Part shown: positions 1 through 59,260 of the stretch, piece by piece | Layout of the letters: every line of letters starts with the position of its first letter | Position numbering within the stretch: the stretch's first letter is position 1 | From: Pseudoflavonifractor phocaeensis | Lineage (GTDB): Bacteria > Bacillota > Clostridia > Oscillospirales > Oscillospiraceae | Reading direction: 5' to 3' | DNA length: 59,260 bases | Assembly (NCBI RefSeq): GCF_021531375.1 | Contig: NZ_JADYTU010000011.1 | Location: 1-59,260, forward strand | Position numbers and translations under genes: made by a program | Notes under the pieces: generated by a model | Told to the model about the DNA's origin: nothing | Seen by the model: only the letters and a program-made list of their open reading frames with translations | Database searches by the model: none

Positions 1-73
1 AAGCCATATTGTAAACCGTGCGTAGGGGGCGGCGTCCCCGACGCCCCATAATACATCCATAAACTAAAATTTT
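1..73 (+). repeat. dispersed repeat, truncated at window edge (copy A)
   Basis: The right-hand part of a dispersed element. It holds a GTAGGGGGCGGCG/CGCC-type GC-rich palindrome at 22-47, then a spacer and the end sequence ATAAACTAAAATTT. Bases 1-72 match the reverse complement of 59177-59248 at 71 of 72 positions, and a diverged copy lies at 50020-50089. The element stops just before the stop codon of the EamA gene. The left half would lie outside the window. Confidence 0.85.
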
Positions 74-80
74 CCCTCTT

Positions 81-494
81 TTACAAAATCAGCACGAAGG
101 TACCTGCGGCAATCAGGGCGCCGCCGATCACCTTGGTCACCGTGACCTTCTCCCCCAGCACCAGAAAGGCCAGCACCATGGAGATGACCACGCTGAACTT
201 GTCGATAGGGATGACCTTGCTGGCCTCCCCGATTTGCAGGGCGTGGAAGTAGCAGATCCAGGACAGTCCGGTAGCCAGGCCGGACAGGACCAGAAAGACC
301 CATCCCCGGGTGGTAATATCGCTGATACCGGTGTGTTTCCCGGTGGCGAAAACGATGGCCCAGGCCATGACCAGCACCACCACCGTACGGATGGCGGTGC
401 CCAGATTGGAGTTGATCCCCTCCATACCCAGCTTGGCAAGGATCCCGGTCAGAGCGGCAAATACCGCGGACAGCAGCGCGAAAACAGCCCACAT
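81..494 (-). CDS. half-size EamA/DMT family permease
   Basis: A 137-residue, very hydrophobic protein with four or five predicted membrane helices, matching one EamA repeat of the drug/metabolite transporter superfamily. Classic members carry two repeats in about 300 residues, so this one would have to act as a homo- or heterodimer. The glycine- and alanine-rich helices and the C-terminal LGEKVT motif followed by a final helix are typical of the family. The start has a GAAGGA site 6 nt upstream. It lies 30 bp downstream of the pyridoxamine kinase gene and may share its transcript. The substrate cannot be read from the sequence. Confidence 0.8.
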   Translation of the reverse strand: MWAVFALLSAVFAALTGILAKLGMEGINSNLGTAIRTVVVLVMAWAIVFATGKHTGISDITTRGWVFLVLSGLATGLSWICYFHALQIGEASKVIPIDKFSVVISMVLAFLVLGEKVTVTKVIGGALIAAGTFVLIL

Positions 495-524
495 ACAATT
501 TCCTTCTTTCTCTATCTCTCTATT

Positions 525-1358
525 TTACTCCTTCAGCACACTAAGAAACTTTTCAATGCGGATGCCCTTATTCTTCTCGATCTCATCCTGCTCCAGGAAG
601 ATGAGGCGCTCCAGCACGTCCATGGCCCGCTTGACTGCCGGACGCAGGGGCTGGCCCTTCAGCAGCTCGCCCACCAGGACGGCGGAGAACATGTCTCCGG
701 TCCCCGGGAAGTGGACCCGGATGAAGCGGAAGGGGATGGTAAAATACTCCCCGGTCTTTCCCTCGTAGCCCCACACCACATGTTCTCCCGACTCCCGCGA
801 CACGCCGCTGGTGATGACCACCGACCGGGGGCCAAAGGCCAGCAGGCCGTCCACCACCCGGCGCGCTTCCTCCCGCGACAGGGACTCCCGCCCCTGGTAC
901 AGGCCGGTGAGGAATTGGGCCTCGGTCAGGTTGGGCACGATGACGTCGGCCACCCCGATGAGACGGCGCATATTCTCCACCGTCTCCTGGGTCACCCCGT
1001 TGTACAGCTTGCCGTCATCGCCCATGATGGGATCGGTCATGACCAGCAGGCCATCCTTCTTCTGGCTGGCGATGAAGTCCCGGATAATGCCCACCTGGGC
1101 CGCCGAGGCCAAAAAGCCGGTGGTGATACAGTCGAACTGGAAGCCCAGCTGCTTCCACACGTCGATGGCCTGCACCATATAGTCGGTGGTGTCCAGGATG
1201 GTAAACTTCCCGTAGTCCAGGGTGTTGGACACCAGGGCGGTGGGCAGGTTGTAGACGCTGTGGCCCAGGTTGGACAAAATCGGCAGCATGGCCGCCAGAG
1301 CCACCTTACCGTACCCCGGCATGTCGTTGATGATGAGGATGTTTTTGTTGTCTTCCAT
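525..1358 (-). CDS. pdxK: pyridoxamine/pyridoxal kinase
   Basis: A cytoplasmic B6 salvage kinase of the ribokinase-like PdxK/PdxY family (277 aa, normal length), which phosphorylates pyridoxal or pyridoxamine with ATP. Visible motifs are DPIMGDDGKLY at residues 109-119, PNLTEA at 142-147 and the catalytic GTGD at 219-222. The open frame extends 55 codons upstream, but the ATG at 1358 is chosen because GAGGGAAG lies just before it and the family's N-terminal strand (ILIINDMPG) starts there. It sits between an alpha/beta hydrolase and an EamA-like permease. A vitamer role for that permease would be only a guess. Confidence 0.88.
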   Translation of the reverse strand: MEDNKNILIINDMPGYGKVALAAMLPILSNLGHSVYNLPTALVSNTLDYGKFTILDTTDYMVQAIDVWKQLGFQFDCITTGFLASAAQVGIIRDFIASQKKDGLLVMTDPIMGDDGKLYNGVTQETVENMRRLIGVADVIVPNLTEAQFLTGLYQGRESLSREEARRVVDGLLAFGPRSVVITSGVSRESGEHVVWGYEGKTGEYFTIPFRFIRVHFPGTGDMFSAVLVGELLKGQPLRPAVKRAMDVLERLIFLEQDEIEKNKGIRIEKFLSVLKE

Positions 1359-1401
1359 GGATCTTCCCTCTTTTACGATGTGATGTACTGTCCTTTGACG
1401 T

Positions 1402-2085
1402 TCAGCCCTTCTCCAGGAATTCCAGTACCAGGCTGTTGAATTTCTCCGGGTCCTTCCGGGCCAGGAAGTGGTCTCCCGGCAGAATAGCCAGCCGTGCGCT
1501 TGGGATGGGCGCGGCGATGGCACGGGTGTGGGACTCCAGGATCATGTCCTTCTCTCCCGCCACCACCAGAGTAGGCATCCGCAGGCTCCGCAGAGACAGG
1601 GGATCAATATGGGGCTGGGTGACCATCAGGTCCACCATCTCAAAGTCCGCCTGCTTCTTGGGGTCCGCCTTGCCCACGGCCTTGAGCCAGGTCCATTTCG
1701 CCTTGTCCGCCAGACGGACGCTCCGCTTCAACCCGTCAGGTTCCAGATTGGCTCCGTTCAGGATCAGTTTCTCCACATATTGGGGGTATTTCAGCGCGAA
1801 GATCAGGGCGATATTGCCCCCGTCGGAAAAGCCCAGCAGATGGCACCGGCAGATCCCCAGTCCGTCCAGGAACTCCTTCAGGTCCTCGGCAAACTGCTCC
1901 AGAGTAAAGGGTTCCTCTCCCCGGGGAGACTTGCCGTGGCCCCGGGTGTCCGGGGCAATGACCCGGTAATGGGCGGAAAAGGGGCTCATCTGATGCTCAA
2001 AATAGGTGTGGTCCTCCCCGTTTCCGTGGAGCAGCACCAGGGGAAAGCCCTCCCCCGCCTCAACATAATTCAGTGTAATGTCCAT
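1402..2085 (-). CDS. alpha/beta-fold hydrolase
   Basis: A 227-residue single-domain alpha/beta hydrolase. The oxyanion motif HGNG is at residue 20, the nucleophile elbow GFSDGG puts the catalytic serine at 87, an acidic residue follows in GEKDM, and the histidine is in GDHF near residue 206. It is close to small esterase and C-C hydrolase families, but the substrate is not evident. It starts 65 bp after the addB stop codon with a GAGGGA site, and the kinase gene follows 43 bp downstream, so all may belong to one minus-strand transcript. Confidence 0.85.
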   Translation of the reverse strand: MDITLNYVEAGEGFPLVLLHGNGEDHTYFEHQMSPFSAHYRVIAPDTRGHGKSPRGEEPFTLEQFAEDLKEFLDGLGICRCHLLGFSDGGNIALIFALKYPQYVEKLILNGANLEPDGLKRSVRLADKAKWTWLKAVGKADPKKQADFEMVDLMVTQPHIDPLSLRSLRMPTLVVAGEKDMILESHTRAIAAPIPSARLAILPGDHFLARKDPEKFNSLVLEFLEKG

Positions 2086-2150
2086 ATCGGTCCCTCACAG
2101 TTCCTATGCCCCACCGGGGCAGTATCTTGATCGCGTGCAGCGCACGGCGT

Positions 2151-5100
2151 TCATTCCTCTTGCTCCACATTCTCCCAGAACTCCTGCGCGCCCACCGAGG
2201 GCAGCCAGCGCCGGCAGTCCCCGCCCCGGCCCTCCTCAAAGTGGCAGGCGGCGGCATAGTCGCAGTAACGGCAGGCGTTCTTCTCCGGCCCACGCCAGAA
2301 GGGGTCGGCGGAGATATCCCCCCGGGCAAGCTCCCGGCAGATCTCCTCCAGCACGGTCTGGATGTGGCGGCCCAGCTTTCCCAGCTGCTCCGCCGTAGCC
2401 AGTGCCTCCCCGGAGATGGCGCCGGTGGACTTGGACACCCGCAGGGGCAGAAAGCGGTAGCCGCCTTCTCCCGCCGGCTCCATCGCGTCCAGCACCGTCC
2501 GGTCATTGAGGACCAGCCCGCTGCGCCGCAGCTCCTTGTCCAGCGCCTTGCGCCAGGCCTCGTCGCTCATGGCCCGGCTGCCCCGGACCACCGCGTCCCG
2601 GGCGGGGAGGTAGAGCACCCCGGCCCCCTCCACGGGCAGGCCGTAAAGGTTTTCTCCTTTTTCCTCCAGGGTAAACAGGTACAGAAGCATCTGGAGTCCC
2701 AGGCCGTTCCACACCTCGGTGAGGTCAAAGGATTTTCGGCCCGTCTTATAATCCACCACCCGCAGATACAGCCTGCCGTCGTGGACCCAGCCGTCCACCC
2801 GGTCCACAAAACCGGAGACGCTGATGGTCACATCGTCCACCGTCAGTTCTACGGGGGGCAGATCCTCATTGCGTCCGAAGCCCAGCTCGAAGGAGATGGG
2901 CCTGAACCGGGAATCCATCAGCTCCTCGGCCACATTGTCCACCACCGCCTGGACGGACCGCAGCAGACGGCGGAACAGGTACCGGAAGCGGTCGGACTGG
3001 CCCTCCAGGCCGCCCAGCTCCTCCGACACATAGCGGTCCACCGCCTCCTGGGTCAGCCGGCGCAGCCGCTTTTTCCGGTCCTCCCCGGCCAGCTCCTCCA
3101 TGCCGGGCAGGGCCGTCTGGCGGAACATCTCATCCTGGAGGACGTGCTCCAGCACATAGTGGACAAAGGTCCCGTATTCCGGTGCTGTAAAGCCGGCAGG
3201 CTTGCGGGGCTCCGCCTTCAGGCCGTAGCGCATAAAGTAGGAAAAATGGCAGGATTTATACTTGTCCATCCGGGAGGCGGACATGGGCACCCGCTTCCCG
3301 TACAGCCGGTCCACCGCCGGCCGGGACAGGCTGCCCCGCTCCCAGCGGGAGGCCCGGAGCAGACGCTCCACCTGGCGGGCGTATTCCGGCAAGCCCTCCA
3401 GGACCCGGCGGGCGGCTGGGTCCCGCCCCGCCTGCTCCAGGGCGGGCAGAGGGGCCTCCAGACGGAAGGAGCCGCCCAGGTCTCCCTCCCGCCGCACCCG
3501 GAGACCGGTGAACAGCAGTTTGAGCCGTTCCGCCAAGAAGCTGGGGCGGCGCTCCTCGCCCCCGGGGCCCTGGGCGGACCAGGACACCAACAGCCGCTGG
3601 CTGGGCCGGGAGCAGGTCAGGTATACGGTGGTCATCTCCCGGTACAGCAGGTCCCGGGCGGAGCTGTTCAGCTCCAGGCCGTAGACCGCCAGGAGAGACC
3701 GGTCGTCGTCGGACAGCAGGCCCGGGGAGCTCCCCACCTTGGGAATAGAGGCGTCGTCCGCCCCCAGCAGGATCAGAGCCTTGACCCGGTGTCCGGTCTG
3801 GCGGGTGGTCTCCCCCGCCGTCACCCGGTCCAGCGAGACGGGGATGGTGCCCACGTCGTACTGGGACAGCACCAGCCGAAACAGAAGGGCAAATTCCTCC
3901 AGCTCCATGGGTGTGTCCCCCAACAGGGCCGCGCACTGCTCCAGCCCTCCGCACAAAATCTCCCACAGTTGGCGGTATTCATCGGCCAGGGCGGGCTGTC
4001 CCCGTCGTCCCAGCTCCTCCACACGCTCTTCCAGCCGGTCGGGCAGCCCGATGGCCTCCATAAATGTGTAAAGGGCAACCGCCTGTCCCTTTCCTGTTTT
4101 CAAGGGATTTTTCCGCAAAAGCTCCAGCGGCTCCGACACGCTCCGCCGCGCCCGGTCCAGCCGGTCCAGCAGGGCTTTATCTTCCTCCTCCAGAGGAAAG
4201 CCATAGCCCCTGGGATGCCAGTTCCAGGCCTTGGCCTGGGTCCACCGGCTGCCCCGGATGTCCCACTTCAGCACATAGTTTTCCAGCAGGTCCCGGTCCT
4301 CCTCAGGCAGGTCGGTGAGGCCGGTCTTGAGGTAACGGAACACGTCCTCGTAGGCGTAGCCCCCCGCCACCGTATCCAGCGCGGCGGTGACCAGGGCCAG
4401 CACCGGTTTTTCCAGGATATCCGTCATCACCGAGGAAAACACCGGGACCCCATACCGGGGGAACACCGACTCCACCAGGTCCCGGTACTCCCCGTAATTC
4501 CGGGCCACCACACCGATATCCCGGAAGCGCAGCCCCTCCTCCCGGGTCATTTGGAGGATACGCGCCGCCGCCCACTCCACCTCGGACCGTGGGCCGCCGG
4601 CCTGGAACAGTTCTACCGAGCCGCCAGAGTCCACCGGATCGGTCTCCCCGCGGGCAAAGAGATTCTCTTCCAGAAATTTCAGTGCCTCCGCTTTTCTGGA
4701 ACAATCGCTGACAAGGTGTTCCACCTCACAGGACGCCCCCGCTTTTTTGGCCAGCCGGATCAGCCAGGCCGCCGTCTTTCGGGCAGGCGAGAAGATGCCG
4801 GTCCCCCCCTCGTCTTCCTCCAGACGGTCGCAGGTAAGGGTCACGTTCACCGTCTCCGCCTGGGCCAGCAGTCTGCGGAGGACCTCCCCCTGCTGGGGGG
4901 TAAAGTCGGTAAAGCCGTCCAGCCACAGGTCCTTTCCCTTGGCCCAGAGGCAACTGTCCAATTTCTCCGCCGCCCGGGTCAGCCGGTCCCGGGGGTCTAG
5001 CGCTACGTGGGCGGTCAGGGCGTCATAGGCCCCGCAGATCAGCCCCAAGTCCCGCAGCTTGTCTCCCTCGGGACCACCCGTCTCCCGGCCGGCGGTGATG

Positions 5101-5504
5101 AGGACCTCGGACGGGACACAGCAGCTTTTCAGCTCGTCCACCGTTGCCAGCAGGGATTGGAGGAAGATGGGCCGACGGGAGGGCCGGCTGTACACCGTCA
5201 GCTGACCGGACACGGACTTGACGGCGCTGTACATCAGCAGCAAGCGGCCGCCTCCGTCCAACTCCTCCGTCCCCAGGCCTCCGGCCTGCTGGAACACCCG
5301 GTTGGCCAAGCGGCTGAAGGACAGCACTTCAGCGTAAAGGGAGACCCCGTCCCCGCCCATCTTACACAGGGCCCGTTCCGCCTCGTGGGACTGCTGCTCC
5401 GGAACAATGAGAACCTGGGGCCGCTCCTGGCCCGCCCGGCACAGGCGGTCCAGCACCGCCGTTGTCTTGCCGGCCCCGGCACGGCCCAGGATCAGCTTCA
5501 GCAT
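2151..5504 (-). CDS. addB: ATP-dependent helicase/nuclease subunit AddB
   Basis: The AddB subunit of the RecBCD-like AddAB enzyme, which processes double-strand breaks and senses Chi (1117 aa, usual size). Seen in the sequence: Walker A GRAGAGKT at residues 7-14; a first iron-sulfur cysteine in KSCHF; the C-terminal nuclease motif with GFVDRVD and VVDYKTG; and the three-cysteine end CRYC-x5-C, which with the first cysteine forms the family's 4Fe-4S cluster. The ATG at 5504 is preferred over an in-frame TTG at 5525, because AAAGGAGG lies between them. The partner addA, usually the next gene downstream, is absent here; a hydrolase follows instead. Confidence 0.95.
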   Translation of the reverse strand: MLKLILGRAGAGKTTAVLDRLCRAGQERPQVLIVPEQQSHEAERALCKMGGDGVSLYAEVLSFSRLANRVFQQAGGLGTEELDGGGRLLLMYSAVKSVSGQLTVYSRPSRRPIFLQSLLATVDELKSCCVPSEVLITAGRETGGPEGDKLRDLGLICGAYDALTAHVALDPRDRLTRAAEKLDSCLWAKGKDLWLDGFTDFTPQQGEVLRRLLAQAETVNVTLTCDRLEEDEGGTGIFSPARKTAAWLIRLAKKAGASCEVEHLVSDCSRKAEALKFLEENLFARGETDPVDSGGSVELFQAGGPRSEVEWAAARILQMTREEGLRFRDIGVVARNYGEYRDLVESVFPRYGVPVFSSVMTDILEKPVLALVTAALDTVAGGYAYEDVFRYLKTGLTDLPEEDRDLLENYVLKWDIRGSRWTQAKAWNWHPRGYGFPLEEEDKALLDRLDRARRSVSEPLELLRKNPLKTGKGQAVALYTFMEAIGLPDRLEERVEELGRRGQPALADEYRQLWEILCGGLEQCAALLGDTPMELEEFALLFRLVLSQYDVGTIPVSLDRVTAGETTRQTGHRVKALILLGADDASIPKVGSSPGLLSDDDRSLLAVYGLELNSSARDLLYREMTTVYLTCSRPSQRLLVSWSAQGPGGEERRPSFLAERLKLLFTGLRVRREGDLGGSFRLEAPLPALEQAGRDPAARRVLEGLPEYARQVERLLRASRWERGSLSRPAVDRLYGKRVPMSASRMDKYKSCHFSYFMRYGLKAEPRKPAGFTAPEYGTFVHYVLEHVLQDEMFRQTALPGMEELAGEDRKKRLRRLTQEAVDRYVSEELGGLEGQSDRFRYLFRRLLRSVQAVVDNVAEELMDSRFRPISFELGFGRNEDLPPVELTVDDVTISVSGFVDRVDGWVHDGRLYLRVVDYKTGRKSFDLTEVWNGLGLQMLLYLFTLEEKGENLYGLPVEGAGVLYLPARDAVVRGSRAMSDEAWRKALDKELRRSGLVLNDRTVLDAMEPAGEGGYRFLPLRVSKSTGAISGEALATAEQLGKLGRHIQTVLEEICRELARGDISADPFWRGPEKNACRYCDYAAACHFEEGRGGDCRRWLPSVGAQEFWENVEQEE

Positions 5505-5633
5505 CGGTCTCCCTCCTTTCGACAATATAATCAGAGGTTATTTTAGCACACTTTTTTTTCAAAAAAAAGAGGGGCAGCTAATTCTTCTTTTTTCCTGCCA
5601 ATGACTCGGAGGATCTATCCCCCGGCTCGGAAC

Positions 5634-5664
5634 AAAAACGGGACGCCGGCGGCGTCCCGTTTTT
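5634..5664 (-). terminator. bidirectional-type terminator after the 85-aa gene
   Basis: A perfect 14-bp stem (5634-5647 with 5651-5664, loop GGC) that begins with five A and ends with five T. It can therefore act on either strand. It lies 8 bp past the stop codon of the small gene at 5672-5929. Confidence 0.85.
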
Positions 5665-5671
5665 GACACTC

Positions 5672-5929
5672 TCACAGCTTGATCCCGTAGCGCTCCAGCA
5701 GAAGCTTCATATTGTTGTTGACCAGCTTTCTGGCCAGCAGCTCCTTGAACTGAACGGTCCGGTCCTTGCCCCGGCTCCGCAGGTCCTCTAGGGTCTGTGC
5801 GATGGTCACCTGTTCCCGCTGCAAATCCTCCGCCATGTCCTCGAAGGCGGCCAACCGGGCCAGGGCCTCCTCCATCCGCTCCGGATCCACCGTGATCGAG
5901 CGGTCGTTCTTTTGGGTATAGCGCTCCAT
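5672..5929 (-). CDS. small helical protein of unknown function
   Basis: An 85-residue, highly charged, all-helical protein with no cysteine, signal peptide or membrane segment. The centre (about residues 20-60) looks able to form a coiled coil. The ending, with QFKELLARKL, resembles small hypothetical proteins often seen in Clostridia, but I cannot assign a function. It follows guaB on the same strand, with guaB's terminator just before its start, and has its own strong terminator. The ribosome binding site is weak (AAAGAGAG), so the gene may be poorly expressed or depend on readthrough. Confidence 0.7.
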   Translation of the reverse strand: MERYTQKNDRSITVDPERMEEALARLAAFEDMAEDLQREQVTIAQTLEDLRSRGKDRTVQFKELLARKLVNNNMKLLLERYGIKL

Positions 5930-5954
5930 TTTTTGTCTCTCTTTCGCAAAAACA

Positions 5955-5979
5955 GGGCCGCGCCGGTCCGGCGCGGCCC
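5955..5979 (-). terminator. guaB terminator
   Basis: A 10-bp GC-only stem (5955-5964 with 5970-5979) with a 5-nt loop. On the minus strand it is followed by TGTTTTTG. It lies 16 bp after the guaB stop codon and just before the start of the next small gene. Confidence 0.8.
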
Positions 5980-5995
5980 TGAACGGTCACAGCAC

Positions 5996-7474
<1,479 letters not shown>

Positions 7475-7541
7475 TTACAACTCCTTTTCTATTCCCCGGC
7501 TGACCGGGGCGTCTCTTTGGCTCCAGTTAGATATTAGGAAT

Positions 7542-7570
7542 ATTTTACCCCCCTGCTCCGGGGTTGTCAA
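7542..7570 (-). promoter_or_regulatory. sigma-A promoter of guaB
   Basis: On the minus strand, TTGACA (7565-7570) and TAAAAT (7542-7547) are separated by exactly 17 bp. The -35 box overlaps the stop codon region of the thioesterase gene. The leader to the guaB start is about 65 nt. Confidence 0.8.
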
Positions 7571-8310
7571 GGAAGCACTTTGCCAAAAAACAGGGCGGCT
7601 TCAAAGCGAGATTTGCCGCTCTCGTCCATACCGCGGACATAGGCGTTTTCCGCCTCCTCCGCCGCCTCCATGGTGATGAGGTCGCCGGGGCGGCACTCGG
7701 CCAGGTAGCCGATCTGCATGGAGGACAAGAACCGGTCCTCCTCCAGCCGCTCCAGGTGGACGGCGTCACAGGCGAAATCGGCGTACCGGGTGTTGTTCAC
7801 ATGGCCGTTGATATCGGTATCGCTGTACCGCATGAGGCGGTGCTCAGCCTCACGCAGGTTTTCGGGGCAGTGCAGCTTGCTCAGGGTCCGGTCCTTGCAC
7901 AGCTCACCGCCCCCGGTGCCCGCCAGCTCCCGGATGGCGGACAGCCGCATCAGCCTGTGGGTCTCCACATTGGCCAGCACCCAGCCGGACACAGACTCGC
8001 CCACCGGCTCGCCGTTCACCAGGATATCGTAATCCCGGTACATCATGGCGGCCTTGCCTCCCCGGTGCCAGGTACGAATGGTGATATCCTCCTCCCACCT
8101 CAGGGGGCGGTCCAGCCGATACCAGGACCGGGCCAGCATCCAGAAGGCTCCGTAGCCCTGGATGAGGGTCTCCCGGCCAAAACCGCCCGCCTCCGCCGCC
8201 AGGGTAGCGGCGATCTGAAGGTGGTTGAGCAGAGCCGAGGCCTTGCAGATCCCCCGGCCGTCCACGTCCATGCCGGCCAGGCGGACCTTATGTTCGTAAT
8301 ACAGGCTCAT
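7567..8310 (-). CDS. acyl-ACP thioesterase (FatA-like)
   Basis: A cytoplasmic double-hotdog thioesterase (247 aa) of the bacterial acyl-ACP thioesterase family, which releases fatty acids from acyl carrier protein. The first hotdog covers about residues 5-125. The second begins near residue 158 and holds the catalytic pattern D166-x-N168-x-H170-x-x-N173 in a YSDTDINGHVNN context. The start codon overlaps the stop of the CpXC gene in an ATGA arrangement, so translation is probably coupled. Chain-length preference cannot be read from the sequence. Confidence 0.88.
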   Translation of the reverse strand: MSLYYEHKVRLAGMDVDGRGICKASALLNHLQIAATLAAEAGGFGRETLIQGYGAFWMLARSWYRLDRPLRWEEDITIRTWHRGGKAAMMYRDYDILVNGEPVGESVSGWVLANVETHRLMRLSAIRELAGTGGGELCKDRTLSKLHCPENLREAEHRLMRYSDTDINGHVNNTRYADFACDAVHLERLEEDRFLSSMQIGYLAECRPGDLITMEAAEEAENAYVRGMDESGKSRFEAALFFGKVLP

Positions 8311-8921
8311 TCTCTCCCTTTCCCCCGGATCAGCAGATTGGTCTTGCAGCAGATATCGTCGATGTCGTCGGCGGTGGCGGCCGGAATCCGCATCTGGGCC
8401 CCGCAGTCCGCGCAGATCAGATCCACCGAGCTGTAATTGACCTGGAAGGTCCAGTTTTTGCTGCCGCAGGCACAGGAGATGCCGCCTCGCTGGGCAATGT
8501 CCTTGATCTCGGACAGGACCTCGTGCATGACGATCTCATCCAGGAAGGCGCCCTTCTCCTCGGCGTCCTCCTCCAGCTTGTCCACCGCCTGCTCCAGCCG
8601 GGCGGTGGCGGCATAGACCGGCCCCTCCTCCCCCACATAGCAGCAGTCCAGGCCGGAGGCGGCGCAGGAGAAGGCCAGTGCCTTCTCCCGGATGAAGGCG
8701 TGAGAGGGGCAGGACACCTCATGCTCCCGGCCGCAGAACAAGCAGGGCACCGTCAGCTGGACCCGGTTGGGCATAAAGTCCACCGTCAGCTCCGACTTGC
8801 CGCAGGGACATTTGATGTGGTTGGTGGTGGCGGCCAGGGCAAACAGGTCCCGCTCCACGATCACCGACTGGCGGCAGTGGGGGCAGATATAGGATAAAAA
8901 ACGCTTTTTCTCATGTTCCAT
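8307..8921 (-). CDS. CpXC-domain zinc-binding protein
   Basis: A 204-residue soluble protein with an N-terminal CpXC-type domain. Paired cysteines occur as CPHC, CPC and CLFC followed by a single C, and a C-terminal zinc-ribbon-like part holds CAC and CADC. The middle, about residues 95-135, is charged and helical. The function of CpXC proteins is not established. The start at 8921 is chosen because AAAGGAG lies 10 nt upstream; the longer frame runs into repeat sequence. It overlaps the thioesterase by 4 nt, so both are one translational unit. Confidence 0.8.
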   Translation of the reverse strand: MEHEKKRFLSYICPHCRQSVIVERDLFALAATTNHIKCPCGKSELTVDFMPNRVQLTVPCLFCGREHEVSCPSHAFIREKALAFSCAASGLDCCYVGEEGPVYAATARLEQAVDKLEEDAEEKGAFLDEIVMHEVLSEIKDIAQRGGISCACGSKNWTFQVNYSSVDLICADCGAQMRIPAATADDIDDICCKTNLLIRGKGRE

Positions 8922-8964
8922 ACCATGGGTTCTCCTTTGTATCAATCGCCATCCGCGCCGTCCG

Positions 8965-8991
8965 CGGACGGCCGCACAGGGCCGCCCCTGC
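8965..8991. repeat. REP-like GC palindrome
   Basis: A GC-rich imperfect palindrome between phoH and the CpXC gene. Its minus strand reads GCAGGGGCGGCCCTGTG, then GCGGCCGTCCG. It belongs to the same family as the modules at 10243-10270 and 27387-27414. It carries no T-run, so it is not a typical terminator. Confidence 0.65.
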
Positions 8992-9022
8992 ATCAGGATG
9001 GGACGCACAGGGGGCTCTGTTC

Positions 9023-10045
9023 TTATTTCTTCCGGAAGTTCTTATTCCCGCCCTTGTGGAAGGGGGGCTTGTTCTGGTCGGGCTTCTTCTCGATCCCCGC
9101 CTTGTTCTTCTCAAAGGCGTCAATGATCTTGCCCACCAGCCGGTGGCGGACCACGTCGGCCCCGGACAGGCGGATGACCTTGATGTCGTCGATGCCCTCC
9201 AGGATCTGGGCGCACCGCTCCAGTCCCGAGTCCTCGGGGGAAGGCAGGTCGATCTGGGTCACGTCGCCGGTGAGCACCATTTTGGAGCCCTCGCCCAGAC
9301 GGGTGAGGATCATCAGGTGCTGGGAAATGGACATGTTCTGGCACTCGTCGCACAGCAGGAACATGGACTTCAGCGTCCGGCCCCGCATATAGGCCAGGGG
9401 CGCGATCTCGATGATCCGCTTTTCCATGTAACTCTGCACCGTCTCCGGGCCCAGCATCTCGTCCAGAGCGTCGTACAGGGGCCGCAGGTAGGGGTCCACC
9501 TTGTTTTGCAGGTCGCCGGGGAGGAAGCCCAGCTTCTCCCCCGCCTCCACCGCCGGGCGGCACATAACAATTTTGTTGACCTTCTTGTCCTTCAGCGCCC
9601 GGACCGCCTCCGCCACCGCCAGATAGGTCTTGCCCGTGCCGGCAGGGCCGATGGAGATGGTGACGGTGTTCTCCTCAATGGCCTTGATATACTTTTTCTG
9701 GCCCAGGGTACGGCACTTCACCGGGGCGCCGCTGTAGGTATAGGCCACCACGTCCTTCATGGCGGTGACGGTCTCCTCCGCCCGGCCCTGGCGCACCGAC
9801 TCCAAAGCCCGCACCACGGCGAACTCGTCGATTTTTTCCCCGATACCCCGCATCTGGTTCAGCATCTCCAGGGTCTGGACCGCAAGGCGGATATTACCCT
9901 CCTCCTGTCCGGAGACCTCCACGTCTCCATCCCGGGTGACCAGCTTCACTCCCAGTTCCTGTTCCAGGATCCTCAGATTGGTGTCGCTGACGCCAAACAG
10001 GTCCTGCATGGTCAGAACATCCAGTTCAATCTTCTCTGATGCCAA
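9023..10045 (-). CDS. phoH: PhoH family ATPase (YbeZ/PhoL-like)
   Basis: A cytoplasmic PhoH-like P-loop ATPase, 340 aa. Residues 1-110 form the KH-like N-terminal region and the ATPase follows, with Walker A GPAGTGKT at 133-140 and a Walker B-type LLCDE further on. The tail is basic and lysine-rich. The family is linked to RNA metabolism and ribosome maturation with YbeY. The start is a TTG with GAGGA 8 nt upstream. It is the last gene of the yqfC-yqfD-phoH order known from Bacillus, but ybeY, usually next, is missing here and a 246-bp spacer separates it from yqfD. Confidence 0.93.
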   Translation of the reverse strand: MASEKIELDVLTMQDLFGVSDTNLRILEQELGVKLVTRDGDVEVSGQEEGNIRLAVQTLEMLNQMRGIGEKIDEFAVVRALESVRQGRAEETVTAMKDVVAYTYSGAPVKCRTLGQKKYIKAIEENTVTISIGPAGTGKTYLAVAEAVRALKDKKVNKIVMCRPAVEAGEKLGFLPGDLQNKVDPYLRPLYDALDEMLGPETVQSYMEKRIIEIAPLAYMRGRTLKSMFLLCDECQNMSISQHLMILTRLGEGSKMVLTGDVTQIDLPSPEDSGLERCAQILEGIDDIKVIRLSGADVVRHRLVGKIIDAFEKNKAGIEKKPDQNKPPFHKGGNKNFRKK

Positions 10046-10242
10046 CGATCTTGTCCTCGCTTCCGTGTGGTATTTTTTCTAGTATATGCTTTTTTTCTCC
10101 TCTTTTCAATATCCCAATCAGGAAGAAATTCGCGCGGAAAAGCCGCCCCAGGCAGTTCCTCGCGGCAGGCCGTGTGCCGGTCAGGCACCCTTCCGTGGGA
10201 CGCATCGTGACGCGTTCCTGCGCCCGCACTTCCGGTCTTACC

Positions 10243-10270
10243 GCAGGGGCGGCCCCATGGGGCCGCCCGG
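10243..10270. repeat. REP-like GC palindrome between yqfD and phoH
   Basis: GCAGGGGCGGCCCCATGG followed by the mirror arm GGCCGCCCGG. It is the second member of the GTAG/GCAG-GGGCGGCC family and lies in the 246-bp spacer between two genes that are adjacent in most relatives. I see nothing else in this spacer. Confidence 0.65.
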
Positions 10271-10291
10271 AGGTGGTAAGAAGCCCCCGCT

Positions 10292-11536
10292 CTACGGGGT
10301 ATCTGTTTCTTCCTGCTGCGGCGGCTCCTCGGGCAGGACCACGGTTCCCGGGACCTCCTTTCCGATCTCCTCCCGGCACTCGGCCATCAGCGTGACCCGG
10401 AGCAGCCCCCCTTCCACCCGGGCGGAGCAGGCGGAGGACTCCACCGTGCCGTCCTCCCCCACCAGCTGCTCCAGCCGGGCCGCCAGCTGGTTCTCCAGCA
10501 TGGTCTGAGCCGCCTCCAGATTTACCTCTACCGTCCGGGGGATGTACGCCCGGCGGACCTCCCGCTCCAGGGAGAGTGGCAGCGCCGCCCCTCCCGGCAG
10601 GACCGCCCGGCGGCTCCGGGTCACCTGGTCCCAGGCCTCCCAGTCCCCGCCGCCGTCCCATAGGGTGATCCGCCGTCCCAGCACACAGAGGGACCAGCGG
10701 CTCCGCTCCCCTCCGGTGTACTCCTTCACCACAGTCTGGGTGGGGATGACCGCTGTCAGCTCCCGCCAGGTCCTGGCCCACACCCGGCCCCGGGCGTGGG
10801 TTTGGTAGTACCGGGCGGGCAGATCGCTGTACTCCGGCGGCTCCATGGTCACCGTCCCGGAGATCAGCACCTCCCCCGCCAGCACCGTGTCCCCCTCCTG
10901 TACCACAGCGTCCCCCAGCTCCGCCTCCACATGGGTAATGATGCCGTCGGCCTCAGCTACTACATCGTAATACTCTTTCTCGTCCAGCCGCTTCGGTCTG
11001 GGCACCCGCTCCCGCACAATGACCTCCAGCCGGGTGCCGTGGAGGTTGATGCCCATCCAGGACAGGTCCTCCAGCTCCAGCATGGCCTCCTGGGCCACCT
11101 GCTGCCGGTCGATGGAGGGTCCGTACACCCCCGGCCGGACGCCCAACTGCCGCAGCTGGGTGAGAATGACGGCAGTGGGCACCCGGTCGTTGCCCGTCAC
11201 CTCAATGGTAAGCACGAACCGGGACAGCACCGCCACGGCGCACAGGGACAGGGCCAGTCCCGCCAGAAAGGCGTACCGGCTCCGGAACCGGAGGAGAAAA
11301 TCCGGCAGTCCCCGGCTTTTCTCCACCGTGACCTGACAGTCCACCCGCTCCGCCAGACGGCGCAGCAGGGACAGCGTCCGGCGGCGGGTGACAAAGCGCA
11401 GGGTGTTCCCGTCCAACCAGGTCACCGCCCAGAAATCCACCTGCTCCTGGGCGCAGAGATTGACCAGCCGCTCCGGGAACGGACCGGTGACGGTCAGCGT
11501 GACCATTCCCCGGAGAAAATTCATCAGCCACTTCAT
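10292..11536 (-). CDS. yqfD: sporulation protein YqfD
   Basis: A membrane-anchored sporulation protein of the YqfD family (414 aa, normal length). The N-terminal cytoplasmic part, about residues 1-85, has the MNFLRG and CAQEQVDFW pattern of the family. One membrane helix follows near residues 90-112, then a long extracytoplasmic domain with the motifs RVPTAVILTQL and GVRPGVYGPSID. In Bacillus the gene is under sporulation control; here that is inference. It lies 12 bp after yqfC. The last 25 residues are rich in glutamate and proline. Confidence 0.92.
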   Translation of the reverse strand: MKWLMNFLRGMVTLTVTGPFPERLVNLCAQEQVDFWAVTWLDGNTLRFVTRRRTLSLLRRLAERVDCQVTVEKSRGLPDFLLRFRSRYAFLAGLALSLCAVAVLSRFVLTIEVTGNDRVPTAVILTQLRQLGVRPGVYGPSIDRQQVAQEAMLELEDLSWMGINLHGTRLEVIVRERVPRPKRLDEKEYYDVVAEADGIITHVEAELGDAVVQEGDTVLAGEVLISGTVTMEPPEYSDLPARYYQTHARGRVWARTWRELTAVIPTQTVVKEYTGGERSRWSLCVLGRRITLWDGGGDWEAWDQVTRSRRAVLPGGAALPLSLEREVRRAYIPRTVEVNLEAAQTMLENQLAARLEQLVGEDGTVESSACSARVEGGLLRVTLMAECREEIGKEVPGTVVLPEEPPQQEETDTP

Positions 11537-11548
11537 GCTCCCGCCCCC

Positions 11549-11833
11549 TCAGCCCAGCTGGATCTGGGTGATCCTGCCGGTGACCAGAAGCTCCAGCCCA
11601 GTCATGGCCCGCAGCTCCAGGTCATGGCCGGTGATCTTGACCACGAAGGCTCCGCCGCTGACATGGATCTCCTCCGTCCCATAGGCCAGAATGCCCTTGT
11701 GGTTCTCCATGCGCAGCTCCCCGTCCCCCACCAGCTCCAGCCGGGGCAGTCCGGTCAGGGCGTCGGCGGGCAGATCCAGCAGCTCCGCCGTTTTTTCCAG
11801 CAGCCCGGGCCGGCGGGGTCTCTTATCTCCCAT
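11549..11833 (-). CDS. yqfC: sporulation protein YqfC
   Basis: A 94-residue protein of the YqfC family, almost always found directly upstream of yqfD. The middle and C-terminal parts show the family's beta-strand repeats, with ENHKGILAYGTEEI and the conserved ITGHDLELRAMT. The start ATG has AGGTGA at 6 nt, and this site is buried in a perfect hairpin (see 11840-11874), suggesting control of translation. The function is unknown beyond its link to sporulation. Confidence 0.9.
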   Translation of the reverse strand: MGDKRPRRPGLLEKTAELLDLPADALTGLPRLELVGDGELRMENHKGILAYGTEEIHVSGGAFVVKITGHDLELRAMTGLELLVTGRITQIQLG

Positions 11834-11839
11834 GAAAAA

Positions 11840-11874
11840 TCACCTCTCCCCTATTTGTATGACAGGGAGAGGTG
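11840..11874 (-). promoter_or_regulatory. hairpin covering the yqfC ribosome binding site
   Basis: A perfect 10-bp inverted repeat, CACCTCTCCC (11841-11850) and GGGAGAGGTG (11865-11874), with a 14-nt loop. On the minus strand the 3' arm contains the AGGTGA of yqfC, so the folded leader would hide the ribosome binding site. There is no T-run after the stem, so it is not a terminator. Confidence 0.6.
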
Positions 11875-11953
11875 AAACTTGTTATTATGTTCTTTCCTTT
11901 CTTAGATACATTTCTCAAAGATCAAATCTCACAGGGCGGCGGGCAGGACCAGG

Positions 11954-12331
11954 TCACGCAGCGCCATCTCCATCCAATGCTTCCTCCCTTACCGACACCG
12001 TTCTGTCCTCCTCCAGGGTCAGCCAAATGGGCCGTCCCCGGTAGCTTGCCGTCGCCCGGCCCAGGGGCCGGTCATTCTCGTCAGCCAGAGTGACGGTAAA
12101 CCGCCCTGTCTCCCCCTCCAGGGGAATCCCGAAGGTCTCGCCCCGCTCCAGCAGGGCCCGGCCCCCAGCGTCCCGCACCCCCATGGTCTGGTCCTCCCAG
12201 TCCAAGGCAACGGAGTAGATCACAGTTCCGCTGTCGTTGACCACGATCAGGTCACAGGGCTCCCCGCTTTCGCAACAAGCGGACAGGGACAGGCAGATGG
12301 CCGCCGTCAAAGTAATCAGAGCTCGTTTCAT
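11954..12331 (-). CDS. small putative lipoprotein
   Basis: A 125-residue exported protein. A short signal sequence starting MKRALITL ends in LSAC, a lipobox with the modified cysteine at 19; the motif ACCESGEPC adds more cysteines. The mature part looks like one small beta-rich domain (VNDSGTVIYSVALDWE), resembling copper-amine-oxidase-like or Ig-like add-on domains only in outline. I do not recognise the family. It lies 22 bp after the 153-residue anchored protein, in the cluster headed by the DUF2975/XRE pair. Confidence 0.65.
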   Translation of the reverse strand: MKRALITLTAAICLSLSACCESGEPCDLIVVNDSGTVIYSVALDWEDQTMGVRDAGGRALLERGETFGIPLEGETGRFTVTLADENDRPLGRATASYRGRPIWLTLEEDRTVSVREEALDGDGAA

Positions 12332-12353
12332 CTCGCTTCCTCCATCGCCTCGG

Positions 12354-12815
12354 TCAGAACCGGGCCTCGTAGTAATACCAGCAGGGAGCCAGCCGCTGAA
12401 CATAGCAGGTGTTGTCCCCCTCCGGCTCGTAATAGAGCCGGCCCTCGCCCTGTGCCTTCCAGTAGTCCCAGGCATCCCCCTGAAACCCCAGCGGACGGTC
12501 GTCGGGGACATAGTTCACCCCCCAATAGGCGGTGGAGGAGCCTAAGCCGGAGCCGTCGAAGGAGAACTCCACCACTGGAGTATCGGCATATTTTCCGTAA
12601 AGCATAATTCCTTTCCAGTCATTGGGCGGTGTAAGTTCTTCTGTGTTTCCTTGTTCCAGTGCCAGAAGTGCCAGCTTCTCCAGGGCGGGGCGGTCCGCCT
12701 CAAACCGGGCTGTCACCCTGTCCTGCGGGCTCTCCCGGCCCATATGCCAGCCCGCCAGCAAAATAGCGGCCGCCGCCAGCAGGACCCACAGACGCCGTTT
12801 TCCCTTTCGTGCCAT
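12354..12815 (-). CDS. membrane-anchored small protein, unknown
   Basis: A 153-residue protein with a basic start (MARKGKRR), one membrane helix at about residues 9-23 and an extracytoplasmic domain rich in tyrosine and tryptophan. No known family is recognised. Its ATG overlaps the TGA of the XRE gene (TGATG), with GGAGG 7 nt upstream; a GTG one codon earlier is possible. Translation is probably coupled to the regulator upstream. Confidence 0.65.
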   Translation of the reverse strand: MARKGKRRLWVLLAAAAILLAGWHMGRESPQDRVTARFEADRPALEKLALLALEQGNTEELTPPNDWKGIMLYGKYADTPVVEFSFDGSGLGSSTAYWGVNYVPDDRPLGFQGDAWDYWKAQGEGRLYYEPEGDNTCYVQRLAPCWYYYEARF

Positions 12816-13033
12816 CACCGCGCCTCCTCATCCGGGACGAACTCCAGAATGTCCCCCGGCTGGCAGTCCAGTGCGGCGCAGATGGCCTCCAGGGTGGAGA
12901 ACCGGATGGCCCGGGCCTTGTTGTTTTTCAGGATGGACAGGTTGGCCATGGTGATGTCCACCTTCTGGGCCAGCTCCCCCAGAGACATTTTCCGCTTTGC
13001 CATCATTACGTCCAGATTGACGACGATCCTCAT
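12815..13033 (-). CDS. XRE/Cro family regulator (YozG-like)
   Basis: A 72-residue single helix-turn-helix protein. The HTH covers about residues 14-60 (SLGELAQKVDITMANLSILK), and the ending CQPGDILEF is typical of the compact YozG-like regulators. These are usually paired with a DUF2975 membrane protein, as here: the DUF2975 gene ends 12 bp upstream. Likely an autoregulator of this small operon. Confidence 0.88.
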   Translation of the reverse strand: MRIVVNLDVMMAKRKMSLGELAQKVDITMANLSILKNNKARAIRFSTLEAICAALDCQPGDILEFVPDEEAR

Positions 13034-13045
13034 TTCCCCGCCCCC

Positions 13046-13639
13046 TCAGATGGTCAGATCCTGGTCTTCTTTCAGTTCCGCCGCCTGACGGAACAGGGCG
13101 GACATGACCTGGAACAGCAGACCCGCCATGAAAAAGGCCGGGACAAACAGCGTGTTATAGGTAAACAGCGGCGCCGCGTTTCTTTCCATCCACAACCATA
13201 GAATCAGGCGCACCAGAGCCGCGCCCGAGATCAGCCAACAGCAGATGGCGGCCCGCTTTAAGGCATGGGCATTGACCATCCGGAAGGGGTCACCCGCCAG
13301 AACGGTATTCAGCACCTTCTTGGCCTGCCACAGGATCAGTGCGGTGCAAATACCGCACAGCCAGTAGAACAGGGTCAGCAGCGAGGTGTACGCTTCCCCC
13401 CAAACGGCGGTCCAAGAGGTAAGGAAAACGACAGCTATGGGAAAATGCGCTTCGTTGCCCTGTCCCAGCCACATTTCTACTTCCTCCTTCACGGCCCGGA
13501 CCAGCAGACCTGGGCCGCCGTCGGACACATAGGCCACAATCCCGGGCACCAGCGGCAAACAGATCAGATTCAACACCAGCACAGCAAGGACCAGAACTCG
13601 GAGGACCTTTGCCAAATGCCGGACCGTATTCTTTTCCAT
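13046..13639 (-). CDS. DUF2975 family membrane protein
   Basis: A 197-residue integral membrane protein with four predicted helices (about residues 12-35, 75-100, 120-145 and 165-185). The DPF motif before the third helix is characteristic of DUF2975. Its role is unknown, but partnership with a YozG-like XRE regulator is a recurrent pair. The ATG at 13639 is chosen for AAGGGGG upstream and the basic N-terminus. It is the first gene after a good sigma-A promoter. Confidence 0.82.
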   Translation of the reverse strand: MEKNTVRHLAKVLRVLVLAVLVLNLICLPLVPGIVAYVSDGGPGLLVRAVKEEVEMWLGQGNEAHFPIAVVFLTSWTAVWGEAYTSLLTLFYWLCGICTALILWQAKKVLNTVLAGDPFRMVNAHALKRAAICCWLISGAALVRLILWLWMERNAAPLFTYNTLFVPAFFMAGLLFQVMSALFRQAAELKEDQDLTI

Positions 13640-13664
13640 GGAAGATTCCCCCTTTTGTGGCCTC

Positions 13665-13693
13665 ATCTTATCATCGCGAAAATTGACTGTCAA
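13665..13693 (-). promoter_or_regulatory. promoter of the DUF2975 operon, with overlapping palindrome
   Basis: On the minus strand, TTGACA (13688-13693) and TAAGAT (13665-13670) are 17 bp apart. The -35 box is part of a small palindrome TTGAC-T-GTCAA (13683-13693), a possible regulator site. The transcript would start about 20 nt before the coding region. Confidence 0.7.
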
Positions 13694-13733
13694 TATATTT
13701 TTATTGTTTTTCGATAAAATTAAGAAATAGAAA

Positions 13734-13752
13734 AACCCGGCCAGGCCGGGTT
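13734..13752 (-). terminator. terminator of the DUF2804/metalloprotease operon
   Basis: A stem AACCCGG/CCGGGTT (13734-13740 with 13746-13752), followed on the minus strand by TTTTTC. It lies 4 bp past the stop codon of the YgjP-like gene. Confidence 0.75.
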
Positions 13753-13755
13753 CTC

Positions 13756-14370
13756 CTAAGTGATCTCCTGTCGTTCCAGGGCGGCAACACAGCTCTTCAG
13801 CTCCTTCCGCCGCTGCCGCCAGTCGGGCATGAGGGCGTCCATTTTTTGGTAAAATCCGGGACCGTGGTCGTGGTGAAGGAAGTGGACCAGCTCATGGAGG
13901 GCCACATAGTCCCGCAGGCGCTCCGGGCACCGGGCCAGAGCGGTGTTCAGCGTAATGTAGCCCTGCCGCCAATGGCAGTTGCCCCACTGGCTTCGCATGG
14001 CCCGCAGCTTCAGCTCCGGCATGACCACGCCCAGCGGGGCGGTCAGAGGGTAGACCCGGGCCAGGGCCTCCTCCAGCATCTCCCGGCACTTCTCCCTGGA
14101 GGGGAGCGGCGGCAGCTCGGGCGCTTCGGCCTGACGGGCCCGGGCCGCCGTGATCCACGCCCACTTCTCCCGCACCATCTGGTCCGCCCGGCTATCTGGG
14201 CAGCCGTAGGGGATGGACAGGCTCAGAGCGCCCCCCGCCCCCATCCGAAGATTCAGGTTCTTGACCCGCTTTCGGACCAGTGTGTAGATGATGATGCCCC
14301 CGGGGGTGTCCACCATCCGGGTCTGCCCGGGGCCGGGACTCCCCCGCCGGGCCGGATGATGACTCACCAC
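13756..14370 (-). CDS. YgjP-like (DUF45/SprT-type) zinc metallopeptidase
   Basis: A 204-residue protein of the YgjP/DUF45 family, related to minigluzincins and SprT. The zinc motif HELVHFLHHDHGPGF gives HExxH plus a third histidine, preceded by the conserved SQWGNCHW and followed by MPDWRQRR. The N-terminal part has the usual VRKRVKNLNLR strand. The start is a GTG overlapping the stop of the DUF2804 gene, chosen because AAGGTGG lies 7 nt upstream. The cellular substrate is unknown. Confidence 0.85.
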   Translation of the reverse strand: MVSHHPARRGSPGPGQTRMVDTPGGIIIYTLVRKRVKNLNLRMGAGGALSLSIPYGCPDSRADQMVREKWAWITAARARQAEAPELPPLPSREKCREMLEEALARVYPLTAPLGVVMPELKLRAMRSQWGNCHWRQGYITLNTALARCPERLRDYVALHELVHFLHHDHGPGFYQKMDALMPDWRQRRKELKSCVAALERQEIT

Positions 14371-15410
14371 TTGTTGACCACCTTTTCCGCAAAGCCCGTC
14401 AGGTCCCGGAACTGGAGGGTCTCCCCGTGGTCCAGCACCGCCCGCCCGGTGAAGCGGCCAAAGACCTGGTGCTGGTCCGACTTGAGTACCTTCACGTCGG
14501 TACAGGCCGCCCGGTCCAGAATGGGCCGAAACTCCATCTCCAGCCGGCCGTCGTCACTGGTGAAGGTCCAGGGGGACAGCCAGTCCTCCCGCCCCGGCTT
14601 TCCGGGGATATGGAACTTCACATGGGACAGCTTATGGACCTTTCCGCCATAGATCAGCGCGTTCTCCGTGGCGGCGGAGCCGTCTCCAAAGCCATAGCCC
14701 AGGTTGAAGCCGAAGAGCTCCCCATCCACCAGACCGGAGGCGGAGCTCCAGTACCAGGTATTTTTGTAGGTCCACACGCCCCGGCCCCAATCCAGCACGG
14801 CGAAGGAATCGGCGGGGTCGAAGCGGTAGGTCTCCTCCCCCAGCGTCACCGTCCCAGCCGCCCGCAGGCAGTTGATCTTCCGGTTGTAATAGAAGTGCCC
14901 CGGTTTGTCAAAGGGGGTGCAGATGACCACGGACTCCTCCGGCTGGTCAAAGAGAGTCACGCTGCCCTGGATGGTCCGGTCCTCCCGGAAGTGCTCCATT
15001 TGGAATACCAGCTGCCGGGTCGGGCCCAGTTCCTTGCCGTCGGTGTGGAGGAAGGTCAGGCCATAGCCCTTCCCGGAGCTGGCCGTGGTCCCCCGGTCGG
15101 CGGAGGCGGGCAGACCGGTGTGGCCCAGGGGCAGCACCCGCATGGGGCTTTTGGTCACCTGCCATCCCTCCTGAAAGTCCATCCAAGAAACGGAGTCCAG
15201 GCCCATATATCCGTTGTCCGCCACGGTCAGCGCCAGGGCAAAGCGGTCATTGGCAATCAGATAGTAGTCCCACTCCTTGATCCGCAGCGGAGAGGCCTTG
15301 ATGGCCTTGCGCTCATAGACCGGGTAGGGCTGTCTGGCCCAGCCCGCCTGGGTCAGCTCCCCCTTTTCGCTGAGCAGGGGGATGGTCTTTGTGATCTCAT
15401 GCTGCCACAT
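14364..15410 (-). CDS. DUF2804 family protein
   Basis: A 348-residue soluble protein matching DUF2804: the conserved DWGRGVWTYKNTWYW block at about residues 208-222, the earlier NRKINCL segment and the C-terminal FGRFTGR block. Many tryptophans and tyrosines suggest a carbohydrate- or lipid-binding beta-sandwich, but no function is established. It is translationally coupled to the metalloprotease gene downstream. The 165-bp gap to ylbJ is divergent and I see no convincing promoter in it. Confidence 0.85.
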   Translation of the reverse strand: MWQHEITKTIPLLSEKGELTQAGWARQPYPVYERKAIKASPLRIKEWDYYLIANDRFALALTVADNGYMGLDSVSWMDFQEGWQVTKSPMRVLPLGHTGLPASADRGTTASSGKGYGLTFLHTDGKELGPTRQLVFQMEHFREDRTIQGSVTLFDQPEESVVICTPFDKPGHFYYNRKINCLRAAGTVTLGEETYRFDPADSFAVLDWGRGVWTYKNTWYWSSASGLVDGELFGFNLGYGFGDGSAATENALIYGGKVHKLSHVKFHIPGKPGREDWLSPWTFTSDDGRLEMEFRPILDRAACTDVKVLKSDQHQVFGRFTGRAVLDHGETLQFRDLTGFAEKVVNKW

Positions 15411-15575
15411 GGCATGTCACCTCATTTCCTGCCCCCATTATACCCCGTTTCCTCCACGGGAGCAATTCTTTTTCCCGGACAGGCAAACCCGGAACCCATC
15501 ACACATATATAAGTTACGGTCCGCCCTCCTTGCTGGAGGACGGCGCCGCAGCTTACCCTGTTGGGAGGTGATCTC

Positions 15576-16754
15576 ATGGGCCGTCTGATCGGTAAGCGGA
15601 AATACCGGGACCTGTTCCTGGGGGTTGGGCTACTTCTGGCCGCGGGGGCGCTGGTGGCCTGGCCCCGGCAGGCCATGGCCGCCATGCGGGATGGTCTGAG
15701 CCTGTGCGGAAACGTGATCATTCCCTCCCTGTTTCCCTTCTTCGTCCTGTCCTCCCTGGTGGTGGAGCTGGGCATGTCCCGGTATCTGGGCAGACTGCTG
15801 GAGCCGGTGATGGTCCCCCTGTTCCAGGTCAACGGGGCCTGCGCCTCCGCCCTGGCTCTGGGCATCATCGGGGGCTACCCCGTGGGGGCCCGGACCGCCA
15901 TTCACCTGTACCAGAACGGCCAGTGCTCCCGGACGGAGGCGGAGCGGCTGCTGGCCTTCTGCAATAACTGCGGCCCCGCCTTCATCCTGGGCGTGGTGGG
16001 GGCCGGGGTGTTCGGCAGCGGACGGGCGGGGCTGGTCCTCTATCTGGGCCATCTGACCGCCTCACTGCTGGTAGGGCTGATTTTCCGGTTCTACCGCTCC
16101 GGCGAGGGCCCGCGGCAGGCCGGAACGGGCCATGTCCAGTTCCAGACGGCCAGCGTCACCGCCGCTTTCACCGGCTCGGTCCTCAACGCCCTTCAGTCCA
16201 CGTTGAACATCTGCGCCTTCATCCTCTTTTTCACGGTGGTCATCCGGATGCTGTCCCTCTCCGGAGTGATGGCCGCCCTTGCCCGTCTGCTTTCTGCCCT
16301 GCTGGCCCCCTTGGGCCTCTCCCAGACCTGGGCGGAACGGCTGCTCACCGGACTGCTGGAGGTCTCCTCCGGCGTGTCCTCTCTCACCGACGGCTCCCTC
16401 ACCAGGCGGATGTCCATGGCCGCCTTTATGCTGGGCTGGGCGGGAGTCTCCGTCCACTGCCAAGTCATGGCCTTTCTGGGAGACAGCGGCCTGTCTCTGC
16501 GGACCTACCTGGCGGGAAAGACCCTGCACGGCCTGTTCTCTGCCCTCCTCATGGGCGCTCTGGCCCGCCTGCTGCCCATGGACACGCCGGCCTCCGCCTA
16601 TCTGGCAGAGCAGACCGAGGCCATCGCCTGCATGGACTTCCACCAGGCCCTGACCATTTCCGCCGCTGCGGCCTGGGCGGTCTGGCTTCTCTTTCTTCTG
16701 CTGACCGCCTGGGTGGTGAAGCGAAGCGGACACAGACGAATGAGCGCCATGTAA
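15576..16754 (+). CDS. ylbJ: sporulation integral membrane protein YlbJ
   Basis: A 392-residue polytopic membrane protein with about eight helices, of the nucleoside-recognition (Gate) superfamily. Conserved pieces are PSLFPFFVLSSLV, GGYPVGAR and CNNCGPAFILGVVG. In Bacillus YlbJ is needed for heat-resistant spores. The ATG at 15576 follows GGGAGG by 8 nt; an in-frame TTG at 15561 lies before that site and is rejected. It is transcribed divergently from the DUF2804 gene. Confidence 0.92.
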   Translation: MGRLIGKRKYRDLFLGVGLLLAAGALVAWPRQAMAAMRDGLSLCGNVIIPSLFPFFVLSSLVVELGMSRYLGRLLEPVMVPLFQVNGACASALALGIIGGYPVGARTAIHLYQNGQCSRTEAERLLAFCNNCGPAFILGVVGAGVFGSGRAGLVLYLGHLTASLLVGLIFRFYRSGEGPRQAGTGHVQFQTASVTAAFTGSVLNALQSTLNICAFILFFTVVIRMLSLSGVMAALARLLSALLAPLGLSQTWAERLLTGLLEVSSGVSSLTDGSLTRRMSMAAFMLGWAGVSVHCQVMAFLGDSGLSLRTYLAGKTLHGLFSALLMGALARLLPMDTPASAYLAEQTEAIACMDFHQALTISAAAAWAVWLLFLLLTAWVVKRSGHRRMSAM

Positions 16755-16794
16755 GGAGCAGTTCAGAAAATCCGGCCGGTCTTGGCCGGAAGGC

Positions 16795-16823
16795 TTGCGG
16801 CTTTGTTCAATCCGCATTATAAT
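16795..16823 (+). promoter_or_regulatory. sigma-A promoter of the 70-aa gene
   Basis: TTGCGG (16795-16800) and TATAAT (16818-16823) are 17 bp apart, 32 nt before the start codon. The core shares the words CTTGCGGCTTTGTTC and GCATTATAATAG with the promoter at 36532-36560. Confidence 0.8.
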
Positions 16824-16854
16824 AGGGGCAGTAACGGAAAAGGGAGAGTGCCCC

Positions 16855-17067
16855 ATGAATCTGTTCCAGAAGAAGATCGAGCCCCGCTGTACTTACTGCG
16901 TCCATGGCCGTGCCATGGGGGAGGACCAGGTGGTGTGCCCCAAGAAGGGCGTCATGGCCGCCGGGTCCCACTGCCGCTCCTTCAAATATGACCCGCTGAA
17001 GCGGGTTCCCCCCCGCCCCGCCAAGTTCAGCGGCGGCGGACTGAGCGGCGACGACTTTAAGCTGTAA
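16855..17067 (+). CDS. small cysteine-containing protein, unknown
   Basis: A 70-residue basic protein with the spacing C-x2-C at residues 12-15, then single cysteines near 28 and 40, which could form one zinc site. The tail is rich in proline and glycine (VPPRPAKFSGGG). No signal or membrane segment. It is monocistronic, with its own strong promoter and terminator and an AAGGGAG site, so it is probably well expressed. I recognise it only as the kind of short conserved protein found in Oscillospiraceae. Confidence 0.7.
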   Translation: MNLFQKKIEPRCTYCVHGRAMGEDQVVCPKKGVMAAGSHCRSFKYDPLKRVPPRPAKFSGGGLSGDDFKL

Positions 17068-17077
17068 AAATCACGCG

Positions 17078-17099
17078 CCCCGGAGCAGCCGCTCCGGGG
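17078..17099 (+). terminator. terminator of the 70-aa gene
   Basis: A stem CCCCGGAGC/GCTCCGGGG with a 4-nt loop (AGCC), followed by TCTTTGTTG on the plus strand, 10 bp after the stop codon. Confidence 0.75.
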
Positions 17100-17120
17100 T
17101 CTTTGTTGCATATAGAAAAA

Positions 17121-17151
17121 CAGAGCCGCATGGATATTCCATGCGGCTCTG
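17121..17151 (-). terminator. terminator of the nfnAB-like operon
   Basis: A perfect 14-bp stem (17121-17134 with 17138-17151) with a 3-nt loop (TAT), followed on the minus strand by TTTTTC. It lies 14 bp after the stop codon of the downstream subunit. Confidence 0.85.
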
Positions 17152-17165
17152 AATCATTGCACTGC

Positions 17166-18551
17166 TTACTTCTTGCTCTGAATGTACTCGTCGATGGACT
17201 TGGCGGCGCTCTTGCCGGCGCCCATGGCCAGGATGACGGTGGCGGCGCCGGTGGCGGCGTCACCGCCGGCAAAGATGCCGGGGACAGAGGTGGCGCCAGT
17301 CTCGTCGGCGGCCACGCAGCCCTTGCGGGTCTCCTCCAGGCCGGGGGTCCCGGAATAGCTCATCTTGTTGGCCTGAGTGCCCAGGGCCATGATGACGGCG
17401 TCCACCTCGGTCTTGAACTCGCTGCCCTCGATGACCACGGGGCGGCGGCGGCCGGAGGCGTCGGGCTCGCCCAGCTCCATCTTCACACAGGTGATGGACT
17501 GGACATGGTTCTTCTCATCGCCCTCGATGGAGATGGGGTTGGTGAGCAGGTCGAAGATGATGCCCTCCTCCTTGGCGTGGTGGACCTCCTCGGCACGGGC
17601 GGGGAGCTCGGCCTCGGAACGGCGGTAGACGATATGGACCTCGGCGCCCAGGCGCTTGGCGCAGCGGGCGGCGTCCATGGCCACGTTGCCGCCGCCGACG
17701 ACGGCTACCTTCTTGTTGTGCAGGATGGGGGTTGCGGCGTCCTCCTTGTAGGCCTTCATCAGGTTGATGCGGGTCAGGTACTCGTTGGCGGAGTACACAC
17801 CCACCAGGGACTCGCCGGGGATCTTCATGAACATGGGCAGACCGGCCCCGGAGCCGATGAACACGGCCTCATAGCCCATCTCGAACAGCTCGGTGATGGT
17901 CAGCACCTTGCCGATAACCATATTCAGCTCGATATCCACGCCCATCTTCTCCAGGTTGGCCACCTCGCGCTTGACGATGGCCTTGGGGAGACGGAACTCG
18001 GGGATGCCGTAGCTCAGCACGCCGCCGGGGGTGTGGAAGGCCTCGAAGACGGAGACCTCATAGCCCTTGCGGGCCAGCTCGCCGGCGCAGGTCAGACCGG
18101 CGGGGCCGGAGCCGATGACGGCTACCTTGTGGCCGTTCTTGGGAGCGGTGGCAACGTTGGCGATGCCGTGCTCCGCGGCCCAGTCGGCCACGAAGCGCTC
18201 CACACGGCCGATGGACACGGGCTCGCCCTTGACGCCCCGGACGCACTTGCCCTCGCACTGGTTCTCCTGAGGGCAGACGCGGCCGGAGATGGCGGGCAGG
18301 GCGTTGGCGTTGGACAGGATCTCATAGGCGGCGGCGATGTCGCCCTCGGCCACCTTGGCCAGGAAGTCAGGGATGGGGATACCCACGGGGCAGCCGCTGA
18401 CACAGGCGGGGTTCTTGCAGTGGATGCAGCGCTGGGCCTCGTTCATGGCCTGCTCCAGGGTGTAACCCAGGGCCACTTCTTTAAAATTGGCGTTACGGAC
18501 ATTGGGCTCCTGCTCCGGCATGGGAGTCTTGGTCATCTGCATGTTAGCCAT
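17166..18551 (-). CDS. nfnB: NADPH-dependent oxidoreductase subunit, NfnB/GltA-like
   Basis: A 461-residue FAD/NADPH oxidoreductase of the glutamate-synthase small-subunit family. The N-terminal iron-sulfur part has C42, C45, C50 and C54 (CIHCKNPAC then GCP) and C93, C99 and C103. An FAD-binding GSGPAGLTCAGEL follows near residue 147, and the NADPH-binding GGGNVAMD lies later. Alone such proteins are often called GltA. Here the gene overlaps an NfnA-like partner by 8 nt, which points to NfnAB, the bifurcating ferredoxin:NADP+ reductase that links NADH, ferredoxin and NADPH pools. A SudAB-type role is the alternative. Confidence 0.9.
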   Translation of the reverse strand: MANMQMTKTPMPEQEPNVRNANFKEVALGYTLEQAMNEAQRCIHCKNPACVSGCPVGIPIPDFLAKVAEGDIAAAYEILSNANALPAISGRVCPQENQCEGKCVRGVKGEPVSIGRVERFVADWAAEHGIANVATAPKNGHKVAVIGSGPAGLTCAGELARKGYEVSVFEAFHTPGGVLSYGIPEFRLPKAIVKREVANLEKMGVDIELNMVIGKVLTITELFEMGYEAVFIGSGAGLPMFMKIPGESLVGVYSANEYLTRINLMKAYKEDAATPILHNKKVAVVGGGNVAMDAARCAKRLGAEVHIVYRRSEAELPARAEEVHHAKEEGIIFDLLTNPISIEGDEKNHVQSITCVKMELGEPDASGRRRPVVIEGSEFKTEVDAVIMALGTQANKMSYSGTPGLEETRKGCVAADETGATSVPGIFAGGDAATGAATVILAMGAGKSAAKSIDEYIQSKK

Positions 18552-19392
18552 TCATGGCACCTCCTCCCAGACGGCAGAGATGCTTCTCTTTCGCCTTGGC
18601 TTCAAATTCTTTATAGGTCGCGTTCCGGGCGATCACTTCGTCAAAGTCCACCTTGTGGCCGTCAAAGTCAGGGCCGTCCACGCAGGCAAACTTCACCTCG
18701 CCGCCCACGGTGAGCCGGCAGCAGCCGCACATGCCGGTGCCGTCGATCATGATGGGGTTCATGCTGACCGTGGTGGGGATGTTATACTTCTCGGTGAGCT
18801 TACAGGCAAACTTCATCATCATCAAGGGGCCGATGGCAAAGACGTGGTCAAACTTGACCCCGCTGGCGATCAGCTCCTCCAGCTTGCCGGTGACAAAGCC
18901 GTGGTAGCCGTAAGTACCGTCGTCGGTGCAGATATGCAGGTCGGTGCAGGCGTGGGACATCTCTTCCTCCAGGATGACGATGTCGCGGGTCTTAAAGCCG
19001 CCGATCAGGTCCACCTGGTTGCCCGCCTCGTGAAGGGCGCGGGCCACGGGCAGAGCAATGGCGCAGCCCAGGCCGCCGCCCAGAACAGCCACACGGCCCA
19101 GATTCTCCACCTCAGTGGGGACGCCCAGAGGGCCCACGAAATCGTGGAGGCAATCGCCCTCGTTGAGCTGGTCCAGCGCCAGGGTGGTACCGCCAATCTT
19201 CTGATAGATCACGGTGACCAGTCCATCCGCCGCGCTGGAGATGGTCAGAGGAATCCGTTCTCCCTCTTCATCCACGCGCAGAATGATGAACTGTCCTGCC
19301 TTGGCCTTGGCGGCCACCAGAGGCGCGTACACCGAGATCTGACCGATCTCCGGTGTCAGCGTCTTTTTCTTTGCGATCTGATACTTCTTCAC
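18544..19392 (-). CDS. nfnA: ferredoxin:NADP+ reductase subunit alpha, NfnA/SudB-like
   Basis: A 282-residue FAD/NAD-binding reductase of the dihydroorotate dehydrogenase electron-transfer (PyrK-like) group. It has the FAD-binding RIPLTIS motif, the nucleotide-binding LGGGLGCAIALP, and a C-terminal 2Fe-2S site in GTGMCGCCRLTV with a further cysteine in KFACVDGP. The start is a GTG with AGGAGG 7 nt upstream; the ATG seven codons earlier lacks a site. With the overlapping downstream gene it forms the two-subunit enzyme, so both are made from one transcript. Confidence 0.9.
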   Translation of the reverse strand: MKKYQIAKKKTLTPEIGQISVYAPLVAAKAKAGQFIILRVDEEGERIPLTISSAADGLVTVIYQKIGGTTLALDQLNEGDCLHDFVGPLGVPTEVENLGRVAVLGGGLGCAIALPVARALHEAGNQVDLIGGFKTRDIVILEEEMSHACTDLHICTDDGTYGYHGFVTGKLEELIASGVKFDHVFAIGPLMMMKFACKLTEKYNIPTTVSMNPIMIDGTGMCGCCRLTVGGEVKFACVDGPDFDGHKVDFDEVIARNATYKEFEAKAKEKHLCRLGGGAMNG

Positions 19393-19488
19393 TGCTGATC
19401 CTCCTCGTAACATGTATTGCCGGATCTATCCCGGCACCCCTTTGATCCATTTTAAATAGAACGCAGACATGCCGCGCAGATCATGATC

Positions 19489-21435
19489 TTACCGGCCGAA
19501 CCGCCGGCGGCGGTATCCTCCGCCATAGCGGCGGCGCCGCTGCCGCCGGACCAGAGCCCGGACCACCAGCACCACTGCCAGCACCGCCAGAGCCAGCACC
19601 AGCACAGTTACCAGGGTAATCCAGTTGGGATGCTTCAACAGCTGGATGGGGCTCCAGCTGTGGCTGACGGTCTTTCTGCCGTCCGTCCGGGCGTAATGAG
19701 CGGACAACCCCTCTGAGCCGAAGGACTGGAGATAAGCCGCCAGAGCGTACCACTCCTTGATCTCGTTGCCGTTCTTATCCCGAAGGATACATTGGTCAAA
19801 ATCGGTAACAGGGCTCCCGTCGGCCATTTTGGGCTCCAGGGACAGCAGGCCCAAGGACTTGCTCTTCACTGTGCCCAGCATCTGGGCGGAGTACATCCCG
19901 GTGACCACCCGGTAGAGCTGGCTATCATTGATTTGGGTAGAGGTTTTCTCTGTCCATCCGTTTTCGTAGGAAGGCCCCTCCAGCGCAGCGTCCATCACAC
20001 GGTTGAAGAACATCCGGTTGACATTGAAGGAATACGGCATTCCGGACATGTAGAGCTGGGCGGCGGGCATGATGGGGGTCACCGAGGCGTCCACCTCGGC
20101 GGCGGCCTTCAACTCCTTGCCGGTGAGGTAGACTTCCACCAGGGGAAAACCGGAGGTGCCGTCGCTGCCCACCCCCATGGACAGCACATCAAAGGCCATG
20201 GAGGTGGTGATATCCCCCGCCGGGAGATCGGCGCGGAGCACGCCGTCGGCGGTGACCGCCACGGTGGGCACGTCGGTTGTGTTGGCGGCCAACGTTCTGG
20301 CCGCCCAGTGGAAGGCGTCCGCCACCAGCTCACCCAGGGCGTTGCCCTCCTGAACGCCGGACTCCGGCGTCTTCAAATCAAATCCGCTGGTGGTCAGCAC
20401 CTGGTCATAGGTCAGGCCGTACCGGGCCAGATAGCCCGAGCCCACCTGGCTCTTCCACCCCTCCACCAGAGCGGCGATCTCCGGGTCCTCGGGCAAGGTC
20501 TCGTCGATGGGGATGAGCCGGTAGTCGGCGAGGGTCTTGGTCCCGTCCTCCCCCCAGGTCAGGGTAATGGACCCCAGGTTTTCACAGTAGGGCCCGGAGG
20601 AGACAATATAGGTATCCCCCACCACCAGGGGCTGCGTCAACGTGGTGTGGGTGTGGCCGGAAACGATCAGGTCGATGCCCTCCACCTGTTCAGCCAGCTG
20701 TTCGTCCTCAGACAGCTTCTTTTTCTCGTTGGTCCCGCTGTGGGACAGGCAGATGATGAACTGGGCCCCCTGCTCTTTTAGGGCGTCCACGCACCGCTGG
20801 GCCCCTTCCGCCCGGTCCCCCAGGGCAAAGCCGGAGGTAGGGGCACAGTCGTGGGAGTCCTCCCCCATCAGGCCGAAGATACCGTAGGTGACGCCGCCCC
20901 GCTCCAGCAGCATATAATCCTTCACGCCGTAGGCGGCCATGGCCCGCTGAATATCCAGCTGGTCCGGGTCATCGGCGGAGGGACGGTAATTGGCCATCAG
21001 GAGGTCTGGCACCTTGTCGCCGCTGAGGACAGCGGCCCGCAGCATCTGGGCAAAGCCCACACCCCTGTGGTCAAACTCGTGGTTGCCCACGGTGGCCGCG
21101 TCATAGCCCATGGCGCCCATGGTACGCAGCTCGGCGGCCTGGGTGGTGTACAGGGTCTGGATCAGAGAACCGATGGAAAAATCGCCCCCGTCCAGCACCA
21201 GGGCGTCTGGATGCCCGGCCCGTTCCCGGTCAAGGGCTGTCTTTAACCGGGCATAGCCCCCCGACTCTCCCCCGTCTTCCGTCTGCTGGGGCAAGAAGTG
21301 GGAATGGAGGTCGTGGGTGAACAGGACGGTGGTCTCATAGGTCTGGGCCGCCCCTTCCGCCCCGGCGGCGGGAATCATCAGGACCAGCAAGGCCACAGCC
21401 ATCAGGAAACTGGAAATACGGCGCAGGCGCTTCAA
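19489..21435 (-). CDS. cell-surface 5'-nucleotidase/2',3'-cyclic phosphodiesterase family protein
   Basis: A 648-residue exported metallophosphatase. Residues 1-26 are a signal peptide ending AGAEG. The calcineurin-like domain follows, with FTHDLHSHF (residues 39-47), DGGDFS, GNHEFDHRG and SGHTHTTL as metal ligands, then the C-terminal 5'-nucleotidase domain with the NRMFFNRVMDAA region. The end has one membrane helix (about residues 608-630) and an Arg/Gly-rich cytoplasmic tail, an anchor used instead of LPxTG. The start is a TTG, chosen because AAAGGATG lies before it. Probable role: nucleotide scavenging outside the cell. Confidence 0.88.
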   Translation of the reverse strand: MKRLRRISSFLMAVALLVLMIPAAGAEGAAQTYETTVLFTHDLHSHFLPQQTEDGGESGGYARLKTALDRERAGHPDALVLDGGDFSIGSLIQTLYTTQAAELRTMGAMGYDAATVGNHEFDHRGVGFAQMLRAAVLSGDKVPDLLMANYRPSADDPDQLDIQRAMAAYGVKDYMLLERGGVTYGIFGLMGEDSHDCAPTSGFALGDRAEGAQRCVDALKEQGAQFIICLSHSGTNEKKKLSEDEQLAEQVEGIDLIVSGHTHTTLTQPLVVGDTYIVSSGPYCENLGSITLTWGEDGTKTLADYRLIPIDETLPEDPEIAALVEGWKSQVGSGYLARYGLTYDQVLTTSGFDLKTPESGVQEGNALGELVADAFHWAARTLAANTTDVPTVAVTADGVLRADLPAGDITTSMAFDVLSMGVGSDGTSGFPLVEVYLTGKELKAAAEVDASVTPIMPAAQLYMSGMPYSFNVNRMFFNRVMDAALEGPSYENGWTEKTSTQINDSQLYRVVTGMYSAQMLGTVKSKSLGLLSLEPKMADGSPVTDFDQCILRDKNGNEIKEWYALAAYLQSFGSEGLSAHYARTDGRKTVSHSWSPIQLLKHPNWITLVTVLVLALAVLAVVLVVRALVRRQRRRRYGGGYRRRRFGR

Positions 21436-21569
21436 GGGACACCCATCCTTTCTCACTGTCATTTTGCCATAAAACCGCGTCACAAAATAATCCTATCGTG
21501 CCGAAAAATTGTCGGATAATCGCTTTTCGCTAAAGCGCTGTTGTATGAAAGAGACCCTCAGGCTCCCTT

Positions 21570-22571
21570 TTAACAGATCACGTCGTGCTGGACCGGGCGG
21601 TAAAACAGCTCCCGGACCTGCTCAGGCCGGTTGGTCTGTCCCAGCACCCACATCAATTTGGTAGCGGCGGCCTCCAGAGTCATATTGTAGGCCTCCATCA
21701 GCTGAAACTTCTCTTTCACCTGCTGGCCTACCTGGTACACCGCCATGTCGCTGCCCTCATAGGGCACCTGGGTCATCATCACGATGGTCTTTCCCGCCTC
21801 CAGCCACTCTTCCATAGCTTGGGCAAAGGCGCCTCCGCTGCCGCCGGGCAGTCCACCCACGCCGAAGGACTGGAGGATCACCGCCTGATAACTGTTTTTC
21901 AGCTGACGCAGGGCCTCCGCACCCATGCCCGGGATCAGGGTCAGCAGCAGCACCCGGTCCTCCATGCTGCTGTAAAAAACCGGCTCCGCCCCGTAAGCGT
22001 AGGCGGTGGGCGCCAGATAGCGGATCAGCTTTCCGTCCCGGATCACCGCGGCCTCGGGGTAGTCCACACTGGAAAAGGCATTGAAGCTCTTGGTCCGCTC
22101 CTTCCGGGCCCGGGTGCCCAAGATCACCTTGCCGTCAAAGACCAGACTCACGTCATGGGAATCCCGGTCACAGGCATAGAGAAAGCTGTTATACAGGTTC
22201 ATCCGGGCGTCGGTGTCGTGGAGGCAGATGGACTTCTGAGAGCCGGTAATGACGATGGGCTTTGGGGAATCCTGGATCAGATAGGACAAAGCAGCGGCCG
22301 TATAGGCCATGGTATCGGTGCCGTGGGTCAAAACGAAGCCGTCGTACTCTCCGTAACGCGCCCGGATGGCGGCGGCCATCTCCAGCCAGTGGGAGGGCCC
22401 GATATTGGTGCTGTCCAGGTTCATCAGCTGGATGGCCTCCACCCTGCACAGCTCTCCCACCGCCGGGACATATCCCAACAGTTCTTCCGAGGTGATGGCG
22501 GGGCTCAGCCCGTGGCCGCTCTCTTTGGAGGCAATGGTGCCCCCTGTGGCCAGCATCAGGATGCGTCTCAT
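21570..22571 (-). CDS. ansA: L-asparaginase, type I
   Basis: Hydrolyses asparagine to aspartate and ammonia. It has 333 residues, no signal peptide, and both catalytic threonine motifs: TGGTIAS with Thr12 and HGTDTM with Thr85-Asp86. Length and lack of export signal favour the cytoplasmic, low-affinity AnsA type. The ribosome binding site is AGGGAGG. It follows rfbA, but a terminator lies between them. Confidence 0.93.
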   Translation of the reverse strand: MRRILMLATGGTIASKESGHGLSPAITSEELLGYVPAVGELCRVEAIQLMNLDSTNIGPSHWLEMAAAIRARYGEYDGFVLTHGTDTMAYTAAALSYLIQDSPKPIVITGSQKSICLHDTDARMNLYNSFLYACDRDSHDVSLVFDGKVILGTRARKERTKSFNAFSSVDYPEAAVIRDGKLIRYLAPTAYAYGAEPVFYSSMEDRVLLLTLIPGMGAEALRQLKNSYQAVILQSFGVGGLPGGSGGAFAQAMEEWLEAGKTIVMMTQVPYEGSDMAVYQVGQQVKEKFQLMEAYNMTLEAAATKLMWVLGQTNRPEQVRELFYRPVQHDVIC

Positions 22572-22606
22572 GGGACTGTCCTCCCTTTTGGCTGGATTTT
22601 GCTCAA

Positions 22607-22632
22607 AAAAGGGGCTGTCTCCAGCCCCTTTT
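22607..22632 (-). terminator. rfbA terminator
   Basis: A stem AAAAGGGGCT/AGCCCCTTTT with a 6-nt loop. On the minus strand the T-run TTTTTT ends the structure, 18 bp after the rfbA stop codon. Confidence 0.85.
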
Positions 22633-22650
22633 CAGTTCAGTCTTCTTCCT

Positions 22651-23508
22651 TTACAGACATTGCAGATATTTGCCGTACAAGGTCATGCCCAGCTCCGTTC
22701 CGATGGCGTGGACCTTCTCCTCGGAGATCCAGCCCTCGTACAGGCCCAGTTCCTCCAGACAGCCCACATAGCGGCCGGTGGTATCCTGGATGTGCTTGAT
22801 GGTCTGGCCCGCCTCCAGCAGGCTGTCGGCGGTGCCGGCGTCCAGCCAGGTAAAGTTTCTCTCCAAGGGGATGACCTGGAGCTGGCCCCGGCGGAGGTAT
22901 TCCAGATTCACATCGGTGATCTCCAACTCCCCCCGGGCGGAGGGCTTCAGGTTCCGGGCGATCTCCATGACCTGATGGTCATAGAAATACAGGCCGGGAA
23001 TGATGTAGTTGGATTTGGGATAGCGGGGTTTCTCTTCAATGGAGATGGCCCGGCCGTCCTTGTCAAATTCCACCACGCCGAAGGGTCTGGGGTCCTCGAC
23101 CCAATAGCCAAAGACGGTGGCCCCCCGGTCGTTGGCCGCCGCCCGCTTCAGGGTGGCGCCCAAGGTGGGGGCATAGAAGATATTATCTCCCAAAACCAGG
23201 CACACCCGGTCATCGCCCACAAATTCCTGGCCGATGAGCAGGGCGTCGGCGATGCCGCGGGCCACGGGCTGCTCGGCATAGGAGATATTCAGCCCGAACT
23301 GCTCCCCCCTGCCCAGCAGGGCGGCAAAGGTGTCCGTCTCTCCAGGGGGCACGATGACGAGGATGTCGGAGATGCCTGCCTGCATCAGAATGGCGATGGG
23401 GTAATAAATCAGAGGCTTGTCATAGACCGGAAGCAGCGGCTTGCACACCGGTTTTGTCATGGGGTACAAACGGGTGCCCTTTCCCGCTGCTAAAACGATT
23501 CCTTTCAT
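22651..23508 (-). CDS. rfbA: glucose-1-phosphate thymidylyltransferase
   Basis: Makes dTDP-glucose from glucose-1-phosphate and dTTP, the first step to dTDP-rhamnose. 285 residues. The nucleotidyltransferase signature GKGTRLYPMTKPVCKP is at residues 9-24, followed by the usual YDKPLIYYPI and LVLGDNIFY; late residues give FTWLDAGT. The site is AGGAGGAG. No rfbB, rfbC or rfbD lies nearby and a terminator follows directly, so it is a stand-alone gene. A lysine replaces the more common serine in the first GxGTR motif. Confidence 0.92.
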   Translation of the reverse strand: MKGIVLAAGKGTRLYPMTKPVCKPLLPVYDKPLIYYPIAILMQAGISDILVIVPPGETDTFAALLGRGEQFGLNISYAEQPVARGIADALLIGQEFVGDDRVCLVLGDNIFYAPTLGATLKRAAANDRGATVFGYWVEDPRPFGVVEFDKDGRAISIEEKPRYPKSNYIIPGLYFYDHQVMEIARNLKPSARGELEITDVNLEYLRRGQLQVIPLERNFTWLDAGTADSLLEAGQTIKHIQDTTGRYVGCLEELGLYEGWISEEKVHAIGTELGMTLYGKYLQCL

Positions 23509-23725
23509 ACGCTCCTCCTGTCATTTTATCGGCACAAACTCTGGCTTCCATCCATGTACCGGCCCAAAATGTACCGGGGGCCGTGTCCGGTCCACACATC
23601 ATCGCTTCGCTGTGATTGTACCATGCTCTGCCAAAGTTTACAAGGTCCTTCTTTCATTTGCAAACAACTTTGCGCTTCTCTTTTGTCCGGATACATGGCC
23701 CGGAGGCCTGGAAATATAAGGAGAA

Positions 23726-23752
23726 AGCCTGCGGCGCCAGACGCCGCAGGCT
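23726..23752 (-). terminator. gltX terminator
   Basis: An 11-bp stem AGCCTGCGGCG/CGCCGCAGGCT with a 5-nt loop. On the minus strand it is followed by TTTCTCCTT, a weak T-run. It lies 34 bp after the gltX stop codon. The rest of the 277-bp gap to rfbA shows no gene. Confidence 0.7.
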
Positions 23753-23786
23753 CTATCTATTCTTTTGAAACTGAAATTTTTTCCAA

Positions 23787-25277
23787 TCAGGCCTTCAGTT
23801 TTTCCAGACCCAGCTTGAGGCGGCGGACCGTCTCTTCCCGGCCCAGGATCTGGCAGATCTCCACGGCGCCCCCCGGGGTCACCGCCTTGCCAGCGGCGGC
23901 GATGCGAACCGGCCACATCAGGGTGGCGTTCTTGACCTCAAGCTGAGCCGCCAGAGCGATCAGGCCGTCGTGGATGGCCTCCTGGCTCCAGTCGGACAGC
24001 CCCTCCAGCATGGGGATGGCCGCCTCCAGCATGGTCTTGCACACCTCGGGATTGGTCTTGGACTTCTTGTTGGTGAACAGGTCCAGACCGTACTCCGGCA
24101 GGGTCTGGAAGAAGTCCACCTTCTCGGGGATGTCGGTGAGCTTCTCGCACCGGGCCTGGAGCAGGGCGGCGATGGCGGATACAGACAGGCTTTCATCCTT
24201 TACAACGCTTCTGATATAAGGCTCGGCAACCTTTGCAAACTCCTCAGGGGCCATAGCCCGCAGATACAGGGCGTTGAAGTGGGTCAGCTTCTCGATGTCG
24301 AAGATGGCGGGGGACTTGGACAGCCCGGCCAGATCGAAGGCCTTGGCCAGCTCCTCCAGCGAGAACACCTCCTGCTCGGCCAGCTCTCCCCGGGGGGACC
24401 AGCCCAGCAGGGCCACATAGTTCAAGATCGCCTCGGTCAGGAAGCCCTGGGCCTTCAGATCCTCGTAGGAGGGGTCGCCGTGGCGCTTGGACATCTTGTT
24501 CTGGGCGTCCCGCATAACGGGAGAGCAGTGGACATAGGTGGGGACCTCCCAGCCGAAGGCCCGGTACAGCAGATCGTACTTGGGGGCGGAGGACAGGTAC
24601 TCGCTTCCCCGGACCACATGGGTAATGCCCATCAGGTGGTCATCGATAACGTTGGCGAAGTTATAGGTGGGCATCCCGTCCCGCTTGATGAGCACCTGGT
24701 CATCCAGAGTGTCGTTGTCCACGGTGATGTCCCCGAAAATGGCGTCGTGGAAGGTGGTGGAGCCCTCGGCGGGGATCTTCTGGCGGATGACATAGGGCTC
24801 GCCGGCATCCACTCTGGCCTGGGCCTCGGCCAGGGGCAGGTCCCGGCAGGGGTCGGCGGAGCGGTTGAAGTCGCCGGAGTCCTCCTCCGACTCGCTCTTC
24901 TCGCAGAAGCAGTAGTAGGCGTGGCCCTTCTCCACCAGAAGGCGGGCGTACTTGCCATAAGTGTCCCGGCGCTGGGACTGGATATAGGGAGCCACGGGGC
25001 CTCCCACGTCGGGGCCCTCGTCGTGGTCCAGTTTACACTCGGCCAAGGTGCGGTAGATCACATCGGTGGCGCCCTCCACCAGCCGTCCCTGGTCCGTGTC
25101 CTCGATACGCAGGATGAAAGTTCCCCCCGCGTTCCGGGCGATGAGCCAGGTGTACAGCGCGGTGCGCAGGTTGCCCACATGCATATAGCCGGTGGGAGAG
25201 GGAGCGAAGCGGGTGCGGACCTTCCCCTTGGGGATCTTGGCCTCCATCTCCTCAAAATACTTCATATCCAGTGCCAT
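23787..25277 (-). CDS. gltX: glutamyl-tRNA synthetase
   Basis: Charges tRNA(Glu), and probably tRNA(Gln) as in most Clostridia. 496 residues, class I, with the HIGH-type motif PSPTGYMHVGN at residues 27-36 and KMSKR at 261-265. The C-terminal anticodon-binding helices complete the usual length. The second ATG (25277) is chosen because GGAGG is 7 nt upstream of it but only 1 nt from the first. It is transcribed from its own promoter; the 60-nt leader is too short for a T-box. Confidence 0.96.
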   Translation of the reverse strand: MALDMKYFEEMEAKIPKGKVRTRFAPSPTGYMHVGNLRTALYTWLIARNAGGTFILRIEDTDQGRLVEGATDVIYRTLAECKLDHDEGPDVGGPVAPYIQSQRRDTYGKYARLLVEKGHAYYCFCEKSESEEDSGDFNRSADPCRDLPLAEAQARVDAGEPYVIRQKIPAEGSTTFHDAIFGDITVDNDTLDDQVLIKRDGMPTYNFANVIDDHLMGITHVVRGSEYLSSAPKYDLLYRAFGWEVPTYVHCSPVMRDAQNKMSKRHGDPSYEDLKAQGFLTEAILNYVALLGWSPRGELAEQEVFSLEELAKAFDLAGLSKSPAIFDIEKLTHFNALYLRAMAPEEFAKVAEPYIRSVVKDESLSVSAIAALLQARCEKLTDIPEKVDFFQTLPEYGLDLFTNKKSKTNPEVCKTMLEAAIPMLEGLSDWSQEAIHDGLIALAAQLEVKNATLMWPVRIAAAGKAVTPGGAVEICQILGREETVRRLKLGLEKLKA

Positions 25278-25335
25278 GTCCATTCCTCCGTCACGGCGGC
25301 GGGGCCGCCGGTATTCTCGTTTGTCAGCGACTCAT

Positions 25336-25364
25336 ATTATATTGGATTTTTCCCGCTTTGACAA
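25336..25364 (-). promoter_or_regulatory. sigma-A promoter of gltX
   Basis: On the minus strand TTGTCA (25359-25364) and TATAAT (25336-25341) are 17 bp apart. A near-consensus promoter about 58 bp before the gltX start. Confidence 0.85.
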
Positions 25365-25473
25365 GGGGCGTTTCGTACGCTCCCCGGACGGCGTCCCTTG
25401 GGTGGTGCATACTATGCTTCTCCCCTCACATACTATGCCCCTCCTCTTTTATCCAATTTTAATGTGGCCGCCG

Positions 25474-25502
25474 TTGCTTTTTCCCCGGAAATGGGCTATT
25501 CT
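25474..25502 (+). promoter_or_regulatory. promoter of the 582-aa membrane protein gene
   Basis: TTGCTT (25474-25479) and TATTCT (25497-25502) with a 17-bp spacer, 45 bp before the TTG start. Confidence 0.6.
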
Positions 25503-25546
25503 ATATGGTGTTACATCCACAACCAATGCTGAAAAGGAGAATTGCT

Positions 25547-27295
25547 TTGAGCGACACAACATCTTCCGTCCGCAAGCCCAGAGGGCGGTTTGGACGCACC
25601 CTGCTCAGTCTGGTCATCACCGCCCTGGTGGGATTCGTCTATTTCTATGTCTCTCTGCCCGCGCTGAACTTCCACACCGGCGACTTTTACAGCTTTTTGG
25701 GTCTGCTGTGCGTGGTCTATCTGATCTGCGTGTTCCTGCTGTCCGGGGCGCCCCATGACAACGTGATCCGCACCCCAAAGGAGAAGCTGAGGGAGTGGCT
25801 GCGCTTCGTCAAGAGCCGCTGCCTGCCCGTGGGCATCCTCTTTGCGGCGGTGGTGCTGGTGGCCGTCGTGGGCCAGATCATCTCTCTGCCCATCTTCCGG
25901 GCCGCCGCTTACCGGGATCTGCTCACTGTTCAGACCGGCGACTTTTCCACCGACGTGGCTCAGATCTCCTTCAACGAGATCCCCACCCTGGACCGGAAGT
26001 CCGCCGAGTTCCTGGGGGACCGCCAGATGGGCACCCTCAGCGACATGGTCAGCCAGTTTGAGTACTCCAACGACTCCACCCAGATCAACTACCAGGGCCG
26101 GCCCGTCCGGGTGGCCCCCATCGCCTACGCCGACCTCGTCAAGTGGTTCACCAACCGGGGCGGCGGTCTGCCCGCCTATGTGGTGGTGGACATGGTAACC
26201 CAGGAGGCCACGGTGGTCCGCCTCCAGGAGGGGATAAAGTACTCCTTCTCCGAGCCCCTGAACCGAAACATCCTGCGCCACCTGCGCTTCCAGTACCCCA
26301 CCATGATGTTCGCCACGCCTGAGTTCGAGATCGACGAGGCCGGTCATCCCTGGTGGATCGCCCCCCGGGTGGTCCGGACCATCGGCCTGTTCGGCGGTAC
26401 CGACATCCAGGGCGCGGTGCTGGTGGACGCCGTCACCGGCGAGAGCCAGTACTATGAGCAGGTCCCCACCTGGGTGGACACCCTGTACGTCCCCGAGCTC
26501 ATCATGCAGCAGTATGACTACCACGGCACCCTGGTCCACGGCTTCCTCAATTCCATCTTCGGCCAGCGGGACGTGACCAAGACTACCGACGGCTACAACT
26601 ACATCGCCATGAACGACGATGTGTACGTCTACACCGGCGTCACCTCCGCCAACGCTGACCAGTCCAACCTGGGCTTCCTGCTGTGCAACATGCGGACCAA
26701 GGAGACCCACTTCTACACAGCCCCCGGCGCCACCGAAGCCGCCGCCCGGGCCTCCGCCGAGGGCGTGGTCCAGGATCTGGGCTATATCTCCACCTTCCCC
26801 CTGCTGCTGAACATCGCCGGGGAGCCCACCTACTTTATCCCCCTGCTGGACGCCACCAACCTGGTCAAGAGCTACGCCATGGTCAACGTGGCCCAGTACC
26901 AGCTCGTGGCCACGGGCAGCACTGTCTCCTCCTGCGAGCAGGCCTATATCAAGATGCTCTCGGACAAGGGCATCACCACCCCCGAGGAGCTGCCCCAGAC
27001 CCAGGCCAGCGGCAGAGTTGCCGATATCCGCACCGCCGTGCTGGATGGCAATACCTACTACTTCCTGCGCCTGGAGGGCGAGTCGGTCTTCTACTCCCTC
27101 TCCGCCGCCCAGAACCGGGAGGTGGTCACGCTGAACGTGGGCGACCAGGTCACCATCGACCACGCCGTCCCCGCCGAGGGCTCGGAGAGCGCCATTCTGG
27201 ATGGCTATACTCTGACCATCGTCAAGCGGGCCTTGTCCCCTGTCGTGACCGAGCCGGTCCACATCTCGGAATTGCAGGACTCCGCTGACACGTAG
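25547..27295 (+). CDS. large membrane protein with extracytoplasmic domain, unknown
   Basis: A 582-residue protein I cannot assign. A basic N-terminus is followed by three membrane helices at about residues 16-38, 46-65 and 92-115, then an extracytoplasmic region of about 460 residues. That region is rich in tyrosine, threonine and aspartate and has two PepSY-like stretches, VVVDMVTQEATVVRL and GAVLVDAVTGESQYY. The last 90 residues look like a separate small beta domain. The start is a TTG preceded by AAAAGGAG at 7 nt. It is monocistronic with its own promoter and a strong terminator. A cell-envelope role is likely but only inferred. Confidence 0.75.
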   Translation: MSDTTSSVRKPRGRFGRTLLSLVITALVGFVYFYVSLPALNFHTGDFYSFLGLLCVVYLICVFLLSGAPHDNVIRTPKEKLREWLRFVKSRCLPVGILFAAVVLVAVVGQIISLPIFRAAAYRDLLTVQTGDFSTDVAQISFNEIPTLDRKSAEFLGDRQMGTLSDMVSQFEYSNDSTQINYQGRPVRVAPIAYADLVKWFTNRGGGLPAYVVVDMVTQEATVVRLQEGIKYSFSEPLNRNILRHLRFQYPTMMFATPEFEIDEAGHPWWIAPRVVRTIGLFGGTDIQGAVLVDAVTGESQYYEQVPTWVDTLYVPELIMQQYDYHGTLVHGFLNSIFGQRDVTKTTDGYNYIAMNDDVYVYTGVTSANADQSNLGFLLCNMRTKETHFYTAPGATEAAARASAEGVVQDLGYISTFPLLLNIAGEPTYFIPLLDATNLVKSYAMVNVAQYQLVATGSTVSSCEQAYIKMLSDKGITTPEELPQTQASGRVADIRTAVLDGNTYYFLRLEGESVFYSLSAAQNREVVTLNVGDQVTIDHAVPAEGSESAILDGYTLTIVKRALSPVVTEPVHISELQDSADT

Positions 27296-27344
27296 GCTGA
27301 GGTTCCGGCCTTAGGCTGAACCGCACAGAACTCGATTTCATAAG

Positions 27345-27383
27345 AACAGGACTATCCGCATTGTGCGGATAGTCCTGTTTTTT
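27345..27383 (+). terminator. strong terminator after the 582-aa gene
   Basis: A perfect 16-bp stem (27345-27360 with 27364-27379), loop TTG, ending in TTTTTT on the plus strand. It lies 50 bp after the stop codon. Confidence 0.9.
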
Positions 27384-27386
27384 GAT

Positions 27387-27597
27387 GCGGGCGGCCACAT
27401 GGGGCCGCCCCTACAGGGCCGTTCGTATCCCTAGGGTACGGGGCCACAAGCCGCCCCTACGGCAGATCTGCATTGACATCATGACGCGACCCATCTCGTA
27501 GGGGCCGGCGTCCCCGACGGCCCGGTGAGGACAACGGGCCCAACGGTTTTAGAACGCAACGGCACTGGCGTAGGTGCGCGTCGTGATGCGCACCTAC
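27387..27597. repeat. cluster of three REP-like palindromes
   Basis: Most of the gap between the 582-aa gene and the GIY-YIG gene is repeat sequence. It has a GGGCGGCC palindrome ending CCCCTAC (27387-27414), a GTAGGGGCCGGCGTCCCC/GACGGCCC module (27498-27523) like that in copy A, and a perfect 10-bp inverted repeat GTAGGTGCGC/GCGCACCTAC (27570-27579, 27588-27597). All three share GTAG or CTAC at an end. The third overlaps the stop codon of the GIY-YIG gene. Confidence 0.7.
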
Positions 27598-27854
27598 ATT
27601 GCTCCGTCCCGCCAGCTTTCGCACAATGCGCTTTTCCGCTCCCGGGGCAGCTTTTTGATTTGGAACTCCCGGCGCAGGGCGCTGCTTTTATCGGGCTGTT
27701 CCTCGGTATAAACCAGCTCCAGAGGTCCCCGGCCCCGGGTGTATTTGGCCCCTTTCCCGCTCCGGTGGGCGGCCAAACGGCGCTCCACATCGTCAGTCAT
27801 GCCGGTGTACAGGGTCCCGTCCCCACAGCGGAGCATATAAACGTACCAGGCCAC
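27594..27854 (-). CDS. GIY-YIG nuclease superfamily protein (YhbQ-like)
   Basis: An 86-residue single-domain GIY-YIG protein. The VYMLRC strand and LYTGMT at residues 4-18 stand for the GIY and YIG motifs, R25-R26 follows, and the conserved glutamate is in the region REFQIKKLPR. Single-domain members of this length (UPF0213/YhbQ type) are common and have poorly defined roles in DNA repair or are inactive. The start is a GTG with AGGAG 8 nt upstream. Its 3' end runs into the repeat cluster. Confidence 0.88.
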   Translation of the reverse strand: MAWYVYMLRCGDGTLYTGMTDDVERRLAAHRSGKGAKYTRGRGPLELVYTEEQPDKSSALRREFQIKKLPRERKSALCESWRDGAM

Positions 27855-27919
27855 GGCATCATCTCCTCACTGCTGCATTATTGTAGCACATTTTAAGCGG
27901 AAATCCCAGGAACATTTTA

Positions 27920-27948
27920 TTGCGTTTCCGGACGTTGCGTGGTAGAAT
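27920..27948 (+). promoter_or_regulatory. sigma-A promoter of trpS
   Basis: TTGCGT (27920-27925) and TAGAAT (27943-27948), spacer 17 bp. The leader to the trpS start is about 60 nt, with no room for a T-box. Confidence 0.8.
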
Positions 27949-28013
27949 AATTTGATATGATATGGGCGCGCCGTCTCCGGCAGCGTCTGAATATAAAGGA
28001 GAACAACAACGTT

Positions 28014-29012
28014 ATGGACGAGAAAAAAGTCATGCTCTCCGGCATCCAGCCCAGCGGCGACCTGCACCTGGGCAACTACCTGGGCGCCATCAAGAACTGG
28101 GTAGAACGCACGGACGAGTTCGATAATTACTACTTTATGGCGGATCTGCACACCATCACCGTCCGCCAGAACCCCGCCGACCTGCGCCGCCGCACCCTGG
28201 AGCAGCTGGCCCAGTACATTGCCTGCGGTCTGGACCCGGAGAAGAACACCCTGTTTATCCAGTCCCACGTCCACCAGCACGCGGAGCTGGGCTGGGTGCT
28301 CAACTGCTACACCATGTTCGGCGAGCTGTCCCGAATGACCCAATTCAAAGACAAGTCTGCCAAGCACAAGGAGAACATCAACGGCGGCCTGTTCACCTAC
28401 CCCTGCCTGATGGCCGCCGACATCCTGCTGTATCAGCCCGATTTCGTCCCCGTGGGCGAGGACCAGAAGCAGCATGTGGAGCTGACCCGGAACGTGGCTC
28501 AGCGGTTCAACGGCCTTTACGGCGACGTGTTCAAGATCCCCGAGCCTTACATTCCCAAGGCCGGCGCCCGGATCATGGGTCTGACCACTCCCGACTCCAA
28601 GATGTCCAAGTCCATCCCCGACGGCTGCGTCTTCCTCATGGAGAAGCCTGAGGATATCCAGCGGAAGTTCAAGCGTGCCATCACCGACAGCGACACCGAG
28701 AACTGCGTCCGCTACGATCCGGCCAACAAGCCCGGCGTGGCCAATCTGATGAGCATCTACTCCGCCGTCACCGGCAAGACCTTTGAGGAGATCGAAGCCG
28801 AGTTCGCCGGCTGCGGCTACGGCAAGTTCAAGCCCGCCGTGGGTGACGCGGTGGTGGAGACCCTTCGCCCCATCCGGGAGGAGGCCACCCGCATCCTGGC
28901 CGACAAGGCCTATCTGGAATCCGTCTACAAGGCGGGCGCCGAGAAGGCTTCCTATGTGGCCAACAAGACCCTGCGCAAGGTCTACAAGAAGGTGGGCTTC
29001 GTGGCCCGCTGA
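28014..29012 (+). CDS. trpS: tryptophanyl-tRNA synthetase
   Basis: Charges tRNA(Trp). 332 residues, class I; the HIGH-type segment SGDLHLGNYLGA is at residues 14-25 and KMSKS at 196-200. The AIKNW and MADLHTIT segments are typical of bacterial TrpRS. The start ATG is 12 nt from AAAGGAG, a wide spacing; no better start exists since the conserved N-terminus begins here. It leads a plus-strand run into tagO and mnaA, 68 bp further on. Confidence 0.96.
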   Translation: MDEKKVMLSGIQPSGDLHLGNYLGAIKNWVERTDEFDNYYFMADLHTITVRQNPADLRRRTLEQLAQYIACGLDPEKNTLFIQSHVHQHAELGWVLNCYTMFGELSRMTQFKDKSAKHKENINGGLFTYPCLMAADILLYQPDFVPVGEDQKQHVELTRNVAQRFNGLYGDVFKIPEPYIPKAGARIMGLTTPDSKMSKSIPDGCVFLMEKPEDIQRKFKRAITDSDTENCVRYDPANKPGVANLMSIYSAVTGKTFEEIEAEFAGCGYGKFKPAVGDAVVETLRPIREEATRILADKAYLESVYKAGAEKASYVANKTLRKVYKKVGFVAR

Positions 29013-29080
29013 CCGTCCCTCTTTCCCACATCCCAACTGGAGTCTTACCGCTCCCCATAGAATTACAAAAGAGGTTCGAT

Positions 29081-30208
29081 ATGACCATTCAACTTCCTGT
29101 CGTGGGCACCGCCGCGGCGGCTCTGCTGGCCGCGGCCGTTGTGGCCCTGATCTCCACTCCCGTGGTCAAGTCCCTGGCCTTCAAGGTGGGCGCCGTGGAC
29201 GTGCCCAAGGACAACCGCCGGATGCACGACCACCCCATCCCCCGTATGGGCGGTCTGGCCATCTTCTTCGGCTTCATTCTCAGCGTACTCATCTTCCTGC
29301 CCCTGACCAAGCAGCTGCGGGGTATGCTGATGGGCGGTGTTATCATTGTCATTCTGGGTATTTTCGACGACATCTACGCCCTGCCCGCCAAGCCCAAGTT
29401 CCTGGTCCAGATCGTGGCAGCCCTCTTCGCCGTCATGGCGGGCAACCGGATCTATATTCTGTCCAACATCAATATTTTCAGCAGCGAACCCTACTGGGAG
29501 CTGGGCTGGCTGTCCATTCCCATCTCGGTGCTGTGGATCGTAGCCATCACCAACGCCGTCAATCTCATAGACGGGCTGGACGGACTGGCCTGCGGCGTGT
29601 CCACCATCAGCTCCATGACTCTGCTGGTCATCGCCCTCATCGTGTCTGAGCCCGACGTGGCCATCCTGATGGCCGCCCTGGCCGGGGCCTGCATCGGTTT
29701 TCTGCCCTACAACCTGAATCCGGCCAAGATCTTCATGGGGGACACGGGCTCCACTTTCCTGGGCTTCGTGCTGGCGACGGTGTCTATCCAGGGACTGTTC
29801 AAGTTCCACATGATCATCTCCTTCGCGGTGCCCTTCCTCATGCTGGGCCTGCCCATCTTCGACACCTGCTTTGCCATCCTGCGCCGGGTGTCCAAGGGCC
29901 AGTCCCCCATGGCCCCCGACCGGGGCCACATCCACCACCGGCTCATCGACATGGGCTTCTCCCAGAAGCAGGCGGTGGCCACCCTGTATATCATCAGCGC
30001 CATTCTGGGCCTGTCCGCTGTGGTGCTGACCACCAGCGGCACAGAAAAGGCCATGCTGTTCCTGATGGCCCTGTGTCTGGCCGGCGGCGTGGCCGCCAAG
30101 CTCTATCTGGGCCACGGCGGCGGCAAGGACACCCATTCTCAGCCCCACAAGACCCAGATCGCCGGTAATGACAACTTTTTTGGCGAGGAGGACCATTCCG
30201 ACAAATGA
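29081..30208 (+). CDS. tagO: undecaprenyl-phosphate GlcNAc-1-phosphate transferase
   Basis: Transfers GlcNAc-1-phosphate from UDP-GlcNAc to undecaprenyl phosphate, starting teichoic acid or other wall polymer synthesis. 375 residues with about ten membrane helices, of the MraY/WecA/TagO family. Motifs seen: RRMHDHPIPRMGG near residue 46, FDDIYALPAKPKF, NLIDGLDGLACG and the HIHH cytoplasmic loop (RGHIHHRLIDMG). The tail is polar. The gene overlaps mnaA by 4 nt, which supplies the next sugar nucleotide step. Confidence 0.93.
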   Translation: MTIQLPVVGTAAAALLAAAVVALISTPVVKSLAFKVGAVDVPKDNRRMHDHPIPRMGGLAIFFGFILSVLIFLPLTKQLRGMLMGGVIIVILGIFDDIYALPAKPKFLVQIVAALFAVMAGNRIYILSNINIFSSEPYWELGWLSIPISVLWIVAITNAVNLIDGLDGLACGVSTISSMTLLVIALIVSEPDVAILMAALAGACIGFLPYNLNPAKIFMGDTGSTFLGFVLATVSIQGLFKFHMIISFAVPFLMLGLPIFDTCFAILRRVSKGQSPMAPDRGHIHHRLIDMGFSQKQAVATLYIISAILGLSAVVLTTSGTEKAMLFLMALCLAGGVAAKLYLGHGGGKDTHSQPHKTQIAGNDNFFGEEDHSDK

Positions 30209-31353
30209 GCAACATTCGAGTTATGACCATTTTCGGCACCCGGCCCGAGGCCATCAAAATGGCCCCTCTGGCTCTGGAGCTGGCCAGCCGTCCCGGCATC
30301 GACGCGCTGTGCTGCGTCACCGCCCAGCACCGGCAGATGCTGGATTCGGTGCTGGATATTTTCAAGCTGAAGCCCAACTATGATCTGAATATCATGGAGC
30401 CCCGGCAGACCCTGTCCACCATTACCTCCAAGTGCCTTTTGGGCATGGAAGGGGTATTGGAGCAGGCCAAACCCGATCTGGTCCTGGTCCACGGCGACAC
30501 CTCCACCACCTTCGCCGGCGCTCTGGCTGCCTTCTACCACCAGATCCCGGTGGGCCATGTAGAGGCCGGCCTGCGGACCTACGACAAGTGGTCCCCCTTC
30601 CCCGAGGAGATGAACCGGAAGATGGTGGGCGCCATTGCCGACCTCCACTTCTGCCCCACTCCCGCCAACCGGGACAACCTGGCCCGGGAGAACATCACCA
30701 AAGGCGTGTTCCTGACGGGCAACACTGTCATTGACGCCCTCCAGACAACGGTCGTAAAGGATTTTACCTTCGCGGAAGATGTGTTGAATAGCCTGGATTA
30801 TGTCAGCAAAAAGATCATTCTGGTCACCTGCCACCGGCGCGAGAACTACGGCCAGCCCATGGCCAACATCATGACCGCCCTGCGCCGGGTGGCCGACGCC
30901 TTCCCGGAGGCGGAGTTGGTCTACCCCGTCCACCTCTCCCCCGTGGTCCAGGAGGCGGCCCACAAGTATCTGGACGGCCACCCCCGCATCCACCTCATCG
31001 CTCCCCTGGCGGTGGACGAGATGCACAACCTGATGGCCCGGTGCCACCTGGTCATGACCGACTCGGGCGGACTTCAGGAGGAGGCCCCCGCCCTGGGCAA
31101 GCCGGTGCTGGTTTTGCGGCGTGAGACTGAGCGGCCCGAGGCCGTGGCCGCCGGCACTGTCAAGCTGGCCGGCGTGGAGGAGGAGGATATCTTCCGTCTG
31201 GCTTCGGAGCTGCTGAGCAGCCAAGCCGCCTATGACAAGATGGCCCACGCCGCCAACCCCTACGGCGACGGGCACGCCTGCCGCCGAATCGCCGACGCCA
31301 TTGAGTGGCACTTCGGCCTGCGGTCCCAGGCCCCCGAGCCCTTTCTCCCCTGA
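30205..31353 (+). CDS. mnaA: UDP-N-acetylglucosamine 2-epimerase, non-hydrolysing
   Basis: Interconverts UDP-GlcNAc and UDP-ManNAc, a precursor of teichoic acid linkage units. 382 residues; GTRPEAIKMAPL at residues 11-22, HGDTSTTFAG, the VEAGLRT motif and late TDSGGLQEEAP with the catalytic acidic and basic residues. The ATG overlaps the tagO stop (ATGA), with AGGAGG 13 nt away, so translation is probably coupled. Confidence 0.94.
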   Translation: MSNIRVMTIFGTRPEAIKMAPLALELASRPGIDALCCVTAQHRQMLDSVLDIFKLKPNYDLNIMEPRQTLSTITSKCLLGMEGVLEQAKPDLVLVHGDTSTTFAGALAAFYHQIPVGHVEAGLRTYDKWSPFPEEMNRKMVGAIADLHFCPTPANRDNLARENITKGVFLTGNTVIDALQTTVVKDFTFAEDVLNSLDYVSKKIILVTCHRRENYGQPMANIMTALRRVADAFPEAELVYPVHLSPVVQEAAHKYLDGHPRIHLIAPLAVDEMHNLMARCHLVMTDSGGLQEEAPALGKPVLVLRRETERPEAVAAGTVKLAGVEEEDIFRLASELLSSQAAYDKMAHAANPYGDGHACRRIADAIEWHFGLRSQAPEPFLP

Positions 31354-31385
31354 GCTTACTCGTGCGTACGGAATGAGGTGACGAC

Positions 31386-32150
31386 ATGGAACCGAAAAAC
31401 CGCCTGCTCATCGCCATCGCCGTCATCGCCGTCATCGCCGCCGCCATGTTCACCAGCTTTGGCCGCAGTCTCTTCATGCTCAACACTCCCTCGGTGGAAC
31501 TGCCCAGTTTGGAACCGGAGCAGGGCGATGATCCCTCCGGCTCCACCCAGCAGAACTCAGATCACTACCAGACGGTGGCGGTGACCCCCCAGACGGTCCA
31601 AAACGTCATCGCCACTCTGGCCCGCTCGGACAGCTATTACCGGGAGCTGACGGTGGAGACCTTCTGGACGGACGGCTCCTCCACCGCTTCGGTCCAGGTG
31701 TGGGCGGACGGAGGTTGGACCCACAGCCAGCAGGTGCTGCCCTCCGGGGTGGTGCGCCACGACCTGGTGGGAGAATCGACCCTGTATTACTGGTACGGCG
31801 GCTCCCGGCAATATGAGACTGCTCCGGCGGACGGCCTGTCCTCCGATCTGGCACAGCGCCTGCCCACCTATGAGACCGTGCTGCATTTGGACCCGGAGTC
31901 CATCACCGGGGCGGGCTATGAGCTGCGGGGGGAGCAGCCCTGCCTCTATGTGGAGGTCTCGCTGGAGGATGAGGGCCTGCTGGAGCGGTATTGGGTCAGC
32001 GTAGACACCGGTCTGCTGGTCTCGGCGGAGACTGAGCAGGACGGACAGCTGGTCTACCGGATGACCGCCTACTCCCCCGTTACCGTGCCGTGCCCCTCCA
32101 CCGCCTCCTTCGCGCTGCCGGAGGGCACGGTCCTGCACTCCATTTCATGA
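31386..32150 (+). CDS. membrane-anchored protein with LolA/RseB-like outline
   Basis: A 254-residue protein with one N-terminal membrane helix (about residues 8-24) and an acidic, serine-rich linker. The extracytoplasmic part has strands of the type ASVQVWADGGW and LYYWYGG, recalling LolA/RseB-type lipid-binding folds, though this is by eye only. It is 32 bp downstream of mnaA with GAGGTG, and so belongs to the envelope operon. I cannot name a function; a helper in polymer or lipid handling is the most natural guess. Confidence 0.65.
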   Translation: MEPKNRLLIAIAVIAVIAAAMFTSFGRSLFMLNTPSVELPSLEPEQGDDPSGSTQQNSDHYQTVAVTPQTVQNVIATLARSDSYYRELTVETFWTDGSSTASVQVWADGGWTHSQQVLPSGVVRHDLVGESTLYYWYGGSRQYETAPADGLSSDLAQRLPTYETVLHLDPESITGAGYELRGEQPCLYVEVSLEDEGLLERYWVSVDTGLLVSAETEQDGQLVYRMTAYSPVTVPCPSTASFALPEGTVLHSIS

Positions 32151-32155
32151 CGACC

Positions 32156-32181
32156 AGGGGGCGGCCTTTCAGCCGCCTCCT
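32156..32181 (+). terminator. probable terminator of the tagO operon
   Basis: A 10-bp stem, AGGGGGCGGC and GCCGCCTCCT with one G-T pair and a 6-nt loop, followed by GTGTGTTT. It lies 5 bp past the stop codon and 7 bp before the end of the convergent minus-strand operon. Confidence 0.55.
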
Positions 32182-32187
32182 GTGTGT

Positions 32188-32622
32188 TTATGTGCCCTTC
32201 GACTCCTGCTTTTCATCGCCAAGGCCCATGATGAGCACCAGCCCCAGGGCAATGACCAGTTCCAGGTCGTCCCCCTCCACCAGGAGGTAGAGGACGATCA
32301 GCAGCAGGAGGATGTCCCCGGTGTCGATCTCCTCCAGATGCAGGGTCTTCAGCAGCCCGGACAGGCCCCCGCGCTCCTTTCCCGAGAAGAGGGCGGACAG
32401 GCCGTCCTTCCCGCCCAGGAAGGACGGCAGCCGGAAGCTCCCCTGGTTTCCGGCCCCGTTCTGTGGGGTGCGGCTGTGCTGGGCCGTGGGCTGCCGGGGC
32501 GGCTGAGGGTGCTGTTCCGGTTGGGCGGTCCCCTCCGGTTCCCGGCGGACAGGCTCCTCCTTGGGCATGTCTTCCGTCACCCGGGTATAAGCGGCGTCCT
32601 TCGGGATATAACGATTATACAC
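32188..32622 (-). CDS. small membrane protein, third gene of an unrecognised operon
   Basis: A 144-residue protein. The first 60 residues are a polar, proline- and glutamine-rich linker (PEQHPQPPRQPTAQHS). The middle is glycine- and leucine-rich (SFLGGKDGLSALFSGKERGG), and the end has a tight pair of hydrophobic segments, DILLLLIVLYLLV and LVIALGLVLIMGL, separated by EGDDLE. The GTG start overlaps the preceding gene by 8 nt. I know no function; short hydrophobic pairs of this kind occur in hypothetical clostridial proteins. Confidence 0.65.
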   Translation of the reverse strand: MYNRYIPKDAAYTRVTEDMPKEEPVRREPEGTAQPEQHPQPPRQPTAQHSRTPQNGAGNQGSFRLPSFLGGKDGLSALFSGKERGGLSGLLKTLHLEEIDTGDILLLLIVLYLLVEGDDLELVIALGLVLIMGLGDEKQESKGT

Positions 32623-33049
32623 CGCCGCCTTCCCCCTTTCCTCCCATGGCTCCCAGAGCCACTCGGATCAGCCGGGTCACCCTGGCGATCTCCAGCGCCC
32701 GGTCCAGCTTCGCTCTCCGGTCCTCCTTCAGGAAGGGGCGCAGGGCGGCCAGCAGGGCGGTGTTCCGGTCGTCGTTTCCCTGGTACTCCCGGACCAGCCG
32801 CATCCCCATTTGGAGCATTCCGGGGTCGATCTGGCCCAGAAGGGCGGACAGGTCGGGCTGGCCGGCTGCCATGTACTGGCCTGGTTCTCCCGCGCCGGTC
32901 CCAGAGGGCTGGTCCGGAGCCGCCCTCTCCGCCGGGCCCTCCTGGGGCGCTTTCTCCCCTCCGGACAGGGAGCGGGCCAGCGACATGATCTGGCTCATGG
33001 CCTCCTGATTGCCCAGGATGGCATTCAGCTTTTCCTCAAACTCAGCCAC
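32615..33049 (-). CDS. soluble helical protein, second gene of an unrecognised operon
   Basis: A 144-residue protein with a helical N-terminus (AILGNQEAMSQIMSLARSL), a proline/glycine linker, then a second helical part with LRPFLKEDRRAKLDRALEIARVTRLIRVAL. No cysteine and no membrane helix. The GTG start has GAAGGGCG before it. It lies 33 bp after the 99-residue gene and overlaps the next by 8 nt, a coupled arrangement. Function unknown. Both this protein and its upstream neighbour have short repeated-looking amphipathic helices. Confidence 0.65.
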   Translation of the reverse strand: MAEFEEKLNAILGNQEAMSQIMSLARSLSGGEKAPQEGPAERAAPDQPSGTGAGEPGQYMAAGQPDLSALLGQIDPGMLQMGMRLVREYQGNDDRNTALLAALRPFLKEDRRAKLDRALEIARVTRLIRVALGAMGGKGEGGGV

Positions 33050-33082
33050 GGCGCCCTTCCCCCTCTCCGTCCCGGGACCGGC

Positions 33083-33382
33083 TTACTCCAGTCCTGCTTT
33101 TTTCGCCTGGTCCCCGATGCGCTCCACCAGCTCTGCACCCTCCCGGGTGCTCATCAGCTGGTTCATCATAGTCATCAGCTGGCTCGGGTCACCGTCGGCG
33201 GCGGCCTTGGCCGCCTCCTGGACCCCTCCCCGCTGCTGCAGCAGGGCCATCAGCCGCTGGGCGTCGCCGGACTGGGCCAATCTGGAAATTGCGTCCCGGT
33301 TTTTCACCAGCTCCGACGCCGCCATTCCCTTCAAAAGCTTCTCCTGATTCTGCTTGGACTGCACTGCCATCACTCCCAACAT
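33083..33382 (-). CDS. small helical protein, first gene of an unrecognised operon
   Basis: A 99-residue, fully helical, cytoplasmic-looking protein. It has many alanines and glutamines and a run ISRLAQSGDAQRLMALLQQ and LMTMMNQLMSTREGAELV, resembling the helices of the next gene product. The ATG at 33382 has GGAG 7 nt upstream; ATG at 33370 is too close to its own site. It is divergent from the phosphodiesterase gene, 44 bp away. No family recognised. Confidence 0.65.
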   Translation of the reverse strand: MLGVMAVQSKQNQEKLLKGMAASELVKNRDAISRLAQSGDAQRLMALLQQRGGVQEAAKAAADGDPSQLMTMMNQLMSTREGAELVERIGDQAKKAGLE

Positions 33383-33426
33383 GATTTCACTCCAGTATAT
33401 GCACTCCGACCACCGAGGTGACAGAT

Positions 33427-33885
33427 TTGAAGATTCTGGTTTTTTCCGACTCCCACCGCTCCAGAGGCGGAATGCTGGACGCCATTGACGCCCACCGCCC
33501 CGATCAGGTCATCCATCTGGGCGACCTGCAAAGCGACGCGGAGGAGCTGACTTACGTCTATCCCAAGCTGCCCATCTGCATGGTTCCCGGCAACTGCGAC
33601 GGCTGGACCATGGCCCCCCTGAAAAAGCAGATCACGCTGGCCGGGAAGCGTATCCTTCTCTCCCACGGCCATCTCTGGGGCGTCAAGAAAGGCTACGAAG
33701 CCGCCGTGGCCGACGCCAGGGCGGTTGGGGCAGACATACTCCTGTTCGGCCACACCCACAGGGCCCTGTGCCAGCAGTTGGAGGACGGCCTTTGGATGAT
33801 GAATCCCGGGGCCAGCCGCACAAGCTATGGACTGATCCGGATCGAACAGGGGCAGATCCACTGCTCCATCCATCTCCAGCCCTGA
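33427..33885 (+). CDS. YfcE/MJ0936-type metallophosphoesterase
   Basis: A 152-residue calcineurin-like phosphodiesterase. Metal ligands appear in FSDSHRS near the start, HLGDLQSD, GNCDGW, LSHGHLWG and FGHTHRA. Proteins of this size are the YfcE/MJ0936 family, manganese-dependent enzymes with no agreed substrate. The start is taken as TTG at 33427 because GAGGTG lies 6 nt before it; a GTG three codons earlier is part of that site. It lies 32 bp upstream of cls. Confidence 0.88.
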   Translation: MKILVFSDSHRSRGGMLDAIDAHRPDQVIHLGDLQSDAEELTYVYPKLPICMVPGNCDGWTMAPLKKQITLAGKRILLSHGHLWGVKKGYEAAVADARAVGADILLFGHTHRALCQQLEDGLWMMNPGASRTSYGLIRIEQGQIHCSIHLQP

Positions 33886-33917
33886 CAGGGCACTGTCCCG
33901 CAAGGAGGCGCTGCTCC

Positions 33918-35444
33918 ATGAAGAAAGTTCTTTACATTTTATTCCACCGCTCGGTCCTTGTGGCGCTGGCTCTGCTGGCTCAGATCGCCACTCTGGTCGC
34001 CATGGTGGCCATCTTCTCGGAATACATTGAACATTTCTATTGGTGCTGTATCCTGCTCAGCGTTCTTGCCGCTCTGGCCATCGTAGGCAGCCGGATGGAG
34101 CCCGCCTACAAGATCGCCTGGTTGCTTGTGATCCTTCCCTTCCCGGTCTTCGGCGGCATCTTCTATCTGCTGGTGGGCGGCGGGACCATCCCAAAGAAGA
34201 TCCGCCGGCAGATGCAGAGCATTCTGGATAAGACTGCCCTGGCCCTCCGTGAGGACTTCAAAGCCGATGATCTGCTCCCCCTGGGCGGCGACGCGGCGGG
34301 TCAGGCCCATTATCTGGAGCAGTACGCCGCCTGCCCCGCCTACACCAATACCGAGACAGAGTACTTCTCTCTGGGGGATCTGGCCTTTCCCCGGATGCTG
34401 GAGGAGCTGGAAAAGGCGGAGCATTACATCTTTCTGGAATACTTCATTATCCAGCCCGGCGTCTTCTGGGACAGCGTTCTGGCCATCTTGGAGCGGAAAG
34501 CCATCCAGGGCGTAGAGGTGCGCCTCATCTATGACGATATGGGCTGTATGTTCACCCTGCCCCGGGATTATGACCAGCAGATGCAGGCAAAAGGCATCCA
34601 GTGCCGGGTCTTCAACCGCTTTGTCCCTGTGGTCTCCCTCCGTCTGAACAACCGGGACCACCGAAAGCTGATGATCATAGACGGCAAGGTGGGCTTTACC
34701 GGGGGCATCAACCTGGCCGACGAGTACATCAACGAGAAGGAGCGCTTCGGCCACTGGAAGGACAGCGCCATCCTCCTGGAGGGAGACGCCGTCTGGTCCA
34801 TGACCATTATGTTCCTGAGTATGTGGGACAACTGCTGCGGCGTGGACGAGGATTTTGAACGGTTCCGTCCCCCGGCCGCGCCCGTGCGCCCATGGACCGG
34901 CTATGTCCAGCCCTACACCGACACCCCCCTGGACCACGAGGCGGTGGGACAGGCGGTCTATCTGAACATGATCGCCAAGGCCAAAAACTACATCTACATC
35001 ACCACGCCATACCTGATCATTGACGTGGCCACCAACACCGCCTTATGCAACGCCGCCAAATCCGGAGTGGACGTCCGCATCATCACCCCCCATATTCCGG
35101 ATAAGCGGTATGTGTTCGAGGTCACCAGGGCCCACTACCCTCCCCTTCTGGACGCGGGTGTCCAGATTTTTGAGTACACCCCCGGTTTTATCCACGCCAA
35201 GAACTTTGTGGTGGACGACCGCTTTGCCACGGTGGGCACCGTCAATCTGGACTACCGCAGCCTGTTCCTCCACTTTGAGGACGGCGTATGGCTGTGCGAG
35301 GCCCCCTGCATCCAGGACATCCGCAGGGATTTTGAGCAGACGCTGACGGTCTGCGAGCCAATTTCCCCCCGCCGCTTCAAGCATCTGAACATCCTGCTTC
35401 AGCTTTACCGCAGCATTCTCCGGATCTTCGCCCCCCTGATGTGA
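33918..35444 (+). CDS. cls: cardiolipin synthase
   Basis: Joins two phosphatidylglycerols into cardiolipin in the membrane. 508 residues: two N-terminal membrane helices (about 12-34 and 42-85 region), then two phospholipase D domains. The first HKD motif is H248-K250-D255 in HRKLMIIDG, the second lies near residue 430 in HAKNFVVDDRF. The start has AAGGAGG 9 nt upstream. It follows a phosphodiesterase gene; pgsA for its substrate lies at 38.6 kb. Confidence 0.93.
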   Translation: MKKVLYILFHRSVLVALALLAQIATLVAMVAIFSEYIEHFYWCCILLSVLAALAIVGSRMEPAYKIAWLLVILPFPVFGGIFYLLVGGGTIPKKIRRQMQSILDKTALALREDFKADDLLPLGGDAAGQAHYLEQYAACPAYTNTETEYFSLGDLAFPRMLEELEKAEHYIFLEYFIIQPGVFWDSVLAILERKAIQGVEVRLIYDDMGCMFTLPRDYDQQMQAKGIQCRVFNRFVPVVSLRLNNRDHRKLMIIDGKVGFTGGINLADEYINEKERFGHWKDSAILLEGDAVWSMTIMFLSMWDNCCGVDEDFERFRPPAAPVRPWTGYVQPYTDTPLDHEAVGQAVYLNMIAKAKNYIYITTPYLIIDVATNTALCNAAKSGVDVRIITPHIPDKRYVFEVTRAHYPPLLDAGVQIFEYTPGFIHAKNFVVDDRFATVGTVNLDYRSLFLHFEDGVWLCEAPCIQDIRRDFEQTLTVCEPISPRRFKHLNILLQLYRSILRIFAPLM

Positions 35445-35470
35445 CGGCGAAACCACTCCTGCCCATGCAA

Positions 35471-35508
35471 AAACAGACGGCAGACACCTGGGTGCCTGCC
35501 GCCTGTTT
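35471..35508. terminator. terminator between cls and a convergent gene
   Basis: An 18-nt arm pair (35471-35488 with 35491-35508) with two mismatches and a 2-nt apical gap (TG), starting AAACAG and ending CTGTTT, then CATTTTC. Flanking A- and T-runs let it serve both cls (plus) and the cysteine-rich gene (minus). Confidence 0.65.
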
Positions 35509-35552
35509 CATTTTCAGTTCGGGCAAGGGACCGGCTCTGGAGCCCCAGCGGT

Positions 35553-36398
35553 TCAGCAGCAGCACCCGCTGGCCCGTACCTCCTGATAGCTGTCCCCCCG
35601 GGGCGTGATGGTATTGGGCGGGAAAAATTCATTGACGGGGAACTGGACCTTGCGGAAAAGATCGCAGGGGTCCTCCTGACAGCTGCCTGTGTCGCAGGGG
35701 CATTCCTTGCTGGGCATGCAGTAGTCATACACCGGCACCAGCAGCTGGGTGTCCCGCTCCAGCCGGATCATGGAGAACTGGCCCAGGGTAACATACAGGC
35801 GGTGAACGTCACCGCTGCTCATCAGATCCTCCTGAAAACAGGCGGCCACGGCGGCAGGGATGTCGGCGCAGCTGCTGTCACAGGGGCGGCAGTCGCAGAC
35901 GTCTACCAGCTTCATGCTGAGAATCAACGGGTCCACTGCCTCCACTACCGCAATGGGAGCGGTGGTCCGCGGCAGATCCTGGGGGTCCAGGCCGCAGTTG
36001 ACGCCGCTGGAGGCAAACACCTTTGCATTCCCCTCACTGCCGAAGAGGATGGCCCGCTTGTCAAAGACAGCCAGGCCGGTGACCTCCACCGGACGGGCCG
36101 CCCCCACAAAGGCGTCGGCGGTGATCCGGTAAAAGTACCGCACATCCACGGCGTAGAATCCCCGGTTGAAGCTGACAGGCTCCACATCAATGTAGGCATA
36201 CAGAAGCTCGGCACACCCGGCCTTGATGGACATAGCCCGGTCGATGGCCTCCTGAGAACCTCGTGTGGGATAGACCCTCAGGTCTTCGATGCAGTCCTTG
36301 TCTTTGCAGGAGTCAAAGATTTTTCTGGTGTGTATGCACACGGCCTCCCGGATGCTGCGCTCCTCGGAGATGGGGCCGGGTACGACCATTTCTGGCAT
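35553..36398 (-). CDS. cysteine-rich conserved protein, possible spore or coat protein
   Basis: A 281-residue soluble protein with about 19 cysteines, including CKDKDC near residue 31, CDCRPCDSSC in the middle, KECPCDTGSCQEDPC near 235 and a terminal CCC. Conserved starting text EAVCIHTRKIFDSC is familiar from hypothetical proteins of sporulating Clostridia. Such cysteine-rich proteins without signal peptide are often coat or exosporium components, but this is inference. The start has GGAGGG, and a 7-bp hairpin (36426-36443) lies in the leader. It is monocistronic. Confidence 0.6.
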   Translation of the reverse strand: MPEMVVPGPISEERSIREAVCIHTRKIFDSCKDKDCIEDLRVYPTRGSQEAIDRAMSIKAGCAELLYAYIDVEPVSFNRGFYAVDVRYFYRITADAFVGAARPVEVTGLAVFDKRAILFGSEGNAKVFASSGVNCGLDPQDLPRTTAPIAVVEAVDPLILSMKLVDVCDCRPCDSSCADIPAAVAACFQEDLMSSGDVHRLYVTLGQFSMIRLERDTQLLVPVYDYCMPSKECPCDTGSCQEDPCDLFRKVQFPVNEFFPPNTITPRGDSYQEVRASGCCC

Positions 36399-36531
36399 AT
36401 GGTTCCCTCCAATCGTTTCCTCATACGGACGGTGCCCCGTCCGCCCATTTTGCTGTGCTTACACTCCATCTTATGAATCTCCCTTTATTTGGTGCCGGAG
36501 ACATGCCAATGGGGATTTTACACTTTTGGAC

Positions 36532-36560
36532 TTGCGGCTTTGTTCCGCAGGCATTATAAT
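36532..36560 (+). promoter_or_regulatory. sigma-A promoter of the DUF4364 gene
   Basis: TTGCGG (36532-36537) and TATAAT (36555-36560), spacer 17 bp, 39 bp before the start. The spacer and -10 region match the promoter at 16795-16823 closely. Confidence 0.8.
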
Positions 36561-36599
36561 AGTCGTCAGATGTATTCTCTTCCGAAAGGAGCGTTTCCT

Positions 36600-37148
36600 A
36601 TGTCCCCAGTCGGATTCATCCAAAGTGAACTGGACCTGAAGCTTCTGGTCCTGTATATTATGGCCCGGGCCGCCGGCCCCATCACCTTCCTCCAGCTGCT
36701 GGACCTGGCGCTGTGCGACGCCGGAGTGGACTACTTCTCCCTCACCCAGGCGGTGGAGCACATGGTGGAGACCGGTCAGCTGTCCAAGGAGGACGAACGG
36801 TACTCCATCACGGAGAAGGGCCGGCGCAACAGCGAGATCTGTGAGAACAGCCTGCCCTACTCGGTGCGGATGCACTGTGACGAAAACCTGGTGAAGGTCA
36901 ACGAGGCCCTGCGCCGGGAGGCCCAGGTCCAGACCAAGATCCTGGAAAACGAGGATGGCACCAGCACCCTCCACCTTCAGCTCAACGACGTGGGGAGCCC
37001 TCTGCTGGCGCTGGATCTGCTGGTCCCCGGCCCCGCTCAGGCCATCACCATGTCCCAAAAGTTCCAGGCCGACCCCGCCGGACTGTACCACGCCATTGTG
37101 GGGCTGCTCAGCCCCTCAGAGCCCGGCAAGCAGGAGGAAGCTCCATGA
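36600..37148 (+). CDS. DUF4364 family protein
   Basis: A 182-residue soluble protein of DUF4364, common in Clostridia. The first 90 residues resemble a winged helix (ELDLKLLVLYIMARA, FSLTQAVEHMVETGQL, YSITEKGRRN), suggesting a DNA-binding regulator; the rest is a beta domain (STLHLQLNDVGSPLLAL). The ATG has AAGGAG 8 nt upstream. It overlaps the PNPOx-like gene by 4 nt. Its targets are unknown. Confidence 0.88.
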   Translation: MSPVGFIQSELDLKLLVLYIMARAAGPITFLQLLDLALCDAGVDYFSLTQAVEHMVETGQLSKEDERYSITEKGRRNSEICENSLPYSVRMHCDENLVKVNEALRREAQVQTKILENEDGTSTLHLQLNDVGSPLLALDLLVPGPAQAITMSQKFQADPAGLYHAIVGLLSPSEPGKQEEAP

Positions 37149-37618
37149 GAAGGACTGACCGTGAACAGAGCCGGGAGTTCTCCCTGGCCCTCATCGACCG
37201 CTGTTCCCACGGGGTGGCCGCCATCTCCACCGGAGAGGACACCCCCTATTGCCTGCCCCTGTCCTTTGTCCGGGTAGAGGACCGGCTCTACTTCCACTGC
37301 GCCAAGGAGGGCCGGAAGCTGGACCTTCTGCGGAACAATCCCCGGATGTGCGTCACCTTTGTGGGGGACGACCAGCCCACCTTTGTGGCTCCCGCCATGT
37401 ACACCACCTACTTTCAGTCGGTGATCGTCACGGGCACCGCCTCGGAGGTCACCGATGACCGGGAAAAGACCGCTGCTTTGGAGGCCCTGTGCCGGAAGCT
37501 GACCCCCGACCACATGGGCGAGGGGTTTACGGAAGCCATTGACAAAAGTCTGGCCGTCACCGGCGTCTGGCGGATCGATATGGACCAGATCACCGGAAAA
37601 GCCAAGGTGAAAAAGTGA
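37145..37618 (+). CDS. pyridoxamine 5'-phosphate oxidase family (NimA-like) flavoprotein
   Basis: A 157-residue split-barrel FMN-binding protein of the PNPOx/NimA-like group. It has the N-terminal DRCSHGVAAISTG strand, YCLPLSFVRVEDRLYFHCA and GRKLDLLRNNPRM, then GTASEVTDDREK. In relatives such proteins bind FMN, heme or nitro-compounds; the true substrate is not known. It overlaps the DUF4364 gene (ATGA) and ends at a strong terminator. Confidence 0.88.
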   Translation: MRRTDREQSREFSLALIDRCSHGVAAISTGEDTPYCLPLSFVRVEDRLYFHCAKEGRKLDLLRNNPRMCVTFVGDDQPTFVAPAMYTTYFQSVIVTGTASEVTDDREKTAALEALCRKLTPDHMGEGFTEAIDKSLAVTGVWRIDMDQITGKAKVKK

Positions 37619-37639
37619 GCTTCAATTTGACGAAAAAAA

Positions 37640-37669
37640 GCCGCCCTGCTTGTCAGCAGGGCGGCTTTT
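37640..37669. terminator. bidirectional terminator
   Basis: An 11-bp stem GCCGCCCTGCT/AGCAGGGCGGC, loop TGTC, with seven A before and TTTT after. It can stop both the plus-strand PNPOx transcript and the minus-strand yitT transcript. Confidence 0.85.
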
Positions 37670-37697
37670 CTTCTGAATATCAAGCTTAAATATGGGC

Positions 37698-38576
37698 TTA
37701 GTCCCGGGGGCTGCGGTAGAAATTGCCTGCCAGCTTATCCGTCCGGATCACGTTGACGAAGGCGTGGGGGTCCGCCTGCCGCACCTTACGGGTCAGGCTG
37801 CGGATCTGGCTGTAAGCCACCACCGAGTAGATCATCACGCAGGGCTCCCCGTTATACAGGCCCACTCCCTCGATGAGAGTGGCGGTATGTCTGGTATCCT
37901 GGATCTGGGCGCAGACGCCCCCGGCGCTCTCCCGGCCAGTGACAATGAACAGCGTGGCCCGTCTTCCATCCGGGTCCATGAGGCGTATCACCTGGGTGGT
38001 GGTAAACTGAAAAATAATGGAGTACAGGGCGCGGTCCCAGCCGAACAGGAGTCCGGCTATGGCCAGGATCACTACATTCCCGCAGAGGATGTAGTTCCAG
38101 GCGTCCACGTTCTTCCGCTCCGCCAGGGCGATGGCGATAAAATCCGTGCCGCCCGCGCTCACCCGGGTCAGCAGACACAGGCTGGCGGCAAAGCCGTTGA
38201 TGATGCCGCCAAAGACGCAGATCAGCAAAATATCCTCGGTGATGGGCAAGGAGGGCATCAGGTCGGTGAAGACGCTGGTCAGCACAATAGCCAGGCAGGA
38301 ATACAGGGTGAACCGCTTGCCGATCATCTTCCATCCAATGAACGCAGGCACCGCGTTGAGCAGCAGGTTGATGGGACCGTAGGGCAGCTCCACCCCCGCG
38401 TATTTCAGGGCGCTGCGCTGAATCAGTCGGGTGACCCCGCTGAATCCGCCGGGAAACAGGTCGCCCGTCTGCACAAAGCTTTTCAGGTTGATGGCAAAAA
38501 TCAGAGACGCGGCCACAACGGCCAGCAGACGGATGGCCGTCTCCCTCCAATGGGACTGCTTAAAATTGGCTTCCAT
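37698..38576 (-). CDS. YitT family membrane protein (DUF161/DUF2179)
   Basis: A 292-residue protein with five or six membrane helices in the first 200 residues, then a soluble C-terminal DUF2179 domain (about 205-285, with TLIEGVGLYNG). The motifs SFVQTGDLFPGGFSG and LTRVSAGGTDFIA are typical of the YitT family, whose function is not established. The site is GGAGG. It lies 49 bp downstream of pgsA on the same strand and may be cotranscribed. Confidence 0.92.
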   Translation of the reverse strand: MEANFKQSHWRETAIRLLAVVAASLIFAINLKSFVQTGDLFPGGFSGVTRLIQRSALKYAGVELPYGPINLLLNAVPAFIGWKMIGKRFTLYSCLAIVLTSVFTDLMPSLPITEDILLICVFGGIINGFAASLCLLTRVSAGGTDFIAIALAERKNVDAWNYILCGNVVILAIAGLLFGWDRALYSIIFQFTTTQVIRLMDPDGRRATLFIVTGRESAGGVCAQIQDTRHTATLIEGVGLYNGEPCVMIYSVVAYSQIRSLTRKVRQADPHAFVNVIRTDKLAGNFYRSPRD

Positions 38577-38625
38577 AAAAACCTCCGTTGGTCCGCAGGT
38601 GCCCCCGCGGTCAAAGCCGGGGCAC

Positions 38626-39150
38626 TTATTTCACCTGAGACAGCACATCCAGGTTCTTCATAAAATATTCCACGCCGGAGTAAATGGTGGTCAGCACGAT
38701 GACCGCCACGCAGATGCTGTTGATCCAGGGGCTGATGGGCAGCAGCATCAGCACGATACAGACCATAGTGGAGGCAGTCTTGACTTTCCCGGACCAGCCG
38801 GCCGCGATGACCCGGCCCTTGTCCGCGGCCACCATCCGCAGGCCGGAGACGCCGAACTCCCGGATAATGACCACCAGCAGGGCCCAGCCGGGCATCTGGC
38901 CGATCTCCACGAACCAAAGCATGGCGGCAGTGACCAGGCACTTATCGGCCAGAGGGTCCATGAACTTTCCAAAATCGGTGGTCTGGTTATAGTGCCGGGC
39001 GATGTATCCGTCCAGGGTATCGGTGAGGCTGGCAATCACAAAAATGGCCAGGGCCCAGTAATTGGCTCCGGGCACACCCAGATAGAGCACCAGCAGAAAC
39101 GCGGGGATCATCAGCACCCGCAGCATGGTCAGCTTATTGGCGGTATTCAT
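38626..39150 (-). CDS. pgsA: CDP-diacylglycerol-glycerol-3-phosphate 3-phosphatidyltransferase
   Basis: Makes phosphatidylglycerol phosphate, the precursor of phosphatidylglycerol and cardiolipin. 174 residues with about four helices; the CDP-alcohol motif is complete: D44-x2-D47-G48-x2-A51-R52-x8-G61-x3-D65-x3-D69. The start has AAAGGAG. It follows rimO at 220 bp, an order seen in other Firmicutes; cinA, common in that cluster, is absent. The spacer carries no clear gene or terminator. Confidence 0.94.
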   Translation of the reverse strand: MNTANKLTMLRVLMIPAFLLVLYLGVPGANYWALAIFVIASLTDTLDGYIARHYNQTTDFGKFMDPLADKCLVTAAMLWFVEIGQMPGWALLVVIIREFGVSGLRMVAADKGRVIAAGWSGKVKTASTMVCIVLMLLPISPWINSICVAVIVLTTIYSGVEYFMKNLDVLSQVK

Positions 39151-39370
39151 TGGTCGAAATCTCCTTTTGATTGGTTCTGTGCCGGGAGCATTCCATAGTA
39201 TCTCCCCGGCGGGCGGGTCGGGCGGCGCCGCTGTCCTCCGCTTTTCACGGAGAACGCAGGCAGTTCTTCTCCATTATATCGAAAAGTACTCGCCGCTTCC
39301 AGTGCAGATTTTCCAAATTTTCCTTTTCAAATTTAGAGGATACGTCAACCCGCACCGGTGCGGCAAATCC

Positions 39371-40699
39371 TTACTCCTCGATCTCTCCGGTCAGGTCGCC
39401 GTCGGAGACGCCGGTGATCCGCACGTTGACGAACTCCCCGGCCGGCACCAGCCCGGCGGCGGTGAACAGCACCCGGCCGTCGATGTCCACCGAGTCGGCG
39501 TAGGTCCGGCCCACATAGCAGCCCTCAGCGCTGTCAAAGCCTTCGCACAGCACCTCCATGACGGTGCCCAGCCGCTCCTCGTTGTAGGCGTCCATGATCC
39601 GGGACTGGAGGTCCACCACCAGCTCTACCCTGCGCTGGGCGGTCTCCGGGTCCACCTGGTCCTCCATGGCGGCGGCCAGGGTGCCCTCCTCAGGGGAGAA
39701 CTGGAACACGCCCACCCGCTGGAGCTTCTGCTCCCGCAGGAACGCGCACAGCTCCTCGAATTCCGCTTCTCCCTCCCCAGGCAGGCCGCAGATCAGAGAG
39801 GTGCGGATCACCACGTCGGGCAGCGCGGCCCGCAGGCGGGCAAAGAGGACCTCCAGCTCCGCCCGGGTATTGCGGCGGCGCATGGCTTTCAGGATACCGT
39901 CGTTGCAGTGCTGAATGGGGATGTCCAGATAGTGGACGATCTTGGGCTGACGGGCGATGGTCTGGATCAGCTCGTCGGTGATGGCCTCGGGATAGAGGTA
40001 GTGCAGGCGGACCCAGTGGAAGGGCAGCTTGCACAGCTCGTTCAGCAGCCCCGCCAACGTGCTGCCGTCCTGGAGGTCCAGACCGTACCGGGTGATATCC
40101 TGGGCGATGACAATGAGTTCCTTCACCCCGGAGTCGGCCAGCTTTCCGGCCTCGGCCAGCAGGGCCTCCATGGACCGGCTGCGGTAACGGCCCCGCAGCT
40201 TGGGGATGATGCAGAAAGCGCAGCCGTTGCTGCAGCCCTCGGCGATCTTCAGATAGGCGGTGTAGGGCGGGGTGGTGACCAGCCGCTCTCCGTCCTCATA
40301 GGTCTTATGGATGTTGCCGAAGTGCTCGGCCTTCTCCCCCGCCATCAGTTCCTCCACGGCGGACACCACGTCAGTGTAGCTGCCGGTACCCAGCATCCCG
40401 TCCACCTCGGGCAGTTCGGTGCGGATATCGTCGGGATAGCGCTGGGTCAGGCAGCCGGTGACCAGCAGCTTTTTCAGCTTGCCCTGGTCCTTCAGCTGGG
40501 CCAGTTCCAGAATATTGTCGATGGCCTCGCTCTTGGCCGACTCGATGAAGCCGCAGGTGTTCAGTACCGCCACGTCGGCCCCCTCGGGGTCTCCGGTGAC
40601 AAGGTATCCCGCCTTACGGCACAGTGCCATCATCTGCTCGGTGTTCACCAGGTTTTTGGCACAGCCGAGGGAGACAAAGGCAACTTTGTATTGGTTCAA
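39371..40699 (-). CDS. rimO: ribosomal protein S12 methylthiotransferase RimO
   Basis: Radical-SAM enzyme that methylthiolates Asp of S12. 442 residues. The N-terminal UPF0004 domain has C13, C49 and C83; the radical SAM cysteines are C156-x3-C160-x2-C163 in GCSNGCAFC, and a TRAM domain ends the protein. The family name RimO rather than MiaB fits its length and the LGCAKNLVN start. The TTG at 40699 is chosen since GGGAG is 8 nt upstream; the GTG at 40708 would sit on that site. Confidence 0.92.
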   Translation of the reverse strand: MNQYKVAFVSLGCAKNLVNTEQMMALCRKAGYLVTGDPEGADVAVLNTCGFIESAKSEAIDNILELAQLKDQGKLKKLLVTGCLTQRYPDDIRTELPEVDGMLGTGSYTDVVSAVEELMAGEKAEHFGNIHKTYEDGERLVTTPPYTAYLKIAEGCSNGCAFCIIPKLRGRYRSRSMEALLAEAGKLADSGVKELIVIAQDITRYGLDLQDGSTLAGLLNELCKLPFHWVRLHYLYPEAITDELIQTIARQPKIVHYLDIPIQHCNDGILKAMRRRNTRAELEVLFARLRAALPDVVIRTSLICGLPGEGEAEFEELCAFLREQKLQRVGVFQFSPEEGTLAAAMEDQVDPETAQRRVELVVDLQSRIMDAYNEERLGTVMEVLCEGFDSAEGCYVGRTYADSVDIDGRVLFTAAGLVPAGEFVNVRITGVSDGDLTGEIEE

Positions 40700-40704
40700 A
40701 GAGA

Positions 40705-41066
40705 TCACTCCCTTAATGGTTTCATGTAATTTAAAATATGCTCACAGACGCCCCGAAAATTTTGATCCACCTCCAGGTTGGAAACGCGCAGGACCTTTAC
40801 ACCCAACCGCTCCAGATCTCCGGTTCTTCGGGCGTCATACGCCTGCCCTTGGGGTTCAAAATGCTGGCCGCCGTCCAGTTCCACGGCCAGACGAAGCGCG
40901 GGACAGTAAAAGTTCACATATAGTCTCCAATGGGTTTCTGACGCAAAAAGCGGGGCTTTTGTTCCCGGAGGAATTCGTACCACAGCTTGCGCTCCCAGGG
41001 AGTCATGTTTTTTCTGAGTTCGCGGGCCGGCCTTTGCAGGGAATTTTTATAGGGTACGATTGCCAT
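40705..41066 (-). pseudogene. DUF559 endonuclease-like gene with frameshift
   Basis: Two frames together make one DUF559 (vsr-like restriction fold) protein. The first, from the ATG at 41066 with AGGAGG upstream, runs MAIVPYKNSL ... RQKPIGDY and then hits TGA. The second continues at once with NFYCPALRLAVELDGGQHFE and ends NYMKPLRE. The family normally reads GxYIVDFYC at this point, so one base is missing near 40917-40922 (TATATGTG). It is either a real -1 frameshift or a sequencing error. The gene ends 5 bp before rimO. Confidence 0.85.
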
Positions 41067-41109
41067 ACGATCCCCTCCTACTCCTGTTACTGCCCGTTCG
41101 GATGGGCTC

Positions 41110-41335
41110 CGTGCCGCACTACTTAAGCCCCCTTTCACAAAAGGGGGTGGCCCGAAGGGCCGGGGGATTTTCTTTTCTAATTTTAATACCCGGCAGGGGG
41201 AAAGAGAAAACCCTCAGTCACCGCCTTCGGCGGCGACAGCGTCCCTACCCCCTTTGGCCTTCGGCCATTTCCCCCTGAAAGGGGGAATCGGCCCTTTGCG
41301 AAGGGAGCCTTTGTTCCGCTGCGGCGGGACGGGAG
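41110..41335. repeat. intergenic repeat block with palindromic modules
   Basis: The gap downstream of the XRE gene. It contains a hairpin-rich CCCCCTTTCACAAAAGGGGG module near 41130, a GCCCGAAGGGCC hairpin, and a block with GGCCTTCGGCCATTTCCCCC (about 41245-41291) shared with 49897-49935. No coding potential is apparent on either strand. Confidence 0.65.
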
Positions 41336-41339
41336 CGAT

Positions 41340-41573
41340 TTACTTGCCCCGCCAAACGGGATCGTCGGTGATGCCCAGGAGATAATCAGTGGAGACATGA
41401 AAATAATAAGCCAATTCAACCAATTTATCCACTGTCGTCCCACGGGTACCACTTTCAAGCGTACTGATAGCCTTATGGGACAAGCCAATCGCCTCACCTA
41501 ATTCTTTCTGACTAAGCCCGTTGGCCTTCCGCAGTTGGTAAATTCGCTCACCCAAAACATTCTGCTTATCCAT
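41340..41573 (-). CDS. XRE family transcriptional repressor
   Basis: A 77-residue single HTH protein. The HTH spans about residues 10-60 (LRKANGLSQKELGEAIGLSH), followed by a short tail ending DYLLGITDDPVW, typical of XRE repressors that bind palindromes as dimers. The gene is richer in AT than its neighbours, hinting at acquisition. It has AAGGGGA before the start. It faces away from a DUF6809-like gene across an 86-bp gap holding a 38-bp palindrome, its likely operator. Confidence 0.88.
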   Translation of the reverse strand: MDKQNVLGERIYQLRKANGLSQKELGEAIGLSHKAISTLESGTRGTTVDKLVELAYYFHVSTDYLLGITDDPVWRGK

Positions 41574-41583
41574 ACCAATCCCC

Positions 41584-41612
41584 TTGACTTTTACCTGTAA
41601 GTAGATTATAAT
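41584..41612 (+). promoter_or_regulatory. sigma-A promoter inside the operator
   Basis: TTGACT (41584-41589) and TATAAT (41607-41612), spacer 17 bp, pointing to the DUF6809-like gene. The spacer and -10 box lie inside the palindrome, so bound repressor would block the promoter. Confidence 0.85.
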
Positions 41613-41627
41613 CTACTTACAGGTAAA
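41590..41627. promoter_or_regulatory. 38-bp perfect palindromic operator
   Basis: A perfect inverted repeat with no spacer. The left arm is TTTACCTGTAAGTAGATTA (41590-41608), and the right arm is its exact complement up to 41627. Smaller units CTGTAAG/CTTACAG and GTAGATTATAATCTAC are visible inside. It lies centrally between the two divergent starts. There is no T-run after the stem and no GC-rich base, so it is an operator rather than a terminator. Confidence 0.85.
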
Positions 41628-41659
41628 TTTTGAGTGCATATCACATTGGGAGGCAGATT

Positions 41660-41923
41660 ATGTTTGATTACATTTCCGCCATTTACTACGGCGAAGGCTT
41701 CGGCGCCTGCCGCCCCTGTCCCCTGGACCAGCCGGCCGACCAGAGGGAACGGGAGCTAAACAAGCAGCTGGACCGTGTTGCCGATACGCTGGGGGAGGAT
41801 TTTGTCAAAACGCTGCGGGGCAATCTGCGGGTCATTCTGAACGGCCGCCAGCTGGAGGCTTTCCAGGACGGCGTACGCATGGGCGGCCAGCTGACCGCCT
41901 CCATTTTGCTGGACCCTCAATAG
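41660..41923 (+). CDS. DUF6809-like small protein
   Basis: An 87-residue, mostly helical protein. The start MFDYISAIYYGEG and the end FQDGVRMGGQLTASIL match by eye the DUF6809 family, found in Clostridia and their mobile elements, with unknown function. The ATG at 41660 has GGGAGG 6 nt upstream. It is controlled by the promoter/palindrome unit shared with the XRE gene, and its last 7 nt overlap the end of recX on the other strand. Confidence 0.7.
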   Translation: MFDYISAIYYGEGFGACRPCPLDQPADQRERELNKQLDRVADTLGEDFVKTLRGNLRVILNGRQLEAFQDGVRMGGQLTASILLDPQ

Positions 41924-42540
41924 TCCTCCCCGGTCTCGGCCCCGTAGCGCCGCAGGGCGTCGTTGATGTCCGACCAGGAATAGCCCCGGCGGGCCAGGGC
42001 GGCGGACACCTTTTGCATCTGCTTTCGGTCCAGGTCCTTTCCCGCCAGCTTTTTGGTCACAAAGGCGTCGATGGCCTCGGCGGGGTCCTGAGCCTGCTCC
42101 AGGGCGTCGTCCCACATTTCCCTGGGAACTCCCCGGCGGTACAGCTCGTCCCGGAGCTTTTTCTCCCCGAACCCCTTGGCAGAGTAGTAGCGGACCACCT
42201 GGGCGGCGTAAGAGGCGTCGTTGAGGTAGCCCAGCTCCTCCATCCGGTCGCATAGGACGGCGGACTCCGCCTCCCCCGCGCCCCACTCCTTCAATTTCCG
42301 CTCCAGTTCCTTTCGGGACTGGGGCTTTCTTGTCAGCAGGTCCAGTGCTTTTTCCTTCAGGCCGCTGCGTCGGACGGAGTCCAACAGAGCCTCCGCCTCC
42401 CGGTCGGTCAGTTCCTTCCCGGCATACAGGGCAAAGTCGATGACCTCGCTCTCCCCCAGGCGCAGGATGGAGCCGTCCTCCAGCACGGCCAGCCATCGGC
42501 CCTCGATCCGTTTGGACGGTTTGAGTTCCTGGATAACCAT
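41917..42540 (-). CDS. recX: regulatory protein RecX
   Basis: Modulates RecA filaments. 207 residues of three-helix repeats; signature segments are LLTRKPQSRKELERKL, LCDRMEELGYLND, YSAKGFGEKKLRDELYRRGV and a terminal repeat RRGYSWSDINDALRRYG. It starts 5 bp after recA with no clear ribosome binding site, so translation probably depends on recA. The 3' end overlaps the convergent DUF6809-like gene by 7 nt. Confidence 0.92.
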   Translation of the reverse strand: MVIQELKPSKRIEGRWLAVLEDGSILRLGESEVIDFALYAGKELTDREAEALLDSVRRSGLKEKALDLLTRKPQSRKELERKLKEWGAGEAESAVLCDRMEELGYLNDASYAAQVVRYYSAKGFGEKKLRDELYRRGVPREMWDDALEQAQDPAEAIDAFVTKKLAGKDLDRKQMQKVSAALARRGYSWSDINDALRRYGAETGEDY

Positions 42541-42545
42541 GGGGC

Positions 42546-43658
42546 TTATTCGTCGGCGCCGTCCTCAAAGTCGTCGGCGGACACGTCCACCGCCCGACCG
42601 GCGGCCCGGGCGGCCACCTGGGACTGCTTGCTCATAAGCTTGAAGGCGTTGGCACGTACCTGGGCCTCCACCTCTTCAGCCACCTCCGGATTGTCCTTCA
42701 GATATTGGCGGGCGGCGTCCCGGCCCTGGCCGATCCGCATATCGCCCATGGCGAACCAGGAGCCCGACTTCTGGATGATATCCAGCTTCACGGCCAGATC
42801 CACCAGCTCGCCCCACTTGGAGATGCCCTCGCCGTAGAGGATCTCGAACTCCGCCTCCCGGAAGGGGGGCGCCACCTTGTTCTTCACGATCTTGGCCCGG
42901 GTGCGGTTGCCCACCACCTCGCCGCCCACCTTGATGGCCTCGATGCGGCGCACATCAATGCGGACAGAGGAATAGAACTTCAGCGCCCGGCCGCCGGTGG
43001 TCACCTCGGGGTTGCCGTACATGACGCCCACCTTTTCCCGGAGCTGGTTGATGAAGATGACGATACAGTTGGTCTTGGCAATGGAGCCGGCCAGCTTCCG
43101 CAGGGCCTGGCTCATCAGCCGGGCCAGCAGGCCCACATGGGAGTCGCCCATGTCGCCCTCGATCTCCGCCCGGGGAGTCAGAGCGGCCACCGAGTCCACT
43201 ACCACCACGTCGATGGCGCCGGAACGGACCAGAGCCTCACAGATCTCCAGTCCCTGTTCACCGGTATCGGGCTGGGAGATGAGCATGGAGTCGATATCCA
43301 CGCCCAAAGCCCGGGCGTAGCTGGGGTCCAGGGCGTGCTCGGCGTCGATGAAAGCCACCTCGCCTCCCCGCTTCTGGGCCTCCGCCAGAATGTGGAGGGC
43401 CAGCGTGGTCTTACCGGAAGACTCGGGGCCGTAGATCTCGATGATGCGGCCCTTGGGGACGCCGCCGATACCCAAGGCGATGTCCAGCGACAGAGAACCG
43501 GTTGGGATGGACTCCACCACGATGCCCGTGTTCTCCCCCAAACGCATGATAGAGCCCTTTCCGTAGGCCCGCTCGATCTGGGCCATGCAGGTCTCGATGG
43601 CTTTCTTCTTATCAGACGCGGGGGACGCCGCCTCCACGGAGGGCTTTTTTGTTGCCAT
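42546..43658 (-). CDS. recA: recombinase RecA
   Basis: Central strand-exchange protein. 370 residues; Walker A GPESSGKT at 77-84, [20 protein letters not shown]-type loop region further on, and the usual acidic C-terminus (DDFEDGADE). The second ATG (43658) is chosen because AAAGGA lies 9 nt from it but 3 nt from the first. The N-terminus has a lysine-rich extension. No canonical LexA box is visible in the 209-bp upstream gap. recX follows directly. Confidence 0.97.
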
Positions 43659-43867
43659 AACCATTCGTCCTTTCCAGCGCCGCCTATCCGGCGCGTCTTT
43701 GGTTTTCGTCCTTAGTTTATCATATTCGTTGTCCCATAAAACGGACTTTTAATCGTGAGACATATGCCGCCTCAGGCAGCGGGGGCACCCCCCTGTCAAG
43801 TCAATCAACATTGAGACGGACACGACAGGCCGTGGCACCGCCCAACATGTTATGTCAGCCGCAATTC

Positions 43868-44731
43868 CTAACTGTTGACGGTTCCTTCCACCACCCGCCA
43901 GATACCCTGGGTATCCTGGGCGGTCTGGATATTCTCATAGCCGTTCTGGGCCAGAATGTCCTCCACCTGAGGGGCCTGTCCGATGCCCACCTCAAAGACC
44001 AGAGCGCCCCCCAGCCGCAGGGCGGATTTCCACTTGGCGGCAATGACCCGGTAAAAGTCCAGGCCGTCCTCTCCCCCGTCCAGGGCCATGCGGGGCTCGT
44101 AATCCTTGACAGAGGGCTCCAGGCCGTCAATATCTCCGGTGGGGATATAGGGCGGGTTGCACACGATGACGTCAAAATCCCACAGGGCGGAACTGGGCGC
44201 CTCCAGAGCATCCACCGACAGACAGGTGACCCGGGCGTTGAGCTGGTTGCGGCGGACGTTCTGCTTGCAGGTGCGCAGCGCCCCCTCGGACAGCTCCCCC
44301 AGCACCACGCGGCAGTTGGGTACATTGGCGGCCACCGCCAGACCCACGCAGCCGCTGCCGGCGCACAGGTCCAGCACTCGGGCGCCTTCGCCGGCCTCCT
44401 TGGCCCGGGCGATGCCCCGCTCGGCCAGCAGTTCGGTGTCCGTCCGGGGGATCAGGACCTCCTGGCTGATGTCCAGAGGCAGGCCGTAAAACTCCCACTC
44501 CCCGATGATATAGGCCACCGGCTCCCCGGCCAGACGGCGGCGGACCAGATCGTCCACCCGCTTCTCCAGCTCGGCGGAGACGTACAGGGACATGTCCCGG
44601 TACAGCTGCTCCCGGCTCTTGTCAGCGGCATAGCACACCAGCTCCCGGGCCTCCAGCTGAGCCGCCTCGATCCCGGCCTTTTTCAGCCGGGCGCGGGTGT
44701 CCAGGAATAGGTTATTGTAGGTGGTCGCCAT
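43868..44731 (-). CDS. prmC: peptide chain release factor N5-glutamine methyltransferase
   Basis: Methylates the GGQ glutamine of RF1 and RF2. 287 residues; PRTDTE at 95-100, SAM-binding DLCAGSGCVG at 121-130 and catalytic NPPY at 192-195. The helical N-terminal domain is complete. The ATG at 44731 follows GGGGTGA; the frame 28 codons longer lacks a site. It lies after the DUF1385 gene, the common DUF1385-prmC order; its target prfA is 13 kb away in this window. The 225-bp gap before it holds no gene that I can see. Confidence 0.95.
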   Translation of the reverse strand: MATTYNNLFLDTRARLKKAGIEAAQLEARELVCYAADKSREQLYRDMSLYVSAELEKRVDDLVRRRLAGEPVAYIIGEWEFYGLPLDISQEVLIPRTDTELLAERGIARAKEAGEGARVLDLCAGSGCVGLAVAANVPNCRVVLGELSEGALRTCKQNVRRNQLNARVTCLSVDALEAPSSALWDFDVIVCNPPYIPTGDIDGLEPSVKDYEPRMALDGGEDGLDFYRVIAAKWKSALRLGGALVFEVGIGQAPQVEDILAQNGYENIQTAQDTQGIWRVVEGTVNS

Positions 44732-44956
44732 AAAATCACCCCATTCGGTAGTACAACATGCAGAAGGAAGGCAGGCGGGGGCACATTCATACCCCACCGG
44801 CATTTGGTTCTGCAATTTTATTTTCTCCCCGTCCTTCGTCCCGCCCCCAGGCGGCTATCAAAATGGAACCCAACGCAGTGGGTCCCATTCACAAAGGATG
44901 GGCGGCATGATGTTTAAGCTTGCCATAAAGCACGGGATATGCAGCGTGCGGCAACG

Positions 44957-45946
44957 TTACCACGCGTCCGCGCCCTTTTCCTCGGGCAGCACCAGCTCCA
45001 GGGCCTTGATCCCCACCTCGATCATGGAGTCATCGGGCTCGAAGGTGGTGAAATTTTGCAGCCACAGGCCGGGGGCCACCAGGACTCTGGTGATGGGGCC
45101 GTCGTGGCGGCCCACCCAGCGGTTGAACTCATAGCTGACCCCCACGATGGCGGGCAGCATGACCAGATGGGCCAGCATCCGCAGCAGTACATTATGGATC
45201 GGCCAGATGGCAAAGACCACCGTGGACACCAGGATGGAGACAAAGATCACCACAAACAGGAAACTGGTGCCGCAGCGGGGATGGTGTCTGGGCTGCTTTC
45301 GCACGTTTTCCACGGTGAGGGGCAGGCCGGACTCGTAACAGAAGATTGTCTTGTGCTCCGCGCCGTGGTAGGAAAAGACCCGGCGCATCTCCTTCATCCG
45401 GGAACACAGGGCCAGATAGCCGATAAAGATCACGATCTTCAGGATACTCTCCGCCAGATTCCGGGCCACCATGGAGTCGGTGACCCAGGTGACCGCCGTA
45501 CCCAGCAGGGTGGGCAGCAGGAAAAACAGGCCCACCGACATACCGATGCCCAGAATCACCGCCAGGGTGGTAAAAAAGCCGGTGGCCTTCTCGCTGCCCA
45601 GCTTATTTTCCAGCCAGGCCTCGAATTTGGAGGGTTCTCCCTCCTCCGGGAAAAACTCCGCGGAGTACATCAGAGCGGTAACTCCGTTATACATGGAGTC
45701 ACAGAAATTGACCACGCCCCGGATCAGCGGCCACCCCAGCACGGGATGCCGCTCCTTGATGAGCTTCAGTTCCTTCTCCTGGATCTCCAGCTCTCCGTCC
45801 GGTCTGCGGACCACCACCGCCTGCTTCTTGGGGCCCCGCATCATGATTCCTTCGATGAGGGCCTGGCCGCCGCACATGGTCTTAAAGCCCTTGGAGCAGG
45901 TCGCCCGGGCGCAGGTGTTCTGGGTTTGTTTTTCTTTTTCTTCCAT
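44957..45946 (-). CDS. DUF1385 family membrane protein
   Basis: A 329-residue protein of DUF1385. The N-terminal GGQALIEGIMMRGP is the family signature, then AVVVRRPDGELE; four or five membrane helices lie in residues 110-280, with the conserved EHKTIFCYE and HPRCGTSFL motifs between them. Its function is unknown. It is usually a neighbour of prmC and prfA, as partly here. The ATG at 45946 has AAAGGAG 11 nt upstream. Confidence 0.92.
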   Translation of the reverse strand: MEEKEKQTQNTCARATCSKGFKTMCGGQALIEGIMMRGPKKQAVVVRRPDGELEIQEKELKLIKERHPVLGWPLIRGVVNFCDSMYNGVTALMYSAEFFPEEGEPSKFEAWLENKLGSEKATGFFTTLAVILGIGMSVGLFFLLPTLLGTAVTWVTDSMVARNLAESILKIVIFIGYLALCSRMKEMRRVFSYHGAEHKTIFCYESGLPLTVENVRKQPRHHPRCGTSFLFVVIFVSILVSTVVFAIWPIHNVLLRMLAHLVMLPAIVGVSYEFNRWVGRHDGPITRVLVAPGLWLQNFTTFEPDDSMIEVGIKALELVLPEEKGADAW

Positions 45947-46029
45947 TGAATCAGGTACTCCTTTTGTATCGCGCCTTTCCAGAGACATTGTATCAAATTG
46001 CCCGGGAAATAGCAAGGGGAAAATAGAAC

Positions 46030-47457
46030 TTATGTTTCAATTGGCAGCCGGATGGTGACCACACATCCGCCGCCCTCGGCGTTGCCGATGTCCAAGGTCC
46101 CCTCATGGCGGGTGATGATCTCCTCGCACACCGCCAAGCCAATACCGGACCCCCGGGCCTTGGAACTGCCCTTGTAGAACTTGTTTTTGATGAAAGGGAG
46201 CTCCTCCACCGGGACGCCGGGGCCGTAGTCCCGAATCTGGATGACCGCCTCCAGGATCTCCTGGTGGATGGACACGTCGATCCGCTTGCCGGAGCCGCCG
46301 TGCTTGGCCGCGTTGTCCAGCAGGTTGCAGAACACCTGGCGCAGGCGCTCCGGGTCGCCGGAGATGGGCAGCATCTCCTCCTCGCAGTCCTGGTAGGTGA
46401 GGTCGATGCCCTCCTTGCGGAAAAACTCCTTATAGGTATACACCGCGTCCTCCAGCTCCGCCTTCAGGTCCAGGGGCTCCACCGACAGGGTGAAGCGGCC
46501 GTCCTCAATGCGGGAGAACTCCAGCAGCTCCTCCACCATATTGGTCAGGCGACGGGCCTCGGACACGATGATGTCCATCCCCTTTTTCACGTCCCGGGGG
46601 TCCCGGAGCTCCCCGCTCTGAATGGTCTCCGCCCAGCCGGTGATGGCGGTGAGGGGAGTACGCAGCTCATGGGAGACGGAGGAGATGAACTCCGACTGGG
46701 TCTTCTCCGACTGCTTGATCTTCAGAGACATATCGTTGATGGTGTCGGTCAGCTCCCCGACCTCGTCGTCAAACTTTTTTTCGATCTGTACGCCGTAGCT
46801 GCCGTCGGCAATGAGGCGGGCCGTCTCGGTGATGCTGGCCAAGGGCTCCACAATGGAACGGACAAAGTAGAGGTTGGAAAAGTATACCATCGCAAAGATG
46901 GCCAGCCCAATAACCGTGATGATCGCCATGGAGACGATGAATTGACGGTCGATGCCGGACAGGGAGGTGACGTACCGGATCAGACCCACGGTCAGCCCCT
47001 GGTAGACCACCGGGCTGGAGACGGCGGCGATCCGCTCTCCCGTGGTGCTGTCACGGCCCACCCAATAGGAGGTCATCTGGTCTGCCAGGGCGTTCTGAAT
47101 ATCCGGGGTCCCGGGGGTCGTGCCGGCGGTCAGGTCGTTGCCCGAGTACACCACCGCCCCAGAGGCGTCCAAAAACTGCAGCTCCAGCTGGCTCTTCTCC
47201 TCATAGTTGTTGACGGTCTGCTGGGCCGCCGCCCAGTACTGGGTCCGGGTATAGTTGCGGAAGCTGGAGGCCGCCGAGCTGGCCTTTCCCATGAGATCAT
47301 TGACTGTCCCGGAGTAATAGTAATTCCAGAGGGCCGCGGCGAAGGTCCCCAGTGTCAGGGCGAGGATCAACAGCACCACGCTGACGCTGTTCAGCAGCCA
47401 GCGCTTCCGGATGCCCCGGATTTTTCCCTTGTCCTTCAGTTCTGTATTTTTGGCCAT
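46030..47457 (-). CDS. sensor histidine kinase
   Basis: A 475-residue membrane sensor. TM1 at about 21-43, an extracytoplasmic domain of about 130 residues, TM2 at about 173-195, HAMP at 196-250, the HisKA phosphosite His263 in SSVSHELRTPLT, and a HATPase domain with N, G1 and G2 boxes (NLLDNAAKH, RDYGPGVP, GSGIGLAVCEEI). The adjacent OmpR-type regulator (62 bp upstream) is its partner. The layout resembles PhoR/ResE kinases; the sensed signal is unknown, but the lipoprotein in the same operon may take part. Confidence 0.93.
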   Translation of the reverse strand: MAKNTELKDKGKIRGIRKRWLLNSVSVVLLILALTLGTFAAALWNYYYSGTVNDLMGKASSAASSFRNYTRTQYWAAAQQTVNNYEEKSQLELQFLDASGAVVYSGNDLTAGTTPGTPDIQNALADQMTSYWVGRDSTTGERIAAVSSPVVYQGLTVGLIRYVTSLSGIDRQFIVSMAIITVIGLAIFAMVYFSNLYFVRSIVEPLASITETARLIADGSYGVQIEKKFDDEVGELTDTINDMSLKIKQSEKTQSEFISSVSHELRTPLTAITGWAETIQSGELRDPRDVKKGMDIIVSEARRLTNMVEELLEFSRIEDGRFTLSVEPLDLKAELEDAVYTYKEFFRKEGIDLTYQDCEEEMLPISGDPERLRQVFCNLLDNAAKHGGSGKRIDVSIHQEILEAVIQIRDYGPGVPVEELPFIKNKFYKGSSKARGSGIGLAVCEEIITRHEGTLDIGNAEGGGCVVTIRLPIET

Positions 47458-47519
47458 CTCTCCACCCCCTTTGTGATTCAAGATGCCGTATTTTCAGCTC
47501 ATTGGCGCTCTGTCAGCGC

Positions 47520-48209
47520 TCAGCTGCCCCACTTATAGCCATAGCCCCACACCGTATTGATGTAGGCCGGCTTCTGTGCATTGTCTTCGATCTTGATGCG
47601 GAGGCGGCGGATATTCACGTCCACGATCTTCAACTCGCCGAAGTAGTCCTTTCCCCACACCGTATCCATGATCTCCTCACGGGACAGGGCCTTTCCCGGG
47701 TTCTCCATGAACAGCTTCACGATGGAATACTCCACCTGGGTCAGCTTGACCCGCTGTCCGTTCTTCTCCAGGGTGCGGTTGCGGGTATTCAGCAGGAAGG
47801 GCGGCGCGCTGATCTCATCGGCGGCCGCCGACTCGATATCGCCTCCGGTCCGCCGGTACAGGGCGTCCACCCGGGCGGTCAGCTCCGCCGGCGAGAAGGG
47901 CTTGGTCACATAGTCGTCGGCGCCGGTCATCAGGCCGGTGACCTTGTCCATCTCCTGGGTACGGGCGGTGAGCATGATAATCCCGATCTTATTGTCCATG
48001 GCCCGAATGCGGCGGCAGACTTCAAAGCCGTCAATATCCGGCAGCATGATGTCCAGCAGCGCCACCTTGATGTCCGGGTTTGCCTTCAGGGCCGTCAGCG
48101 CCTCTTCGCCAGTCCCGGCCTCGATGGTGGTATAGCCCGCCCGCTTCAGATTGATGACCACAAAGCTGCGGATGTTTTCCTCATCCTCCAGCACCAATAT
48201 CTTTCTCAT
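47520..48209 (-). CDS. OmpR-family response regulator
   Basis: A 229-residue regulator. Receiver: E8-D9 and phosphoacceptor D53, T81 and K103. A winged-helix DNA-binding domain covers about 135-229 with VDVNIRRLRIKIE and the final WGYGYKW. It lies 29 bp after a lipoprotein gene and 62 bp before its kinase, so the three form one operon. The targets cannot be read here; autoregulation is common in such operons. Confidence 0.94.
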   Translation of the reverse strand: MRKILVLEDEENIRSFVVINLKRAGYTTIEAGTGEEALTALKANPDIKVALLDIMLPDIDGFEVCRRIRAMDNKIGIIMLTARTQEMDKVTGLMTGADDYVTKPFSPAELTARVDALYRRTGGDIESAAADEISAPPFLLNTRNRTLEKNGQRVKLTQVEYSIVKLFMENPGKALSREEIMDTVWGKDYFGELKIVDVNIRRLRIKIEDNAQKPAYINTVWGYGYKWGS

Positions 48210-48238
48210 GGTCTTCTCCTCCGTTCTGACCGTCCTCG

Positions 48239-49690
48239 TTAATCGTTATACCAGCTGGGTTGGATGGTCTTGAACCGCTCCAGCAGCTCCGACTGGCCCA
48301 AGCCGCAGTCCCAGGCACAGTCATAGAATTTAGCGGCATAGATGACCTCGCCTTCCTCCCGCAGGATGAAGCGGCCATCCTCCTCGGCCCGGATACTCCG
48401 GTTGCTCCCCGTGAGCCGGTAGATACTCAGGAAGGGCACCGGCTGCTCGTCCTTCCCCTGCCAGTAGGAAAAGATGACCTGTCTCTGGCCGCTGAGGGAA
48501 TCGTTTCTCGAAATGGTAATTTGCTCATTCCAGCTGTCCGGGATCTCCAGATACCAGCTGTCCGCCGCGTTGTGATAGGTGGTCATGACTTTGACGCACT
48601 GACCTTTCTCATTGTACTGGCTCCAGTCAATGAGCCAGAAGTTGACGGCGCCCGTCTCCCCGGAGGGCGGCAGGGGCCGCAGCGACGGCAGCTCCAGCAC
48701 AGAATCAGAATTGACGTCGCTGAGACTTACATCCGCATAGCCTGTCAAGTGGTTTTCGCTGACACCCGTCTCGTCCAGAGAGAGATTGACAAGGCGGTCG
48801 TCCCGGTAGGCCAGCACGTCGATGGTCTTGCTGCCGTCGGCCATGGTGCAGGTCACATAAAGGGCGGGGGGGAAATAGTCTCCGCTGAGGTAGTTGGAGC
48901 GCATCCGGTTCAGGGTCACAACCCCCGCCGACAGGCTGGCGCTGCTCAGACTGGTGAAAGCGCCGTCCTGCCAGCCGTAGAGCTCTACCGTACTGCCCGC
49001 GCCGGCGGACTCAATGCGGACCACGGCGATCTCGATCCGGGTATCCTGGTCAATATCCAGCAGACGGCAGCCGCTGGAATAGCTGTTGGTCCCCTCGCTG
49101 GCTCCGCTGCAGCTGGTCAGCAGCAGCTCGGTAGCCAGCAGCTTGGAACGGTCCTGGAATTGATTTGCCATGGCCGTTGTGGACGAGGCCGGGAGCTCCA
49201 GTTCGTCCAGGGTATAGGCGCCCAGCTGGTAGACACCGGCGCTGACCTGCCAATTGACCACCAGTTCTTTGCTGCCCATTCCGTTCAGGTCGGCGTAGTC
49301 GATGGAATAAATGGCCGCGCCAGCCCCCTCCACCAGTCCGGTAACCTGGTAGTTCTCTCCGACCTGCTGGAATATGTAGATCTTCAGCGACTTCTCCACG
49401 CCGGGGACACGGATAAAGGTCAAAGCGCTCTCCCGCACGCCGTCGCCGTCCAGATCCTGAAGCTGGATAGCCGCTGTATTGTCTCCGGAGACGATGACCG
49501 CGTCCTCGGTGGAGACCCCGAATTCCGCCTCCAGACTGGAGCGCACCCCCCGAATGGCCGTCGCCAACTGGTCGTAGCCGGCCGACTTCTCCGGCCGTCT
49601 GTACAGCTCGTCCGGCGGACGGAACAGACAGCCGGACAGCAGCAACAGCAGCGCCGCCGGCAGCATAAGCCGTCTCCACTTTTTGCCCAT
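48239..49690 (-). CDS. lipoprotein with FG-GAP-like Asp repeats, linked to a two-component system
   Basis: A 483-residue putative lipoprotein. The signal peptide (MGKKWRRLMLPAAL) ends in LSGC with the cysteine near residue 20. The mature part has at least four Asp/Asn-rich loops of the DxDxDG type: DLDGDGVRES, DLNGMGSKE, DIDQDTRIE and DVNSDSVLE, each followed by a beta-strand, as in FG-GAP/VCBS calcium-binding propellers. The ATG has AAAGGAG 8 nt upstream. Position as first gene of the kinase operon suggests it helps sense or respond to an envelope signal. Confidence 0.8.
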   Translation of the reverse strand: MGKKWRRLMLPAALLLLLSGCLFRPPDELYRRPEKSAGYDQLATAIRGVRSSLEAEFGVSTEDAVIVSGDNTAAIQLQDLDGDGVRESALTFIRVPGVEKSLKIYIFQQVGENYQVTGLVEGAGAAIYSIDYADLNGMGSKELVVNWQVSAGVYQLGAYTLDELELPASSTTAMANQFQDRSKLLATELLLTSCSGASEGTNSYSSGCRLLDIDQDTRIEIAVVRIESAGAGSTVELYGWQDGAFTSLSSASLSAGVVTLNRMRSNYLSGDYFPPALYVTCTMADGSKTIDVLAYRDDRLVNLSLDETGVSENHLTGYADVSLSDVNSDSVLELPSLRPLPPSGETGAVNFWLIDWSQYNEKGQCVKVMTTYHNAADSWYLEIPDSWNEQITISRNDSLSGQRQVIFSYWQGKDEQPVPFLSIYRLTGSNRSIRAEEDGRFILREEGEVIYAAKFYDCAWDCGLGQSELLERFKTIQPSWYND

Positions 49691-49830
49691 ACCGTCCACT
49701 CCTTTCCCGTCTCCCCGGGGCCCGGGGCAACTTATAAAAGTCCTATTTATCATCATACCACAATTCCCGAAAAAAGCATATGGTTTTTTCAAAGAAAAGT
49801 TTGTACGCCTTTTCAACGATATTCTACAGA

Positions 49831-50089
49831 TAAATTTTAGTTTATCGTTTCATGTAGGGTGAGGGCTTGGTAGGGCGGAGGCTTATCCCTCCCCCTTTTG
49901 GCCTTCGGCCATTTCCCCCCGACGGGGAGAATCGTCCCCCGCCGTCCGACGGCTGCCATTTTGGCGGCGGCCCCAAGGGGCCGCCCTACGGGCGGGGCGT
50001 CCAGAGGCCGCCCCCTACGAAGCCATATGTACCGTGTGTAGGGGGCGGCGTCCCCGACGCCCCCTCATACATCCATAAACTAAAATTTA
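49831..50089. mobile_element. 259-bp MITE-like element with 15-bp terminal inverted repeats
   Basis: Perfect inverted ends TAAATTTTAGTTTAT (49831-49845) and ATAAACTAAAATTTA (50075-50089) flank GC-rich modules: a GGCCTTCGGCC hairpin block (49897-49935), a GGCGGCCCC/GGGGCCGCC palindrome (49966-49985) and the GTAGGGGGCGGCG-type module of copies A and C. No open frame fits inside. It fills most of the 482-bp gap between the lipoprotein gene and the GntR promoter. Whether it moved by a transposase in trans is inference; no clear target duplication beyond TA is visible. Confidence 0.7.
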
Positions 50090-50099
50090 TTTTCTGGTA

Positions 50100-50128
50100 T
50101 TGACAGAATTGTCCTTTTGTTGTATGGT
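50100..50128 (+). promoter_or_regulatory. promoter of the GntR-ABC operon
   Basis: TTGACA (50100-50105) and TATGGT (50123-50128), spacer 17 bp, beginning 11 bp after the end of the MITE-like block. Confidence 0.8.
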
Positions 50129-50130
50129 TA

Positions 50131-50144
50131 ATTACATGAGTAAT
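50131..50144. promoter_or_regulatory. putative GntR operator
   Basis: ATTAC-ATGA-GTAAT, a perfect 5-bp inverted repeat just downstream of the -10 box. The location would let the YtrA-type repressor encoded next block its own operon. Confidence 0.5.
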
Positions 50145-50172
50145 GAACTAGCAAACTTTAGGAGGTGAGCGC

Positions 50173-50553
50173 GTGCGCGGCACACTGAATGACCAATCAT
50201 TGATCTATCTGCAAATCGCTCAGATGCTGGAGGACGACATCCTCCGGGGCGTCTATCGGGAGGAGGAACAGGTCCCCTCCACCAACGAGCTGGCCCGGGG
50301 CTACAACATCAATCCGGCCACGGCAGCCAAGGGCATCAATCTGCTGGTGGCCGACGGCGTCCTCTATAAAAAACGGGGCATCGGCATGTTCGTGGCCTCG
50401 GGCGCGGAGGAGACCGTGAGAAGAAAACGGAAGGCCGCCTTTTACGACGGCTTTGTCAGACCGATGGTAAAGGAGGGGGCCTCCCTGGCTCTCTCAGAAG
50501 AGGAACTGCTGGCCATGGTCCGGCAGGCCGTCAAGGAAGGAGAAGAGAAATGA
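50173..50553 (+). CDS. GntR-family (YtrA subfamily) regulator
   Basis: A 126-residue winged-helix regulator of the short YtrA type, without an effector domain. The HTH spans about residues 15-80 (VPSTNELARGYNINPATAAK), then a short helical dimerisation tail. The start is GTG with AGGAGG 7 nt upstream. It overlaps the ABC ATPase gene by 4 nt, the usual gene order in operons that answer envelope stress or antibiotics. Confidence 0.92.
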   Translation: MRGTLNDQSLIYLQIAQMLEDDILRGVYREEEQVPSTNELARGYNINPATAAKGINLLVADGVLYKKRGIGMFVASGAEETVRRKRKAAFYDGFVRPMVKEGASLALSEEELLAMVRQAVKEGEEK

Positions 50554-51437
50554 ACACAGCTGTTTTATCGGCCCGGGGAGTTTATAAGTCCTACGGAAAA
50601 AAAGAGGTGCTCCACAACCTGGACTTGACCATTGAGCCGGGGAAAATCTACGGCCTCATCGGCCGCAACGGGGCGGGCAAGACCACCCTGCTGGGCATTC
50701 TCACCGCCCAGAACACTCTGGATCAAGGTGAGGTCACCTATGACGATCAGCCTGTGTGGGAGAATCAGAGGGCCCTGGACAACATCTGCTTCTCCCGGGA
50801 GCTGCAGCCCACTCTGTTCTCCGGCCAGAACAATCTGAAAGTCAAGCACTATCTGAAGTCGGCGGCCATCTACTATCCCAACTGGGATCAGGCGTATGCC
50901 GGCCGGCTGCTGGCCGAGTTCAAGCTGGAGCCCAAGAAAAAGATCTGCCAGCTGTCCAAGGGCCAGATGTCCATGGTGACCATCCTCATCGCCCTGGCCA
51001 GCCGGGCTCCCATCACCATTCTGGACGAACCGGCGGCGGGGCTGGACGTGGTCATGCGGGAGCGGTTCTACCAGCTGCTGCTGGAGGACTATGCCCAGAC
51101 GAATCGCACCTTTATTGTATCCACCCACATCATCGAGGAGGCCGCCTCCGTCTTTGAGCAGGTCATCATTCTGGACGAGGGAAAGATCATCGAAAACTGT
51201 CCCACCGAGGAGCTCATCGACCAGTTCCGCTATGTCTCCGGCCGGGAGGACGTGGTGGACGAGGTGTGCCGGGGGCTGGAGGTGCTGTCCACCCACCAGA
51301 TGGGCCGGCACAAGACCGCCGCCGTCCGGGGCGGCGGTGTCAAGCTGGAGGCCGCTCTGTCCGCCGACGTGGACGTGTCCCCCATGAACCTGCAAAACGT
51401 CTTTGTGGCTCTCTGCGGCCACGGAGACGCCCAGTAA
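50550..51437 (+). CDS. ABC transporter ATP-binding protein
   Basis: A 295-residue ATPase of the YtrB/BcrA-like type. Walker A GRNGAGKT at 38-45, Walker B ITILDEP at 155-161, and the H-loop STHIIEEA. The signature reads QLSKGQMS rather than LSGGQ, a known variation in these exporters. The last 70 residues are a divergent C-terminal extension. Translation is coupled to the regulator before it and the permease follows 12 bp later. Confidence 0.94.
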   Translation: MNTAVLSARGVYKSYGKKEVLHNLDLTIEPGKIYGLIGRNGAGKTTLLGILTAQNTLDQGEVTYDDQPVWENQRALDNICFSRELQPTLFSGQNNLKVKHYLKSAAIYYPNWDQAYAGRLLAEFKLEPKKKICQLSKGQMSMVTILIALASRAPITILDEPAAGLDVVMRERFYQLLLEDYAQTNRTFIVSTHIIEEAASVFEQVIILDEGKIIENCPTEELIDQFRYVSGREDVVDEVCRGLEVLSTHQMGRHKTAAVRGGGVKLEAALSADVDVSPMNLQNVFVALCGHGDAQ

Positions 51438-51449
51438 GGGGGCGGCGGT

Positions 51450-52115
51450 ATGGTCAAGTCCTTCAAATACCTGCTCCAGTTTGCCTGGATCAACCTGGGC
51501 GCCATCCTGGGCTTCGCGGCCATCGTCATCGCCGGAGCTTATCTCACCGGAGTGCCCCAGGGGGCGAACAACCTGTTCCGCACCTACTTTGGCACCTTCC
51601 CCCTGCTGACCCTCATCATGCTGTTTCTCTTTTCCTACGCCCTGTGTACCAGCAATCTGAATCTGGCCCTGTCCTTCGGGGCGCGCCGGCGGGACTTCTT
51701 TTTCGCCATTCAGGGGGTCCTGCTGCTGTACGCCGGGGTGTGCTGGGCCCTCCAGGCGGTCATGTCCGCCATCCCCGACCTGTTCGCCTGGACCAGCGTG
51801 GACCGCTGGAGCATTCTCATGTCCCTGGGCGGTCTGACCAATTGGCAGTATCCCCTGGCCTGTCTGGCCATCATGACGCTGGGCTGCCTGTGCGGGCTTC
51901 TCTATGTCCGTTCCAAAGGTTGGGGCGTCTTGCTCATAATCTTCACTATTTTAGGTGGGATCGCCGCCACTATGGTGCTGCTGATCTGCTCGGATTCCCA
52001 GCCCGGCACCCCCGGGGCCCTGACCGCCACCATTCTTACTTATGGGGCGGTGGCGGTGATCGCGGTATGCGAGCTTCTGATCTGGCGGACGGTCCACCGT
52101 TTTGTTGTGAGGTGA
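51450..52115 (+). CDS. ABC transporter permease-like membrane protein
   Basis: A 221-residue protein with about six membrane helices (LLQFAWINLGAILGFAAIVIAGAYLTG starts the first), without a recognisable substrate motif. It fits the ABC-2-like permeases of YtrA-type operons. It starts 12 bp after the ATPase and its stop is 5 bp before the next gene. The conserved piece NLALSFGARRRDFFFA near residue 70 is typical of such permeases. Confidence 0.85.
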   Translation: MVKSFKYLLQFAWINLGAILGFAAIVIAGAYLTGVPQGANNLFRTYFGTFPLLTLIMLFLFSYALCTSNLNLALSFGARRRDFFFAIQGVLLLYAGVCWALQAVMSAIPDLFAWTSVDRWSILMSLGGLTNWQYPLACLAIMTLGCLCGLLYVRSKGWGVLLIIFTILGGIAATMVLLICSDSQPGTPGALTATILTYGAVAVIAVCELLIWRTVHRFVVR

Positions 52116-52120
52116 ATACG

Positions 52121-52855
52121 ATGCTGAAAAAACTGATCCGGCTCAACGCCGACGACCTGCTGCTGTGCGGGGGCGTGATCGGCGGGGTATTCCTGCTCCT
52201 CCACATCATCACCGCCGTGGCGGTGCGCTTGTCCGGGGAGGGGAGCAGCCTTCTGCTCTCCGGTATCCTGCTGCCCATTACGGCTGGCATCCTGATTCTG
52301 TTCGTATCAGCGTCCCATGTTGCGGTCACCTTTGACCAAGCCCTCCGCTTTGGCCAGACCCGGTGTCGGGCCCTGGGGCTGTCCCTTGGGGTCGCCGGGT
52401 TCGAGGCCCTGTTTGCCATGGGGCTGGCCGTCCTGCTTGCCTGGTTGGAGCGGCTCTTTGCCCCTCACTTCTGGCTCTGGCTGTCCGGCCGGGAGTATAT
52501 CGTGATGGACGAGATTCCCCCCATTCCGGTAACCGGCTGGTCCGCCGGGGAGGCCGCGCTCCGGGCCCATCAGCTGTTCATCGAAGACTTCACACTGGAC
52601 TGGTGGTGGTTCCTTCTCATTGCCCTGGGCTGCATGGCGTTGGGGATCATCATCGGGGCCATGATCCAGCGGTTCGGCGGCAAATCCCTGTGGGTGTTCT
52701 GGGCAGTCTGGATGCTGGTCTGCTTCTCCCCCCAGCTGCTTCCCTGGAAACAGTACACCATTGTAGACTGGCTGTTCCCCCTGCTGGGGCTCATGACCCT
52801 GGGGGCTCTGGCCTGGTCGGTCTGGTCCCTGCTCCACGCGGTGGTGAAAAGCTAA
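52121..52855 (+). CDS. second membrane protein of the ABC operon
   Basis: A 244-residue protein with about six membrane helices and a conserved FGQTRCRALGLSLG segment that resembles the RRRDF loop of the previous gene product, so the two probably form a heterodimeric permease. The start is ATG with AGGTGA at 5-6 nt. A longer frame reaches back through the ATPase gene but is only a reading-frame shadow. The operon ends at the next terminator. Confidence 0.82.
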   Translation: MLKKLIRLNADDLLLCGGVIGGVFLLLHIITAVAVRLSGEGSSLLLSGILLPITAGILILFVSASHVAVTFDQALRFGQTRCRALGLSLGVAGFEALFAMGLAVLLAWLERLFAPHFWLWLSGREYIVMDEIPPIPVTGWSAGEAALRAHQLFIEDFTLDWWWFLLIALGCMALGIIIGAMIQRFGGKSLWVFWAVWMLVCFSPQLLPWKQYTIVDWLFPLLGLMTLGALAWSVWSLLHAVVKS

Positions 52856-52860
52856 AAAAG

Positions 52861-52895
52861 AAACACCTCCGCCGGCTGTGCCGGCGGAGGTGTTT
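52861..52895. terminator. bidirectional terminator
   Basis: A 16-bp perfect stem (52861-52876 with 52880-52895), loop TGT, with A- and T-rich ends. It separates the plus-strand ABC operon from the minus-strand aminopeptidase gene. Confidence 0.85.
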
Positions 52896-52919
52896 CCGCT
52901 TTCTGCTGTAAATTGTTGC

Positions 52920-54329
52920 TTATACCGCCTCGAAGATCGCCTTCATACCCTTGAAGGTCATATAGCAGTCCAGCTTGGCCACTGTCTCGAAGGGAGAGTG
53001 CATGGACAGAACGGGAACACCGGCGTCCAGGGTGTCGATATTCCGCTCGGCCATATAGACGGCCACGGTGCCGCCGCCGCCGGCGTCCACTTTGCCCAGC
53101 TCGGCCATCTGCCACGCCACGTTGGCGTTGTCTAGCACCCGGCGGACATAGGCCACCAGTTCGGCGGAGGCGTCGGAGGCCCCGGACTTGCCCCGGGCTC
53201 CGGTGTACTTGCACAGGCCCATACCGTAGTTGATCAAGGCGCTGTTGCGCTTCTCATAGACCTCGGCAAAGTTGGGGTCGTAGGCCGCCGTCACGTCGGC
53301 AGACAGGCAGAAGGACTTCTCATAGCAGACCCGGGGCAGCACGCCCTGGCCCGCGCACAGGTCGGCCATGAAGGTGTCGAAGGCGGCGGACTTCATGCCG
53401 GACACGCCCTCGGAGCCGATTTCCTCCTTGTCGGCCAGCATGCACACAGCGGTGCGCTCGGGGGTGCCCAGCTGGAGGAGGGCGGCCAGAGCGGCGTAGG
53501 CGCACACCCGGTCGTCGTGGCCGTAGGCGCCGATGAGGGAGCGGTCAAAGCCGATGTCGCAGGCCCGGAAGGCGGGGACGGCACACAGCTCAGCGGAGAT
53601 GAAGTCCTCCTCCACAATGCCGTATTTCCGGTTCAGCAGCTCCAGAACGGCGATCTTCACCCGGTCGCTGCCCTCGTCGTCGGCCAGGGGGCGGCTGCCC
53701 ACCAGGATGTTCAGATTCTCGGCAGGGATGGCCTCGCCCAGGGGCTTTTTGGACTGCTCCGCACCCAGGTGGGGCAGCAGGTCGTCAATGGTGAACAAGG
53801 GGTCCCCCTCCCCGTTGCCCACAGACACCCGGATATTTTGGCCGCTCTTCAGGGCTACCACACCGTGGAGCTCCAGGGGGATGGTCACCCACTGGTACTT
53901 GCGGATGCCGCCGTAGTAGTGGGTCTTGAAAAAGGCCATCTCCTCGGTCTCATACAGGGGATTCTGCTTCAGGTCCAGCCGGGGAGAGTCGATATGGGCC
54001 GCCCCGATGTTGACGCCCTGGTCCAGCCCCTTCCGGCCCATGACCGCCAGCATAATGGCCTTTCCGCGGTTGGAACAGTACACCTTGTCCCCGGCCTTCA
54101 GTTCCATCCCCCGGGCGTAGGGGCGGAAGCCGGCGGCTTCGGCCAGGGCGATGGTGCGGTCCACGCACTCCCGCTCGGTCTTGCCCGCGTCCAAAAACTG
54201 CTTGTAGCCGGTGCAGTAGTCCTCCATGGCCTCCAGTTCCCCGGGCAGCAGACGGTCGTAGCCGTTCTTCTTGTCGTAGACCAGGGCCTTCCGCAGCTGC
54301 TCGCCCCGGGTCAGTTTTTTATCCTCCAT
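52920..54329 (-). CDS. M18 family aminopeptidase
   Basis: A 469-residue cytoplasmic zinc aminopeptidase of the M18 type. Metal-site motifs: H112 in AHIDSPRLDL, the central GAYGHDDR, DKEEIGSEG and the final LSMHSPFE histidine. It removes N-terminal acidic or neutral residues from peptides in known members. The start has AAGGAGG. It follows coaE on the same strand at 23 bp, likely in one transcript. Confidence 0.93.
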   Translation of the reverse strand: MEDKKLTRGEQLRKALVYDKKNGYDRLLPGELEAMEDYCTGYKQFLDAGKTERECVDRTIALAEAAGFRPYARGMELKAGDKVYCSNRGKAIMLAVMGRKGLDQGVNIGAAHIDSPRLDLKQNPLYETEEMAFFKTHYYGGIRKYQWVTIPLELHGVVALKSGQNIRVSVGNGEGDPLFTIDDLLPHLGAEQSKKPLGEAIPAENLNILVGSRPLADDEGSDRVKIAVLELLNRKYGIVEEDFISAELCAVPAFRACDIGFDRSLIGAYGHDDRVCAYAALAALLQLGTPERTAVCMLADKEEIGSEGVSGMKSAAFDTFMADLCAGQGVLPRVCYEKSFCLSADVTAAYDPNFAEVYEKRNSALINYGMGLCKYTGARGKSGASDASAELVAYVRRVLDNANVAWQMAELGKVDAGGGGTVAVYMAERNIDTLDAGVPVLSMHSPFETVAKLDCYMTFKGMKAIFEAV

Positions 54330-54352
54330 TGAAAAAACCTCCTTATAACAGA

Positions 54353-54958
54353 CTATCCTATGTCGGTATGCAATAGTTTCTCAAACAGCGCTTCGGCCCG
54401 GGCGGCAAATTCCTCCGGGGAGGCGCAGTCATTGACCAGAGTATAGCCGCACTTTCCCACATAATATTCGTCCCGCTTCTGGGCGGCCACCCGGGCGCGG
54501 GCGTAGTCCTCCGGGATGCCCTCCCGGGCCATGATGCGGCGGATACGGACCTCGGGCGGGGCGGTGATGGCCAGAGTGGCGTCGCACAGGTCCGCCATCC
54601 CGCTCTCGAACAGGCGGATGGCGTCGATGGCGGCGGCAGGACATCCCGACCGTTCCGCCTGCTCCAGCCGCCCCCGGATCTCCGCCTGGATATAGCGGTG
54701 GGTGATGGCGTTCAAGTCATTCATGGCCTGAGGGTCCGCAAAAACGATGGTCCCCAGCTTCTTCCGGTCAAAATGGCCCATTCCGTCGGTCAGAGGGCCA
54801 AAGCGGTCCTCCAGTTCCTGCCGTAAAGCTTGATTACTTGCCAGCAGCTGGTGGTACACGGCGTCGGCGTCAATGATGGCGCCCCCCAGCCGCTCCAGCA
54901 CCCGCAGGGCCGTGGTCTTGCCCGCCCCGGTGGGGCCGGTAATGCCGATGATGATCAT
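54353..54958 (-). CDS. coaE: dephospho-CoA kinase
   Basis: Last step of coenzyme A synthesis. 201 residues; P-loop GPTGAGKT at 8-15, the DADAVYHQLL helix, and the lid region RRIMAREGIPEDYARAR. The ATG at 54958 overlaps the TGA of the preceding membrane protein gene by 4 nt; the longer frame is not supported. Confidence 0.93.
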   Translation of the reverse strand: MIIIGITGPTGAGKTTALRVLERLGGAIIDADAVYHQLLASNQALRQELEDRFGPLTDGMGHFDRKKLGTIVFADPQAMNDLNAITHRYIQAEIRGRLEQAERSGCPAAAIDAIRLFESGMADLCDATLAITAPPEVRIRRIMAREGIPEDYARARVAAQKRDEYYVGKCGYTLVNDCASPEEFAARAEALFEKLLHTDIG

Positions 54959-55431
54959 CCCTGCTCCACACCCTTTCGCCGTCCAAACCAGAATCCAAGA
55001 GAAAACAAGATCACAAGCGCGGCCGCTGTGACCGGCGTCCCCCAAAGGATGATCGGCAGACTGGAAATGGTATTGTCCACCATGGTAAAACGAACCACCA
55101 AGGAAATCACGCCGGGCACCAGACCAATCAAATATTGGGCAAAGACCGCAAGGATGGTATTTCTGCCTTCATCGGGCAGGCATCCAAACTGCCAGATGGC
55201 ACAAAGCACGATGATAAGTACGCCCCAATGTCCCACCAGCACGGAGGTAAACCACGTTCGTCCGTCCCGGCCGCAGCAATAGCCGATCCAGAGCCACGAC
55301 ACGGCCATTGCCCAGGGGATCAGCATAAACAGGAGGGAGCCAATGATGGGAATGGAAACGGAATGGACATAAAGGGATCCAAAGACAATGGGAATCAGCC
55401 CGATCCAGGGAAAATATCCGGTTTTTTTCAT
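54955..55431 (-). CDS. small polytopic membrane protein, unknown
   Basis: A 158-residue protein with four predicted membrane helices and a basic, glycine-containing C-terminus (FWFGRRKGVEQG). No family recognised. The second ATG (55431) is preferred because GAGGG lies 6 nt before it. It is coupled to coaE by a 4-nt overlap and lies 67 bp after tsaC. Confidence 0.7.
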   Translation of the reverse strand: MKKTGYFPWIGLIPIVFGSLYVHSVSIPIIGSLLFMLIPWAMAVSWLWIGYCCGRDGRTWFTSVLVGHWGVLIIVLCAIWQFGCLPDEGRNTILAVFAQYLIGLVPGVISLVVRFTMVDNTISSLPIILWGTPVTAAALVILFSLGFWFGRRKGVEQG

Positions 55432-55498
55432 TTTCATCCCTCTCTCAAACCATTGTTTTTCTCATAACGCAAAATGGAAACGTTTCATGGCGTCGAAT

Positions 55499-56524
55499 TT
55501 ATACTTCGATAATATGGAACCCCGCCGCCTTGTTCAGGCGGTTGGTAATGGCAAGTCCAATTCCTTTACTGTCCGGGCACTGGGCCCAGATGGCGGGGAC
55601 GTCAGTGTGGTCGAAGGAGCGCAGGGCGTCAAAGATGTGACGGGCCTGCTCCTCCTTGTCCCCGGCGGGGCCCAGGTCCATGACGGGCCTCGCCGCGGCC
55701 CGGCCCGTGAACAGGGACATGTACTCGTCAAAGCAGATGACCCCGTCGCGCTCCCCCGCGTGGGCAGCGATATAGGCGGCGCTCCGGGCCGGCTCGCCGG
55801 CCACCACCGTCACCGGGGCCTTAGGCGCGTAGTGGCGGTATTTCATGCCGGGAGCCTTGGGCTTCTCCCCCGCCCCCAGAAGACGGGTCACCGCCGGGTC
55901 CACCGCCACCTCACCCAGAACGGAGCGCAGCTGCTCCAGGGTAATGCCGCCGGGCCGCAGCAGCCGGGGCGGCGTGCAAGTCAGGTCAATGATGGTGGAC
56001 TCCACCCCCACAGAGCAGGGCCCCCCGTCCACGATGGCGTCGATCCTGCCATCCATATCCTCCAGCATATGCCGTGCGGTGGTGGGGCTGGGCCGGCCCG
56101 AGGTATTCCCCGAGGGAGCCGCCACCGGCACGTCCGACAGCCGGATGATCTCCCGGCAGACCGGGTGGGCGGGGCATCGCATCCCCACCGTGTCCAGCCC
56201 GGCGGTGACCGCGTCGGGCACCAAGTCCTTCCGGGGCAGGATCATGGTCATGGGACCGGGCCAGAAGGCTTCCGCCAGCGCCCACGCCGCCGCCGGGATA
56301 TTTTGGCAGTACCGCTCCAGCCAGGAGGCCTCGGGGATATGCAGGATCAGGGGGTTGTCCTGGGGACGGCCCTTGGCTTCAAAAATATGGGCCACCGCCT
56401 GGGCATCCAAACCGTTGGCCCCCAGACCGTACACCGTCTCGGTGGGGATGCCCACCAGTCCGCCCGCCCGCAGGATGGCGGCTGCCTGATCCCCATCTTT
56501 TTCTGTCAGATATTTTGTCTCCAT
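55499..56524 (-). CDS. tsaC: threonylcarbamoyl-AMP synthase (Sua5/YwlC type)
   Basis: Makes threonylcarbamoyl-AMP for t6A37 of tRNAs. 341 residues: a YrdC domain (about 5-205) with IPTETVYGLG, KGRPQDNPL and the SGNTSGRPSPT motif, then the Sua5 C-terminal domain. This longer form is usual in Firmicutes. The second ATG (56524) follows GGAAG at 8 nt; the first has no site. It is often a neighbour of prfA and prmC; here two genes and a pseudogene separate it from prfA. Confidence 0.93.
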   Translation of the reverse strand: METKYLTEKDGDQAAAILRAGGLVGIPTETVYGLGANGLDAQAVAHIFEAKGRPQDNPLILHIPEASWLERYCQNIPAAAWALAEAFWPGPMTMILPRKDLVPDAVTAGLDTVGMRCPAHPVCREIIRLSDVPVAAPSGNTSGRPSPTTARHMLEDMDGRIDAIVDGGPCSVGVESTIIDLTCTPPRLLRPGGITLEQLRSVLGEVAVDPAVTRLLGAGEKPKAPGMKYRHYAPKAPVTVVAGEPARSAAYIAAHAGERDGVICFDEYMSLFTGRAAARPVMDLGPAGDKEEQARHIFDALRSFDHTDVPAIWAQCPDSKGIGLAITNRLNKAAGFHIIEV

Positions 56525-56540
56525 GGTGAAAACTTCCATT

Positions 56541-57076
56541 CTATTTATGGTCCTGCCTCATATCCGCCCGACGGACAGAGAACAACAGATGCGGCATGTC
56601 CATGCCGTAGTAATGCTTGGTAAACAGCCCACGGACCTCCATGCCGTTGCGCCGGGCCACCGCCTGGGAAGGCAGGTTGTTGACACGGACGATGGAGCAG
56701 ACCTCCTCAAAGCCCAGGGTGTCAAAGGCGTAGTCCCGGCAGGCCCGGGCCGCCTCGGTGGCGTAACCCTTGTGCCAGGCGGCTTTTTCCAGCAGATATC
56801 CCACCTCGGGCTCCCGCGTTCCGTCTCCCAGGAGCTGCCAGGTAATGCCGCACTGGCCTATCATGTCTCCGGTGGACTTCTCCACCATTGCCCACAGTCC
56901 AAAGCCGTCCCGGCGGTATCTCTCCTGCTGGCGGCGCAGCCAGTCCCAGGCCTAAAGGCATGCTCGTAGGCGTACATGACCGCCGGGTCCCGGAGCATCC
57001 GGCACAGGGCGGAAAAATCCCCGTCCTCCATCTCACGCAGGAGCAGGCGCTCTGTGCGTAAAATCTCCTTACCCAC
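56541..57076 (-). pseudogene. GNAT acetyltransferase gene with frameshift
   Basis: Two frames complete one GNAT protein. The first begins VGKEILRTERLLLREMEDGD and runs to AYEHAF. The second continues WDWLRRQQERYRRDGFGLW to the end, with IGQCGITWQ and EPEVGYLLEKAAWHKGYATE as acetyl-CoA motifs. Members of this family usually read AYEHAFSDEEAWxWL here, so about 10 nt appear missing near 56953, shifting the frame. The start is uncertain (GTG 57076). It overlaps the phosphatase gene by 8 nt. Confidence 0.8.
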
Positions 57077-57725
57077 GGCCCAAAACCAAGTCCGCCAGCT
57101 TGTCCGGGTCATCCACAATATAGTCGGCCCCCTCGGCCTCCAGTTCCTGCCGGGTGCGGAAGCCCCACAGGACCCCGCAGCTGGTGAGGCCGCCGTTTTT
57201 AGCCGTCTGGATATCCACGTTGCTGTCCCCCACGAAAAGGGTGTCCTCCGCCGCGGCGCCCATCCGCTCCATCAGCCGGTGGAGCAGGGTGGGATCGGGC
57301 TTGGTAGGCAGGTCGGGCAAAGCTCCCTGTACCACGGGAAACACCCCGGGGTAATAGCGCTCCACCACCGGGCCTGCCATCTGGTCGGCCTTGTTGCTGA
57401 GGACGGCCATGGAGACTCCCGCCGCCTTCATCCGGGCCAGGGTCTGGGGCATCCCGGCGTAGGGAGCGGTCTTGTCCGCCTTGTGGGCGTCGTAGTAGGG
57501 CATGAACTCGTCCAGAATCATCTGCACCCGCTCCGGCGTGCGCCAGTCCTCCGGGGCGAACCGCCCCGCCAGCTTGGTCATGCCGTTGCCCACAAAGTGT
57601 TTGTACTCTTCCACCGTATGGGTGGGCCAGCCGTGGTTCCGGCACACCCAATTCCCCGCATCGGCCAAATCGTCGATGGTGTTGAGCAGAGTACCGTCCA
57701 GGTCAAAAATCACATATTTGTACAC
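57069..57725 (-). CDS. gph: HAD hydrolase, phosphoglycolate phosphatase-like
   Basis: A 218-residue HAD-superfamily phosphatase. Motif I FDLDGT with D8 and D10, motif II in VLSNK, motif III lysine in LPTKPDP and motif IV GDSNVD. A cap domain of helices fills residues 15-80. The type is like phosphoglycolate phosphatase, but pyrophosphatase PpaX is a common alternative in Firmicutes. The GTG at 57725 is chosen because GGAGG lies 7 nt upstream; the frame extends 11 codons further. Confidence 0.88.
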   Translation of the reverse strand: MYKYVIFDLDGTLLNTIDDLADAGNWVCRNHGWPTHTVEEYKHFVGNGMTKLAGRFAPEDWRTPERVQMILDEFMPYYDAHKADKTAPYAGMPQTLARMKAAGVSMAVLSNKADQMAGPVVERYYPGVFPVVQGALPDLPTKPDPTLLHRLMERMGAAAEDTLFVGDSNVDIQTAKNGGLTSCGVLWGFRTRQELEAEGADYIVDDPDKLADLVLGRG

Positions 57726-57758
57726 AGTTACGCCTCCAAAACAGCCGGGAGCGGTCAT

Positions 57759-58016
57759 TTACTCGTAGATGCCGATCTCCATGCCGCCGATTTCCACCTT
57801 GGTATCCCGGGGGAAGCCGGCGCGCTGGAGATAGGCCTTCACCGCCATCTGGGCGTATTTGGGGTTGATGGTCTCGTCCTCCAGATCCAGGTCCAGACGG
57901 TTCTCCTCGCCGCCGCAGACCATGCCGTGCTCGTCCAGCACCTCGTTCAGCTCACCTACGATATCCGCCAGAGTCTTGCCCTCGGGGATAGAGTTGTAGT
58001 GAATAAAAAGGTCCAT
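57759..58016 (-). CDS. small acidic protein of unknown function
   Basis: An 85-residue acidic protein (starts MDLFIHYN; EENRLDLDLEDE in the middle), without membrane segment or cysteine cluster. It looks like one small alpha/beta domain. No family recognised. The start has AAGGAG. It lies between prfA (69 bp upstream) and the phosphatase gene (33 bp downstream) in a minus-strand run and is probably cotranscribed. Confidence 0.7.
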   Translation of the reverse strand: MDLFIHYNSIPEGKTLADIVGELNEVLDEHGMVCGGEENRLDLDLEDETINPKYAQMAVKAYLQRAGFPRDTKVEIGGMEIGIYE

Positions 58017-58085
58017 TTTGATTTCTCCTTCAACAATATTTCTGATTCACGCTCCGTCTGCTGGCGGCGCGCTGGGTACAACGGC

Positions 58086-59144
58086 TCAGACGCTTTCTTT
58101 CAGCCGCTGGGCCTGGTCGTCGGCCGCCAGGGCGTCGATGATCTCGTCCAGCTCGCCGTTCATCACGCTGTCGATCTTGTACAGGGTCAGGCCGATCCGG
58201 TGGTCGGTGACCCTACCCTGGGGGAAATTATAGGTTCTGATGCGCTCGTTCCGCATTCCGGAGCCCACCTGGCTGCGCCGCTGGTCGGTATACTCGCTGG
58301 AGATTTTCTCCTGCTCCGCCTCGTACAGCCGGGAGGCCAGGATACGCATGGCCTTGTCCCGGTTCTGGAACTGGCTGCGCTCCTGCTGGCACTCCACCAC
58401 GGTACCCGTTGGCCTGTGGATCAGCCGGACGGCGGAGGAGGTCTTGTTGACGTGCTGGCCCCCCGCCCCGGAGGAGCGGAACACCTGCATCTCGATATCC
58501 GCCGGGTTCAGGCGGACGTCCACCGCCTCCATTTCGGGCAGGACGGCCACCGTGGCGGTGGAGGTATGGATGCGGCCCCCGGACTCGGTCTCCGGCACCC
58601 GCTGGACCCGGTGGACGCCGCTTTCAAACTTCAGACGGGACCAGGCCCCGTCTCCTTCAATTGTGAAGGAAATCTCCTTTATCCCGCCCAGTTCCGTTTC
58701 GCTGACGGAATCCACCTCTGTGCGCCAGCCCTTGGACTCGGCATACATGGAGTACATGCGGTACAGGGAGTGGGCAAAAAGAGCCGCCTCCTCTCCCCCT
58801 ACCCCGGCCCGGACCTCCACAATGACGTTTTTGTCGTCGTTTGGGTCCCGGGGCAGCAGCAGGATCTGCAGCTCCCGTTCCAGCCGGGGCAGATCGTCCA
58901 GGGCCTGCTGATACTCCTCCTGGGCCAGTTCCTTCATCTCCGGGTCGGCAAGGAGCTCCTGGGCCTGGTCCCGGGACGCAAGGGTGCGTTGGTAGGTCCG
59001 AAAGGTCTCCACCAGGGGCTGGAGCTGGGTCTGCTCCTTGTTCAGTTTTGCCACCAGGTCCGGATCGCCGTAGGTCTCCGGCGCGGCCAGGCGGGCCTGG
59101 ATCTGGCTGTATTTGGCCTCAATGGCGGTAAGCTTGTCCAGCAT
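58086..59144 (-). CDS. prfA: peptide chain release factor 1
   Basis: Ends translation at UAA and UAG. 352 residues; the stop-codon-reading tripeptide PET lies at 184-186 (PxT class) and the catalytic GGQ at 228-230 in SSGAGGQHVNKT. The helical N-terminal domain and the conserved GVHRVQRVP are intact. The start has AGGAGG. Its methyltransferase gene prmC is at 43.9 kb. Confidence 0.97.
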   Translation of the reverse strand: MLDKLTAIEAKYSQIQARLAAPETYGDPDLVAKLNKEQTQLQPLVETFRTYQRTLASRDQAQELLADPEMKELAQEEYQQALDDLPRLERELQILLLPRDPNDDKNVIVEVRAGVGGEEAALFAHSLYRMYSMYAESKGWRTEVDSVSETELGGIKEISFTIEGDGAWSRLKFESGVHRVQRVPETESGGRIHTSTATVAVLPEMEAVDVRLNPADIEMQVFRSSGAGGQHVNKTSSAVRLIHRPTGTVVECQQERSQFQNRDKAMRILASRLYEAEQEKISSEYTDQRRSQVGSGMRNERIRTYNFPQGRVTDHRIGLTLYKIDSVMNGELDEIIDALAADDQAQRLKESV

Positions 59145-59175
59145 AGGGACCTCCTGTGTTAAGGTGGATATACGG

Positions 59176-59260
59176 TAAATTTTAGTCTATGGATGTATTA
59201 TGGGGCGTCGGGGACGCCGCCCCCTACGCACGGTTTACAATATGGCTTCGTAGGGGGCGG
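59176..59260 (-). repeat. dispersed repeat, truncated at window edge (copy C)
   Basis: The inverted near-identical copy of 1-72 (71 of 72 bases), running out of the window. It begins TAAATTTTAGTCTAT, the same end as in the 259-bp block at 49831-50089, then the GGGGCGTCGGGGACGCCGCC module and finally the start of another GTAGGGGGCGG module. Confidence 0.85.

What the first reader, a model, noticed from the sequence alone, without database searches (positions are those of the whole stretch)
41584..41660. 38-bp perfect palindrome with the promoter inside, between an XRE repressor and a DUF6809-like gene
The palindrome covers the whole 17-bp spacer and -10 of a near-consensus promoter reading into the small gene. 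Such a long spacer-free operator with nested units (CTGTAAG/CTTACAG) hints at cooperative binding and a tight switch. The two genes look like a self-contained module of foreign origin, inserted at recX and beside a broken DUF559 gene.
Basis: partly seen in the sequence, partly recalled or inferred. Interest (0 to 1): 0.75.

Follow-up and report, generated by a model that had tools for sequence, protein, structure and literature searches.

The report
Repressor-controlled switch nested in housekeeping operon
A perfectly mirrored 38-letter DNA site lies over a strong-looking promoter between a small repressor gene and a small gene of unknown function, and the same layout recurs inside housekeeping operons of related bacteria, which suggests an undescribed class of built-in genetic switches.

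Summary
Confirmed: 41590-41627 is a gapless perfect 38-bp palindrome covering the 17-bp spacer and the -10 of a TTGACT-17-TATAAT promoter that reads into an 87-aa gene; 100 Markov copies of the window never exceed an 11-bp arm (here 19). Best reading: a double operator, two 16-bp sites 22 bp apart, for the adjacent 77-aa XRE repressor. The window's and ten relatives' operators share the register; 8 of 19 mirror pairs changed on both sides (0 of 500 shuffles reach this). The layout recurs: 37 of 72 single-domain XREs surveyed have a TTGACA/TATAAT-like promoter facing away at a near-fixed distance (about 1 expected), some with two separate palindromes around the -10, most with a divergent small ORF, often DUF6809-like. 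Such modules sit in housekeeping operons (recX-rimO, infB-rbfA, mutL-miaA, trmFO-plsX, topA-trmFO) with XRE co-directional. No full-strength XRE promoter and no terminator was found, so read-through may supply the repressor; weak XRE-ward promoter-like scores are commoner than chance, against this. 'Foreign insert at recX' is partly right: the same junction is occupied in other genera, empty in two same-genus genomes. The window gene is below Pfam's DUF6809 cut-off. Binding, repression and function are untested.

The parts
41590..41627 (.). 38-bp perfect palindrome = proposed double operator
41590..41605 (.). proposed operator site in the -35/-10 spacer: TTTACCT-NN-AAGTAGA
   Evidence: information dips at arm positions 8 and 17
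41612..41627 (.). proposed operator site starting at the last base of the -10: TCTACTT-NN-AGGTAAA; site centres 22 bp apart
41584..41589 (+). -35 TTGACT; overlaps the presumed XRE ribosome-binding site (AAGGGG, 41580-41585, - strand) by 2 bp
41607..41612 (+). -10 TATAAT at the palindrome axis
41660..41923 (+). 87-aa small gene, DUF6809-like, tail motif FxxGxRxG; antisense to the operon, its end overlaps recX by 7 bp
41340..41573 (-). 77-aa XRE (HTH_3) protein, proposed repressor, co-directional with recA-recX and rimO-pgsA
41917..42540 (-). recX, upstream operon partner
42546..43664 (-). recA (named from sequence; used as query)
39371..40708 (-). rimO, downstream operon partner (named from sequence)
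40705..41138 (-). DUF559 gene in two frames, between XRE and rimO; local, not part of the module

Best explanation
The palindrome is a double operator. Two dimers of the neighbouring XRE protein bind side by side on it, one in the -35/-10 spacer and one just past the -10, and so keep the strong-looking promoter of the small DUF6809-type gene shut. The XRE gene has no full-strength promoter of its own that I could find and lies in line with recA-recX and rimO-pgsA, so its message probably comes largely from read-through of the housekeeping operon, perhaps with a weak start inside the palindrome. The small gene is then expressed when repressor supply or activity falls, and its transcript runs convergently into the end of recX. 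Shown: anatomy, conserved register, mirror covariation, recurrence, orientation, and consensus scans. Inferred: binding, repression, cooperativity, read-through supply, and any action of the small protein.
For: Perfect palindrome over spacer and -10. A half-site pattern scan of genome contigs returned 3 stretches, all three between an XRE of this type and a divergent small ORF. 37 of 72 surveyed single-domain XREs have an away-facing promoter at near-fixed distance (34 of 69 without the loci found by the operator pattern; shuffles mean 0.87, maximum 5; with the ribosome-binding region kept, mean 1.07, maximum 5). In the XRE direction 0 of 37 reach 10 of 12. No minus-strand terminator and no minus-strand promoter-like site lies between recX and XRE; XRE-sense terminator-like sites lie within 330 nt upstream in 2 of 36 class loci, shuffles 4%. 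Upstream gene co-directional in 33 of 34, downstream in 29 of 31 loci where one was called.
Against: No binding or expression data. In the XRE direction 14 of 37 class loci reach 9 of 12, against 12.8% of shuffles (about 5 expected; mean 7.97 against 7.49): some of this follows from the symmetric -10, but a weak own promoter is quite possible. The generic two-dyad model reached p<=0.05 in only 16 of 37 class loci, partly for lack of power; L007 has a perfect 38-mer but weak dyads inside the arms. Co-orientation is also common for XREs outside the class (19 of 24 upstream, 24 of 30 downstream). Class loci are not independent (near-identical pairs such as L010/L068 and L130/L131), were chosen by similarity to the window XRE, and L037:7455 is probably a false member.
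Confidence: 0.62

Rival explanations
1. Ordinary bidirectional lambda-like operator: XRE has its own promoter in the palindrome (symmetric TATAAT, 41605-41610 on the minus strand) and simply represses both directions; the host operon is irrelevant.
For: The palindrome gives a -10 on both strands. XRE-ward scores of 9 of 12 are about three times commoner than in shuffles (14 of 37 against 12.8%). Autoregulation is common for XRE repressors (recalled).
Against: No promoter-like site in the XRE direction between recX and XRE in the window and none of 37 class loci reaches 10 of 12; XRE lies in line with the genes on both sides in nearly all class loci where they were called.
Confidence: 0.3
2. 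Toxin-antitoxin-like addiction pair: the small protein is harmful and XRE is its transcriptional guard. This could be true together with the best explanation.
For: Small two-gene unit, patchy occurrence (4 of 38 recX-rimO junctions seen among the RecA-ranked genomes), lower GC of XRE than its locus in 37 of 37 class loci.
Against: No known toxin family among matches of the small protein in Pfam, PHROGs, NCBIfam or PADLOC; XREs outside the class also have lower GC than their locus (28 of 33); a divergent layout is not the usual co-transcribed TA order (recalled).
Confidence: 0.2
3. The palindrome works as RNA: a hairpin, terminator or attenuator in the read-through message ahead of XRE.
For: The minus-strand RNA folds at -34.1 kcal/mol, z -5.3; mirror covariation would look the same for RNA.
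Against: No U-run follows it on the XRE strand (one search lists it as terminator-like only for the plus strand, where the transcript would start inside it); some distant relatives have two separate dyads around the -10; its position relative to -35 and -10 is fixed.
Confidence: 0.08
4. The palindrome is a mobile-element end or repeat.
For: Patchy presence at the recX-rimO junction.
Against: Single copy in the genome at up to 3 mismatches; the pattern-scan hits all lie beside an XRE; no integrase or transposase among the neighbours read by eye.
Confidence: 0.02

Closest known systems
R-M controller proteins C.Esp1396I and C.Csp231I
   Same: Small HTH proteins with two palindromic sites, each taking a dimer: two dimers on a 35-bp operator for C.Esp1396I (PMC4041747, passages); CTAAG-N5-CTTAG sites, 15 bp each, for C.Csp231I (PMC4321490, passages), much like the 15-bp sites of L018 and L137.
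   Different: No restriction-modification pair among the neighbours (a DUF559 remnant apart); both sites lie where repression is expected; C.Csp231I sites are 18 bp apart edge to edge, here 6 bp.
ICEBs1 ImmR and phage CI-type repressors
   Same: HTH_3 fold; PDB 7t8i (ICEBs1 XRE regulator) matches at E 1.2e-7; the best PDB sequence match is 3op9 (Pli0006, E 1.3e-8). Divergent promoters under repressor control (recalled).
   Different: No ImmA-like protease and no element seen beside it; sits between recX and rimO; no full-strength XRE-ward promoter found.
CBASS regulator CapH
   Same: Best PADLOC match of the XRE (46.5 bits, E 1.5e-12).
   Different: No CapP or CBASS genes seen beside it; the match covers the HTH domain, which many XREs share.
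DUF6809 (PF20648)
   Same: Full-length weak match (15.1 bits); tail motif FxxGxRxG; 4 of 10 divergent partners of related XREs that I scanned pass the cut-off, and two strong DUF6809 genes (72.3 and 71.7 bits) are divergent from an XRE (L120, L121).
   Different: The window protein is below the cut-off of 27; none of 30 top-scoring DUF6809 loci (one per genome) showed an XRE of this type within the up to 1.5 kb held on each side.

Membership tests
XRE / HTH_3 regulators (PF01381) | HTH_3 domain over curated cut-off | tested here: met
   51.3 bits, cut-off 23
DUF6809 (PF20648) | score over curated cut-off for the window protein | tested here: not met
   15.1 bits, cut-off 27; of 10 partner proteins of related modules, chosen by me, 4 pass, 4 score 21-25, 2 have no match
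RstR family repressors (NF041951) | score over curated cut-off | tested here: not met
   51.8 bits, cut-off 80
R-M controller proteins | linked restriction-modification genes | tested here: not met
   neighbours are recX, a DUF559 remnant and rimO
R-M controller proteins | two dimers bound cooperatively on a double operator | not testable with these tools
   needs gel shift or structure
ImmR/ImmA-type control | partner ImmA protease gene | tested here: not met
   no such ORF among the neighbours, judged by eye and by five Pfam scans
Type II toxin-antitoxin | partner of a known toxin family | tested here: not met
   no toxin family matched by the small protein
Type II toxin-antitoxin | toxicity of one partner neutralised by the other | not testable with these tools
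   needs expression assay

The most novel reading that the evidence does not exclude
An undescribed, recurrent class of repressors nested in housekeeping operons without a strong promoter of their own: host-operon read-through supplies XRE, XRE shuts a near-consensus promoter of a divergent DUF6809-type gene through a double operator, and when that promoter opens its transcription collides with the operon and cuts read-through to XRE. Repressor and collision together would make a two-state toggle that senses transcription of recA-recX, infB, mutL, topA and the like, for example an alarm for failing or hijacked host transcription.
Probability: 0.2. Interest if true: 0.82.

Novelty: new variant of a known kind. 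Interest (0 to 1): 0.62.

Why it matters
HTH repressors on double operators are well known (recalled), but a recurrent set of them placed inside housekeeping operons, with no full-strength promoter of their own and a divergent gene of unknown function, did not turn up in the few word searches made. If the read-through reading holds, these modules would be natural sensors of housekeeping transcription, and they give DUF6809, which no paper of the held library names, a first testable context.

Tried and rejected
Palindrome as mobile-element end: rejected, single copy. Palindrome as terminator for XRE read-through: rejected, no U-run on that strand. Exact half-site pattern in viral contigs: none. 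Module DNA in phages and the small protein in plasmids: no match. Small protein against PDB sequences: two matches at E 0.25 only. AlphaFold2: window small protein mean pLDDT 62.7 with 4 sequences, not searched further; a canonical DUF6809 from a viral contig, mean pLDDT 79.4, helical hairpin, no Foldseek match in PDB at E <= 10. Viral relatives of XRE (17 loci; 15 of 17 inspected): one (L168) has the TGTCAAGG signature, the others do not. The first guess that the half-sites were TTTAC/GTAGA with N6 spacers was replaced by the 16-bp site reading once information per position was computed. The guess that DUF6809 is always XRE-linked was wrong. Eleven recX-rimO gaps were checked for hidden modules: two (L093, L096) hold a nitroreductase-like ORF, named by eye, and none has the away-facing promoter. 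The paper on RptR (PMC12255303) and the other papers listed, apart from the three named with passages, were seen as listings only.

Full report
OBSERVATION. The palindrome is real and exactly as described: 41590-41627, 19 + 19 bp, no spacer, no mismatch. TTGACT (41584-41589) and TATAAT (41607-41612) stand 17 bp apart, and the palindrome covers the whole spacer and the -10; its axis lies inside the -10. In 100 first-order Markov copies of the window the longest gapless arm averages 8.2 and never exceeds 11. The site is single in the genome at up to 3 mismatches.

NEIGHBOURS. XRE (41340-41573, -, 77 aa) is a clear HTH_3 protein. The small gene (41660-41923, +, 87 aa) matches DUF6809 over its length but at 15.1 bits against a cut-off of 27. 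recX is convergent with it and overlaps its end by 7 bp. Towards rimO lies a DUF559 gene in two frames. The -35 overlaps the presumed XRE ribosome-binding site by 2 bp.

RELATIVES OF THE OPERATOR. Close relatives of the XRE in other genera (78% to about 55% identity) mostly carry the same kind of palindrome at the same place; L007 has a perfect 38-bp palindrome with different letters. Eleven operators that fit the 38-bp register without gaps, the window's included, were aligned. Left out: L074 and L073 (a base or two longer), L012 and L008 (no such palindrome seen), L099 (other letters). These are related sequences, two of them (L035, L037) found by the operator pattern itself, so the shuffle count is not a probability. 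Information per arm position dips at positions 8 and 17, which fits a 16-bp site TTTACCT-NN-AAGTAGA in each arm, centres 22 bp apart, with the -10 in between. L007 fits this inner symmetry poorly.

PATTERN SCAN. TTTAC-N6-GTAGA-N6-TCTAC-N6-GTAAA was sought in genome contigs: 3 stretches, all three between an XRE of this type and a divergent small ORF (one, L036, is the same contig as L006). In viral contigs there was none.

A RECURRENT LAYOUT. I surveyed 72 single-domain XRE entries, 69 of them from the window's family and 3 from the pattern-found loci L035 and L037. The family loci were chosen by similarity to the window XRE, not at random. 37 of 72 (34 of 69 in the family) have, on the opposite strand, a -35 with at least 5 of 6 matches to TTGACA and a -10 with at least 4 of 6 to TATAAT, 16-18 bp apart (17 in 30 of 37), with the -35 14-24 bases from the XRE start; shuffles give 0.87 on average, 5 at most, or 1.07 and 5 if the last 12 bases are kept. 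Some show two distinct palindromes around the -10 with other letters (L080, L137, L019, L016, L133, L156 and, outside the 37, L018); a search for two like dyads reaches p<=0.05 in 16 of 37. In 32 of 37 a divergent ORF of 55-150 aa starts in the right place and in 26 of 37 it has a DUF6809-like tail motif (loosely defined by me), against 17 and 6 of 35 others. Of 10 partner proteins that I picked and scanned, 4 pass the DUF6809 cut-off, 4 score 21-25 and 2 do not match. Two strong DUF6809 genes are also divergent from XREs (L120, L121), but 30 other top-scoring DUF6809 loci showed no such XRE nearby. L184 and L185, from another family of the same class, have two like palindromes and the same -35 position, by eye; no divergent ORF of 50 aa or more was listed for them.

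WHERE THE MODULES SIT. Gene names here are mine from sequence. The family's common order is recA-recX-rimO-pgsA: recX and rimO were both called in 36 of 38 regions fetched, which I chose mainly from the top of the RecA list of 137 genomes. With the window and G087 that makes 38 junctions; 4 hold the module (window, G087, G082, G071). G291 and G045, found through their XRE, hold it too, G045 with a further gene in between. Two same-genus genomes do not (G039, G128); in G039 (RecA 98% identical) recX and rimO are 42 nt apart, and homology with the window stops at the recX stop codon and resumes at the start of rimO. Other modules sit at infB-rbfA, mutL-miaA, mutS-mutL, trmFO-plsX, topA-trmFO, purH-purD, rarA and elsewhere. 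A tree of 42 XREs shows that place and descent go together (0 of 200 shuffles as low), yet well-supported branches force at least two changes of label for infB-rbfA and for mutL-miaA; the tree has few columns. So modules seem partly inherited in place and partly to arrive anew at the same junctions. The window's DUF559 pieces match none of the other recX-rimO copies.

HOW XRE IS EXPRESSED. In the XRE direction no class locus of 37 reaches 10 of 12; shuffles do so in 1.5%. But 14 of 37 reach 9 of 12, against 12.8% of shuffles, and the mean is 7.97 against 7.49: a weak own start, helped by the symmetric -10, is quite possible. In the window no minus-strand promoter-like site or terminator lies between recX and XRE; in the class, XRE-sense terminator-like sites lie upstream in 2 of 36, about as in shuffles. 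The upstream gene is co-directional in 33 of 34 and the downstream in 29 of 31 loci where one was called; outside the class 19 of 24 and 24 of 30, so orientation alone is weak evidence. On balance this favours a good part of supply by read-through.

WHAT THE SMALL PROTEIN IS. Predicted helical (low confidence), with a conserved F..G...G tail; no match in PHROGs, NCBIfam or PADLOC, no PDB relative. Canonical DUF6809 models as a helical hairpin without a PDB match. Function: open. Antirepressor, toxin or partner of the operon are all possible.

COMPARISON. It works most like the R-M controller proteins with two dimers on a double operator (PMC4041747 and PMC4321490, passages read), but has no R-M pair beside it. 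For print: no paper of the held library names DUF6809, and three narrow word searches listed none that appears to describe such modules (listings only). PMC2701414, a survey of toxin-antitoxin pairs, was read in passages; those shown do not mention DUF6809.

VERDICT. The recurrent layout is the more interesting result.

Noticed in passing
L099 (G071), reverse complement 1484-3064: In this genome the XRE of the recX-rimO module is fused in frame to RimO (526-aa ORF), and a ribbon-helix-helix-like ORF (named by eye) lies between the promoter and the XRE.
   Followed up: partly
window 40705-41138: DUF559 gene split over two reading frames between XRE and rimO.
   Followed up: partly
L093, L096, L078: A nitroreductase-like ORF (named by eye) occupies the same recX-rimO junction, so this junction accepts different genes.
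   Followed up: no
L037 7226-7703: Two XRE genes in tandem downstream of one operator.
   Followed up: no
L182 1294-1858: A canonical DUF6809 gene in a viral contig overlaps a second small ORF with a similar tail motif, with a larger XRE gene downstream.
   Followed up: no
L126 and L156, upstream of XRE: Longer, slightly imperfect or gapped palindromes (47 and 42 bp overall) at the same place relative to the promoter.
   Followed up: partly
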